This document shows, one piece after another, positions 1 through 41,469 of a stretch of DNA of 41,469 nt. The stretch lies in IMG/VR virus record IMGVR_UViG_3300030090_001255, positions 1-41,469 of that record; one strand, written 5' to 3'. The notes under the pieces are model-generated. The model did no database searches. It was given only the letters and a program-made list of their open reading frames with translations, and had not been told where the DNA came from. The stretch is from a virus. Position 1 is the first letter of the stretch. The number at the start of each line of letters is the position of its first letter. The translations under genes and the position numbers were made by a program.

Positions 1-128
1 TCTACACGTGATTGAGCTTCAACTACATTATTTGCAGGAGCTGCACTAGGCTGTTCAGAACTACTAACTTCTCCAAACTCTTGAGCAACAAACTCCTTGA
101 TACCCTCTACTGTGACATCACCATCATA
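1..128. repeat. Terminal redundancy, left copy
   Basis: These 128 bases are repeated at 41342-41469. The only difference I see is C at 51 versus T at 41392. Both copies lie in the same reading frame of the scaffold-like gene, and the difference is synonymous (Gln CAG versus CAA on the minus strand). This shows that the contig ends overlap and the genome closes at about 41,341 bp. It could be assembly overlap of a circular or permuted genome, or a short true terminal repeat; the sequence alone does not separate these. Confidence 0.93.
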
Positions 129-320
129 GAGTTTTGTAACGGCCTTACCGATACCTTTATCTGCTGTAAGTCCTAATGAACCTAAAGCAGTATTCATAGC
201 ATCAGCTTTAAACTGTTTATTCTCAGCTTTTAGCTTTTTATACTCTTCTCTAAGTTGTTTGATACCATCTGTAGATTCATCTACAACTTCTGTATCTTCT
301 ATTGGTTTAATATCTTCCAT
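1..320 (-). CDS. Putative capsid scaffolding protein, N-terminal part (wraps to 41194-41469)
   Basis: This is the first part of a gene cut by the contig ends. Joined to 41194-41341 it gives about 155 residues. The start at 318-320 is chosen because GGAG lies six bases upstream; ATGs at 330-332 and 342-344 are in frame but lack this. The protein opens MEDIKPIEDTEVVDES, then has a Lys/Glu-rich, coiled-coil-like stretch (QLREEYKKLKAENKQFKAD), and stays acidic and polar to its end. Position directly before the major capsid gene, small size and helical acidic composition are typical of scaffolds. The role is inferred from context, not from a recognised domain. Confidence 0.72.
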   Translation of the reverse strand, partial: MEDIKPIEDTEVVDESTDGIKQLREEYKKLKAENKQFKADAMNTALGSLGLTADKGIGKAVTKLYDGDVTVEGIKEFVAQEFGEVSSSEQPSAAPANNVVEAQSRV

Positions 321-344
321 AATTTTCTCCATCTTCTCTAGCAT

Positions 345-491
345 ATAAATATCCCATAACATAATCGCTAGGTAATTAAAGGGATTTTACACAAGGGTTT
401 ACGAATGACAGATAACGCACCTTGGTGGCGTTACCGAATTTACGACCCTATATTTAGAGTGCCGACCTCGACAGGCACTATATATAGTGTA
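345..491 (-). other. Intergenic spacer with nested hairpins, between ejection and capsid genes
   Basis: This is the only sizeable gap in the late block outside the divergent region. Read on the minus strand it has GTGCC/GGCAC (arms 476-480 and 461-465 approximately), then TAACG(C)CAC/GTGCGTTA closing on CAAG, itself enclosed by AGGGT/ACCCT. The palindrome ACTATATATAGT lies at 477-488 and recurs at 19181-19192. No T-run follows, so it is not a clear terminator. It could be a processing site, a regulatory leader for scaffold and capsid, or a promoter region. A 34-codon plus-strand frame from 405 is probably chance. Confidence 0.4.
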
Positions 492-1643
492 CTATGCTTC
501 TGTTAGGCCTGCAACTTGTCCTTGTTGATTTTTAAATGCACCTGTTACTACAGAACTTTCAGATGCTTGCTGTTGCAATATACGTTGTTGTTCTCTTACT
601 GCTGCAGGGTCTTGTGTTATATCTGAGCCAATAACATTATCTAAATCTATCTCATTTGTTCTACCTTGAGCTATTCTCAATCTATTAAGTTGTTGAATGT
701 AATCACTTGCTCTAGCAAAGAACCTCATACCACCTTGTTGTGTTATGCCTGCTTGTATCATTCTTTGTGCTTGTTCTGTACTTAAATCTAAATTCTTTAA
801 CGCTGCTTCAGCACCTAGCTCTGCTTGTGCTATTTGATTTTGTAATATAGCTATAGATATGTCAGGGTCTAATGAAGCTGCAAATATAGCATTGTCTGTT
901 AAGTCCATATTGAAGTTTGCTTGATAATAACTTTTAATTTCTTCTGCAATAGGATTGTCTATAAATGCATTTCTAGCTGATTCTATTCTTGTTTTAAACT
1001 GTGGTACTGATACGTCACCTGATATTAATGATGCAACTTTACCTGCTTCTTCAAACACTAATGGGTTCAAATCATTTTCTAAAAGAATACGATAGTAACC
1101 TTCTCTAGTTTGCTCGTACTGTGCTTCATTCATTCTTAGAGAACCATCACTTCTTTTTATACCAGGATAATACAAACCGTATTCTTCTGTATTTCTTACA
1201 GTAGCTAATGCAAAGTCTGCACTGCCTGTTTCTATATAAGCATTTGTATATGTCTGAAGTAGTCCACCTTTACCTGATAGCCAAGGTATTAAATCTTCTA
1301 TTTGTTTTGGTGTAGGTACAAAGTCAGGCTCATCTTCTCTGTCTCCTACAGCAAAGTTATTTAATGTAGTGTCTAGCTTTTCAAAGAAACCACCTAAATC
1401 TAAATCATCACCTGTATCACCAGTTGTAGTATCTGTCTCTCCATAGCTTTCATTTGTAAATAAGTTCTCTGCTATCGCAACTCCTCCACCACTTAATGCA
1501 TCAGTAAGTTCTTCAGTAGTTCTAGCAGCTATGTATTCATCATTTTTAAAAACATATACAACATTACCGCCATCATCTTCTGTGTATAATAGACCTCTGT
1601 TAATACTATTTTCTGCAAGAAATTCGTTAGTTATCTCTGCCAT
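492..1643 (-). CDS. Virion structural protein of the ejection module, unknown function
   Basis: A 383-residue protein that I do not recognise at family level. The N-terminal 60 residues look like a small globular domain (GGNVVYVFKNDEYIAARTTE), followed by an acidic Asp/Gly/Thr linker near 70-85. The rest is helical, with Gln/Ala-rich segments toward the C-terminus (QRILQQQASESS). It is the last gene before the spacer and scaffold, one base after the stop of the preceding gene, and lies downstream of the giant ejection protein and the virion lysozyme. An internal virion or injection component is the likeliest role, by context only. ATG start is well placed. Confidence 0.7.
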   Translation of the reverse strand: MAEITNEFLAENSINRGLLYTEDDGGNVVYVFKNDEYIAARTTEELTDALSGGGVAIAENLFTNESYGETDTTTGDTGDDLDLGGFFEKLDTTLNNFAVGDREDEPDFVPTPKQIEDLIPWLSGKGGLLQTYTNAYIETGSADFALATVRNTEEYGLYYPGIKRSDGSLRMNEAQYEQTREGYYRILLENDLNPLVFEEAGKVASLISGDVSVPQFKTRIESARNAFIDNPIAEEIKSYYQANFNMDLTDNAIFAASLDPDISIAILQNQIAQAELGAEAALKNLDLSTEQAQRMIQAGITQQGGMRFFARASDYIQQLNRLRIAQGRTNEIDLDNVIGSDITQDPAAVREQQRILQQQASESSVVTGAFKNQQGQVAGLTEA

Positions 1644-1644
1644 A

Positions 1645-2907
1645 TTATGCTATTCCTGTAATTGTAGGTGAAAGATATATCTGTCCTAATCCTTGGCTCT
1701 TTAAACCTGCTGCCATTCTGTTAAGTGCTCCTGCATCTCCTACTTCTAAGAAGTGAGCTGTCATAGCTTTTCGTTGTTCTTCAGGGTCATCCATTTGAAA
1801 GAGATTATATACTAATTCTTTATCTCGTCCTGTCTCGTCTAAGTCACCAAGCCTTTGTGCTTTTGAACGAATACCTATAATAGATGTATTGTAATCTTTA
1901 CCTTTATACTTATCTGCTACGTTTTCGTCCCATATAGGTTGTAACTTAGCATCTAATAATGCAGCACCATTTTTAGTTGCCAACACATTACTAAATAATT
2001 TGTAATCTTCTTCATCAAATAAATTTGCTAAATCTTGACCTAACTTTTTAGCAACTTGGTCTTTAGCTTTTTCTACATATGCTAAGGCAGTTGGAGCTGT
2101 TACACTATTGTCTGCAACAAACTCTGTAATCTTGGGAAGTCTAAATCCTGGTAACTCAGGAAATATATATAATCTATATTGTTCTGCTAAGTCTTCTTTA
2201 GATAACTCACCCTTAAGTCTCATATCATAAAATAAATCTAATACACTTTCATCTACATCAAACAACCCATACTGAGCAACTAAACCTGATAATTCTAATT
2301 TAGTTTTATCTTGTAATCTTCTTAGCGTTGCATTCTTTTCTCTATCTGTACCTAATGCAATAGCACGGAAATATGCTAACTGGTCTGCATTAAGTGCAGC
2401 AATAGTAGGGCTGACGTAAGCATAGTCTTCATAAGTTAACGGTGTTCCTTCAAATATACTTTCAAGAAACAAACCAAGTACTGCATATGTACCATCTTGT
2501 TCTTTTGTAAACAAGTAAGGATTTAAGTCTCCTTCTTTTTTTATAGATGTTGTAAGTATATCTAATGGATTATATCCTCTAAACTTTGCGTCTACTTCTT
2601 CTATTGCACCAAAACTAATAGCACTTGCTTTGTCTGCATCTGCACTACCAGGAGTAATATCCATTTTGTAACTAGATGTTGATGTATAAAATACAGTAAT
2701 ATCATTTTGCAATCCTGCTAATTCTGATGCTTTTACTGTATAAAAGAAATAATACAAACCATCACTACCTTCTTTAATATAATCAGGCTTAGGTACTGTA
2801 TCTTCTAACTCAGGTATTTGGCCTTCAGCAATAGCTATATTAACAGCTTGTTGTATATCCCAATCCCAATCTTCAGTACCATCATTATGTCCTACTTTAT
2901 GTGTCAT
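1645..2907 (-). CDS. Virion structural protein of the ejection module, unknown function
   Basis: A 420-residue, mildly acidic and largely helical protein with no signal peptide, membrane segment or family motif I can name. It sits between the transglycosylase gene (one base upstream) and the 383-residue gene, with near-zero spacing that suggests one transcript and translational coupling. Podoviruses often have several internal virion proteins in a row around the lysozyme, which is the basis for calling it a structural or ejection component. It does not resemble a tape measure: there are no long glycine/alanine hydrophobic repeats. Confidence 0.68.
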   Translation of the reverse strand: MTHKVGHNDGTEDWDWDIQQAVNIAIAEGQIPELEDTVPKPDYIKEGSDGLYYFFYTVKASELAGLQNDITVFYTSTSSYKMDITPGSADADKASAISFGAIEEVDAKFRGYNPLDILTTSIKKEGDLNPYLFTKEQDGTYAVLGLFLESIFEGTPLTYEDYAYVSPTIAALNADQLAYFRAIALGTDREKNATLRRLQDKTKLELSGLVAQYGLFDVDESVLDLFYDMRLKGELSKEDLAEQYRLYIFPELPGFRLPKITEFVADNSVTAPTALAYVEKAKDQVAKKLGQDLANLFDEEDYKLFSNVLATKNGAALLDAKLQPIWDENVADKYKGKDYNTSIIGIRSKAQRLGDLDETGRDKELVYNLFQMDDPEEQRKAMTAHFLEVGDAGALNRMAAGLKSQGLGQIYLSPTITGIA

Positions 2908-2908
2908 A

Positions 2909-3769
2909 TTATCTCGCTTTTGCTTTACCTAGTTCACCAACAAAGTTAAGAATAACAGTGTCTACTTCGTCATAATTAGAACGTACATCTATAGGTATAG
3001 ATTGTACATCCATTCCTAATACGTTAGCTAAATATAAACTTGCTTGTCTTTGTGCTTCAGGATGTTGAGGATTTACTTTGTTCATCATACCTGCAATCTT
3101 ATCTACGCCTCTTTTAAAAGATACAATTTCTCTTTCTGAGTATCCTTCTTCTCTACGTTCTTGTCCTAATCCACTAGGTTCAGGTGTAGGTTCAGATGGA
3201 GGTTCATTTGTTTGCGTTTCTTCTACTACAGGTTCATTATTATTTGTTTCCATACCTAGAGTATAGTACGCATCTACGTAAGAGTTTATACCTGCAACAA
3301 CATCTGATTTTTTTTCATCAGCATTGTCACCTCTACCTGCAGGCATTTCACCACTAAGGTATGGTAATACATAGTCTGAGTATGCTTGCCATATACCAAA
3401 TGGGTCATTGTTTGCATCAGTTACCATACCAAACTGACTACTTCCATCTTCTAAATCTTCTCTAATAACCTTTAAGTAATGTACTGCAAACTCTGCATTG
3501 TACTGTGGGTCTTTTAATTTACGTTCAAATTCTTCTAATGTAATATCTTTTCCTGCAAAGCTGCTCAAAGTATTGTCAGGCTTACCGTCTTTGAAATGTC
3601 TACTTGCATTAATTTGAAATAATCCTATTGATTTTGTATCTGTATTTTCTGCACTTGATTCTAGGTTTGATTCATAAAAAGATATCATAACTAATGTAGG
3701 AATATCTTCTGTGTTAGCTCCTGCTTTTTGTAGTAATTCTACAAGTTTCTTAGCAGATACTTTTGCCAT
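2909..3769 (-). CDS. Virion-associated lytic transglycosylase (SLT/lysozyme-like)
   Basis: 286 residues. The first 130 match the soluble lytic transglycosylase fold. Glu33 in FYESNLES is the expected catalytic residue, followed by the typical SIGLFQINASR (47-57), a later DPQYNAEFAVHYL motif, and FGIWQAY. The family cleaves the glycan strands of peptidoglycan. The second half is a Pro/Glu/Thr linker (EPPSEPTPEPSG) and a short helical tail, so the enzyme is probably tethered in the virion. Its place among ejection genes, far from the lysis cassette, argues that it opens the wall during infection rather than at release. ATG overlaps the upstream stop by one base. Confidence 0.85.
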   Translation of the reverse strand: MAKVSAKKLVELLQKAGANTEDIPTLVMISFYESNLESSAENTDTKSIGLFQINASRHFKDGKPDNTLSSFAGKDITLEEFERKLKDPQYNAEFAVHYLKVIREDLEDGSSQFGMVTDANNDPFGIWQAYSDYVLPYLSGEMPAGRGDNADEKKSDVVAGINSYVDAYYTLGMETNNNEPVVEETQTNEPPSEPTPEPSGLGQERREEGYSEREIVSFKRGVDKIAGMMNKVNPQHPEAQRQASLYLANVLGMDVQSIPIDVRSNYDEVDTVILNFVGELGKAKAR

Positions 3770-5364
3770 TATACTCCTCTACCTAAATTTCTAAGTCCTC
3801 TTGCTGCTTGGAAAAAGTTAGTAGTTGCATTGTCATAAAGGTTTTGTTTTGAAATTAAATCTTTTTCTTCACCGTATAAATTATCTATTGTTCGTGTAAG
3901 TCTTGCATTAAACATACTATTAAATCTTTCACCTGCACCTGTAACAGCAGTTGGGTCTTGACCACCTGATTGCCAAGCAGCAGGCCCTACCTCTGCACCA
4001 GTTGTTACATCAAAGGTTCTCATTTTATTATTTACTAGTTGATTTAACATAGCATCATCTGCAAATGGGTATTGTTTTTTTATTTCTTCTTTATACCCTT
4101 CTACGCTGCCATACTTATCAATAAACCTGTCATAGTCTAACTGTGCTATTTCTGCATCTATATCTTGTCTAATATTTCTAGCTACTGTCTTATCAAAATC
4201 TCTTTTAGTAACATCTACTAATTTGTTTACTATACCTGCTAATGATTGTGCTTCTGTATAAGTTAGTTTTTCTGCACCACCAAAATAATTCTTTACTGCA
4301 TCATAAGCAATATATCCTGCTGTTTCTGAATCATACTTTGGTGTTACTACACTATAGTTATCAATTAATCTTTGGTCCATATCTGCAACATCATTATCTA
4401 ATTCATTGAAAAAGAAATCTACAATCTGTTGTTTTCTTTTAGGAGTAAACGCATATCTACTTTGATAGTTTGCTAATTCATCCTCTGACACTAAAACATT
4501 ATTAGGATTACCAGGGTCTAAAATTCCTTGCGTCATTTGCCCCGTATCTGGGTCTCTAAAAGTTGTAGTTTGCAAAGCAAGTAAAGCACCTTCAATAAGA
4601 AAACCGTCATCAAAGTAAGGCACTCTACCGTCTATATTATGCTCTGACATAGCAGCAGTTATAGCTGCTTGAGTTTGTATATCTAAATTACCACTTTCAA
4701 ATCCGCCAACTAAAAACCCTGCTCCTACTAATTTTTTTTGTAACCGTCTAATGTAATCTTCTGAATACATTTCATCCATAAATAAAGTGGTAACTAATGC
4801 ACTTGTATATACAGGATTATCTCCATATCCCTCCCCTGCACCTTTATATCCCAGTGGTGTACCGATATCATCAAATCCTAAAAATTGTTCTATACCCTGT
4901 GTTGCTAACCTACCTGCAATCAAATCATCAGGGTTTATAATAGGTTCAGGAACTCCTTGAATATCTAAATCAGGAGAAGGTACTAGTTTTTTTGTTTCTT
5001 CATCCATAACAAAGCCACCAGGAATAATAAAGTTTTCATCATTGTAATACGCTTCAAATGCTGCTTCTATTTCTGCAGGTGTCTGAGCTCTAGGTTCTCT
5101 TGTGACTACTCCCTCAGATATTGCAGGACCAGGGTTATCAGGACTTCCTGGAGGAGGTCCACTTATTATCGTACCTTCTTGTTCTCTCAGAATATAGTTT
5201 TCTATATTTGTTATAGGGGTGCCATCAGGTTGAGTTGCTTCTCTTACCTCTCCAGTTTCTCGGTCATACCATAGTGCTTTACTATAGTCAGCACCAGTAG
5301 CAGTATTAAATTGTGATATATTACCACTGTTATTAAATATGGCTTTAGATATAAGTATCCACAT
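3769..5364 (-). CDS. Virion protein with peptidoglycan-binding-like domain
   Basis: 531 residues. Residues about 203-241 (EDYIRRLQKKLVGAGFL ... TQAAITAAM) fit the three-helix PG_binding_1 fold: a YI..LQ..L..AGF turn, a D.Q TQAAI helix and a following hydrophobic helix. The region before it is Pro/Gly-rich (66-82, PPPGSPDNPGP) and the remainder is helical. It directly precedes the transglycosylase gene (start/stop overlap), so the pair may form a split wall-binding and wall-cleaving device in the particle. Domain call is moderate; the virion location is inferred from context. Confidence 0.7.
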   Translation of the reverse strand: MWILISKAIFNNSGNISQFNTATGADYSKALWYDRETGEVREATQPDGTPITNIENYILREQEGTIISGPPPGSPDNPGPAISEGVVTREPRAQTPAEIEAAFEAYYNDENFIIPGGFVMDEETKKLVPSPDLDIQGVPEPIINPDDLIAGRLATQGIEQFLGFDDIGTPLGYKGAGEGYGDNPVYTSALVTTLFMDEMYSEDYIRRLQKKLVGAGFLVGGFESGNLDIQTQAAITAAMSEHNIDGRVPYFDDGFLIEGALLALQTTTFRDPDTGQMTQGILDPGNPNNVLVSEDELANYQSRYAFTPKRKQQIVDFFFNELDNDVADMDQRLIDNYSVVTPKYDSETAGYIAYDAVKNYFGGAEKLTYTEAQSLAGIVNKLVDVTKRDFDKTVARNIRQDIDAEIAQLDYDRFIDKYGSVEGYKEEIKKQYPFADDAMLNQLVNNKMRTFDVTTGAEVGPAAWQSGGQDPTAVTGAGERFNSMFNARLTRTIDNLYGEEKDLISKQNLYDNATTNFFQAARGLRNLGRGV

Positions 5365-8300
5365 TACTGGTCTCCTTTGATTGCATCATTATAAGTATAA
5401 CCATATCTTATTAGGTCATCTTCATTTTCTCGTAAGTATCTCTCTAGTATATCTCTATTTAAGAAATGAAACAATGGATATGCTTTTTCTAATTCTTTGC
5501 CTTTTTGTCTAATCATATCTCTAACAAATATCCATTGAGGTGAACTTTTTATTTCAGAGATAACGCCACCTGTTTCTCCTCTTCTTAACATAGTTGCATT
5601 ATCAAAATTTTCTAACCATATATTCAAAGCAATAATGACTTCTTCATCTTGTAACTCAGGTTCTTTTGCTAATCCTCTTAACTGGTCAAATACATTATCA
5701 ACATCAGTAGTTGATTCAGTATATGGTTTATCACCATAGCCAACAAAATAATCTGCTAGTTGGTCTTTATACAATGCCAAGAAGTTATTTCTAATATCAT
5801 CATTAGGTATGAACATAGTGCTGTTAGGGTCATTGACTCTTCTTCTAACATACTCTAATGCCATTCTACCTGCGGCTTGATTTTGTAACTGTGCATATTC
5901 TCCCAAGTCTAAATCTACACGAGCTGCATAATCACCTAGGTAATTATCTGTAAATGAATTATTCCAAGATGCCATAACAAATTCATCTATACCTACATCA
6001 GGCCTTACATAATAAAATACATCTGCATACTTGTCATAGTACTCTTCATTTTCTTGTGCATATTCAAGTGCTTGGTCTGTGTATGGAACTCTTCTAATTT
6101 CTTTTGATTTACTTATAATTAAAGAGGTTGGATTAATTCCAAATACATTTATAAATAATTCTGTTGCTACTTGTTCATCTTGTGTTTCATTTAAAAATCT
6201 TGCATAAACAGATTGCAAAGTATTAAAACCAAATATTCTTCCATCAGGGTCGATACCACGTTTCTTTAATTCAAGTGGGTCTACAAATGCTGAACCACCT
6301 GGTTCTACTTCTACCTCCCATCTAAAAGAAGGAGATGTAAAACTAAACTGTGCTGCAGATTTAATTAAATGTATTACCATTGCATCTTGTTTAACTGTTT
6401 GAAGTATTCTATCCATTTCTTCTTGAGTTCTAGGTTCTTCACCCATAGGTACAGCACCACTAACCAACTTAGCTCTAAGTACTTCTTTCTGCGTATTAAT
6501 TAATTGTCTACTCCAATTTTCAGGACTAGCTTGCATAAATCCACCAATTTTTTGTACCCAAGGCGGTATAAAGATATCTGCTGCTTGTTGTAATGCATCA
6601 CCTTGTGGCTCGCCAAACGGAAATATAAAGTCGTACAATGCATCTGTTTCTTTCATATTAGGCATAAGTGTACGAGCAGCTACTTGTGCGATAGGACCAA
6701 CACCAGGTATAAGTCCACCTGCTACTATGTTTACTCCTGATACAAAACCTACGGTTCTTAAGTTAACATCTACTGCAGGGTCAGCTCCACCTAAATCATC
6801 TTTTTGTACATTGTCAAAAAATCTTCTTATATATGGGTCTAACAATGGGAATACGAATACTTCTTCATTTGTATTTGGGTCTGTGTAAATCATAGGTTTA
6901 TCTTCACCTGCATCTCCACCTAAGAAGTTCCAATTAAATGGATTACCTTCTTTAAGAGTTTGCGTTGTTATAGAAGCTCTTCTTGCTTTTGTTGGGTTCT
7001 CTCTTAAAAGTCTTGTCCAAGTACCTGCAATCTCTAAATGAACTTCTGCGAATGGGAAAATCAAAGCAGTTGCTTGTGAAAACTGTGACCGTTTATTTAA
7101 ACTGTATAATAAATCTTCTGTCTCTGTTAATGCCAAGGATTTTAACATTTGGTCAAACTGTTCTAAATCATCAATACCTATACCTTCACCTGCTGCTTTA
7201 GGTACAAGTTCACGTAATCTCTTTTGAGTACTTCTAGGCATAGACTGTGCTGTTGTAGGGTCTCTTAGTATTCTTGCTAAAGCATCTGCTTCTAATCTAT
7301 CAGCTAGCTTTTCTAAATTAGAATAATAAAATTGCCTAAATGCAGGAGCACGAGATAGTTTGTTTGTAGGTATTGACATAAACAAATCAAACAAATCTTC
7401 TAATTTTTTGTCCCACATACTTTTAGAAAATCTTCCAGTTTCTTCAAATTGTCTTGATAGCTTTACTACATCAGGCCCAAAGTTAGTTTGTTTATATAGA
7501 ATATCTTTTACTATGTCGTATTGTTTTTTAGATGCTAAAGAGCCTAAAGGAACTGGTTTATAGTCATAATTTGTTTTAACCATTTCAATAAGTTCGTCCA
7601 TTTCTTTATTGGTAAGTTCTCTTCCTTTAAAACCAACTTCTGCTTTTACTGCTTCATCTAGCTCTTTTTGCATCTTTGGACTTAATACATCAACTTCTTT
7701 TGTAGCAACCCACTTAACATACTTTTCGGATTGTTCACCTGCTATTAATTCATATATCATAGGTTTAGCTAATGCATCAGTATCTCCTAGTTCTTTTACT
7801 ATAAATCCTTTATCTACTTCTTGAACAATTCCTTTTTTGAGTAAATCTTCAAATGATTCGGTACCCATTGCTACTTGTTGTAAAGTCTCCTCATAGCTTT
7901 GCAGTTCAGTATTAACTACATATTTTCTAAAACCACCACCTCCACCTGCTTTGTCATATAATCTAGCTGCATAACTTTGTAACAACTCTACTGTTCTGTC
8001 TTTGTCTCCATCTATTAATCTACGTCCGTAATCTGTTACAGCATCACCACTAGATACCCAATCTTTATATGCATTACGTATTCTTTCTAAATCAACTTCT
8101 CTTACCCGTCTTGTTGTGCTTCCAAATCGTGAACGTGCTGCTAATCCTCTTATTTGTTCCATATATTCTCTTGTTGTTGTGTTGCCTACAAGAAAATCTG
8201 CTAGTTCATCAAATGATGTAAATGGAGTTGATGGTCCTCTAAAATGAGTAGGTCTTTGATAATCATAAATTATTCCTGCAACAGTTTGCATTAAATCATC

Positions 8301-11300
8301 ATCAGCCAATAAATTTAGTTCTGTAAGCCAACCTTCTGCAAAGTTATATCTACTTGCTCTACTTTCAGTTACAGAACTTTTTTTAACAGTTTGAAAAAAC
8401 CTATCAATAGAAGCTGCTTTACGTATCATTATTCCATTAGAACCTCTTGACATTGCTTGCTTAAATAGAAACTCATCTTTCATTTGCCTTCCTAATATAT
8501 CAAGTTCTCCTTTTCTAAGTTTTTCTACAAACTTATCACCTGCTCGCATATCTTTAGGAAATGGCAAAGCGTCAAGAATTTTTGCTGTACCTCTTGCAAA
8601 TTTTGCATCAGGTTTTAAAGCCCAAGCAAAGTGCGATAATGGATGTGTAAATATATTACTAAACCCTGCAGCCCACATTCTAAGTTGCTCTTCCATAATA
8701 ACTCTTGTAGTCCACGCAAACCTTAAAAGAGTTAATGGTTTCCAAGCAGTTTGCATAACATTATTTGCAAATCTTGTATACCCTCTGTTAACAATACTCA
8801 CACCACCATCACTATATTTCTTTGCATAAAGTGATTTTGCTATTCCTTTAGTAATTGCATTTGATGTAATGTTTCCTACATTGGCTGCATTTTTAAATTG
8901 CTCTGTTGTTGTAAGCATATTAAATAATTCATAAGTGTCATCATCAGTAGAAAAATCTAATACGTTTCTTGTTAAACCTTCGTTTGTTATTTTGTTATAT
9001 TCAGTTATAAGTTCATCTATAGCTTTATCTTGTAATTCTTTTATATATGCAGGAGAAACTTTTTTACCTGATAATGATTTCTTAGGTAACTCCCAATCTG
9101 ACATATACTTTGCAAAATTATCATTTTCAGATGCAAGTCTAAATATAGGATTTTTAGATAAGTCTTTTCCTAGTAGTTGTGTAAAGTCTACTCTCTTCAA
9201 ACCAGTTAATGCTCCAACCCCTGATATCTTTAATAGACTATTTCTAAATGTTCCAAGTACTCTAAAGATTTCATTAGGGTCGAACAAAGGAATATTACCT
9301 ACAAGCATTTCTGACAACAAATGAGCTGAAGGTAATGCTTCTTCTTTATTGCCAAATGTAGTCATAATAAATTTCTTTAACTCTTCTCCTTCACCTTTTT
9401 TTGCCAAGTCATCTAATTTTTGTGCTGTAGCTGCATCATCTGTTAAACTTCTTATTCTGTTAGGAAACTGTTGTGAGGACTTAGCAGTACCAAATCCCAC
9501 ATCTACAACATCATCACCAACTAAAGAAACCCAGTATTTTCTAGCTTCTTGTATTTCTGCTACAAACTTTGTAATACCTCCACCTAGCTGACCAGGTAAT
9601 CCTGTCTTAGCACCTAATAGTTTTTCTAATTCACCTAGTATTCCTGCATCTTTAGGAGTACCTTTACCATTTAGTAACTTAAAAAATTCTTCTGTTAAAC
9701 GTAACTTAGAATATGGATTGCCGTCTAATGCACTGCTTAAAATAGCAGCGTCTGCACTTGCTAATTTTTTGTACAAATCTTTTCTAACTGCTTCTTCAAA
9801 AGGTAATGATTCAATTAATTTTTCCATTTCTCTTAAACCTTGTGTGTGATTAGTTGCAGATATAAATGCAGGACTAACTTGTCCAAATATTTTAGCTATT
9901 GCACTATCTGTATATTTTCTACTAATAACAGCACCTACACCTAAGAAATTACCCATATCTGAAAAATCTATTCTTGCACCGTCATCTAACAATTTATTAT
10001 TACGACCAAGTGTTTTACCTAATTTTCTTGATATACCACCTTTGAATGTAGAACTGTATGGGTCAAGTCTTTTAGATATACCACCAGTCCTGACTTCTCT
10101 AGCTACAAGTTCTGCAATATTATCTAGTGTAGGATTGTCAAGCATAGCTTGTATTGTTGAAGGACTAGCTTCAGGCATAATCTTTCTAATATCTTGAAAC
10201 CTAAATCCACCTTTTTGTATTTGTTCTGCTATAAAATCATATATTGTTTGGCCAACAGTTGTATGCCACTCTTCAAAATCTACTTTATTTAAAGATGGTT
10301 TAAGGAATTTTTGTATTCCTGATGCATTTTTTAAAGTATCTATTTCATTAATGTAAGCTGTTTTAAAGTTTGTAGTGAGCTCATTCACTTCATTTTCTAA
10401 TTTCCAATATGTTTTTGCCCAATCTATATCATCCCACGAAGAAGAAATACCTTTGTCTTTAGCCTTAGTTGCAGCATCTAACCATCTCTTTTCTTTTCTT
10501 CTTCTACGACCACCTTTCATAAATATACCTAATGCTCTTCTAGGAATAGTATTTGTATCAAAAGACAGTGACTTAGGAGCATATCCTTTGGAAATCCAGG
10601 AGTGAGCAGCTTCGTGTAGTATTGTGCTGTCTATAACTTCTTCTATAGAATCATATGCTGCTTTTGTAATGTACCTGTCTGCTCCTACATAAGCTACCAT
10701 ATCTTTAAAAAAGCCTTGGTCAGAAGCTATATCGTCAATAAAAACTTTTTGTGCATCTTCATCAAATACATAATTTTGTGCTTTGTTATTAAAGTATTTT
10801 TCTAAAGGAGTACCTCTAGTACGTTTTGCTAATTGTTGTTTGTTTAAACCTCTAAGGTCTTTAGAAATATTATCAAGAAAATTACCTCTAATTCCTGGCC
10901 TACTTTGTTGATAATATTTTCCGTTTTTAAAGTCTGCGGCTTCTGTAATTGCAATATTATTTATAAATATCTCATCACTAGTAGCTGAATTTAAACCAAA
11001 ATTATTTTGAAATCCTTCATCTAAATACTTTTGAGATTCAGCAGTTTGAGGAAAATATGGATTTTGTCTACCATTTTGTGCAGCTATATCATTTAATTCA
11101 TCTAGTGTATACGTTTTATCACCTTTTAAAATAGATGGTCCTACATCTACTAATACAGGTTCTGATGTTACATCATCTGTTTTCATAAGTACTCTTTGAT
11201 AAACTCTTTCGCCCTGTGCTGTAGCAGTTCTTATACCTACTGTATTTCTTGCATCTACTACATTTTCACCAACTTTAAAAGTTCTTCCTGCTTTAGTAAG

Positions 11301-12218
11301 TTTTGTTGCCCAAGCACCTGCAAGGTTAGTTGGGTCAAATCCAAGAGTAACAACTCCATCTATCAGGCCTGATACAAACTTAAATCTATCAGTTCCTGGT
11401 TCAGCAATTTGAATAGCAGCAACCCTACCAGGGCTTATAGTTACTCCTCTATATTTATTAGCTTCTACTTTTGCTCTTTCAGTCCCTGTAATATCGAAAC
11501 CTAATTGTGCTTGTATTGATTCTTCAATAGCAGCTAATTGATTAGGGTCTCTTATTGTTTGTGCTAATTCTTTATATATATCAGTATCTCTAGCTAATGT
11601 AGAGTTTCCAAAATATCCTCTACCTAAATTAACTCTATTGCCTTTTGCTAATTCACGTATAGCATATCCTGCTTGTGTAGGGCCTAACTCTTTTTTTGCT
11701 GCTTCATAGTCTTGTCTAAATTCTGCATAATCATTACCTAGTGCTAAGTTCATAACTGGTTTATCTAATCCAACTAAATTAGAAAACATTTGTAGGTATG
11801 CTAAGTTTATATTCATACCATTGTCAGCTAATGAACGTGCTGCAGCTTGAAATGGTCTTTTAACAGTAGCTTCAGCTAATGAATCCATACCAACTATAGC
11901 ATTTCTAATTAATCCTCTACCTGCACCTTTAGTCTGCTCCCAAAAGTTTCTACTTTGTTCTTTTTCTATTTCCATTTGTCTTTCGACTAATAACTGAACT
12001 TCAGGAGAAATAGATGAATAACCTAGCAAAGCACTACCAACCATAATGTCTCTTCCTAAATTATTACCAAATCTATTAGTAATATCTTCTAAGTTTTCGC
12101 CTACTTTAGGTTGTTGTCTAATTACATTTTTAACAGCAGCGTATTTATTCTGTCGTTCTTTAGATTTATCAATATATGATTCTTCTAGGTCAGGTGGTTC
12201 AAAAGCATAAAAACCCAT
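5364..12218 (-). CDS. Giant internal virion / DNA-ejection-type protein with HEAAH motif
   Basis: 2,284 residues, about one sixth of the genome. It is long, helical and charged, with no signal peptide. Around residue 535 is ILHEAAHSW, a perfect HExxH-type zinc metallopeptidase signature in a plausible helix. A hydrophobic, glycine-rich stretch near 1810-1840 (GVNIVAGGLIPGVGPIAQVA) could be membrane-active. Podoviruses carry very large internal proteins that are ejected with the DNA and may have enzymatic domains, and location upstream of the wall-degrading genes fits. I could not identify other domains; the peptidase reading rests on the short motif alone. It overlaps the next gene's start (TAATG). 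Confidence 0.8.
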   Translation of the reverse strand: MGFYAFEPPDLEESYIDKSKERQNKYAAVKNVIRQQPKVGENLEDITNRFGNNLGRDIMVGSALLGYSSISPEVQLLVERQMEIEKEQSRNFWEQTKGAGRGLIRNAIVGMDSLAEATVKRPFQAAARSLADNGMNINLAYLQMFSNLVGLDKPVMNLALGNDYAEFRQDYEAAKKELGPTQAGYAIRELAKGNRVNLGRGYFGNSTLARDTDIYKELAQTIRDPNQLAAIEESIQAQLGFDITGTERAKVEANKYRGVTISPGRVAAIQIAEPGTDRFKFVSGLIDGVVTLGFDPTNLAGAWATKLTKAGRTFKVGENVVDARNTVGIRTATAQGERVYQRVLMKTDDVTSEPVLVDVGPSILKGDKTYTLDELNDIAAQNGRQNPYFPQTAESQKYLDEGFQNNFGLNSATSDEIFINNIAITEAADFKNGKYYQQSRPGIRGNFLDNISKDLRGLNKQQLAKRTRGTPLEKYFNNKAQNYVFDEDAQKVFIDDIASDQGFFKDMVAYVGADRYITKAAYDSIEEVIDSTILHEAAHSWISKGYAPKSLSFDTNTIPRRALGIFMKGGRRRRKEKRWLDAATKAKDKGISSSWDDIDWAKTYWKLENEVNELTTNFKTAYINEIDTLKNASGIQKFLKPSLNKVDFEEWHTTVGQTIYDFIAEQIQKGGFRFQDIRKIMPEASPSTIQAMLDNPTLDNIAELVAREVRTGGISKRLDPYSSTFKGGISRKLGKTLGRNNKLLDDGARIDFSDMGNFLGVGAVISRKYTDSAIAKIFGQVSPAFISATNHTQGLREMEKLIESLPFEEAVRKDLYKKLASADAAILSSALDGNPYSKLRLTEEFFKLLNGKGTPKDAGILGELEKLLGAKTGLPGQLGGGITKFVAEIQEARKYWVSLVGDDVVDVGFGTAKSSQQFPNRIRSLTDDAATAQKLDDLAKKGEGEELKKFIMTTFGNKEEALPSAHLLSEMLVGNIPLFDPNEIFRVLGTFRNSLLKISGVGALTGLKRVDFTQLLGKDLSKNPIFRLASENDNFAKYMSDWELPKKSLSGKKVSPAYIKELQDKAIDELITEYNKITNEGLTRNVLDFSTDDDTYELFNMLTTTEQFKNAANVGNITSNAITKGIAKSLYAKKYSDGGVSIVNRGYTRFANNVMQTAWKPLTLLRFAWTTRVIMEEQLRMWAAGFSNIFTHPLSHFAWALKPDAKFARGTAKILDALPFPKDMRAGDKFVEKLRKGELDILGRQMKDEFLFKQAMSRGSNGIMIRKAASIDRFFQTVKKSSVTESRASRYNFAEGWLTELNLLADDDLMQTVAGIIYDYQRPTHFRGPSTPFTSFDELADFLVGNTTTREYMEQIRGLAARSRFGSTTRRVREVDLERIRNAYKDWVSSGDAVTDYGRRLIDGDKDRTVELLQSYAARLYDKAGGGGGFRKYVVNTELQSYEETLQQVAMGTESFEDLLKKGIVQEVDKGFIVKELGDTDALAKPMIYELIAGEQSEKYVKWVATKEVDVLSPKMQKELDEAVKAEVGFKGRELTNKEMDELIEMVKTNYDYKPVPLGSLASKKQYDIVKDILYKQTNFGPDVVKLSRQFEETGRFSKSMWDKKLEDLFDLFMSIPTNKLSRAPAFRQFYYSNLEKLADRLEADALARILRDPTTAQSMPRSTQKRLRELVPKAAGEGIGIDDLEQFDQMLKSLALTETEDLLYSLNKRSQFSQATALIFPFAEVHLEIAGTWTRLLRENPTKARRASITTQTLKEGNPFNWNFLGGDAGEDKPMIYTDPNTNEEVFVFPLLDPYIRRFFDNVQKDDLGGADPAVDVNLRTVGFVSGVNIVAGGLIPGVGPIAQVAARTLMPNMKETDALYDFIFPFGEPQGDALQQAADIFIPPWVQKIGGFMQASPENWSRQLINTQKEVLRAKLVSGAVPMGEEPRTQEEMDRILQTVKQDAMVIHLIKSAAQFSFTSPSFRWEVEVEPGGSAFVDPLELKKRGIDPDGRIFGFNTLQSVYARFLNETQDEQVATELFINVFGINPTSLIISKSKEIRRVPYTDQALEYAQENEEYYDKYADVFYYVRPDVGIDEFVMASWNNSFTDNYLGDYAARVDLDLGEYAQLQNQAAGRMALEYVRRRVNDPNSTMFIPNDDIRNNFLALYKDQLADYFVGYGDKPYTESTTDVDNVFDQLRGLAKEPELQDEEVIIALNIWLENFDNATMLRRGETGGVISEIKSSPQWIFVRDMIRQKGKELEKAYPLFHFLNRDILERYLRENEDDLIRYGYTYNDAIKGDQ

Positions 12219-12221
12219 ATC

Positions 12222-12581
12222 TTATCCTATCATTGAGCTTGCTTCTTCACTACCTCCCAGTATATCGTTTATAGCAGCGAGAATCATATTTACATTACTA
12301 GCTTGTCCTGGTTCTACAGGTTGAAAGTTATCTTGATTTGTTAATGATTCTGTAAACCCTCTGCTATCTCCTGACGGAGCAAACGCACCTCCATTGTTTG
12401 CAAGTTGTTGTAACGGATTGTTATTTGGAATATTCGTACCTTGTGGTTCTGTTGGTCCTGGTATAGTAGCATCTGTTTCGTTTATAGCAATAGGAACTCC
12501 TCTTAAAGCTGCTTCTCTTTCAGCAGAACCTTCTCCTCTTTGTGCATCTATATTAAATGCTTTTTTATTACCTCGGGTCAT
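12222..12581 (-). CDS. Small hypothetical virion-cluster protein
   Basis: 119 residues, low-complexity and Asn/Gly/Pro/Gln-rich in the middle (PTEPQGTNIPNNNPLQQL), with a short hydrophobic helix near the end (NMILAAINDILGG). There is no domain I recognise. It overlaps the upstream 78-residue gene by 14 bases and ends three bases before the giant protein starts, so it is clearly part of the portal-to-ejection operon. It could be a minor head or chaperone-like protein. Translation from the ATG at 12581 is supported by the overlap arrangement. Confidence 0.65.
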   Translation of the reverse strand: MTRGNKKAFNIDAQRGEGSAEREAALRGVPIAINETDATIPGPTEPQGTNIPNNNPLQQLANNGGAFAPSGDSRGFTESLTNQDNFQPVEPGQASNVNMILAAINDILGGSEEASSMIG

Positions 12582-12804
12582 CTTCTACCCACACCATCTG
12601 CAACTTTCCATATCCTGGAACATATATTATTGTTAATCCATCCATATTACTCCACTCTTCTTCTAAGTTTTCTTGTCTAAAATCTTCTAATTGGTCATTT
12701 AAGTACAACTCAGCAACATCAAGTTTATTGACTTGCCACTCTTCATTCATAACAATTTCGTGAAATCTTCTATTGTTTCTTTCAAAATCTTCAGGTTCAG
12801 GCAT
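12568..12804 (-). CDS. Small acidic hypothetical protein after the portal
   Basis: 78 residues, acidic (many Glu/Asp), with a helical first half (FHEIVMNEEWQVNKLDVAEL) and a short beta-like C-terminal half (GLTIIYVPGYGKLQMVWVED). Not recognised. Its start overlaps the portal stop and its stop overlaps the next gene, so it is translationally coupled to both. Small proteins in this place are often head-completion or portal-associated factors, but nothing in the sequence proves that here. Confidence 0.65.
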   Translation of the reverse strand: MPEPEDFERNNRRFHEIVMNEEWQVNKLDVAELYLNDQLEDFRQENLEEEWSNMDGLTIIYVPGYGKLQMVWVEDDPR

Positions 12805-14573
12805 TACCCACCTCCTAATAATTGCAATACTTGATTAGGGCTTGGTGGTGGTCCTTGCTGTGGTGGGCCTCCTTGACCTAACATTTGTGCCATCATAGCT
12901 TCTTGTTGACTTGGTTCAGGTTCTTCTGCTGTATAAAACTTTTTAAGTATTGTTCCTATCTGATTTGGTTTATTATATATTTCTACCAAAGCCATAGATG
13001 CTTTAGGGTCACCTTGTGTAGCTTGTGCTAGTAATGAATCAAACATAACACTTTCGGCCTTGTCTTTTGTAATTCTTTCATTTATAGCTTGTAAATCTTC
13101 TAAACCATCCATTTCACGTTGCATTGTAGATTTATCTATTATGCCTGCTTGTAATAACTGTAAACCTGTAATAACTTTACTTGCCTCATCAAATGTAGCC
13201 ATAGCACCATACTTACGTCTTGTAAGATAGTTACCATCAATATCTGTTTTAGGTGTGTAGTTTTCAGCAAAAGCAGCACCTCTAATAGTTCCTACTAATG
13301 GCTTACGTTTGTTCAAAACTAACTCATCTAACTCTAATCTTTTGTAATCTATTTCTTGTATAGCAACTTGTAATACTTTATGATATTCGTTTACCATAGC
13401 ACCTATACCTGCGTTTAATTCTTCTAATCCTCTACCTGTTACAAAAGAATTAGGAGATATAGCATCATCACTTACTGGATAACCTGCTACTGTTCTAAGG
13501 TGTCTTTCAATTCTTGATACAGATTCAAACAACTGATAAGGCAGATTATTTACTGGTTTAATTACTTGAGAACCTGGTGTTAAGTAATTTATAGCATTTC
13601 GGCCTTTTCTGTATTGACCTGATTCTATTTCACCTACTATGTTTGTTTCTGTAAATACAGCATCTTCCATAGCAATAACTGACATAACATTGATTTTGGC
13701 CATAGCAGCCATTAATCCTATTACTTGGTCAAACTGTCCTTGTATTTGGTCAAAAGAATATCTTTTAGCACAAACAAAAGCAGGGCCTGATTTAAGTGGA
13801 TTAGGTACAAAGTCAACTATTTTCTGTGATGCAACGTGTACAATGTATGTTCCTTCAGGGTTTATATACTCTACTATTAACTCACCATTGTCATTTGAGT
13901 TTTCCCAAGAACCATCTTGTGCATAGTTATTATATAAACCTACAGTAAATCCATAAGGGTCATCTTGTTCATCACTACGTTCTGCAAAATAGCTTTTAAG
14001 TTCAGGGTACATTTGAATTAAATTGTTAACAGGTACATTTCTAATTGACACTAATTCTTCTGCCATTTGATTTGCACCTTGATAACCAGGGAATGTAGTG
14101 TATGGGTCTCTTAATTCAGCCACAGGGAATGTATGACCTTGAGGGTCAGTCTTAGTTGTTATAACCCATACAGCAAAACCATATCCTGGTAACCATCTAG
14201 CCACTTGTGGTAACTGTAATTCAAGTTGTTGAAACTGGTCGTATGATGTAACAATACGTTCTAGCTTATCTTTTTTCTTTTTATTTCTTTCACTATCTCT
14301 AGGGTTTGTGATATGTACATCTAAAGCAGGAACTCTACCTATTTTCTGTGCAAGTCTGTCTAGTGCTGATAGTAATAAGTTAGGAGCAGGTAACATATCT
14401 GCATCTGTGCTAGATAAAGATTGACCTAGTAAAGCCTTTATGCCGTGTTCTCCTCCGTTGATAATTGCACGAAATCTAGCTCTATCAGGCAATGCTTGGT
14501 CGTGCATTGCTTTTAAATATTTTGTTCTGTCTAGTATGTCTTTAACTAACAATTTATCTCCACGGAGCGTCAT
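12804..14573 (-). CDS. Portal protein
   Basis: 589 residues, of podovirus-like portal size. It opens with a helical wing region, contains a long mixed domain, and ends with a Gln/Pro/Gly-rich tail (GQGGPPQQGPPPSPNQ). Features typical of portals include an early LLPAPNLLLSALDRLAQKI-like helix followed by a central beta region and long stem/crown helices (EVYHK..QVAIQEIDYKRLELDELVLNKRK area). It overlaps the terminase gene by 20 bases, the classic terminase-portal order. The portal forms the dodecameric ring through which DNA is packaged and ejected. The call relies on size, order and overall pattern rather than a single motif. Confidence 0.85.
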   Translation of the reverse strand: MTLRGDKLLVKDILDRTKYLKAMHDQALPDRARFRAIINGGEHGIKALLGQSLSSTDADMLPAPNLLLSALDRLAQKIGRVPALDVHITNPRDSERNKKKKDKLERIVTSYDQFQQLELQLPQVARWLPGYGFAVWVITTKTDPQGHTFPVAELRDPYTTFPGYQGANQMAEELVSIRNVPVNNLIQMYPELKSYFAERSDEQDDPYGFTVGLYNNYAQDGSWENSNDNGELIVEYINPEGTYIVHVASQKIVDFVPNPLKSGPAFVCAKRYSFDQIQGQFDQVIGLMAAMAKINVMSVIAMEDAVFTETNIVGEIESGQYRKGRNAINYLTPGSQVIKPVNNLPYQLFESVSRIERHLRTVAGYPVSDDAISPNSFVTGRGLEELNAGIGAMVNEYHKVLQVAIQEIDYKRLELDELVLNKRKPLVGTIRGAAFAENYTPKTDIDGNYLTRRKYGAMATFDEASKVITGLQLLQAGIIDKSTMQREMDGLEDLQAINERITKDKAESVMFDSLLAQATQGDPKASMALVEIYNKPNQIGTILKKFYTAEEPEPSQQEAMMAQMLGQGGPPQQGPPPSPNQVLQLLGGG

Positions 14574-16494
14574 TCCATTCTACTATATCAAACCCATCAT
14601 AGCTAGGAGTGTAGTCAATTCCTATATCAGAGAAATGTGCTTTTTGCAACTTCCTTAATACTTTAATAGGAAACCAACTTGCCATAACTATATCAGATTT
14701 ATATATATTTTTTCTTCTTGCAGAAAAATATGATAATTGTTTTCTATACATTTCTGATTTGACTTGTGATTCAGTATTGCCATATGGTAAAACAATTAAC
14801 TTGTCTTGAAACATTGGTGCTAATGATGTAACACCAAAATGACTATCCCATTTGTTTTTGTATGTTTCGTGTCCCTCTAAAATTATTCCATTCTTATTTG
14901 CATAATCTTTTATACGAGGGTCTTGCCTTATAGCTTTTTGAAAGTTGTTTTCTTCTATTACCCAATGATATAAGTTATAGTCTCTATGCCACTCTTTAAT
15001 AATTTGTAATGCTTCCTCTACACCACCACCTTTGTTATTTTGTATATCTACCATTTGTAGCAAAGCATCTTCACCATCATCTAGTATTGCCCAAAGAAAT
15101 GCAGCCTGATATCCTGTTGCTGCAGGGTCTAAGCCTGCAACTAAATAAGAATGTAATGGTATTTGGCCTACGACTTTACTTGTATCCATACATTCAGATA
15201 TAGCCTCAACATTAAATATTGTTGCACCACCCTCTCCTGGCCTATTCTGATATACCATTTCAAATCTTTGCAAACCACCTGTAGTCATAGCATCTCTACG
15301 TCTTGACTGTAACCACTTGTATGTTCTAAAACCTGACCACAACATACAATCAAAGTGTTCTTCTTCTTCTAGCTCAGGTATTGTACAACTAGTATCGTGT
15401 GCTTCCTCTACTATTGTTTCCCAGGCCTCTGAGTCTAATAATGAATTGTATAAATCATCAGGATGCTGTCTTGACCCAATAACAATTATTGCTGTATGTT
15501 CCTCTTTACGTGATGCTAATGTTGTAGTCCACCAGTTTTTAGTATTATTTCTAGCACTAGGTTGTGCAGTAGATGCGTGGTCCTCAATGTCGTCTGCAAT
15601 AATTAAGTCACAGTCTCTTGATAATATCTTGCCACCTTTACCTATACCTATCATTGTTGGTGACTTAATACCGTGTACTGTTCTAGTAGATACAGTAAAA
15701 CCATTTTGTGACCAAGACTTACCTGTTCTAGTTCTAGGTTTAAATGTACCACCTGGTCCACAAAAATCTTCTTTTAATGCTTCGTTACTTTCTAATGTAT
15801 CTATTACAGACAACACAGAGTTTTTTGCAATATCTTCGTTACCACCTACCCACATAATTCTTATGTTAGGATTTTTCATAATACGCCATATAGCAAAATG
15901 TATTAACAATTCTGTTTTACCGTGTCTTGGTGGTGACAGTATCATCTGCTGACCACCTTCATCTATGGCCTTATTAAGTGCTTGTATCCATTTACTATGA
16001 AAGGGTGCTGTCTCAAACGGTATACCTTTCTCAGTTAAAAAATATCTATTTCTAAATTCTGTAAAACTTTCTAACGATTCAATAGCAGCATCAGGTACAT
16101 CCCAATCTTGTTGTGCTTTTTCTAACTCAACATCTTCTTGATACGCAGCCATAAATCTTGAAATTTGTGCTTTACTAACTTTAAGTAATTTAGCTGCTTC
16201 ATCTCTTGTAATGCTTTCCTGTAGTACTTCGTGAATAATTCCATCTTGTATGAATTTGTCATAGACATTGCCACGTCTAGCACTAGCTCGTCCATCTTCC
16301 GATTTAGTTTCTTTTTTAGGTTTCTTAGCGTTAGCATTAGTCTTTTTCTCAGGAAGAATATAGACCTCTCCATTTTTCTTAGCACGCCATTTCCTCTTAT
16401 CAATTAATTGTCTGCATTTGTCTGAACAAAATTTTCTTTGGCCTTTAGGTAATAAATTTGCACAATCTGGAACTGCACATACTATATTTACCAT
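14554..16494 (-). CDS. terL: Large terminase with N-terminal zinc-finger and HTH domains
   Basis: 646 residues. Residues 6-27 carry Cys6, Cys11, Cys23 and Cys27 (CAVPDC and FCSDKC), a zinc-finger pattern; about 96-118 is a helix-turn-helix (RDEAAKLLKVSKAQISRFM). The ATPase follows with Walker A SPPRHGKTEL (187-196) and Walker B DLIIADDIED (296-305). The RNase H-like nuclease begins near 455 (VAGLDPAATG). Packaging ATPase and DNA cleavage are established for the family. No separate small terminase gene is seen, so the N-terminal domains probably supply DNA recognition. It overlaps the upstream basic gene by seven bases and the portal by 20. Confidence 0.95.
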   Translation of the reverse strand: MVNIVCAVPDCANLLPKGQRKFCSDKCRQLIDKRKWRAKKNGEVYILPEKKTNANAKKPKKETKSEDGRASARRGNVYDKFIQDGIIHEVLQESITRDEAAKLLKVSKAQISRFMAAYQEDVELEKAQQDWDVPDAAIESLESFTEFRNRYFLTEKGIPFETAPFHSKWIQALNKAIDEGGQQMILSPPRHGKTELLIHFAIWRIMKNPNIRIMWVGGNEDIAKNSVLSVIDTLESNEALKEDFCGPGGTFKPRTRTGKSWSQNGFTVSTRTVHGIKSPTMIGIGKGGKILSRDCDLIIADDIEDHASTAQPSARNNTKNWWTTTLASRKEEHTAIIVIGSRQHPDDLYNSLLDSEAWETIVEEAHDTSCTIPELEEEEHFDCMLWSGFRTYKWLQSRRRDAMTTGGLQRFEMVYQNRPGEGGATIFNVEAISECMDTSKVVGQIPLHSYLVAGLDPAATGYQAAFLWAILDDGEDALLQMVDIQNNKGGGVEEALQIIKEWHRDYNLYHWVIEENNFQKAIRQDPRIKDYANKNGIILEGHETYKNKWDSHFGVTSLAPMFQDKLIVLPYGNTESQVKSEMYRKQLSYFSARRKNIYKSDIVMASWFPIKVLRKLQKAHFSDIGIDYTPSYDGFDIVEWNDAPWR

Positions 16495-16778
16495 TTGGTT
16501 TTATTCGCCCAATAGGCTGCTGACATCTTTCCCTTTTTAATATTCTTTGCGTGCCTAGCTTTAAAAGATTTACGTCTAGCTTTATCTTTTGCAGACTTAG
16601 GACTTTTACCTGCACCTGATACTCCTTGTTGACCAAATCTAATTAACTTTAAATTATGGCCTTCCTGTGCAAGAACAACGTGCGACTTCTTAGGATGCTT
16701 AGGTGTACGTTTAGGTTTGTTAACACCTTTAAGTCCGTGTTTTTTAAGTAGAGCTTTTTTACGATTTGCGTGTGACAT
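16488..16778 (-). CDS. Conserved small basic phage protein upstream of terminase
   Basis: 96 residues and strongly basic. It contains KHGLKGVNKPKRTPKHPKKS, then LIRFGQQGVSGAGKSPKSAKD and KARHAKNIKKGKMSAAYWAN. I recognise this as a widespread phage protein of unknown function (I believe the DUF6321 family) found in many marine phages, often next to terminase. The sharp sequence conservation I recall suggests a nucleic-acid-binding or packaging role, but that is inference. The ATG shares one base with the preceding stop (TAATG) and the 3' end overlaps terL by seven bases. Confidence 0.85.
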   Translation of the reverse strand: MSHANRKKALLKKHGLKGVNKPKRTPKHPKKSHVVLAQEGHNLKLIRFGQQGVSGAGKSPKSAKDKARRKSFKARHAKNIKKGKMSAAYWANKTKW

Positions 16779-16897
16779 TATTTCTTAATTTTCTTTATCT
16801 TACCATTTTTAGTTCTAGCAAACTTATGTGTTTTAGTTTCTCTAATAAGAGTACCATAATGTCTCTTGCCACCCCACATCCAACTAACTTGTGCCAT
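16778..16897 (-). CDS. Tiny basic protein (39 aa)
   Basis: A 39-residue frame beginning MAQVSWMWGGKRHYGTLI and ending in a Lys-rich tail (GKIKKIKK). Its stop overlaps the ATG of the next gene (TAATG) and it starts immediately after the stop of the 57-residue frame, so the run of tiny genes has no untranslated gaps. Composition is basic like its neighbours. The exact tiling with the genes on both sides is the main evidence that it is translated. Function unknown; nucleic-acid binding is possible. Confidence 0.6.
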   Translation of the reverse strand: MAQVSWMWGGKRHYGTLIRETKTHKFARTKNGKIKKIKK

Positions 16898-17071
16898 TTA
16901 CTTACCTACTTTTTTTTGTGCAGCTTTATGTGATTTAGAAAAACTAGAGCCACGTCTCATAGAGTTATACATATACTGAAGATGTTTTTTACTATGATGT
17001 TTAGAATGTTTCTTCATAGCATTTTGTTGAGACTTAGTTAATTTAGAAATATCTACACCTTTTACTTTCAT
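16898..17071 (-). CDS. Tiny basic protein (57 aa)
   Basis: 57 residues, starting MKVKGVDISKLTKSQQNAMK and continuing with a His/Lys-rich segment (KKHSKHHSKKHLQYMYNSM) and a Gly-Lys tail. It starts inside an ATGA overlap with the upstream gene's stop and ends directly against the next start region, so it appears translationally coupled. Short KxVD.SKLTKxQ openings followed by KKHxxHHxxxH are familiar to me from marine phage small proteins, but I cannot name a family. It may bind DNA or RNA, or neutralise packaged DNA. Confidence 0.65.
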   Translation of the reverse strand: MKVKGVDISKLTKSQQNAMKKHSKHHSKKHLQYMYNSMRRGSSFSKSHKAAQKKVGK

Positions 17072-17286
17072 TTACGCTTCCTTTTCTTAGTAGCTCTTGA
17101 TTTCTGTACAGCTTTCAAATCTATATAACGTCCTTCTTTATAAGCCTTTGCAGTCGCCTTAATTTCACGAGCAACAGAAGCCTTTGAATTTTTTTTATTC
17201 TTAAGGTATTTAGATGGGACACCTTTTTCATAAGGAACCTTACGTCTACTTTTTTTTCTTTTTGGAGGCACGTTTTTTCTTACCAC
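17068..17286 (-). CDS. Small Lys/Arg-rich protein
   Basis: 72 residues from a GTG at 17286, or about 67 from the GTG near 17271 (MPPKRKKSRRKVPYEKG); the latter lies further from a GGTGG that could act as the ribosome site, so the start is uncertain. About a third of the residues are Lys or Arg. The middle KNSKASVAREIKATAKAYKE is helical. It overlaps the 93-residue gene by about 40 bases and the next gene by ATGA. Family not identified; a DNA- or RNA-binding role is inferred from charge only. Confidence 0.65.
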   Translation of the reverse strand: MVRKNVPPKRKKSRRKVPYEKGVPSKYLKNKKNSKASVAREIKATAKAYKEGRYIDLKAVQKSRATKKRKRK

Positions 17287-17527
17287 CCTTCCGCTTTAAA
17301 TCGTTATCTTGTGAATGACCACCTTTAATAAAACTGTTTACTCTACCCATAGCCCAGGCCTGCATAGATGCAGACTTACTACCACTAGATAGATAAGCAC
17401 CTTGTCCTCTTCTATACACTTGTGCTAATTGTCCATAAGTATATTTAGAGTTAGCTGCCTTCTTTTGCAAAGTAGCTTTAGTCTTTGCGTTTATAGGTTT
17501 TCTTTTAGGTTTCTTCTTAGGAGCCAT
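17246..17527 (-). CDS. Small basic phage protein (DUF5824-like)
   Basis: 93 residues from the ATG at 17525-17527, which has GGTGG seven bases upstream; a longer frame to 17563 is open but less likely. Residues 25-65 (AQVYRRGQGAYLSSGS ... WAMGRVNSFI) resemble the short DUF5824-type phage domain, in which a YRRG.GAY and a W.M.RVNSF motif recur. The ends are poly-Lys (KKKRASKKKKK). Unknown function; the basic tails suggest nucleic acid contact. It heads the visible run of basic genes leading to terL. Confidence 0.72.
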   Translation of the reverse strand: MAPKKKPKRKPINAKTKATLQKKAANSKYTYGQLAQVYRRGQGAYLSSGSKSASMQAWAMGRVNSFIKGGHSQDNDLKRKGGKKKRASKKKKK

Positions 17528-17591
17528 TTGGCCCACCCTTACAAGTGTCAGGGCAAGCTCCACAACAATTAAATAAAATCATACTTTTATA

Positions 17592-17660
17592 TTAGTACAT
17601 TTTTCTTTTTTTACGGCCTTTATTCTTCCTCTTGGATTTCATCTTTTTTCCGTACATCAT
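17592..17660 (-). CDS. Possible 22-residue basic peptide
   Basis: A very short frame, MMYGKKMKSKRKNKGRKKRK then MY, with two adjacent ATGs and an AGGAG ribosome site five bases before the second. It lies inside and beyond the end of the 48-residue zinc-ribbon frame. The ribosome site is good and the composition matches the neighbouring Lys-rich proteins, but at this length chance cannot be excluded. If real it is the most basic product of the genome. Confidence 0.4.
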   Translation of the reverse strand: MMYGKKMKSKRKNKGRKKRKMY

Positions 17661-17766
17661 ATCTCCTTAATTTTCGATTGTATTGTGTGCAACCTAAGTT
17701 ACTACAAAATTTATACTTACGTTTAAATTTAAGTAGTTTGTTACAAACGTTGCAACTTTTTATCAT
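17620..17766 (-). CDS. Small zinc-ribbon-like protein (48 aa)
   Basis: A 48-residue frame starting MIKSCNVCNKLLKFKRKYKF with C-x2-C followed by C-x4-C (CSNLGC), then a basic helix and an acidic tail (DEIQEEE). The pattern fits a treble-clef or zinc-ribbon fold. No clear ribosome site precedes the ATG, and only 20 bases separate its start from that of the divergent 66-residue gene, so one of the two starts may be wrong. It is otherwise in line with the late block. Role unknown. Confidence 0.5.
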   Translation of the reverse strand: MIKSCNVCNKLLKFKRKYKFCSNLGCTQYNRKLRRYDVRKKDEIQEEE

Positions 17767-17786
17767 TATGATAACATAGTCTAACT

Positions 17787-17987
17787 ATGGCGAAGGTTAC
17801 AAACAAGGACATCCAAAAAAAAGGAAGAGAAATTGCATTAAAGCTCGACCATCTTATGGCAATCGTAGACAAATCATACAACAGACATCAGAAGTGTTTG
17901 GCCTGCAACGAAATGTATAAACACCATAGTGATGGCCTGCCTTGTATATCAGACACTAGTCATAAAGAAATAGTTAAGCATAAATAG
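17787..17987 (+). CDS. Small CxxC protein, plus strand inside the late block
   Basis: 66 residues, beginning MAKVTNKDIQKKGREIALK, with a C-x2-C (CLACNEMYKHHSDGLPC) that could bind zinc with the nearby His and Cys. It is the only plus-strand gene amid minus-strand late genes: divergent from the 48-residue frame (20 bases between starts) and convergent with the nuclease gene, overlapping its end by 14 bases. The protein looks genuine by composition. No promoter or ribosome site is obvious, so expression may come from read-through or a leaderless transcript. Confidence 0.6.
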   Translation: MAKVTNKDIQKKGREIALKLDHLMAIVDKSYNRHQKCLACNEMYKHHSDGLPCISDTSHKEIVKHK

Positions 17988-18477
17988 CTTTATCTACTAA
18001 CTCTTCAGATACGTTAAGCGTATGCACTTCCCCAGTAGCCCGCAGCTCTGTTATAGGTACAAGAAGATTGCGTGAAAAAAATTTTTTATTTTCTGTTTCT
18101 ACTACTTTGTGTTTGCCGTCTGCAATCCAGTCTACAATCCAAGGATTAAGAGTTTTTGGATTCCAATATAGTATTTCTGTTCCAGGCCTTATCCAATAAA
18201 ATAAATAATCAGGAAATGTTTTCATTGCACACCCTATAGACTTAAATCCGTCATTGTCTACTATTTGTATCTCTAGTGCTACGTTGCCTGTAGTTATGGC
18301 CTGTGTGTCAGTTTTTACCTCAAAGTATTTTGTACCCAACCTGTTGTTGACCACAAAGAAGTCTGCACCTTGCTGCTGTTCCCAATCCTGTGCATCCCTA
18401 ACAATATAGATTTGTTTATTTTCTTCTTGCTTGCTTTCGTAGAAAAGTTTGACCAACCTTTCGCCTTGTTCTCCCAC
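17974..18477 (-). CDS. PD-(D/E)XK-like endonuclease / resolvase-type protein
   Basis: 167 residues as opened from a GTG at 18477. GEQGERLVKLFYES near the N-terminus, then DWEQQQGADFFVV and KYFEVKTDT give the D...ExK pattern of the restriction-endonuclease fold; VALEIQIV follows. Such phage proteins act as resolvases or recombination nucleases; which one is not clear. The frame is open upstream through EFNEQLSV to near 18512 without an ATG, while a well-spaced GGAGG precedes an ATG at 18498-18500 in a different frame. One extra T in the TTT at about 18494 would join them. So there is a sequencing indel, a weak GTG start or a frameshift. Confidence 0.7.
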   Translation of the reverse strand: MGEQGERLVKLFYESKQEENKQIYIVRDAQDWEQQQGADFFVVNNRLGTKYFEVKTDTQAITTGNVALEIQIVDNDGFKSIGCAMKTFPDYLFYWIRPGTEILYWNPKTLNPWIVDWIADGKHKVVETENKKFFSRNLLVPITELRATGEVHTLNVSEELVDKAIYA

Positions 18478-18524
18478 TGAAAGTTGCTCATTAAATTCAT
18501 AGATAATATCCTCCTTTATTCTTA

Positions 18525-18553
18525 ATTGTATGTTAGTATAAACTTTATCTTAA
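18525..18553 (-). promoter_or_regulatory. Candidate promoter of the late (minus) block
   Basis: On the minus strand TTAAGA (18548-18553) and TACAAT (18525-18530) are separated by exactly 17 bases, each four or five of six to the sigma70 consensus. Transcription would start near 18518, before the GGAGG of the nuclease gene. It lies at the head of the minus-strand block, where a late promoter is expected. No other strong pair was seen in this stretch. Confidence 0.45.
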
Positions 18554-18582
18554 CAAACATTCTTTTTGAACTAATAAGTTAC

Positions 18583-18694
18583 AGGTAAAGAGGCTATCGG
18601 ACGGACGAAAGCTCGCTACTAGCACAGGCTAGGACTGGGATTACCACAAGGCGAGTACCCGAGGACTTACGAAAAGAAAAGAATTATTTTTTTT
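18583..18694 (+). ncRNA. Candidate structured small RNA 1
   Basis: Non-coding stretch with nested stems: GTAA/TTAC (18585-18588, 18667-18670), TCGG/CCGA (18597-18600, 18659-18662), CTCGC/GCGAG (18612-18616, 18651-18655), CTAGC/GCTAG with ACAG loop (18619-18623, 18628-18632) and a weak TGG/CCA. A run of eight T at 18687-18694 follows an A-rich tract, so a plus-strand transcript could end there. GC-rich composition contrasts with the surrounding AT-rich DNA. No match to a known RNA class came to mind. A promoter upstream is not convincing (TTAACA at 18550, TAATAA at 18572). Confidence 0.45.
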
Positions 18695-18786
18695 ACCGTA
18701 CGCTCAATGTCCGCCCCTGCCCGAAAACACCCCCCTCTCTACACTATAAAAAAGATTTTCTTTTTTACTAGACTTACGTACGTGTA

Positions 18787-18795
18787 TGCTACAAT
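18787..18795 (+). promoter_or_regulatory. Extended -10 promoter for small RNA 2
   Basis: TGC TACAAT is an extended -10 element (TG at 18787-18788, hexamer 18790-18795). A good -35 is not seen, which is usual for extended -10 promoters. The structured RNA candidate starts within a few bases downstream, at the first A of AACTAG near 18797-18802. Confidence 0.45.
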
Positions 18796-18796
18796 A

Positions 18797-18906
18797 AACT
18801 AGACACTTACTTATACAGGACTTTACATTCCTCCTGTAACACTTTCCCAGTCAATGTACAGGTAAGTGTCACGTCTACATTAAGCTAGTTACCAGTAATT
18901 TTTTTT
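18797..18906 (+). ncRNA. Candidate structured small RNA 2 with terminator
   Basis: About 110 nt flanked by an extended -10 promoter and a run of eight T (18899-18906). Outer stem AACTAG/CTAGTT (18797-18802, 18885-18890), then a nine-base-pair perfect stem GACACTTAC/GTAAGTGTC (18802-18810, 18862-18870), and inside it ACAGGA/TCCTGT (18815-18820, 18832-18837). TACAGG occurs twice, at 18814-18819 and 18857-18862, and both copies can pair with CCTGTA at 18833-18838, so two alternative folds are possible. There is no reading frame. It could be a regulatory or decoy RNA, or a ligand-sensing element. Confidence 0.6.
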
Positions 18907-18925
18907 GATATGACATACATAAACT

Positions 18926-19057
18926 ACCCCACCCCACATTAATATCCCCCGTTACGCGTTAACCACCTGTTCATAACTTACATATAACATACATCTATAT
19001 GGACCCCACCCTATATGGATGCTCGCCTACGCTCGCATACAACTTCTTACCCCACCC
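18926..19057. repeat. Spaced C-rich and CTATATGGA repeats, possible origin
   Basis: ACCCCACCC occurs at 18926, 19003 and 19049, and CTATATGGA occurs twice, at 18995-19003 and 19011-19019, flanking the middle copy. They sit in AT-rich DNA with no gene, between the divergent transcription units. Spaced short repeats in such a place can be initiator-binding sites or operators. The phage has no recognisable initiator, so host DnaA or a phage zinc-ribbon protein would be needed. This is suggestive only. Confidence 0.35.
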
Positions 19058-19090
19058 TGTTATAAAACATACTACATATAGTACCCTTTG

Positions 19091-19120
19091 TTAACATATG
19101 TCTAGTATATACTGTATAGT
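19091..19120 (+). promoter_or_regulatory. Candidate sigma70-type early promoter
   Basis: TTAACA (19091-19096) and TATAGT (19115-19120) are each one base from consensus with an 18-base spacer. Transcription would begin near 19127 and read a leader of about 550 bases before the 149-residue gene. The palindrome ACTATATATAGT lies just downstream at 19181-19192. This is the best plus-strand promoter match in the divergent region. Confidence 0.5.
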
Positions 19121-19260
19121 TAGTTCCCTATGATACAAACCTCAGACACTCTCTACACCCCTCTACTCCTTTTCTATACCACTATATATAGTATACTCTT
19201 TCTCTTTCACACACTATATCAGTTAGTATCAGCATACATCCGTTCAGTCGTGCCTCGCAT

Positions 19261-19457
19261 TTAGAACATCCTTGGCTCGTTGACACTCGCCTTCGGGCGA
19301 GCCATCTCCTTCACTATTCACTCTAATCTCTATCCCCGTGGTGCAAATGTTCTAATCGTTTCCATTGTGAGCTCATTACATTACAGTGCTCACGTGCCGT
19401 TCCTAATTCGCTCTACTAGCACTCGGTACGCTCCACGTATTCGCTAGCCTCGTGCTA
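19261..19457 (+). ncRNA. Structured leader, 5' part
   Basis: Several stems are visible: TTAGAACAT/ATGTTCTAA (19261-19269, 19347-19355) encloses CTCGCC-TTCG-GGCGAG (19286-19301), whose right arm can instead pair as GGCTCG/CGAGCC (19274-19279, 19298-19303). Next come GTGAGC/GCTCAC (19367-19372, 19388-19393) and TAGCAC/GTGCTA (19417-19422, 19452-19457). No frame is conserved across it. The TTCG tetraloop and the alternative pairing suggest a folded RNA. It is probably one domain of a long leader ahead of the 149-residue gene. Confidence 0.5.
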
Positions 19458-19480
19458 CCATTCCAACTCAAGAACATTAC

Positions 19481-19569
19481 AGAAATCTTCTTCCTTCGTG
19501 GGGATGTTAGGACAAGCCTAAGCATACCGTGCGGGGCACGGCAGACCCCACGTCCCAGTTAAGATTTCT
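19481..19569 (+). ncRNA. Nested three-way-junction RNA domain
   Basis: A nine-base-pair perfect closing stem AGAAATCTT/AAGATTTCT (19481-19489, 19561-19569) leads through an internal loop to CGTGGGG/CCCCACG (19497-19503, 19546-19552). That stem opens into a junction with TTAGG/CCTAA (19507-19511, 19517-19521) and CCGTGC-GGG-GCACGG (19527-19541). All four helices are perfect, which is very unlikely by chance in 89 bases. The shape resembles riboswitch or ribozyme aptamers, but the junction bases (ATG, GCATA, CAGA) match no class I know. Confidence 0.65.
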
Positions 19570-19604
19570 TGTGCACTCACTTCATCCTCATCAACTCTTA
19601 GTTC

Positions 19605-19654
19605 ATAACAACACTCTGAGCAAGTGTGTCAGAGGTTGTTATCAGTAGACAACC
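19605..19654 (+). promoter_or_regulatory. Mutually exclusive hairpins before the 149-residue gene
   Basis: ATAACAAC-A-CTCTGA pairs with TCAGAG-GTTGTTAT (19605-19619, 19629-19642), 14 base pairs with one bulge. The same right arm, as GGTTGT (19634-19639), can pair downstream with ACAACC (19649-19654). The two cannot form together. The second hairpin ends five bases before AGAAAGGG (19660-19667), the ribosome site of the ATG at 19676, so the switch could control translation or transcript elongation. Confidence 0.55.
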
Positions 19655-19675
19655 GTTACAGAAAGGGTTAAGACA

Positions 19676-20125
19676 ATGCCAAAGGCTAAACTTAATTCAG
19701 ACATCACACGTTTCCTAGGTGGTGTTACTCAAGGTAAACTAGGAAAAAAGAATATAACCGTGCAAGTCGGTAGAATTGACAACGCTGTATTGGGTACAGA
19801 TGGTAAACCTAAAGTTAGGTATCGTCTCGTAGTCAATGGTAAAGAAAGTAAATATCTTATACGTTCTTGGCAAGGCTGCTATCAAGTACACCAGATAGTA
19901 GCTAGTGGAGACGCTAAAGAAATCTTTACTCAAGCAGGAGACTTGAAGAAAGGTATGGATGATATCATAGGTACTGACGCTATACGCAAAGTATTTGATT
20001 ACATTTGTCCAATCAATCTCTACTCTAAAAACGAGTTAGCTAAGAAAGCAGTTAATACTTCTATCAAAGCTGGTAATCCTAAAAAGGATAAAGCGTGGGA
20101 ACAATTCGTAGAGTTTCCAAACTAA
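19676..20125 (+). CDS. Lone early protein after structured leader, unknown function
   Basis: 149 residues, basic, mixed alpha/beta by composition; it starts MPKAKLNSDITRFLGGVTQG and has a beta-rich middle (KVRYRLVVNGKESKYLIRS) and a helical C-terminal half (KNELAKKAVNTSIKAG). I do not recognise a family. It stands alone between a long structured leader and an intrinsic terminator, and is the first plus-strand gene after the divergent region, so it is likely an early, individually regulated product. Ribosome site AGAAAGGG precedes ATG by eight bases. RNA or DNA binding is possible, and control of its own leader is an attractive but untested idea. Confidence 0.85.
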   Translation: MPKAKLNSDITRFLGGVTQGKLGKKNITVQVGRIDNAVLGTDGKPKVRYRLVVNGKESKYLIRSWQGCYQVHQIVASGDAKEIFTQAGDLKKGMDDIIGTDAIRKVFDYICPINLYSKNELAKKAVNTSIKAGNPKKDKAWEQFVEFPN

Positions 20126-20132
20126 TACTAAG

Positions 20133-20165
20133 GGTAGGTGGTGTAACAGCCATCTACCTTTTTTT
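20133..20165 (+). terminator. Intrinsic terminator of the 149-residue gene
   Basis: GGTAGGTGG (20133-20141) pairs with CCATCTACC (20150-20158), nine pairs with one G-U, closing an eight-base loop and followed by seven T (20159-20165). It is eight bases after the stop codon and makes this a single-gene transcript. Confidence 0.88.
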
Positions 20166-20518
20166 ATGCTATTATTTTTATACATCTATTCAATCTAATC
20201 AACCTAACTTATTCATTGCTTATTTTTTTTCTGTTGATAGGTCAACCCTCGAGAAACCTCAGAGCTAATACTTATCTATATGCATTATTCATTTGTTTGT
20301 TTCCACTTTACTTTTGTATATATAACTATAAAAGAGAGAGAGCAACTTGGCTTTTTTTTTAAAGCGTGTGCGTTTCTGTATAAACTATTTATAACAAGGC
20401 ACGTTGAGTTATAACCCAGGACGTGCGTCAAGAAACCAAAGGCATTTGAATAATCTATATATAATGCCGACCTGCTACCTTGAAAACAAAAGCCGAACAG
20501 CTCGGCAGAAAGGGTACT
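20166..20518 (+). other. AT-rich intergenic region with promoter-like and hairpin elements
   Basis: There is no gene in this stretch. It holds AT-rich DNA with several -10-like hexamers (TATAAT at 20460-20465, TATAAA near 20327) without convincing -35 partners. It also holds a hairpin GCACGT/ACGTGC (20399-20404, 20421-20426) and a second one GCCGA-ACAGC-TCGGC (20492-20506) directly before the ribosome site. GCCGA also occurs at 20466-20470 and could compete for the same partner. CAGAAAGGGT at 20506-20515 is identical to 19659-19668 before the 149-residue gene. The early operon promoter is probably here. Confidence 0.45.
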
Positions 20519-20890
20519 ATGAGTAAATCAAATATACCAACCTTTCGTTGGGACAACATCCACGTTCCTTCGGAGAGTTTACCAAAGAACTTAGACTTCA
20601 AGTACAGATGCAATATCTGTGATAAGAAGATACCTAAGAACAATAACTTCTGCTACCAATGCAGACAGGAATACCAAGTCAATCAAGATGGTATATTCAA
20701 ATACAACATTGATAGATACGAACGCGAGAGACTTGCTGAGAAAGATAAGATATACAGGGAAGACAAAGCATACCCCATACGTTGTACTTTATGTAGAAAG
20801 AATAGAGTACGAAGAGATGGTGGTATCTGTGTAAGATGCCTTAAGTTTATAGGCGTGATTGAGGAGGAAGATGAACAGAGCAATGCGTAG
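20519..20890 (+). CDS. Double zinc-ribbon protein, first gene of the early operon
   Basis: 123 residues from the ATG at 20519, which has AGAAAGGG four bases upstream; an upstream in-frame TTG at 20480 would overlap the leader hairpin and is rejected. Two Cys clusters are clear: CNICDKKIPKNNNFCYQC and CTLCRKNRVRRDGGICVRC, each C-x2-C ... C-x2-C, separated by a charged helix (DRYERERLAEKDKIYRE). Two zinc ribbons in one small protein suggest binding to DNA, RNA or a protein partner such as host RNA polymerase. Partner unknown. It overlaps the next gene by 20 bases. Confidence 0.85.
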   Translation: MSKSNIPTFRWDNIHVPSESLPKNLDFKYRCNICDKKIPKNNNFCYQCRQEYQVNQDGIFKYNIDRYERERLAEKDKIYREDKAYPIRCTLCRKNRVRRDGGICVRCLKFIGVIEEEDEQSNA

Positions 20891-21050
20891 AGCAGCTAAA
20901 TCTAAACGGGGTGGTAAGAAGTATATGCAGACTAGTGCATATGCTAACTCCGAGATTAATTCTGTATTTAGAAAACCTAGTATGCGTCAAAGCCTGAGAC
21001 GTAAACAAGGTGCAAAGACATTAAGAAATCAGGCGACAAAGGAGGAATAA
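20871..21050 (+). CDS. Small basic protein
   Basis: 59 residues from the ATG at 20871, preceded by GAGGAGGA; an in-frame ATG at 20859 is less well placed. It opens MNRAMRRAAKSKRGGKKYMQ and is rich in Arg and Lys throughout, with RRKQGAKTLRNQATKEE at the end. The stop shares a base with the next ATG (TAATG). No domain recognised; nucleic-acid binding is plausible from charge. Confidence 0.72.
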   Translation: MNRAMRRAAKSKRGGKKYMQTSAYANSEINSVFRKPSMRQSLRRKQGAKTLRNQATKEE

Positions 21051-21268
21051 TGCCAGGTATAGATTATACAACGTTCACACCTGAGGAATTTATTGAAGGA
21101 AAAATTCTTGAGATGAACGAGGCAAACGAAACATATAGAAAGATGGCTAAGACTATTGGAGCTGATACTACTCAAGCTGATGCAGTTATGGGTAGAGGAA
21201 CTGAAAATAAGTTATTGCTGAGAGCTATATATCAAAGACTAAACGAAGTATTAGGGGAGGAAGAATGA
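21050..21268 (+). CDS. Small acidic early protein
   Basis: 72 residues, mostly helical and acidic, starting MPGIDYTTFTPEEFIEGKIL and ending NEVLGEEE. It is coupled to both neighbours: one base shared with the upstream stop and ATGA with the downstream start. Family unknown. The alternation of a basic and an acidic small protein in the same operon could mean they form a complex, but nothing in the sequences proves this. Confidence 0.75.
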   Translation: MPGIDYTTFTPEEFIEGKILEMNEANETYRKMAKTIGADTTQADAVMGRGTENKLLLRAIYQRLNEVLGEEE

Positions 21269-21492
21269 GTGCTCCACTTGAAGAACTAGAAGAAACAGTA
21301 AAGAAGCACTTGCTTAATGTAAATACTCTTATGAAGATTATACGAAAGCAACGTGTTGACATTGAATTAGCCTTCGGGTTGATGAATACTGAGCAGCAAG
21401 AAGTGTTTTTAAATGCTGTTAGACTAGCTGAGGAACAAGAAAAAGAAATAGAAGATATGTATAAGGCTAAAGATGTGGCAGAAGAAGAGTAA
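21265..21492 (+). CDS. Small coiled-coil-like early protein
   Basis: 75 residues, nearly all helical by composition, with Glu-rich ends (LEELEETVKKHLLNVNTLM; EEQEKEIEDMYKAKDVAEEE). Heptad-like spacing of Leu, Val and Ile suggests a coiled coil. GGGGAGGAAG precedes the start, and the first bases overlap the previous stop. Unrecognised; probably an accessory or oligomerising factor. Confidence 0.72.
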   Translation: MSAPLEELEETVKKHLLNVNTLMKIIRKQRVDIELAFGLMNTEQQEVFLNAVRLAEEQEKEIEDMYKAKDVAEEE

Positions 21493-21497
21493 TAGAG

Positions 21498-21575
21498 ATG
21501 CGAGGAAACCTCGTACCAAGCCTAAAAGAACTTTGGAACAAGGTACTTGCACGTATGCAACAACAGAGAGGATAG
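21498..21575 (+). CDS. Possible 25-residue peptide
   Basis: A short frame MRGNLVPSLKELWNKVLARM ending QQQRG, which could form an amphipathic helix. It fills the gap between the 75-residue gene and the zinc-ribbon gene, but the ribosome site is weak (GAGTAATAGAG). Its length allows chance, so treat as tentative. Confidence 0.3.
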   Translation: MRGNLVPSLKELWNKVLARMQQQRG

Positions 21576-21578
21576 ATA

Positions 21579-21752
21579 ATGACAGGGATGATTTGTGATA
21601 ATTGTCGAAAGTCAGAGTATAGTAAGCTAGCTATACATAGTAATGTCAAGTCTTCAGTTCACTATATAGTGAAGTGTTGGACTTGTGGTTATGAAACAGT
21701 AAAGAAACTAAATACAAAGATGAGAGGAGAAACTTATGCCAAAAGCATTTGA
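21579..21752 (+). CDS. Zinc-ribbon protein (57 aa)
   Basis: 57 residues starting MTGMICDNCRKSEYSKLAIH, with C-x2-C (CDNC) and a second C-x2-C (CWTC) 26 residues later, a standard zinc-ribbon arrangement. GAGAGGATAGATA precedes the ATG. The 3' end overlaps the next gene by 17 bases in another frame. It is one of several CxxC pairs in the genome and may bind DNA, RNA or a host factor. Not in the longer frame lists because of its size, but the paired cysteines make it convincing. Confidence 0.72.
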   Translation: MTGMICDNCRKSEYSKLAIHSNVKSSVHYIVKCWTCGYETVKKLNTKMRGETYAKSI

Positions 21753-22362
21753 TGCGTTTGACGATAAGAAAACAGTAAAAGATACTGTTGCAAAGAGAGA
21801 ATATAATGTACGACAATTCGTACATACAAATAAAATGATTGAGCCTGATAAGCTCCAGGATGCAGAGGACATTGAGGTAAGAGACTTTACCTTTCAAGCA
21901 GGTTCTTATCCTGAAGCTATGGGATTAATGCTTGGTGATATGGTGCAAAACTATGCGTACAATATGTGTGTAAAAGTATTACAGACTTTCCACGAATGGT
22001 TTGAAAATTCAGGGAATGTACTCACAGATGACGAAGCATTAGAGATGCTCAGAGGAAATGATATTATCACAGATGATGATGATATCGAAGAGATAAAAGA
22101 AAGAATAAAAAACAAGTGGCACGAGGTAATGATACCTGCAGGGTTCGCTGTTGACGTGTTAGCAAAGATTGTTTCTAACTTTAGAGATATGGATAACTTA
22201 TTGTTCTGGCAAGAGCCTGAACTAATAATAATGGGTAATCCAAATCTTGTACAGAATATGAACATTACTGCCGAGACACTTGATGATAAAGCAAAAGATG
22301 GTGTGAAGGATATAGAAAAATTTCTAATAAACTTTACATCTAAGAAAGAAGAGGAAGAATGA
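21736..22362 (+). CDS. Early protein of unknown function (208 aa)
   Basis: 208 residues, acidic and helical, beginning MPKAFDAFDDKKTVKDTVAK and ending in an acidic tail (TSKKEEEE). A stretch of Asp/Glu (DIITDDDDIEEIKERIK) at about 110-125 separates two helical parts. I cannot assign a family; there is no Cys pair, Walker motif or nuclease signature. It starts inside the zinc-ribbon gene and its stop overlaps the next ATG (ATGA), so it belongs to the same coupled chain. Confidence 0.8.
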   Translation: MPKAFDAFDDKKTVKDTVAKREYNVRQFVHTNKMIEPDKLQDAEDIEVRDFTFQAGSYPEAMGLMLGDMVQNYAYNMCVKVLQTFHEWFENSGNVLTDDEALEMLRGNDIITDDDDIEEIKERIKNKWHEVMIPAGFAVDVLAKIVSNFRDMDNLLFWQEPELIIMGNPNLVQNMNITAETLDDKAKDGVKDIEKFLINFTSKKEEEE

Positions 22363-22700
22363 TTAATGAAATAGACAAGCCTCAGGTTATGTCGTTAGAA
22401 GATATTAAAGATAACTACAAGACTACAATATTTGTAGGGCAAAGTAGAAGTAGGTTCAACGACACAGTATTTCAGGAGGCTTTGAAACTTGCGTTAAAAC
22501 ATCCAAATAAATATATTAAGTTCTTTGAGTACTCACACGGAGAATTACTTATGGTGAAGAAAGAAGACAATGCCTTGAAATCATATTGTAAAGGCTACTT
22601 TGATAAAAGAGAGATGAAGACTTTCAAAGTACAAACAATAAGACAAGGTAATAAGATTACAGGGTTTCTTGTCAACATAAAGTTGGATGAAGAAGAATGA
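22359..22700 (+). CDS. Early protein of unknown function (113 aa)
   Basis: 113 residues with an alpha/beta pattern: MINEIDKPQVMSLEDIKDNY, then beta strands around TTIFVGQSR and KYIKFFEYSHGELLMVKKE, and a C-terminal beta pair (FKVQTIRQGNKITGFLVNIK) with Asp/Glu tail. It could be a small nucleic-acid or protein-binding fold. Not recognised. Overlaps both neighbours by ATGA. Confidence 0.78.
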   Translation: MINEIDKPQVMSLEDIKDNYKTTIFVGQSRSRFNDTVFQEALKLALKHPNKYIKFFEYSHGELLMVKKEDNALKSYCKGYFDKREMKTFKVQTIRQGNKITGFLVNIKLDEEE

Positions 22701-22915
22701 GTTTATACGAGTTCTTTGATGAGAATACTAAGTCATACCATAACATACTATCGGTTGACTTTAGTTTCCCAAGTAATGTAAAGGCTGAGGATGCTGTAAA
22801 GCAGATTGATGCTTTAGTATCTTTAGCAGATAACAGAGATGACATTGAGTTCAGTGAACACGGTGCATTTTTATATGCGAAGACAACGTTATCTGATGAA
22901 AGTTTCTACACATAA
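22697..22915 (+). CDS. Small early protein before the paired hairpins
   Basis: 72 residues, acidic, opening MSLYEFFDENTKSYHNILSV and mixing beta and helical segments. No family. It overlaps the upstream stop by ATGA and is the last gene before the non-coding hairpin region (22916-23212), so it ends the first part of the operon. Whether transcription goes on past the hairpins is not known. Confidence 0.72.
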   Translation: MSLYEFFDENTKSYHNILSVDFSFPSNVKAEDAVKQIDALVSLADNRDDIEFSEHGAFLYAKTTLSDESFYT

Positions 22916-22982
22916 CGAAACGCATAACTGAGCTACTTACAAGTAGGGGTAGGTTTTCGTACCCTGTTCACCTACTACCGAA

Positions 22983-23066
22983 GTAGGTAGCTCGTACTAC
23001 ACGGGACGGCAGCCCTTTCTGTTGGTTACTTAAGTAAATATGTTTCGTGTAGTACGAGCTATCTAT
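22983..23066 (+). ncRNA. Paired-hairpin element A
   Basis: Arms 22983-23003 and 23046-23066 form 21 base pairs (two G-U) with a 42-base loop. The outer part GTAGGTAGCT / AGCTATCTAT is the same as in element B; the middle GTACTACACG differs. A seven-pair hairpin ACCTACT-ACCGA-AGTAGGT overlaps the 5' foot (22970-22988 approximately) and would compete with it. The loop has a further CAG/CTG stem. There is no frame across it and no U-run after it, so it is not a simple terminator. An RNase III site, a regulatory RNA, or a DNA hairpin used in replication are options. Confidence 0.75.
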
Positions 23067-23109
23067 AGTATTAGCAGTGGGTAGTACCTTAGGGGAAGAA
23101 ACTGTGAAG

Positions 23110-23199
23110 GTAGGTAGCTTGTAGCACATAAGGTTGTAATCCCTTAGCTAAGGTGTAAAAAGTCTAACAAACTTTCCTTGTGTGCTACAAGCTATCTAT
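23110..23199 (+). ncRNA. Paired-hairpin element B
   Basis: Arms 23110-23133 and 23176-23199 form 24 base pairs (three G-U) with a 42-base loop that holds the palindrome CCTTAGCTAAGG. It starts 127 bases after element A and shares its outer sequence. Against A, three stem positions have changed on both arms at once (C-G to T-A, C-G to G-C, T-A to C-G) and one to a G-U, so pairing is preserved. A six-pair TACCTT/AAGGTA overlaps its 5' foot as in A. The ribosome site AGGAGG of the next gene begins three bases after the right arm. Confidence 0.78.
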
Positions 23200-23212
23200 A
23201 TAGGAGGAATGT

Positions 23213-23548
23213 ATGATAGAAATGATACAGTGGATAATCAATCCGATTGCCCACAGAAGAAAGCAAAGGTTATTTGCTGAGGCTATGTATGAAAAGAATA
23301 AGAAAGTTCACGAACAAAATGGATTTTTCTTTATTGATACATTAGTAGACAGTGGAGTGCCTGATGACTTATGGGTATGTGATTTGTGTAATGTTCAGAT
23401 GAATGTTGAAATACACATACCAGTAGTAGATAACTTAGCAATGTGTGAAACTTGCTATAAGAAAAACGAAAAGTATATCACACCAAAAACAATAGAAGGT
23501 GAATGTACTTTAGAATGTTGTGAAACGGAGGAAAAGTATGCAACATAA
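23213..23548 (+). CDS. Zinc-ribbon protein (111 aa)
   Basis: 111 residues. C-x2-C at CDLC and CETC, 21 residues apart, give a zinc-ribbon; a third cluster ECTLECCETEE lies near the C-terminus. The N-terminal half is helical and basic (MIQWIINPIAHRRKQRLFAE). AGGAGG at 23202-23207 sits directly after hairpin B, so translation may depend on whether the hairpin is processed or open. The stop lies inside the next gene. Function unknown; a nucleic acid or polymerase partner is possible. Confidence 0.78.
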   Translation: MIEMIQWIINPIAHRRKQRLFAEAMYEKNKKVHEQNGFFFIDTLVDSGVPDDLWVCDLCNVQMNVEIHIPVVDNLAMCETCYKKNEKYITPKTIEGECTLECCETEEKYAT

Positions 23549-24107
23549 CTACCGAGTGGAGACACACGAGTACAACTATCTTGTACTAACAACCAATGTC
23601 TTACAGACATTGAATGAAGAAAGTATAAAGAAAGGTTACAATCGTAATCTCCGTAGAGGTTTCTTTGACGCTGCAGCAGGTGTTAAAGATGCTAATGAAA
23701 TAACAGACAGAGTGGCTATTGATAACTACCCTGTTACTTGTGTAATGGCAATGCCACACTATCACAAGCAAGGGAAACTAACAATGCCACACGTAAGAGC
23801 TATGTTCAATGTACCTACTGTACCAGTAACTAGCATTGGAAATCCTCTTGATTTTAAAGAAGTCAAGTGGGAACAAGTTCTGATAGACATACCAGGTGAG
23901 ACTTGGGAGAACATACCGACTGTTCGACCATATGCTTGGATTGATGTTCCAGAAGGTAGCTCATACGAGAGACAGATATATGAACAAGCTGAGGCTAAGT
24001 TCAAAGATGATAGTAAAGCAACTATAGAAGATATAGAAGATTTTCTATCTAAATCAGAGAAAGAGTTCTTCAGTGATTACGCAAAGAGTAATCAAGAAGA
24101 AGAGTAA
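23538..24107 (+). CDS. Unknown protein upstream of the AAA+/VWA pair
   Basis: 189 residues from the ATG at 23538, chosen for GGAGG seven bases upstream; the frame is open to a GTG at 23520. It begins MQHNYRVETHEYNYLVLTT and has a helical start, a middle with VTCVMAMPHYHKQGKLTMPH, and an acidic helical tail (DFLSKSEKEFFSDYAKSNQ). No known family. It overlaps the zinc-ribbon gene by 11 bases and lies 24 bases before the AAA+ gene, so it may act with that pair, for example as a substrate adaptor. Confidence 0.78.
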   Translation: MQHNYRVETHEYNYLVLTTNVLQTLNEESIKKGYNRNLRRGFFDAAAGVKDANEITDRVAIDNYPVTCVMAMPHYHKQGKLTMPHVRAMFNVPTVPVTSIGNPLDFKEVKWEQVLIDIPGETWENIPTVRPYAWIDVPEGSSYERQIYEQAEAKFKDDSKATIEDIEDFLSKSEKEFFSDYAKSNQEEE

Positions 24108-24131
24108 TACAAAGAAAGTGAGAAGATAATT

Positions 24132-24818
24132 ATGAATAGTTGGGAACTATTTAATAAAGTGATAGGTACATCTGACAGGATTTTACTATATGGTAAACCT
24201 GGTACAGGTAAAACTTATCAAGCAACAAAAGTAAACGTGCCTGAAGGCAAAGAAGTATACAGTACTACATTGACTATAGATAGTACTGCAGCAGAGATGG
24301 TTGGTCATTATATTCCAAATGAGGCAGGTACCTATGATTGGAATGATGGCTTGGCTATACGTGCTTGGCGAGAAGGTACAAGATTAATCATCAACGAGAT
24401 TGACCACGCAGGTCCTGATGTCACATCAGTACTTCACGCAATCCTTGATGATGCAGACATTGCTAGGTATACATTACCTAACAGCAAGAAAGAAACTGTG
24501 AAACCTGCTAAAGGTTTTACTGTTATTGCGACTATGAATGGAACGCCTGATATGCTACCTGAAGCATTGGCTGACAGGTTCGGTGTTAAGATTAATATTA
24601 ATACTGTACACCCTGATGCGATTGCTACGCTACCTGAGGACTACAGAACAGTATATACTGAGCGAGATGAAGATGACATACCTATGTCTATTCGTGCTTG
24701 GAAAGAATTTTCTAAGTTGATAGATGCAGGTGTAGACATTAGAAGCTCTGCAACTGCGTGCTTTGGTAGAGATTATGCTGATGACGTTATTGATGCTATA
24801 GAGCTACAAGATGTTTAG
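24132..24818 (+). CDS. MoxR-type AAA+ ATPase
   Basis: 228 residues. Walker A GKPGTGKT (21-28), Walker B RLIINEID (84-91), sensor 1 Asn in VIATMNGTPD (131-140) and arginine finger in ALADRFG (145-151). The spacing and NEID/MNGT motifs match MoxR/RavA/CobS ATPases. The family acts as chaperones that remodel or load metal or subunits onto partner complexes, usually with a VWA protein, which here is encoded next, overlapping by ATGTTTAG. It is short: only a small lid domain follows the core. Likely a hexamer in the cytoplasm. Substrate unknown. Confidence 0.88.
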   Translation: MNSWELFNKVIGTSDRILLYGKPGTGKTYQATKVNVPEGKEVYSTTLTIDSTAAEMVGHYIPNEAGTYDWNDGLAIRAWREGTRLIINEIDHAGPDVTSVLHAILDDADIARYTLPNSKKETVKPAKGFTVIATMNGTPDMLPEALADRFGVKININTVHPDAIATLPEDYRTVYTERDEDDIPMSIRAWKEFSKLIDAGVDIRSSATACFGRDYADDVIDAIELQDV

Positions 24819-26274
24819 GAGCAAATCAGTGAAGAGAAAGAGTAAGTCTGATGGCTTACTCAATCTCGCATTACAAGATAGTGAGTGGTTAATTAAGAAT
24901 GAGAATGGTGAGTACAATGTAAACCACAGCAGCAAAGATATATTGTTGCCAGTCAAGTTGACTAACTCTCATTCAAATAAAACATACAACAAAGCTATGA
25001 AGATACTAGCCGTTGCTGATGCTAAGTATGGCAAAGCACCAAAGATGGTTGGTGTTAAACATCTTCAACCTTACTACATAGATATGGCAGTGCAGCTATC
25101 TGTTTACTGGTATGTAAACAAGAAAGCATTTCCACAGTTTGATATCCCAAGAACTTTACAATTCTATTCTTCTTGGATGGACAACGAAGGTAAGGCAGAA
25201 GCTATTGTTGATATGGTCACGAATAATGTAGCACTAAAGAGGATAGTCAATGCAATGATTAGTGACCCGTGGTTGGCATTACACGAGGCAAGGTACAAAA
25301 CTAATGTACCTTACCTGTTGAAAGGAAGTATACCATCCAGTTCTTTCTCTATGTTAGATAAAGGAGAGATGGACAAACGTGGTAAAGAGCTATGCAGAAT
25401 TGTGACTACTGCAGTTAATATGACAATGAGTGTACGTAAGGATGCAAAGAAATATCCTACAGCAAGGATAAAAGAAGTTGCTCAATACTTACACGATATG
25501 TGTGAAGACAATAACTTCTTGTATGCGAGTATGCCTAGTGAAACTATGTCAGGTCTACAGGATGTTGAGATTGATATGATGGGAATGAAAGATTTCTCAG
25601 ATACAAACAACGAAAACCTTGAACACGCAATGACCAATGCTATGAGAAGAAGTGGTGAAGATGTTCGTTGGGCAAGGATGGAGATATCTTATCCACTGCT
25701 TGAGAAGTCTTTACCTAATAAACTCTTGGGTAAGTCAAAGAAGTATAGTGATATGGGTGTTTCACCTAGAGCTATGCATAGAGACTTGACTGATAAGAAA
25801 GTATTTACTTCTAAGAGTAAAAGAAAATCAGGTACAGTTCTTATAGATGTGAGTGGCTCTATGTCATTTACTGAAGAAGATGTACAAGAAATAATTGAGA
25901 CATTACCTGCTAGTACAGTAGCTATATACTCAGGTGATAGTGATGCTGATGAGAAAGAACCTAGTAAAGTTAAAGGGACACTACGTGTTGTTGGTAAGAA
26001 TGGTAGATACGTTAAGTACATACCTGAACACGGGTTCCATAACCTTATTGATGGTCCTGCTATTGAGTGGTTAACGAGACAAGCCGAGCCTAGAATACTT
26101 GTAAGCGACTTACAGTTTACAGGTTTAGACTATGCTAATCCAAAGCGAGGTGAGGTAAGTTGCTCAGCAGAATTGATTACTGATTGTATGAGAATGATTG
26201 CAACTAAAAATATTATACCTATTCCAAATATAGATAAAGCTAAAGAATGGGTGTTAAAGTACAGAAACGCTTAG
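24811..26274 (+). CDS. VWA-domain partner of the MoxR-type ATPase
   Basis: 487 residues. The MIDAS motif is TVLIDVSGSMSF (343-353), with a later acidic site ILVSDLQFTG (429-438), both features of von Willebrand A domains such as CobT and ViaA. The first 330 residues are helical and basic at the start (MFRSKSVKRKSKSDG), with no other motif. MoxR-VWA pairs are a known two-part chaperone; phages carry them but their targets are mostly unknown. It is the last gene of this transcript, 67 bases before a strong terminator. Cytoplasmic; no signal peptide. Confidence 0.85.
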   Translation: MFRSKSVKRKSKSDGLLNLALQDSEWLIKNENGEYNVNHSSKDILLPVKLTNSHSNKTYNKAMKILAVADAKYGKAPKMVGVKHLQPYYIDMAVQLSVYWYVNKKAFPQFDIPRTLQFYSSWMDNEGKAEAIVDMVTNNVALKRIVNAMISDPWLALHEARYKTNVPYLLKGSIPSSSFSMLDKGEMDKRGKELCRIVTTAVNMTMSVRKDAKKYPTARIKEVAQYLHDMCEDNNFLYASMPSETMSGLQDVEIDMMGMKDFSDTNNENLEHAMTNAMRRSGEDVRWARMEISYPLLEKSLPNKLLGKSKKYSDMGVSPRAMHRDLTDKKVFTSKSKRKSGTVLIDVSGSMSFTEEDVQEIIETLPASTVAIYSGDSDADEKEPSKVKGTLRVVGKNGRYVKYIPEHGFHNLIDGPAIEWLTRQAEPRILVSDLQFTGLDYANPKRGEVSCSAELITDCMRMIATKNIIPIPNIDKAKEWVLKYRNA

Positions 26275-26276
26275 CA

Positions 26277-26337
26277 GTGAGTAGCTTAATATATTACAAT
26301 ATGTGTTAGGCTTTTACTCACTTTGTGCTTAACACAT
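26277..26337 (+). ncRNA. Interleaved stems (possible pseudoknot) after the VWA gene
   Basis: GTGAGTA (26277-26283) pairs with TACTCAC (26315-26321), and ATGTGTTA (26301-26308) pairs with TAACACAT (26330-26337). The stems interleave, left-left-right-right, which is the pattern of an H-type pseudoknot or of two competing hairpins. It starts three bases after the VWA stop and ends just before the terminator, so it may be the 3' end of the mRNA or a small RNA processed from it. Confidence 0.5.
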
Positions 26338-26341
26338 TGAG

Positions 26342-26382
26342 GGGGACACGGACACGCAAGTGCTCGTGTCCCCTTTTTTTTT
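26342..26382 (+). terminator. Strong intrinsic terminator
   Basis: GGGGACACG (26342-26350) pairs with CGTGTCCCC (26365-26373), nine perfect pairs; inside, CAC/GTG closes a GCAA tetraloop (26353-26362). Nine T follow (26374-26382). It ends the first early operon; a separate promoter is needed for the genes that follow. Confidence 0.93.
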
Positions 26383-26390
26383 GGTCTTTA

Positions 26391-26441
26391 TACGCGTGTG
26401 TATTACACGAAAAAAATTTTGCCTTCCTTACGCGTGCGTAT
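26391..26441. repeat. Paired TACGCGTG operators, candidate
   Basis: TACGCGTGTGTAT (26391-26403) and TACGCGTGCGTAT (26429-26441) match at 12 of 13 positions, 38 bases apart; the second is nearly palindromic (ACGC-GT-GCGT). They sit between a terminator and the HTH gene, where a promoter for the second early unit must lie. The neighbouring HTH protein is an obvious candidate to bind them. AT-rich DNA follows (TTAATATTATACG at 26479-26491) with a weak -10. Confidence 0.5.
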
Positions 26442-26492
26442 ACTTTCTTTATTTTCTGCACACTTTCGCAAACTTCTGTTAATATTATACGT

Positions 26493-26723
26493 ATGAGTAG
26501 GAATATAAACGAACTTCTCAATACTGTCATAGCAAATTCAGGAAAGTGGTACGAAAACGTGTCATCAGAAGTGCAAGAATTTTTAGATGGTATTGAAGAT
26601 TTAATCAAACAGGGTAAGGAAGTTAATGCAGTGACAATCAGCGATATCCTCGGTGAACAATTCGGAATTAAAATAACCCCAACGAGTGTGAGAAATTGGC
26701 TAAGAGAAATAAAGAAGAAATAG
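26493..26723 (+). CDS. Small HTH DNA-binding protein
   Basis: 76 residues from the ATG at 26493. The C-terminal half has a helix-turn-helix pattern (VNAVTISDILGEQFGIKITP then TSVRNWLREI), of the kind seen in phage regulators and small packaging proteins. The start has no strong ribosome site. It opens the second plus-strand unit after a strong terminator and next to paired TACGCGTG repeats, so self-regulation is plausible. The next gene begins inside its last 28 bases in another frame. Confidence 0.75.
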   Translation: MSRNINELLNTVIANSGKWYENVSSEVQEFLDGIEDLIKQGKEVNAVTISDILGEQFGIKITPTSVRNWLREIKKK

Positions 26724-27760
26724 CAGAACTTCTCGCAGAAGTCACTGACAGCAAATACGCTGAACTCAAGGCTACCAATGAAAGATTACTCAAGAAGATT
26801 GACAAGCTCAAGGATAAGAAAGCTGATTTGATTGAAGCAGTATATACTGCAGTGAAAGATGGTATATTATCTTTAGACTTACCTCCTGTTAAACCCCCAC
26901 CTAAGACACGAAAGACTGCAGGAGAAGAGCTATGTGTACCACTTCTATCAGACATACAGTTAGCTAAGACTACACCTACGTATTCCACGAAAGAGGCAGA
27001 ACAGAGAGTTGTAAGATACGCTCATAAAATCTCAGAACTAGCCCGTCTTCAAAGAGCTCATCACCCTGTACGTAAAGCTGCAGTGCTATGCCTAGGTGAC
27101 ATAGTGGAAGGTGAATTGATTTTTCCTGGGCAGTCTCACTTGATTGATGCAAGTTTATACAGGCAAGTTACTGTAGATGGTCCACGTATCCTCCATAAAT
27201 TTTTCTCAATACTGCTACACGAGTTTGAAGAAGTAGATGTTTACTGGGTGATTGGTAATCACGGTGCATTAGGTGGTCGTTCACGTAGGGACTACAACCC
27301 TGAAACTAACGCTGACCGTATGTTAGGAAAAATACTAGAGACAATGTTTGCTAATGAACCACGTATAAAGTTCATAGTTCCTGATGGAGGTAATGAACGT
27401 AACTGGTATCTTGTTGCAAACCTAGGTGTTAAAGCAAAGTTTATGTGCTTTCACGGTGACCAAATCAGAGGTCACGCAGGTATACCTTGGTATGGATACA
27501 ACAAAAAAATACTAGGTTGGAAATCTTTAGCAGCAAATGGATTAATGGAAAACTTTACACACGCAGTATGTGGTCACTATCACACACCAACAACAATGTA
27601 TATTAATGATACACGTGTGTGGGTAAACGGCAGTACAGAAAGTTATAATACATTTGCACAAGAACAGTTAGCTAGTATGGGTAGGCCCTCACAGTTTTGT
27701 TTATTTGTTAAACCTAACAAAGGTGTAACAGCAGAATATTTGGTAAACTTGGAGGAGTAA
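26696..27760 (+). CDS. Calcineurin-like metallophosphoesterase
   Basis: 354 residues from a TTG at 26696; there is no in-frame Met until residue 209, so TTG or a frameshift from the HTH frame is needed. A coiled coil (1-60) precedes the enzyme domain. Motifs: SDIQ (85-88, the usual His replaced by Gln), GD (134-135), GNH (187-189), FHGD (252-255) and GHYH (293-296). The family hydrolyses phosphate esters, often in DNA or RNA, with two metals. Loss of the first His may weaken one metal site. It could act as a nuclease or phosphatase; substrate unknown. Confidence 0.85.
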   Translation: MAKRNKEEIAELLAEVTDSKYAELKATNERLLKKIDKLKDKKADLIEAVYTAVKDGILSLDLPPVKPPPKTRKTAGEELCVPLLSDIQLAKTTPTYSTKEAEQRVVRYAHKISELARLQRAHHPVRKAAVLCLGDIVEGELIFPGQSHLIDASLYRQVTVDGPRILHKFFSILLHEFEEVDVYWVIGNHGALGGRSRRDYNPETNADRMLGKILETMFANEPRIKFIVPDGGNERNWYLVANLGVKAKFMCFHGDQIRGHAGIPWYGYNKKILGWKSLAANGLMENFTHAVCGHYHTPTTMYINDTRVWVNGSTESYNTFAQEQLASMGRPSQFCLFVKPNKGVTAEYLVNLEE

Positions 27761-27762
27761 TT

Positions 27763-27915
27763 ATGTGTTATTTTTGCGGACAACACTTGCGTATAAATAA
27801 TGCAGTACTAGTATGTTTAAACGTTCTATGTAAATTATACGGGGAAGAACAAAATCAAAAGACAGTTGATGTAGTAGTAAAAGATAAGGAGGAATTATGG
27901 GAAGATTCAATCTAA
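27763..27915 (+). CDS. Small Cys-rich protein (50 aa)
   Basis: 50 residues, MCYFCGQHLRINNAVLVCLN..., with C-x2-C at the N-terminus and two further Cys that could complete a zinc site, then an acidic helix (KDKEELWEDSI). GGAGGAG precedes the ATG. It overlaps the next gene by 19 bases. One of the recurrent small CxxC products of the genome. Confidence 0.65.
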   Translation: MCYFCGQHLRINNAVLVCLNVLCKLYGEEQNQKTVDVVVKDKEELWEDSI

Positions 27916-28649
27916 ACGAATATGAAATGGTGGAAGATAGGCTCAAGTTATTTTGGGCAGATTATCCAAAAGGAAGAATAGAAACAAACGTAGTACACAT
28001 TACTGATGATGGTACTTCTGTAACAATCAAAGCAGAAATATTTACTGATGTAAAAGAAGTACTACCAATCTCTACAGGTATAGCACAAGAAACTAAAGGT
28101 CAGGGTGGACCTGTTAACAAAGATGCTTGGGCTGAAAACTGTGAGACATCTGCCATAGGTAGAGCATTAGCTAATTGGAAGTATCAAGGTAAAGATAAGA
28201 AACGCCCGAGTAGGGAAGAGATGAGCAAGGTCGGTAACGAAACCTCAGAACTAGCCCCAAAAAAATCTGAACCTAAATCTAAACCTGTTGAAGGTAGTCC
28301 TGTTAAGGCTATATCAGACGCAGGATATGGAGAACATAAGGGAGATAAACACCCAAGTGGTGAGTTAGCCATAGATGATACAGGCCTATTATGTCCTTGT
28401 GGTGGCTCTGTTAAATACTATACTGATGCAGAAAAAACAACAAAAAGAAGTCCTGACTTTAGATGTACGCTAATGGGCAAATGTACTGCAGGAGATACTG
28501 TGGATGGTAAAGTATTTGCTAAGTCTTGGTGGATGGATAACAAAGCTACACCTAAAAGTTGGCAAGACTTTGCATCAGTATCTAATGGTATGACATTACC
28601 AAAACCAAAATCATTAGATGAGATAGGGCCTGATGACGCTCCCTTCTAA
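27897..28649 (+). CDS. Putative ssDNA-binding / annealing protein with C-terminal zinc site
   Basis: 250 residues. The N-terminal domain has VTIKAEIFTDVKEVLPISTG and the AWAENCETSAIGRALAN motif (about 83-100), typical of phage single-strand annealing and ssDNA-binding proteins of the Erf/Rad52-like groups. A Pro/Lys linker follows, then a C-terminal Cys cluster (LCPCGGSVKYY ... DFRCTLMGKC) that could bind zinc. Such proteins protect or anneal ssDNA in recombination-dependent replication. GGAGG precedes the ATG. The family assignment rests on the motif. Confidence 0.75.
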   Translation: MGRFNLNEYEMVEDRLKLFWADYPKGRIETNVVHITDDGTSVTIKAEIFTDVKEVLPISTGIAQETKGQGGPVNKDAWAENCETSAIGRALANWKYQGKDKKRPSREEMSKVGNETSELAPKKSEPKSKPVEGSPVKAISDAGYGEHKGDKHPSGELAIDDTGLLCPCGGSVKYYTDAEKTTKRSPDFRCTLMGKCTAGDTVDGKVFAKSWWMDNKATPKSWQDFASVSNGMTLPKPKSLDEIGPDDAPF

Positions 28650-28848
28650 TATATTTTCAGACCCTAAACTATTAAAAGAATGGGCAATAAAAGTAAGTAA
28701 TGCGTGTGGTGGTTTACAAATGACCACCTCACCAATACTAAAGAAAACTGATATTAAAGTATTAGATGTACTAGTAGAAAAGTTTGTACACGATTATAAC
28801 GTACAGATGTCAAATGCTTCTAAGGAACTAGAAGAAGAAGAAGAATAA
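28633..28848 (+). CDS. Small early protein (71 aa)
   Basis: 71 residues, helical, MTLPSNIFSDPKLLKEWAIK with an acidic end (ELEEEEE). It overlaps the annealing-protein gene by 17 bases and shares a base with the next ATG (TAATG). No family recognised. Its tight coupling suggests it acts with the ssDNA-binding protein. Confidence 0.7.
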   Translation: MTLPSNIFSDPKLLKEWAIKVSNACGGLQMTTSPILKKTDIKVLDVLVEKFVHDYNVQMSNASKELEEEEE

Positions 28849-28928
28849 TGTCACATCCAATACCTGGAATGGAATACTTCTGTCAAGATTGTTTAGAAGA
28901 AATTATAGAATTTCATAAATGTGATTGA
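28848..28928 (+). CDS. Tiny CxxC peptide, last early gene
   Basis: 26 residues, MSHPIPGMEYFCQDCLEEII then EFHKCD, with C-x2-C and a final His-Lys-Cys, enough for one zinc site. It starts in a TAATG overlap and ends directly before the convergent terminator. Short, but the Cys/His pattern matches its neighbours. Confidence 0.55.
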   Translation: MSHPIPGMEYFCQDCLEEIIEFHKCD

Positions 28929-28968
28929 GCAAGAGCCGAGGTAGAAAGGATAACACCCTCGGCTTTGC
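28929..28968. terminator. Convergent-end hairpin
   Basis: AGCCGAGG (28934-28941) and CCTCGGCT (28957-28964) form eight perfect pairs, extended to 12 by GCAA/TTGC with one bulge. It lies between the last early gene on the plus strand and the last late gene on the minus strand, which ends at 28976. The T-run is weak on either side, but a two-way terminator fits. Confidence 0.72.
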
Positions 28969-28975
28969 TATTGAA

Positions 28976-29278
28976 CTACTTGCTTACTGGTTGAGAACTT
29001 TTACCAATTTTTTTAGCGGCAAATGTTTTCACGACAGCGAGTGCAGCAGCACCTCCTGAGAGGGCAGCTAACTGGACTGTTTCAGCTTCGACACCTACAA
29101 GTGGTGCTATTGTTAAAGCACCAATGAAGGCCTCAATGAATGTCCATACCACACGCTCAAGCATATCTTTTAAGTCATCACTCATTTTATACTCCCACGA
29201 TTCGGACCAAGGTGTCCACCTCACATCCTTCTTGAACGTGCCGTCTTGGTTTCTTGCTCTTTTTGATTTCTCAAACAT
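28976..29278 (-). CDS. Holin (r1t-like), last late gene
   Basis: 100 residues. A basic N-terminus (MFEKSKRARNQDGTFKKD) precedes a helix, a hydrophobic segment (VVWTFIEAFIGALTIAPLV, about 43-61), a second one (VQLAALSGGAAALAVVKTF, 68-86) and a short basic tail. The layout resembles r1t-type holins of phages of Gram-positive and actinobacterial hosts, which permeabilise the membrane for lysis. Overlaps the DUF5675 gene by one base. Another small membrane gene nearby (29947-30129) may be a partner or antiholin. Confidence 0.75.
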   Translation of the reverse strand: MFEKSKRARNQDGTFKKDVRWTPWSESWEYKMSDDLKDMLERVVWTFIEAFIGALTIAPLVGVEAETVQLAALSGGAAALAVVKTFAAKKIGKSSQPVSK

Positions 29279-29868
29279 TATCTAATTAACCTTCCTTTCA
29301 ACATAGCATTGCCTTGTAAGACATTACCATTTACTTCTTCTAACTTTTCCATTACAGTTCTTGCTAGTACTACATCCTCTGTAGATGCATTTGATAATGG
29401 CTTTTCTAATAGTTTAGTTATGGTTGTGTACTCAATAGATACACTCAAACCAAGTAACATTTCTTTAGCAACTTTATTGTATAGTTTTTGATACGCCTTG
29501 CCACTGTGTCCTATAAACCCATCATCACTTATATCTAAGTCTTGCTGACTTTCTCCAACAATTAGGCAACCTGATGTGTGTTCATCTGTATTACCTGCGT
29601 GTATAAGTATATAAGTAAAGTTAGGTACATCTTGTAAGTGCAACATACCATAGTGTGCAGCACCATATCTTTCTTTATATTTAGTATGAAAACCACCAAC
29701 AGTTCTAAACTGTATGTTGTATGTCCCTTCAGGTATGCAAGTTTCGTGCATAACTTTTACGGCCTGATACTGGTCTTCTAATGTATAACATTCGAACTGA
29801 CCATCAACTAATAGTATTCCATTAGTAGCGTCTGTTCCGAATTGTGTTCTAACTACAGTTAGTTTCAC
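29278..29868 (-). CDS. DUF5675 protein, probable lysis-related enzyme
   Basis: 196 residues from a GTG at 29868 with GGAGG six bases upstream. FECYTLEDQYQAV, CIPEGTYNIQFR, YILIHAGNTDEHTSGCLIV give the DUF5675 pattern (a conserved YTLE, IPEGTY, then IHxGN...GC). This domain is found in phages beside holins and has a Cys/His arrangement like L,D-transpeptidases; its activity is unproven. The C-terminal 55 residues are helical. With no classical endolysin in this cassette, it is a candidate wall enzyme, but that is inference. Confidence 0.78.
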   Translation of the reverse strand: MKLTVVRTQFGTDATNGILLVDGQFECYTLEDQYQAVKVMHETCIPEGTYNIQFRTVGGFHTKYKERYGAAHYGMLHLQDVPNFTYILIHAGNTDEHTSGCLIVGESQQDLDISDDGFIGHSGKAYQKLYNKVAKEMLLGLSVSIEYTTITKLLEKPLSNASTEDVVLARTVMEKLEEVNGNVLQGNAMLKGRLIR

Positions 29869-29938
29869 CTAGTCCTCCATTCTTACAATTACATATCTGT
29901 ATAAAGGAACCATCTTCTTTAGTGGTTACCATACACAT
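29849..29938 (-). CDS. Possible 29-residue Cys-containing peptide
   Basis: A short frame MCMVTTKEDGSFIQICNCKN and nine more residues, with an excellent AGGAG ribosome site six bases upstream of the ATG at 29938. Its 3' end overlaps the DUF5675 start, which suggests coupling. The clear ribosome site is the best evidence; the peptide is otherwise too short to classify. Confidence 0.45.
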   Translation of the reverse strand: MCMVTTKEDGSFIQICNCKNGGLGETNCS

Positions 29939-29946
29939 ATATCTCC

Positions 29947-30129
29947 TTATTTTCTAAAGCCTATGGTTAGCAACCATACGGCTAATGTAATTATAGTAGC
30001 TAATCCTGTAATTTGCTGTGCAGAACCTGTCAAAGTGAGTGTCGCAATCACTAGCCCCACCAGGGTCCACGAAAGATTTAAAGTTTCTTTTATTGCAGCA
30101 ACAATCCAAGACCATAATTTCTTAATCAT
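29947..30129 (-). CDS. Small two-helix membrane protein (holin-like)
   Basis: 60 residues: MIKKLWSWIVAAIKE, then hydrophobic segments at about 18-34 (NLSWTLVGLVIATLTLTG) and 40-57 (ITGLATIITLAVWLLTIG), ending FRK. Such two-helix proteins between acidic and lysis genes can be holins, antiholins or pinholins. It overlaps the 606-residue gene by one base. Role inferred from topology and place. Confidence 0.7.
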   Translation of the reverse strand: MIKKLWSWIVAAIKETLNLSWTLVGLVIATLTLTGSAQQITGLATIITLAVWLLTIGFRK

Positions 30130-31949
30130 TAACTTCTCCTAAATATAAATGCTGCCATACTAGCTATTCTAGTTAGGATAACTGGCACGACAACTTCTTG
30201 TGCTTTTTCTTTTTGGTCAGATGTCATATCACCTGACAAATCAGAAAGGTTTATTTCCTTTAAGTCTATGTCCACCAGTGTTTCTATTGGGTTCTCTATA
30301 AAATTTTCAAACTGAACTTCAGTAACTACATCAGCTAGTGTGTAATCTTCTACGTCTGCATTCTCTACAGCACGCTCTACATATTCTTCTACGGCCTCAG
30401 CTACGGCTTCGTCTGACTTAACAGCCTCTGCAATGATTTCAACATCTTCAGTTTCAACTTGTAATACCTCAGCAACAACTTCAACTTGCTCCTCTGTAAG
30501 GTCTTCAACATTGTCTATAGCCTCCTCTACAATTTCTTGTACAACTTCTTGTACTTCTTCAGATACATCTTCTAAGTTCTGTACACCTACATCATTTACT
30601 TCTTCAAGTACTTCTATAACTTCTTCAGTGGTGGCTTCTTCAACAACAATAGTTTCTATAACTTCTTCTACTTCAGCTACCTCAACAGCTATTTCTTCTT
30701 CAGTAAGTTCTACAGGTTCTTCTTCAACATCTTCCTGTATTGGCTCATCCAAAACTTCCTCATCAGTCTCAGATAAAACTTCGGCCTCATCAATAATAAT
30801 TTCTTCTTCAATTTCTTCCTCTTCTATTACTACGATAATTATATCATCAGGTATATCTAACTCTATAATTTCTTCTTCAATTACAATTTCTTCTAATTCT
30901 TCTAACTCTTGTATTACATCAATAAGCTCTTCGATTTCTTCTTCAGATAAATCTTCAAGAGGTATTATGCTATCTTCTAGTTCTTCAAGTATAAGAAGTT
31001 CTTCTTCAGCCTCTAAAATTTCAGCTTCTAAAATAGCTATTTCTTCTTCGGTGAGTTCTTCACTATCCTCGACCTCAACATCTTCTTCTTGAATTGTTTC
31101 TTCTCCGAGGTCGTCATCTCGTAGTATCTCTTCGTCCAACTCATCTTCTATCTCCTCTTCTTCGATAATATCAACAACAACATCAGGTACGTCAGTGCAA
31201 TCAGAGGGCTGATAACCAAACCAATCTCCACTTTCTATGGCTTCCAAATATTGTTTATACGATAAAGGGTTACCTGGGTGTTCACAACCGTATTCATCCC
31301 ACGCCAAATACGTTGTAACATTGTCTTCAACGACATCCTCTGCTTTGGGTAAGGTTGTGCTAGTTGTTGTCGTACTAGGTGGCGTGTTATCAGGTATATC
31401 ATATTTATAGTATACATTATCTATAAGCCACCAATCAGTAATTCCTTCTATGACTATCTCTGTAATAAAGGTCTCTACTGTTTCTGCTACTGCAAATACT
31501 TTACTTCCTGCTACTTCCATATCCGTATTTACATCTAGTGTAAAGTTTTCTGATGCACCATTGTCATAATACACAACACCTGATACACCACCTTCTTGGT
31601 CTATAGCAGCATAATTAAAACCTACTTCGTATGGTTCGTTAGGAAATGCAATGGTAAGACTGTCTGAACTACCTCTTATACCTAATTGAAATCTGTCATT
31701 ACCAAAGTATATACTTTGAAAACAATCCATATCTTCTATACCTATAAGGCCTGCTTCTTCTGTGCTAGCACAATCAGGACTTTGTGAAGTAGCAGCACTT
31801 ACTACTGTGTCACTAGCTCCATATACAAATGTAATATCTGTATTTATTTCTTGATTATCAAATGTTTCTGTAACTGTAGTTTCTTCTGCTATAGAATGTA
31901 AGGGTACGGCTAGCACTAAAGCTGCAGCTATCGCTGCTAACTTTCTCAC
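30129..31949 (-). CDS. Secreted, highly acidic protein with lectin-like domain
   Basis: 606 residues. A signal peptide (MRKLAAIAAALVLAVPLHSIA, cleavage near 20) leads to a beta-rich domain up to about 190 that looks like a jelly-roll or carbohydrate-binding fold (EVGFNYAAIDQEGG ... GITDWWLIDNVYYKY). Next come a TTTTSTTLP linker and a Cys pair, then about 350 residues with an extreme share of Glu and Asp in EEI/EEV-like repeats, and finally a hydrophobic segment (VVPVILTRIASMAAFIF) and RRS. It is probably displayed on the host surface or in the periplasm/envelope. Possible roles: superinfection exclusion, lysis timing, particle coating. Confidence 0.8.
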   Translation of the reverse strand: MRKLAAIAAALVLAVPLHSIAEETTVTETFDNQEINTDITFVYGASDTVVSAATSQSPDCASTEEAGLIGIEDMDCFQSIYFGNDRFQLGIRGSSDSLTIAFPNEPYEVGFNYAAIDQEGGVSGVVYYDNGASENFTLDVNTDMEVAGSKVFAVAETVETFITEIVIEGITDWWLIDNVYYKYDIPDNTPPSTTTTSTTLPKAEDVVEDNVTTYLAWDEYGCEHPGNPLSYKQYLEAIESGDWFGYQPSDCTDVPDVVVDIIEEEEIEDELDEEILRDDDLGEETIQEEDVEVEDSEELTEEEIAILEAEILEAEEELLILEELEDSIIPLEDLSEEEIEELIDVIQELEELEEIVIEEEIIELDIPDDIIIVVIEEEEIEEEIIIDEAEVLSETDEEVLDEPIQEDVEEEPVELTEEEIAVEVAEVEEVIETIVVEEATTEEVIEVLEEVNDVGVQNLEDVSEEVQEVVQEIVEEAIDNVEDLTEEQVEVVAEVLQVETEDVEIIAEAVKSDEAVAEAVEEYVERAVENADVEDYTLADVVTEVQFENFIENPIETLVDIDLKEINLSDLSGDMTSDQKEKAQEVVVPVILTRIASMAAFIFRRS

Positions 31950-32152
31950 ATTAAGTTATTGATTAACACCACCAGTGCCGAGATTGCAACCAACCAACCC
32001 GATAACTCTTGCCTTGATATTTTTTGATTTACCTTTTCGTGTAACTCATCTATACGTTTATTTATATCTTGTTGTCCCTCCAATATAAGATTTAACATTT
32101 CTTTCTGTGTAAAGCCGTTGCCGTTAGAAGATGTCATCTCTATCCCAATCAT
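31946..32152 (-). CDS. XhlA-like single-membrane protein
   Basis: 68 residues, or 63 from the internal ATG (MTSSNGNG). A helical, coiled-coil-like part (EGQQDINKRIDELHEKVNQK) is followed by one transmembrane segment (SGWLVAISALVVLINNLM) at the C-terminus. This is the build of XhlA-type lysis accessory proteins. It overlaps the acidic-protein gene by four bases and the upstream 52-residue frame. Confidence 0.68.
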   Translation of the reverse strand: MIGIEMTSSNGNGFTQKEMLNLILEGQQDINKRIDELHEKVNQKISRQELSGWLVAISALVVLINNLM

Positions 32153-32282
32153 CTTGCCAATTCCACTTATCAGTCTTGTAGTGATAAGGTGCTTTCTGCG
32201 ACTTACCTGTTAAAAATTTATATAGATTACCATAGTTTTCTATAACTAAAACAATGAGTATTAAGTATATGAGTAAATCCAT
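32124..32282 (-). CDS. Small membrane-anchored protein (52 aa)
   Basis: A 52-residue frame beginning MDLLIYLILIVLVIENYGNL, with one hydrophobic segment, then a polar Trp/Asp-rich tail (KTDKWNWQDDWDRDDIF). It overlaps the XhlA-like gene by 29 bases. It fills a gap between the 81-residue gene and the XhlA-like gene exactly and its composition is protein-like. Function unknown, probably in the envelope. Confidence 0.6.
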   Translation of the reverse strand: MDLLIYLILIVLVIENYGNLYKFLTGKSQKAPYHYKTDKWNWQDDWDRDDIF

Positions 32283-32290
32283 AAATCGGA

Positions 32291-32536
32291 TTATATCATA
32301 TCCTCCAGTAGGTTTATAAGCAATTCTATATAATCTTGATGTGTACTGTCTAATGTAATGCTGTCATCTACTTTAGCTAGCTCTATTGCTTTATATAAAG
32401 TATCACCGTCTATGTACGTTATTGTGTAAGGGTCAGGAAGCAAATCATAATCAGGAGGATTTTTAACAAACTCACTTTCTATTAACCATTCATCCAGTGC
32501 TTCTATCATTGTCAAACTCTTTAACTGCTTTGTCAT
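32291..32536 (-). CDS. Small acidic protein of unknown function
   Basis: 81 residues from 32536, or about 72 from the internal ATG (MIEALDEWLI) that overlaps the upstream stop closely and is preferred by spacing. Acidic, with a helical end (DYIELLINLLEDMI). Not recognised. Lies between the DUF6065-like gene and the small membrane genes. Confidence 0.62.
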   Translation of the reverse strand: MTKQLKSLTMIEALDEWLIESEFVKNPPDYDLLPDPYTITYIDGDTLYKAIELAKVDDSITLDSTHQDYIELLINLLEDMI

Positions 32537-33215
32537 AGTACATTCTACTAGTAGCTATTACTGATGCTGCTTCATCTCTAAATACTTGGTCAGTCTGTTC
32601 TGTAGCTTTTATTACATCTAGTTCAAATGTATCATCTATAGGAACAACAGATATGTGTATGAGAGGAGTACCTTCTGTTACTTGCAATACTTCTCCTACT
32701 TCCATTGGTCTATTTATTTCAAACGGAAAGTTTACTTGACCATACGCATCAGTTCTAACAAGGCCTGATAAAAACTTAATAGGCCTATCTTCGTAGTGCC
32801 AAAAGGGGTCATTAAATATTACACCCCAACCAGGTGGTGTTTTAAATTGCCAAGGTGATACAAGTTTGAATGCACCTCCACCAACTAATGGTGTAACAGG
32901 TGAGCCTTCTATTTGATATTGTGAATGACCATCAAGTGCTGTAGGTAGAGGGCCTTGGCCTATCTGCCAAAGTATATCGTCTTCTGTCCTAGTAAACTCT
33001 AACCAAGACCAAGAAGGCATTATGTAACCATAGTTAATTATGTCACGAATAGCAGGACAAGTTTTAATGTTTCCTGAATTAGCTAAACTTACATAGTTAC
33101 TATCACGTTTCAGTGTTTTCCACCAAGCAGGTGGTGCTTGTTTTGCAGGAACAATAGGATGTGCGTCTACTATCCAGTTTAAATCTTGATATATAGGTAT
33201 AACTTCTAGTTTCAT
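32490..33215 (-). CDS. DUF6065-like protein
   Basis: 241 residues. It has the order I associate with DUF6065: APPAWWKTL near 27, a TCPAIRDIINYGY motif (52-64), then FKLVSPWQFKTPPGWGVIF (117-135), GLVRTDAYG and VNFPFEINRP. Such proteins occur in marine phages beside tail-fibre genes and their function is unknown; a structural or modifying role is possible. It overlaps the next gene by four bases. The neighbouring 225-residue gene seems related, which suggests a duplicated pair. Confidence 0.68.
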   Translation of the reverse strand: MKLEVIPIYQDLNWIVDAHPIVPAKQAPPAWWKTLKRDSNYVSLANSGNIKTCPAIRDIINYGYIMPSWSWLEFTRTEDDILWQIGQGPLPTALDGHSQYQIEGSPVTPLVGGGAFKLVSPWQFKTPPGWGVIFNDPFWHYEDRPIKFLSGLVRTDAYGQVNFPFEINRPMEVGEVLQVTEGTPLIHISVVPIDDTFELDVIKATEQTDQVFRDEAASVIATSRMYYDKAVKEFDNDRSTG

Positions 33216-33889
33216 AGCAGTTTCTTTGGCCTTCTTTTTATCACTGTATTATATACTTTAGTAGTATTGTTTCTTAATTTTGTAATGTTCTTTACCTCTC
33301 TACACATAGCCCACATTTCATCAGTCATAAGTTTATACTCTACATCTACAGGCCTGTTAAAGTATAAAAGCATAAAAGGTTTATCAACACTCCACTCAAA
33401 ACTAGCTTGTTTCTTTTTATCTGTTACTTCTACTGCAAAATTTAACATTCTGTTCCAACTGTAAATATTGAACGAACCTGGTACAAATGTACAGTTATCC
33501 ATTTTTAAATCTGTTCCAGGTAATAATGATATTTCAATATCTTTAGTATCTGTAAAAAGTATATAAGGTACTATACATTGAAGTGTAAGAACACCATATA
33601 CTTCTTGTTTTGTTACATTTATAAAATTAAATATATCTTGACCTAATTGACCTGCAGTATTGCTACCTGTAAACTCTGTTTCCATAAGGCCTGATACAGG
33701 ATTGTATATCCACTTAACATCTAAAGGAGCATTAACTGCATATAATCTATTGTTAGCTATCTGTACAGCAGGACAACCATACGTATTTTTGTTATATAGA
33801 TATGGTTCACTAAATATACTTGTTGGATAACTATAACCTCTGTCTAATGAATAAACTACTTTGGATTTTTTGTATCTATTAAATAGCAT
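33212..33889 (-). CDS. Second DUF6065-like / related protein
   Basis: 225 residues: YGCPAVQIANNRLYAVNAPL (38-57), then beta-rich segments and KPFMLLYFNRPVDVEYKLM, with a basic tail (KRRPKKLL). The CPA..N.L.. and PF/FNRP motifs resemble the adjacent 241-residue protein, so I read them as distant relatives. It overlaps that gene by four bases. Function unknown; lies in the fibre/adhesin region. Confidence 0.6.
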   Translation of the reverse strand: MLFNRYKKSKVVYSLDRGYSYPTSIFSEPYLYNKNTYGCPAVQIANNRLYAVNAPLDVKWIYNPVSGLMETEFTGSNTAGQLGQDIFNFINVTKQEVYGVLTLQCIVPYILFTDTKDIEISLLPGTDLKMDNCTFVPGSFNIYSWNRMLNFAVEVTDKKKQASFEWSVDKPFMLLYFNRPVDVEYKLMTDEMWAMCREVKNITKLRNNTTKVYNTVIKRRPKKLL

Positions 33890-33905
33890 ACTCCACCTTT
33901 ATTTT

Positions 33906-34226
33906 TTACTCTTCAGTATGTAAAACCCATTGTGTATTTTCTTCGTCCCAATCCCACCATTGGTTCTCTAATATTTCATCTGTTGGGTAATCTATAGGTG
34001 GTTTCCATTCCCATTCACTTTCATTCCAAACCCAACTTGGAAAAGGTCCACTAGCAGGTTTAGTAAGTTTTTTATCTTCAGCCCATATGTCGCCTATGAC
34101 TACTATATTGCTACCTGGTGCCAGTGAAAATGTATCACCAGGATTTTCTAAAGATAAGAAGTCGTCTATTGTATCTCCGACTAGAATATTTTTTACAACG
34201 TTATCAGGCCCTATGTGTACAATCAT
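33906..34226 (-). CDS. Short tail-associated protein
   Basis: 106 residues. A beta-rich N-terminal part is followed by SWVWNESEWEWKPPIDYP (64-82) and WWDWDEENTQWVLHTEE. The W-N-E...W-PP...YP...W-D-E repeat-like pattern is common in marine phage tail-fibre associated proteins. It overlaps the glycine-rich gene by one base. Likely a minor fibre or chaperone component. Confidence 0.65.
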   Translation of the reverse strand: MIVHIGPDNVVKNILVGDTIDDFLSLENPGDTFSLAPGSNIVVIGDIWAEDKKLTKPASGPFPSWVWNESEWEWKPPIDYPTDEILENQWWDWDEENTQWVLHTEE

Positions 34227-35110
34227 TAAAGTTTTTTTACTTTCTTTATAGTAGTTACGTTACCTGCAAGTGTTGGTTGGTCATACTTTAATATTTGCAT
34301 ACGACCTGCTGAACCGTGACCACCTGAGTTACTGCTACTGTCATTCTTTCTACTACCTCCACCTGAGCCATAGCCACCTCCGTTGTTAGGTGTGTTGCCA
34401 CCATTCCCTCCAACGTTTGTGTTACCTACATCTCCTCCTCCACCTGAACCATAAAAACCTTGTTGACCTCCACCTGCACAGTAGTTTTCTCCTAGAAAAG
34501 CAAAGCCATCTCCACCGCCTTGTGCACCATTAGCACCAGTTAAGTCAGAACCCATACCTCCTCCACCACCGCCCATATAGCTGTTGTTGTTAGTTTTAGG
34601 GCCGCCATTTCCACCTATGTTACCTGTTGGTGTAGTATTGTTATCTGCTCCTGAGCCACCTCCGCAGCCACCTGAACCACCTGCTTGGCCCTGTCCTGCA
34701 CCACGACCACCACCTGCTACAGATATATTTGATAAAGTATTTTTATTATTTGATTGAGCTATAAAAGTTGCAGCATTCATACTTGTAGTGCCACCATTAC
34801 CACCATTTAAGAATTGACCTGAGTTAGCACCACTACCTTGAGAGCCTATTGTAATATTAGAAGTACCGCTAAATTGTACGCCTTCAAAGAATACAGCCCC
34901 TGCTGCACCTCCTCCACCTGCACGCCAACCTCCGCCACCTGCACCACCACCAACGGCAAACACTTGGTATTTGGTGTTATTGCTATCAGGTGCAAATGAG
35001 CCATTACTATTGTTCGTTTGAACAAGTGTCATAGCTTTTGCATTGAGGTCATCACCTCTGCTTATATGTGCAGAAGCACCATCATTTAATGCTAGTCTTT
35101 TAAAACCCAT
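34226..35110 (-). CDS. Glycine-rich tail adhesin
   Basis: 294 residues. After an N-terminal attachment-like segment (MGFKRLALNDGASAHISRGD) comes a long low-complexity region with repeated GGxGG (GGGAGGGGWRAGGGGAAGAV; GGNGGNTPNNGGGYGSGGG). This is the build of polyglycine-II adhesins such as phage S16 gp38-type receptor binders. It is a strong candidate for host recognition, and the glycine loops are the part likely to vary between relatives. The last residues are basic (TTIKKVKKL). Confidence 0.78.
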   Translation of the reverse strand: MGFKRLALNDGASAHISRGDDLNAKAMTLVQTNNSNGSFAPDSNNTKYQVFAVGGGAGGGGWRAGGGGAAGAVFFEGVQFSGTSNITIGSQGSGANSGQFLNGGNGGTTSMNAATFIAQSNNKNTLSNISVAGGGRGAGQGQAGGSGGCGGGSGADNNTTPTGNIGGNGGPKTNNNSYMGGGGGGMGSDLTGANGAQGGGDGFAFLGENYCAGGGQQGFYGSGGGGDVGNTNVGGNGGNTPNNGGGYGSGGGSRKNDSSSNSGGHGSAGRMQILKYDQPTLAGNVTTIKKVKKL

Positions 35111-35122
35111 TAGTTTCTCCGA

Positions 35123-35449
35123 TTATGTGATTTGTGTTCCAAAAGCATTTATTGAAACATTAGTATCACTACCATAAAGTTGCAGTGCTTCTCCTGTTGC
35201 TAAAGTTATACCTAAAGTCATTGTTACTACATCATTTGCAGCAATAGATGTATCATAGGCTAAGTAACTTGCATCAGCAGTTCCTGAACCACCACTAGGA
35301 AAAACACTTATTCTAAATGTTTTCGCAGAGGAAGCTCTGTTTGCAACAACTATAGATGAAACAATAGCACTTGTGCTAGCAGGCACAGTATAAGTGGTAG
35401 CGGATGTACCACCTGCGTGTTGTTTCAATATCTTATATTCGTTTGCCAT
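35123..35449 (-). CDS. Small beta-rich tail protein
   Basis: 108 residues, Ser/Thr/Ala-rich and beta-rich: MANEYKILKQHAGGTSATTY, then AIVSSIVVANRASSAKTFR and a final GEALQLYGSDTNVSINAFG. This short Ig-like pattern recurs in marine phages near tail fibres. It may decorate the tail or fibre. No enzymatic motif. Confidence 0.7.
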   Translation of the reverse strand: MANEYKILKQHAGGTSATTYTVPASTSAIVSSIVVANRASSAKTFRISVFPSGGSGTADASYLAYDTSIAANDVVTMTLGITLATGEALQLYGSDTNVSINAFGTQIT

Positions 35450-35476
35450 ATATCTCCTATATTATCATATTTTATC

Positions 35477-35677
35477 TTATGCACCTAATAATAGCATTTC
35501 ATCCACATCTAGGTACTGTAATGCGAAACCTGTATCAGACCATAACATTAATTGTAAATCTACATTTAATGATACAGTTGCTTCAGGCAATAAATCTATA
35601 TCTTCGTCTATAGGTAAGTTACCAATAGTATCTATTACTAAACTTCCACCTTCTTTGAGCATCATTAACATACCCAT
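35477..35677 (-). CDS. Short virion-region protein
   Basis: 66 residues, MGMLMMLKEGGSLVIDTIGN ... DLLPEATVSLNVDLQLMLW, ending LLLGA. The last residues resemble the end of the preceding 333-residue protein (LLMGA), which hints at a shared attachment tail. Unrecognised; start overlaps none of the neighbours. Confidence 0.55.
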   Translation of the reverse strand: MGMLMMLKEGGSLVIDTIGNLPIDEDIDLLPEATVSLNVDLQLMLWSDTGFALQYLDVDEMLLLGA

Positions 35678-35678
35678 A

Positions 35679-36680
35679 TTATGCTCCCATCAATAAGAAA
35701 CCGTGGATGTCACCACCGCCACCACCTGATGAGTATAAGTTTATAGCACCATCTCCACCCATACCGCTATGACTAGAACAATAATAATAAAGTGTTGATG
35801 TAGCTCCTGCTATACCTAAAGTTTCAGGTGTAATCTCTATTGTTGTAGATGAACCTGAACTACCTGGTGTACCTGCAGTTGTTACGTTAGTTGTAAACTC
35901 TGAACCACTGTTATGCGAACCATCTTGCGTTAATGAAAATTTAAAGTTGTGAGTTGCTAGTGAACTGTCAGATGTATCAAACTTATATTTAAAACCTATC
36001 TTGAATATAAAATTAGATGACCTAGTTCCTGCACCTGAATCTGTACCTGATAAAAAGTAAAATACATTTTGTGAACCTGAACCATCATCAGCTACTTTGA
36101 CTGTTATAGGTACTGTAAGTGTTACTGCACCTGCTGATATATTGTCTATCTGTGTTTGTATTGCAGAAGATACACCATCAAGGTAACCAAACTCTGTATT
36201 AGATACATTTCCGTTGTGTATTTTAGAGGCATCTATAGCAGCACTAGCATTGACATCTGCGTTGACAATAACACCACTACCAAAACTTGTAGCTATATCT
36301 TGCGTTGAACTGCTTATAGTACCTGTTATATCTCCAGTAAGTGCTATGTCATTTACTCTGTCGTGAATATCTTCAAACATTTCACCTACAACGGCCATAC
36401 GTACAGTTGTACCGTCTACGTGTGTTGGGTCAGTAGTATATCTACCTTCTACATCTCTAGTCATAGCTGATACTGTTGTACCTGAAGATGCTGTTACTAA
36501 TACAACTTCTCTGTTAGAAGCATTATCAGGGTCTATTACTAAATAATACGGTGCAGCTATTGGAGTAGTTCCATTTGATGTAGGTGCTGCTGTAAGTGTA
36601 CAGTCATTAGCACCTGATGCTACAATACCATTTAGTGTTGTCTCAAAAAAGTTACTGTATGTAGCTGTCTGTAATGTCAT
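35679..36680 (-). CDS. Tail fibre-like protein with cupredoxin-like C-terminal motif
   Basis: 333 residues. A central segment has the fibre pattern AIDASKIHNGNVSNTEFGYLDGVSSAIQTQ. The C-terminal region ends in TLYYYCSSHSGMGG, the short Y-Y-C-S-x-H-S-G-M signature seen in plastocyanin-like domains of marine phage fibres, then GGGGGDIHGFLLMGA. These features point to a structural fibre or appendage. Cys and His of that motif could bind copper, but that is unproven. Adjacent to the nozzle gene. Confidence 0.75.
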   Translation of the reverse strand: MTLQTATYSNFFETTLNGIVASGANDCTLTAAPTSNGTTPIAAPYYLVIDPDNASNREVVLVTASSGTTVSAMTRDVEGRYTTDPTHVDGTTVRMAVVGEMFEDIHDRVNDIALTGDITGTISSSTQDIATSFGSGVIVNADVNASAAIDASKIHNGNVSNTEFGYLDGVSSAIQTQIDNISAGAVTLTVPITVKVADDGSGSQNVFYFLSGTDSGAGTRSSNFIFKIGFKYKFDTSDSSLATHNFKFSLTQDGSHNSGSEFTTNVTTAGTPGSSGSSTTIEITPETLGIAGATSTLYYYCSSHSGMGGDGAINLYSSGGGGGDIHGFLLMGA

Positions 36681-38651
36681 TTATGCTCCAAATTTCAATA
36701 ATCCTAATTGCTGAATACCAAACACTTCTGTGCTAGTTACATCTGTTACAGTTTGCTGTCTAGTACCACGCACCGTAATTATAGCATACTGGGTTACACT
36801 TCCTCTTTCAACATTTGAATTTATTGGATAGCTTATTCTTTCTACCACACCACGGATAACTTCAGAAGGGTCAAATATTTCTAACGTAACAGATGCACCT
36901 TCTTTTGTACGTAACTCAGAATATATTGCTTCACCTAAACCTTTTACTTTTATAGGTTTACGATTAGGCCTTTCTACTCTATCTGATACATTTATAGGTA
37001 TTTGTGCAACTACAAGTTCAGGTCTTGCTAATGCACGAAACTGTACTGATTTTACTTTAGGTGTATTTATACCATCAGAAGTTTTAAGAACTACTTTACC
37101 TACTATAAACCTAGATACCTCAGCTATCTGTTTTTCAACGTCACCTGTACCTGTTGTTTGTACTATAGCCTCTATAAAACTTGAATCACTAGGATTATCT
37201 AATGCCTCAAATTTTGTAGAGTAAAATAATTCTGTTGAGGTATTAGAAGCTAAAGTTTGTGTAGACATCTCTGCACCTACAAATTGCTTTGCTTCAGCAG
37301 TAAAGAAATCTGCAGCAGATAACAATATATAACCTTCAGATTCAAATGCAGATGTTTCTAAATATACATCACTTGCTGCTATTACCACCATAAACTTACC
37401 TTCTACTTGTGTAATACCAGTAACAAATCCACCTGCACCCATCTTTATGTTTCTAGCAAAACCTGCAGTTGGTAAGTAATATCTCCACAAAAATGTTTCA
37501 CTACCGCTTTCTTTTACACCACAGTAAACACTATCTCTTGATACAAACATAAATTTAGGTGTAGTATCTACACCTGTAATATCCCATTCTTTTATTAATT
37601 GTCTTTGTGCTACAACGTATAAGTCATCAGCAGTAACTAGCTGAGCTGTATAAAACCTACCTACAGATTTTGTTTTTTCTTTTGTTCCAAAAAATACAAT
37701 ACCCTCAGATGCAGCTAATGAATGTACTTCTTCAAAAGGTATATTGGTCTGACCTTTTAGTGTCATAGTACCTGTTATATCTTTTATTGAAAATATATCC
37801 CCGCTTGTTGACGCAGCTAAAACCACAGAACCTGCATCTATCACAGATGTTATACTAAAACTATTATCAAACGTTACTATTGCACTAGCTTCTGTTAAAT
37901 CACTCGAATCCCAAGTTTGTCCTATAGGAGTTATACCCCACAAGTAACCTACAGTTCCATCATCACCTGATATAAACAACTGACCCTTAGCAAAATGTAT
38001 ACCTGTTAAACCATTTGAGGCCTGGTCTGTAGTTCTTACTACCCAGGAACTACCTGTAAATTCTATTAACTGTGAACCTGAAGTACCGTTAGCAGTTGTA
38101 GCATACATTCTGTCTCCTACTGCAACTAAACCTGTAAAGTTATGTGTAGCTCCTGTTGTACTAGATGATATTTCAGACCAAGATTCTGCTGATAAATCAT
38201 ACTTATGTATAGTTGTACCATCAGTTACGAATACATCTCCGTTTGTAATTTGTGCTAAGTAGTTATTATCAGCACTAAAACTTTGACTTTGTGTTGTTGT
38301 TGTATGTAGTAACTTGGCACTGTAAGCTGTTTCATCATCTGCGTGAAATACATCTACACCTTTGCTATCAAAAAATCTAGTTACATCTTTGGGATTGCCG
38401 TTAACTCTATGTGCTGTATCTAAACCTTGTCCACCTGAAAAGTTATTACGAGAAAACTTACGGCCTAAGTTAGATGTAAAATCTTCAGGATTTTGTTTAA
38501 CATTTATCTGTCCTTCTTGTACATCTGATGATTGTATCTGCATTTCTCTACCTGGACCAACAGCAGAACGTAATAATATATCATCTATTCTGACATCATA
38601 CCCATATCTTTTAGGGTTAGAAATATTAATAGTTGATGCAATTCTAGGCAT
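36681..38651 (-). CDS. Tail tubular / nozzle-like protein, beta-propeller pattern
   Basis: 656 residues. After an N-terminal arm there are several repeats of the kind GLVAVGDRMYATTANGTSGS or GIHFAKGQLFISGDDG, typical of beta-propeller blades; the C-terminal part is again beta-rich. It lies after the adaptor-like gene, as tail nozzles do in podoviruses. The assignment is by fold pattern and order; no sequence signature proves it. Overlaps the adaptor gene by one base. Confidence 0.65.
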   Translation of the reverse strand: MPRIASTINISNPKRYGYDVRIDDILLRSAVGPGREMQIQSSDVQEGQINVKQNPEDFTSNLGRKFSRNNFSGGQGLDTAHRVNGNPKDVTRFFDSKGVDVFHADDETAYSAKLLHTTTTQSQSFSADNNYLAQITNGDVFVTDGTTIHKYDLSAESWSEISSSTTGATHNFTGLVAVGDRMYATTANGTSGSQLIEFTGSSWVVRTTDQASNGLTGIHFAKGQLFISGDDGTVGYLWGITPIGQTWDSSDLTEASAIVTFDNSFSITSVIDAGSVVLAASTSGDIFSIKDITGTMTLKGQTNIPFEEVHSLAASEGIVFFGTKEKTKSVGRFYTAQLVTADDLYVVAQRQLIKEWDITGVDTTPKFMFVSRDSVYCGVKESGSETFLWRYYLPTAGFARNIKMGAGGFVTGITQVEGKFMVVIAASDVYLETSAFESEGYILLSAADFFTAEAKQFVGAEMSTQTLASNTSTELFYSTKFEALDNPSDSSFIEAIVQTTGTGDVEKQIAEVSRFIVGKVVLKTSDGINTPKVKSVQFRALARPELVVAQIPINVSDRVERPNRKPIKVKGLGEAIYSELRTKEGASVTLEIFDPSEVIRGVVERISYPINSNVERGSVTQYAIITVRGTRQQTVTDVTSTEVFGIQQLGLLKFGA

Positions 38652-39640
38652 TATCCATAACTCAAGTTATTTATTGTTACTGGTTCAGGATACCTAGCTC
38701 TTAAATCTTTTCTAGCTTGTTGTATTAATGCTCTTTGATATGCCAATAAAGAGTTTCTTATCCTAGATGCAGATTCTACAGGAAAGGATTGTGTAGCTAA
38801 TTGGTCTGATATGTAGTCTGTAGTAGCTGTTGGTATATCTCTACCTGCCATTATTTGTGCTGCAACACCTGCCATAATTATTGGTTCATATTCACTTTCT
38901 AAACCTATTTCAGCTAGTGTATTATCTTCTGCAGTTGGTTCTACAAACTTCTTTTTAAATGTGATATACACTGTATGGCCTGCGTTTACGTTATACACTT
39001 GAACAGCATTTACTTTGTTAGGTCCATTGTTACTATATGTTATGGTTTGTGATACACCATCCGAATCTGTATAAGTAAATGGGTTAGGTAGGTCTACAAG
39101 TTCTACTGTAACACCTGAATATACAATACCTGTGTCATCTGTACCTGCAGAAAAATCTGTATATTGAGATATAGCTTTTATTGGAGCTATTAAGTAATTA
39201 TCATTTGTACCACTCAATGGGATATACCCAACTTTAGCTGATACTTGTTTAGTTTCTACTGCAAATAATGTAGGATATAAATTTTTTATTTGGTCACATA
39301 CAGCATCAAATACATTTTTACGTGGGAATGGTGGTGAAATTTTAATTAAATCACCTGCAGTATGTGCTGCTGCAGTTGTACCTCTTGCACCTCTAGTTAC
39401 GGTAACTGTGTTAGTTACAGCGTTTAAATCTGTACACAACATAAGTTCTTGATTTATTTCAATGACAGTACCTGCATCCATAGCATCTTCTTCTTCTACA
39501 GATAACAAGTCACCATTAAAAGTTAAAGTTGTTACTGAATTGTTTATGCCTGTAGATAGTGTCGTATAACTAACTAGGTCGTCCATAGGTTCAAGATATT
39601 CCCTGTAGGTTCTATCTACTAGGTTACCAATATTGCTCAT
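38651..39640 (-). CDS. Head-tail adaptor-like protein
   Basis: 329 residues. A beta-rich part (TTLTFNGDLLSVEEEDAMDAG; VTRGARGTTAAAHTAGDLIK) has the repetitive Thr/Ala pattern common to phage adaptor and fibre base proteins, followed by a helical C-terminus (NSLLAYQRALIQQARKDLR). Position between a small beta protein and the nozzle-like gene supports an adaptor or connector. Medium confidence on the role. Confidence 0.62.
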   Translation of the reverse strand: MSNIGNLVDRTYREYLEPMDDLVSYTTLSTGINNSVTTLTFNGDLLSVEEEDAMDAGTVIEINQELMLCTDLNAVTNTVTVTRGARGTTAAAHTAGDLIKISPPFPRKNVFDAVCDQIKNLYPTLFAVETKQVSAKVGYIPLSGTNDNYLIAPIKAISQYTDFSAGTDDTGIVYSGVTVELVDLPNPFTYTDSDGVSQTITYSNNGPNKVNAVQVYNVNAGHTVYITFKKKFVEPTAEDNTLAEIGLESEYEPIIMAGVAAQIMAGRDIPTATTDYISDQLATQSFPVESASRIRNSLLAYQRALIQQARKDLRARYPEPVTINNLSYG

Positions 39641-39648
39641 TGGGTCTC

Positions 39649-39981
39649 CTAACTATGTCTAAAGTGTAATATTATTTTTCTATCTGCAGCTTCGTTTCCA
39701 TCAGAGGTAACTCTTATGTAACCATTACTGGCAAAGGCCCAACCTGATGGGTCAACTCTAACAATGTCTCCTGCTGATACTGTGTAGCTTACATCAGTTC
39801 CATCTGTTTCTTTAACATCAACAAATGTTGAATTGTCCATTGAGAAATCAAATGTTATAGTTGAACCTGTCATAGCTGCAGGAAATTGTATACCACAAAG
39901 TAACATACCTTCTGTTTGAACTCCAAGAGAGTTATTGTTGTCTGCAGAAATATCTATTAAAGCCTGTTTTGATTTAATCAT
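39649..39981 (-). CDS. Small beta-rich protein after the capsid gene
   Basis: 110 residues, beta-rich: GMLLCGIQFPAAMTGSTITF, FDFSMDNSTFVDVKETDG and DRKIILHFRHS. Size and place right after the major capsid gene suggest a head decoration or completion protein. No named family. A hairpin at 40001-40030 between it and the capsid gene may make its expression lower than that of the capsid. Confidence 0.65.
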   Translation of the reverse strand: MIKSKQALIDISADNNNSLGVQTEGMLLCGIQFPAAMTGSTITFDFSMDNSTFVDVKETDGTDVSYTVSAGDIVRVDPSGWAFASNGYIRVTSDGNEAADRKIILHFRHS

Positions 39982-40000
39982 ATCTTCCTTACTATAGCAG

Positions 40001-40030
40001 AAGAAAAGGGTGGAGGTGGAGTTCCACCCT
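40001..40030 (-). terminator. Terminator-like hairpin after the capsid gene
   Basis: On the minus strand AGGGTGG (from 40030) and CCACCCT (to 40007) form seven perfect pairs, then TTTTCTTC follows. It is 14 bases after the capsid stop. A partial terminator here would let the capsid be made in excess over the downstream genes, a common phage arrangement. Confidence 0.62.
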
Positions 40031-40044
40031 AATCTTCAAATTGT

Positions 40045-41169
40045 TTATGCTACTGCTTGAATTTTGCAGTGATATGAAGGAGGTCCGAACTCGAATCCCA
40101 TCTCCATATAAATTGCTTTACCAATTCTAGCATTGGCATCTTGGTCTAAGTCACGTACGAACACAGTACCAAATCCTGGGATGTTGGTAAATACTGGTTG
40201 TATGTAAGCTAAGTCTAAGATGAAAGCAGTTCCTGTTGGCATAACATCAGGGTCAATAACCATAAGTCCGATTGAACCGAATGGTGTAATGATTGTGTCA
40301 ATGTCAACACCTGCAACACTTCTATCTCTAGGAATGATTGCACCTGCTATATCAACTGTACCTTTAACAAGCTCGTTGTTAAGGTCTAGTAATTGTTTTG
40401 GACTAACACATAATACAGGGTTTGTCATTGGTGCGTGGTTGTCATACATTCTCTTTAATGACTCTGAAATAGTCTTAAAGGATATAACTTGTGCCGTACC
40501 AGTTCCGTCTCCTGCTGTGTCGTTGTAGTAGCAGTTACCGCCTAATGGGTTGACTGCTGCAGAGTTGTTGGCGTTCTTGTTTATGGTAATCCATACGTCA
40601 AGACCGTACATTTCTCTAGTTCCATCACCTGGGGTGGTATTAGCACCGTCAGAGAAAGAACCGTTGAATGCAAACCACTCAACTTCTCTTGCTACTTTTT
40701 CCATTGCTTTTTCCATTTGGAAAGCAAACTCATCTGCCACTGGGCTACCACCAAATAGTGCTAACTTGTCACCTGCTGTGTTGCCGCCTGTTCCATCAGA
40801 AAAGTTGGCAATGTTTGCAGATAAGTCGAAAGGATTTTGGTTTTGTGTAGATGCTAAAGCTGTGTATGTCATTTGTACACCCTTGTGGAAAATCTGAGTT
40901 ACATAAGTATATGCAGCTCTGTCTCTTCCAAGATATTCTGTAGGTGTAGAACCCTCTTGACCTTTAGTTGGTTCTGAAGAAACGGTTGCATTATCTTCTA
41001 CTTGGACTTGCCAAAATGTAGAGTTTAATGTTTTGCCGCCATTCAAACCACCAACTGCAGTAAGTAGAGGTGTTCTTTGACCACCAACTTTAAACAATTC
41101 ACCAGTGAAGTTATTAATATGTTGAGCATAAATTGTAGTGCTTGATGCACCTAAGCTAATTGCTCCCAT
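40045..41169 (-). CDS. Major capsid protein (DUF5309/SU10-like)
   Basis: 374 residues. N-terminal segment GELFKVGGQRTPLLTAVGGL, then NSTFWQVQVEDNATVSSEP, TYVTQIFHKGVQMTYTALAS and a long helix (EKAMEKVAREVEWFAFNGSF) match the layout of the DUF5309/SU10-like HK97-fold capsids; the C-terminal domain has GFGTVFVRDLDQDANARIGK. Position after the scaffold, size and strong AGGAGA ribosome site agree. It would assemble the shell with the scaffold and portal. A terminator-like hairpin follows. Confidence 0.88.
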   Translation of the reverse strand: MGAISLGASSTTIYAQHINNFTGELFKVGGQRTPLLTAVGGLNGGKTLNSTFWQVQVEDNATVSSEPTKGQEGSTPTEYLGRDRAAYTYVTQIFHKGVQMTYTALASTQNQNPFDLSANIANFSDGTGGNTAGDKLALFGGSPVADEFAFQMEKAMEKVAREVEWFAFNGSFSDGANTTPGDGTREMYGLDVWITINKNANNSAAVNPLGGNCYYNDTAGDGTGTAQVISFKTISESLKRMYDNHAPMTNPVLCVSPKQLLDLNNELVKGTVDIAGAIIPRDRSVAGVDIDTIITPFGSIGLMVIDPDVMPTGTAFILDLAYIQPVFTNIPGFGTVFVRDLDQDANARIGKAIYMEMGFEFGPPSYHCKIQAVA

Positions 41170-41193
41170 TTTTATCTTCTCCTATATAAATTA

Positions 41194-41469
41194 TTACTTG
41201 TCTTGTTCGGCTAAAGTATCTAGCATTCGCAGTTTTGCGTTCATAGAATCTTTAGCACTTGTATTTGGGTCACTTACGAAGTTCAGAAACTCTTGACCTA
41301 TGTCAACAGGTTCTGCATTTACACCAATTTTATTGAGCTGCTCTACACGTGATTGAGCTTCAACTACATTATTTGCAGGAGCTGCACTAGGTTGTTCAGA
41401 ACTACTAACTTCTCCAAACTCTTGAGCAACAAACTCCTTGATACCCTCTACTGTGACATCACCATCATA
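41194..41469 (-). CDS. Putative capsid scaffolding protein, C-terminal part
   Basis: This is the 3' part of the gene whose 5' part lies at 1-320. It reads in frame across the join and ends at the TAA at 41194-41196, with the last residues RMLDTLAEQDK. The last 128 bases of the window repeat the start, so the unique part is 41194-41341. It lies 24 bases before the capsid gene. Acidic and helical, as expected for a scaffold, though no protease or delta domain is visible. Confidence 0.72.
   Translation of the reverse strand, partial: YDGDVTVEGIKEFVAQEFGEVSSSEQPSAAPANNVVEAQSRVEQLNKIGVNAEPVDIGQEFLNFVSDPNTSAKDSMNAKLRMLDTLAEQDK
41342..41469. repeat. Terminal redundancy, right copy
   Basis: Copy of 1-128 with T instead of C at 41392. 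See the left copy for interpretation. Confidence 0.93.

Follow-up and report, generated by a model that had tools for sequence, protein, structure and literature searches.

We find that two strong hairpins in the early operon of an uncultured marine phage are copies of a conserved RNA element, hereafter termed X, which is present in over 100 marine virus contigs, where it is noncoding and lies on the gene strand. Our comparison of these copies supports the view that the base pairing of X is kept by selection and that X folds as sense-strand RNA. Judged by their sequences, the X hairpins may represent a new family of RNA switches whose tops are interchangeable and whose strands are shared with a neighbouring fold. 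X occurs in arrays whose logic a preliminary description of this DNA had not recognised: outer strands are shared, linker folds are conserved and cargo is exchangeable.

Throughout, the window denotes the whole 41,469-nucleotide stretch that was analysed. Hairpin A pairs window positions 22983-23008 with 23041-23066 (whole element 22983-23066; arms GTAGGTAGCTCGTACTACACG / CGTGTAGTACGAGCTATCTAT) and hairpin B pairs 23110-23133 with 23176-23199 (whole element 23110-23199; arms GTAGGTAGCTTGTAGCACATA / TGTGTGCTACAAGCTATCTAT), both on the plus strand of the early operon between ORFs of 72 and 111 aa. As the preliminary description had reported, the two hairpins are offset by 127 nt, start to start, and have a common end, AGCTATCTAT; its statement that neither a reading frame nor a U-run accompanies them also holds, in that the window ORF list contains no ORF of at least 60 aa across A or B and the array has no U-run. 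The 21-nt arms are separated by 42-48 nt. In a scoring scan for inverted repeats, A and B rank first and second among the hairpins of the 41-kb window. Folded singly, they reach -42.0 and -39.8 kcal/mol, respectively (z about -7.6 each), and the surrounding region 22920-23220 folds as RNA with z = -5.6, a value equalled by none of 100 shuffles. The features of the region are as follows.

22697..22915 (+): upstream ORF, 72 aa, which stops 15 nt ahead of the leader strand
22930..22940 (+): leader strand GAGCTACTTAC, the alternative partner of the A 5' outer strand, forming 11 bp with 22983-22993
22941..22982 (+): linker module Y, AGTARG - P2 - CCCTGT loop - P2' - ACYGAA, from a 31-sequence alignment
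22983..23003 (+): hairpin A 5' arm, in which the outer GTAGGTAGC is frozen and the inner part covaries
23004..23045 (+): hairpin A cargo loop, which includes GCAGCCCTTTCTGT
23046..23066 (+): hairpin A 3' arm, whose outer 11 nt are also complementary to the B 5' outer strand
23067..23109 (+): linker Z, joining A to B; the distant L126 shares it, and near relatives have unrelated linkers in its place
23110..23133 (+): hairpin B 5' arm, of the commonest class GTAGGTAGCTTGTAGCACATA, an exact 19-mer of which is present in at least 120 viral contig stretches
23134..23175 (+): hairpin B cargo loop, which matches L004 and the distant L107 and differs in the near relatives L006, L008 and L009
23176..23199 (+): hairpin B 3' arm, from the arm comparison
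23202..23207 (+): AGGAGG, the Shine-Dalgarno sequence of the gene downstream, 3 nt past hairpin B
23213..23548 (+): downstream ORF, 111 aa, with no family match

Three double-sided stem changes between A and B had been described previously; these are real (pairs 11, 15 and 16), and pair 21 (G-C to A-U) adds a fourth. The accompanying claim that such a pattern arises only if pairing is selected goes too far for two copies alone, for which template switching within a hairpin would suffice, but it is borne out by covariation across the family. A loose search recovered 207 distinct elements that comprise 105 different arm pairs, in which the outer ~9 bp (the frozen helix GUAGGUAGC...GCUAUCUAU, including the wobble pairs G1-U and G5-U) are nearly fixed and the inner ~10 bp vary in both arms together, as in the pairs GTACTACACG/CGTGTAGTAC, GATAGACATG/TGTGTCTATC, ATAGTATGTA/TACATACTAT and GTGGTGTGTA/TACACACCAC. 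Because this search demanded pairing, it was repeated with the outer motifs only, whereupon all ten inner pairs were formed in 156 of 166 elements. The 22 non-major inner classes had on average 9.1 of 10 pairs formed, compared to 6.0 after shuffling of partners (maximum 6.9 in 1000 shuffles), and among 37 distinct arms 98.1% of cells were paired versus 78.8% in shuffles, with 142 double-change cells versus 34. In an alignment of 30 genomic elements with their natural loops, 99.5% of cells were paired, double changes affected 12 of 21 pairs, and double-change cells numbered 56 compared to 10 in shuffles, so that relatives with further compensatory changes do exist. The sequences are related and dependent, and the cell counts are therefore not counts of events; nonetheless, arms slid against each other were only 18-49% paired, which leaves little doubt about selection on pairing despite this kinship. 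The sense strand carries 348 G-U wobbles and 12 A-C mismatches, an imbalance indicating that it is the transcript that folds.

The distribution of X was assessed in two ways. Using the AAA ATPase gene at 24132-24818 as a query, which is independent of the hairpins, we retrieved 28 contigs (L004-L031), 25 of which carry X. The exact 19-mer TAGGTAGCTTGTAGCACAT of the 5' arm, by which L032-L150 were retrieved and L004-L031 were not, matches at least 120 viral contig stretches, a mode of retrieval that overstates the conservation of the major class. Near-complete genomes (ten, including the window) hold 2-5 copies each, confined to a single strand and a single region. A Shine-Dalgarno sequence and an ORF lie 3' of X in 117 of 120 clusters, with the start codon within 30 nt in 61, and the next ORF is on the strand of X in 103 clusters and on the opposite strand in 4 (107 clusters). 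The downstream genes belong to 42 families, and X is thus not bound to one gene. Collectively, these comparisons show X to be a conserved RNA element whose place is the early operon of uncultured marine tailed phages that form a large group. The 21-nt 3' arm is absent from 84,980 bacterial and archaeal genomes, and among annotated phages we found neither a relative of the DNA nor one of the 487-aa protein. The terminase is distantly related to those of Streptomyces phages and the capsid to those of Mycobacterium phages, and two contigs of the phage group that carry X (L171 and L174; PBPX01000045 and PBPX01000048) were binned in an Actinomycetota MAG (RS345); a further such contig (L173) was binned as Gammaproteobacteria. 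Given the actinophage-like structural proteins and the Actinomycetota binning, the host is likely a marine actinobacterium.

Apart from their own partner, the outer strands of X have a second complement, located ahead of the linker, and each 5' arm thus has two mutually exclusive partners. For A, the second partner is 22930-22940, 42 nt upstream, and this pairing closes a linker fold of -27 kcal/mol. An equivalent leader strand was found in 90 of 120 clusters, compared to 20 of 120 in a control stretch, and went undetected in about a quarter of clusters. The linker fold that it closes in the window, Y, is itself conserved: across 31 sequences its closing helix P1 (in the window, leader strand with A 5' strand) is 97.4% paired with double changes in 7 of 10 pairs, there are 65 double-change cells versus 17 in shuffles, and the closing helix is retained in L070, L096 and L100, where the X arms do not build it. 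Y has the invariant core AGUA-G ... CCCUGU ... GAA, in which we take AGUA/GAA to resemble a loop-E module. Y is the commonest linker; others differ, and a CCCYTT/CCCTGT loop is present in 70 of 191 compared to about 4 in shuffles. In several full genomes, a covariance model of Y gives one strong match per genome, always in the X region. A possible resemblance of the linkers to the glutamine riboswitch received no support from Rfam.

These data also revise an earlier proposal that each hairpin has a smaller competing hairpin at its 5' foot. Such a structure exists for A, since its strand is shared with the leader, yet it is larger than described, with 11 bp that close the linker. For B, the counterpart is A 3' strand paired with B 5' strand, recovered as a weaker match to the Y model at 23055-23122 (24.4 bits). 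As a general rule, the proposal does not extend to relatives, in which the stem within the linker mostly bears no relation to X.

We tentatively interpret the array as a cis-acting regulator that operates by cotranscriptional strand exchange, a reading to which we give somewhat less than an even chance. By complementarity and conservation, the putative switching strand has two mutually exclusive conserved partners. When the window transcript is folded at growing lengths, the minimum free energy (MFE) structures are, in turn, leader with A-5', A, leader with B-5', and B. In an MFE series of this kind, as distinct from a kinetic simulation, 99 of 117 clusters have the 5' arm paired with upstream sequence at a length where its own 3' arm is yet to be transcribed, compared to 38 of 117 with shuffled upstream sequence, and the 3' arm then takes over the 5' arm in 94 of 117. 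From the conservation, covariation, shared complementarity and position that the comparison shows, we infer exchange during transcription, an effector and a regulatory output. During transcription, the leader strand (1) would pair with the A 5' strand (2) and close Y, a candidate sensor domain. On emergence of the A 3' strand (3), a toehold would be offered by the inner 10 bp, such that X forms and strand 1 is freed; strand 1 could then pair with the B 5' strand (4) until it is displaced by the B 3' strand (5), just before the Shine-Dalgarno sequence. Stabilisation of 1:2 would instead make strand 3 available for strand 4. At equilibrium, X (-42 kcal/mol) outweighs the leader fold (-27 kcal/mol), so that the switch would settle into a single state unless an effector acts. 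For the window, the output may be the folding, stability or translation of the mRNA of the gene at 23213.

Five relatives suggest how such exchange might be read out. In L044, L059, L087, L090 and L118, a Y hairpin followed by 5-9 U uses the X 3' strand as its own 5' strand; with strand 4 followed by this U-run, 3:4 would constitute a terminator and 2:3 an antiterminator, and these loci may follow attenuator logic, with 1:2 plus 3:4 opposed to 2:3. This terminator form occurs in only 5 of 120 clusters, whose sequences are near-identical and perhaps of one lineage. Most arrays, including that of the window, have no U-run, and their last strand ends at the ribosome-binding site. The nearest published mechanism is that of strand-exchange riboswitches (PMC10907184). 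X resembles these and attenuators in that one strand is shared by two exclusive helices and closes an upstream structured domain, and, in some relatives, in having a U-tailed terminator as an alternative; it differs from strand-exchange riboswitches in that several elements sharing strands form a chain, the cargo is large and exchangeable, and the window has no terminator. The preliminary suggestion of paralogous regulatory RNAs fits these observations as far as selected pairing on the sense RNA is concerned, with regulation itself putative.

A simple switch leaves the diversity of the cargo unexplained. The loops of X are often structured, span about 16-140 nt, with a few longer, and fall into many unrelated families, several of which are common to distant phages. 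In near relatives of the window, the arms, the leader and most of the A loop are kept, and the B loop and the A-B linker are swapped outright. A tRNA-like family among these cargos has a canonical T-arm (GTAGGTTCAAATCCTAC, ATAGGTTCGAATCCTAT), and the stems of this family show changes on both sides; an ARAGORN search of the window and of X cargo for tRNA and tmRNA called nothing, this family included. One might envisage a combinatorial system, in which frozen connector strands would let phages build early-operon arrays from interchangeable linker-sensor and cargo modules that exchange strands serially in transcription and are swapped by recombination at the connectors; we regard this extension as doubtful.

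Sharing of strands between helices could in principle explain why the outer strands of X are frozen. When assessed on the 3' strand only, mismatches were 0.43 versus 0.55 (p = 0.24); inclusion of the 5' strand gave p = 3e-6, but that test is partly circular. The non-circular test thus lends no support to strand sharing as the cause of freezing, which leaves room for recognition of the outer helix by a protein or enzyme and keeps processing by RNase III and scaffolding of small RNAs as rivals of the strand-exchange interpretation.

It is unlikely, in our estimation, that X is a processing stem, a two-turn substrate of RNase III (or of an RNase of the phage's choosing) that would be cut on both strands, thereby splitting the early polycistronic mRNA, creating a defined 5' end before the Shine-Dalgarno sequence and freeing the cargo. 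Processing of phage T7 early mRNA by RNase III is a precedent, and X, like T7-type sites, forms long intergenic hairpins in an early operon. Every copy has a stem of 21-26 bp, about two helical turns and within the range of an intergenic helix of ~20 bp or longer; it stands directly before the Shine-Dalgarno sequence, its loop sequence is almost free, and the inner half of the one long helix is conserved by pairing and not by sequence. Yet RNase III needs little sequence, and the frozen outer 9 bp with G1-U and G5-U are not accounted for by its requirements. The frozen outer sequence, conserved linkers and second partners also set X apart from T7-type sites, and this explanation leaves the linker folds, the second partner strands and the shared structured cargo unexplained.

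Another proposal, improbable on balance, is that X serves as a common handle for the folding and protection of diverse structured RNAs acting in trans, such as tRNA-like pieces, decoys or antisense loops, for example against host defence, which phages would exchange as cassettes. Its high diversity combined with its occurrence in distant phages, its replacement at the same site in near relatives that keep the arms, and the tRNA-like family with its canonical T-arm and covarying stems would all be expected of such a handle. A trans-acting RNA has no need to sit tight against gene starts as X does, however, and no cargo target is known and no TROVE/Ro60 partner protein was found: none of ten window proteins compared with Pfam is a TROVE protein. 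A Ro60/Y-RNA reading was rejected, as TROVE does not match the vWA protein at 24811-26274, whose homologues have the HELGH motif. X arrays are structured RNA, as are GOLLD and ROOL, which are known from bacteria and phages (PMC12286853), but they consist of small repeated modules and not of one large RNA, and they have no Rfam match.

By analogy with HK022 put, an RNA of about 70 nt with two stem-loops that acts independently of protein (PMC9378689), X could bind RNA polymerase directly and render the early operon resistant to terminators. Both are paired, cis-acting structured RNAs in a phage early operon; HK022 putRNA, unlike X, is a two-hairpin RNA downstream of early promoters with neither cargo nor strand sharing (PMC9378689), and X arrays are internal, several genes into the operon in the window, present in 1-5 copies, variable in place and free in their loops, making this account very improbable. 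Hardly credible is a DNA-level role, be it as an attC-like single-strand recombination site, a mobile palindrome or a single-strand replication origin: frozen outer boxes, a covarying inner stem, a variable loop and cargo exchange do recall integron attC, in which the boundary boxes are conserved, the inner stem is conserved in structure and the terminal structure varies (PMC2727003), but X is fully paired (99.5% of cells) with no extrahelical bases, unpaired central spacer or conserved bulge, the strand bias of its wobbles and its strict gene-strand orientation point to RNA, and no recombinase, tyrosine integrases included, was found among 20 window ORFs scanned. The single-strand initiation hairpin of a primase-less phage, which the preliminary description had entertained, is likewise disfavoured by the clustering of several copies per genome between early genes and by their orientation with the gene strand (103 of 107), as well as by the distance to a start codon, which is no more than 30 nt in half of them.

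X constitutes a new RNA family, and its function will decide whether the kind is new as well. No Rfam family matched it at the gathering score, as the preliminary description had asked to be checked, loose thresholds gave only chance-level, sub-threshold matches resembling miRNA hairpins in the region, and a literature search on the arm sequences and on conserved intergenic phage RNA found nothing relevant. It is rare for an RNA with such strong covariation to occur in more than 100 marine virus contigs and yet be missing from Rfam. Returning to strand exchange, X arrays offer a test bed for such exchange between RNA strands during transcription and a candidate regulatory layer in phages that probably infect abundant marine actinobacteria, and their loci show RNA modules swapped like cassettes; if linker domains do sense something, the array would be a new class of phage RNA switch.

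Several further elements were observed in these genomes. L150 from 2018, L124 from 2400 and L091 from 3362 (reverse-strand coordinate) have in common a noncoding RNA of several hundred nt that is closed by an X-type stem, GTAGGTATCGTAAAGTTATC / GATAACTTTACGCTATCTAT, and that of L150 has no Rfam match. L119 carries at 7971-8045 (+) a tmRNA/tRNA-like sequence, GGGGGTG...CACCTCCACTA, without an mRNA part and with a sub-threshold match to Rfam tmRNA (33 bits). The motif GTAGG-N-GGAAACGC recurs in cargos and linkers with varying flanking stems, for instance at L088 2959-3720 and, on the reverse strand, at L119 8963-9100 and L121 1196-1400. A second dispersed hairpin family has 13-nt loops and the form TTATC-stem ... 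stem'-GATACTTAT, with several copies per locus; it is present in L020 (549-605, 858-916, 1148-1206, 1316-1372, 4169-4223 and 8917-8967), in L022 and in L091, where the copies sit before the Shine-Dalgarno CAGAAAAGGGGTAA. Within the window, a terminator-like hairpin with a U-run is located at 20130-20161 (+), close to the start of the early operon. Lastly, the ATPase at 24132-24818 is MoxR/CobS-like and adjoins the vWA protein at 24811-26274, which has the MIDAS motif DVSGSM and whose homologues contain the HELGH metallopeptidase motif, and this pair of genes is conserved in the phage group.
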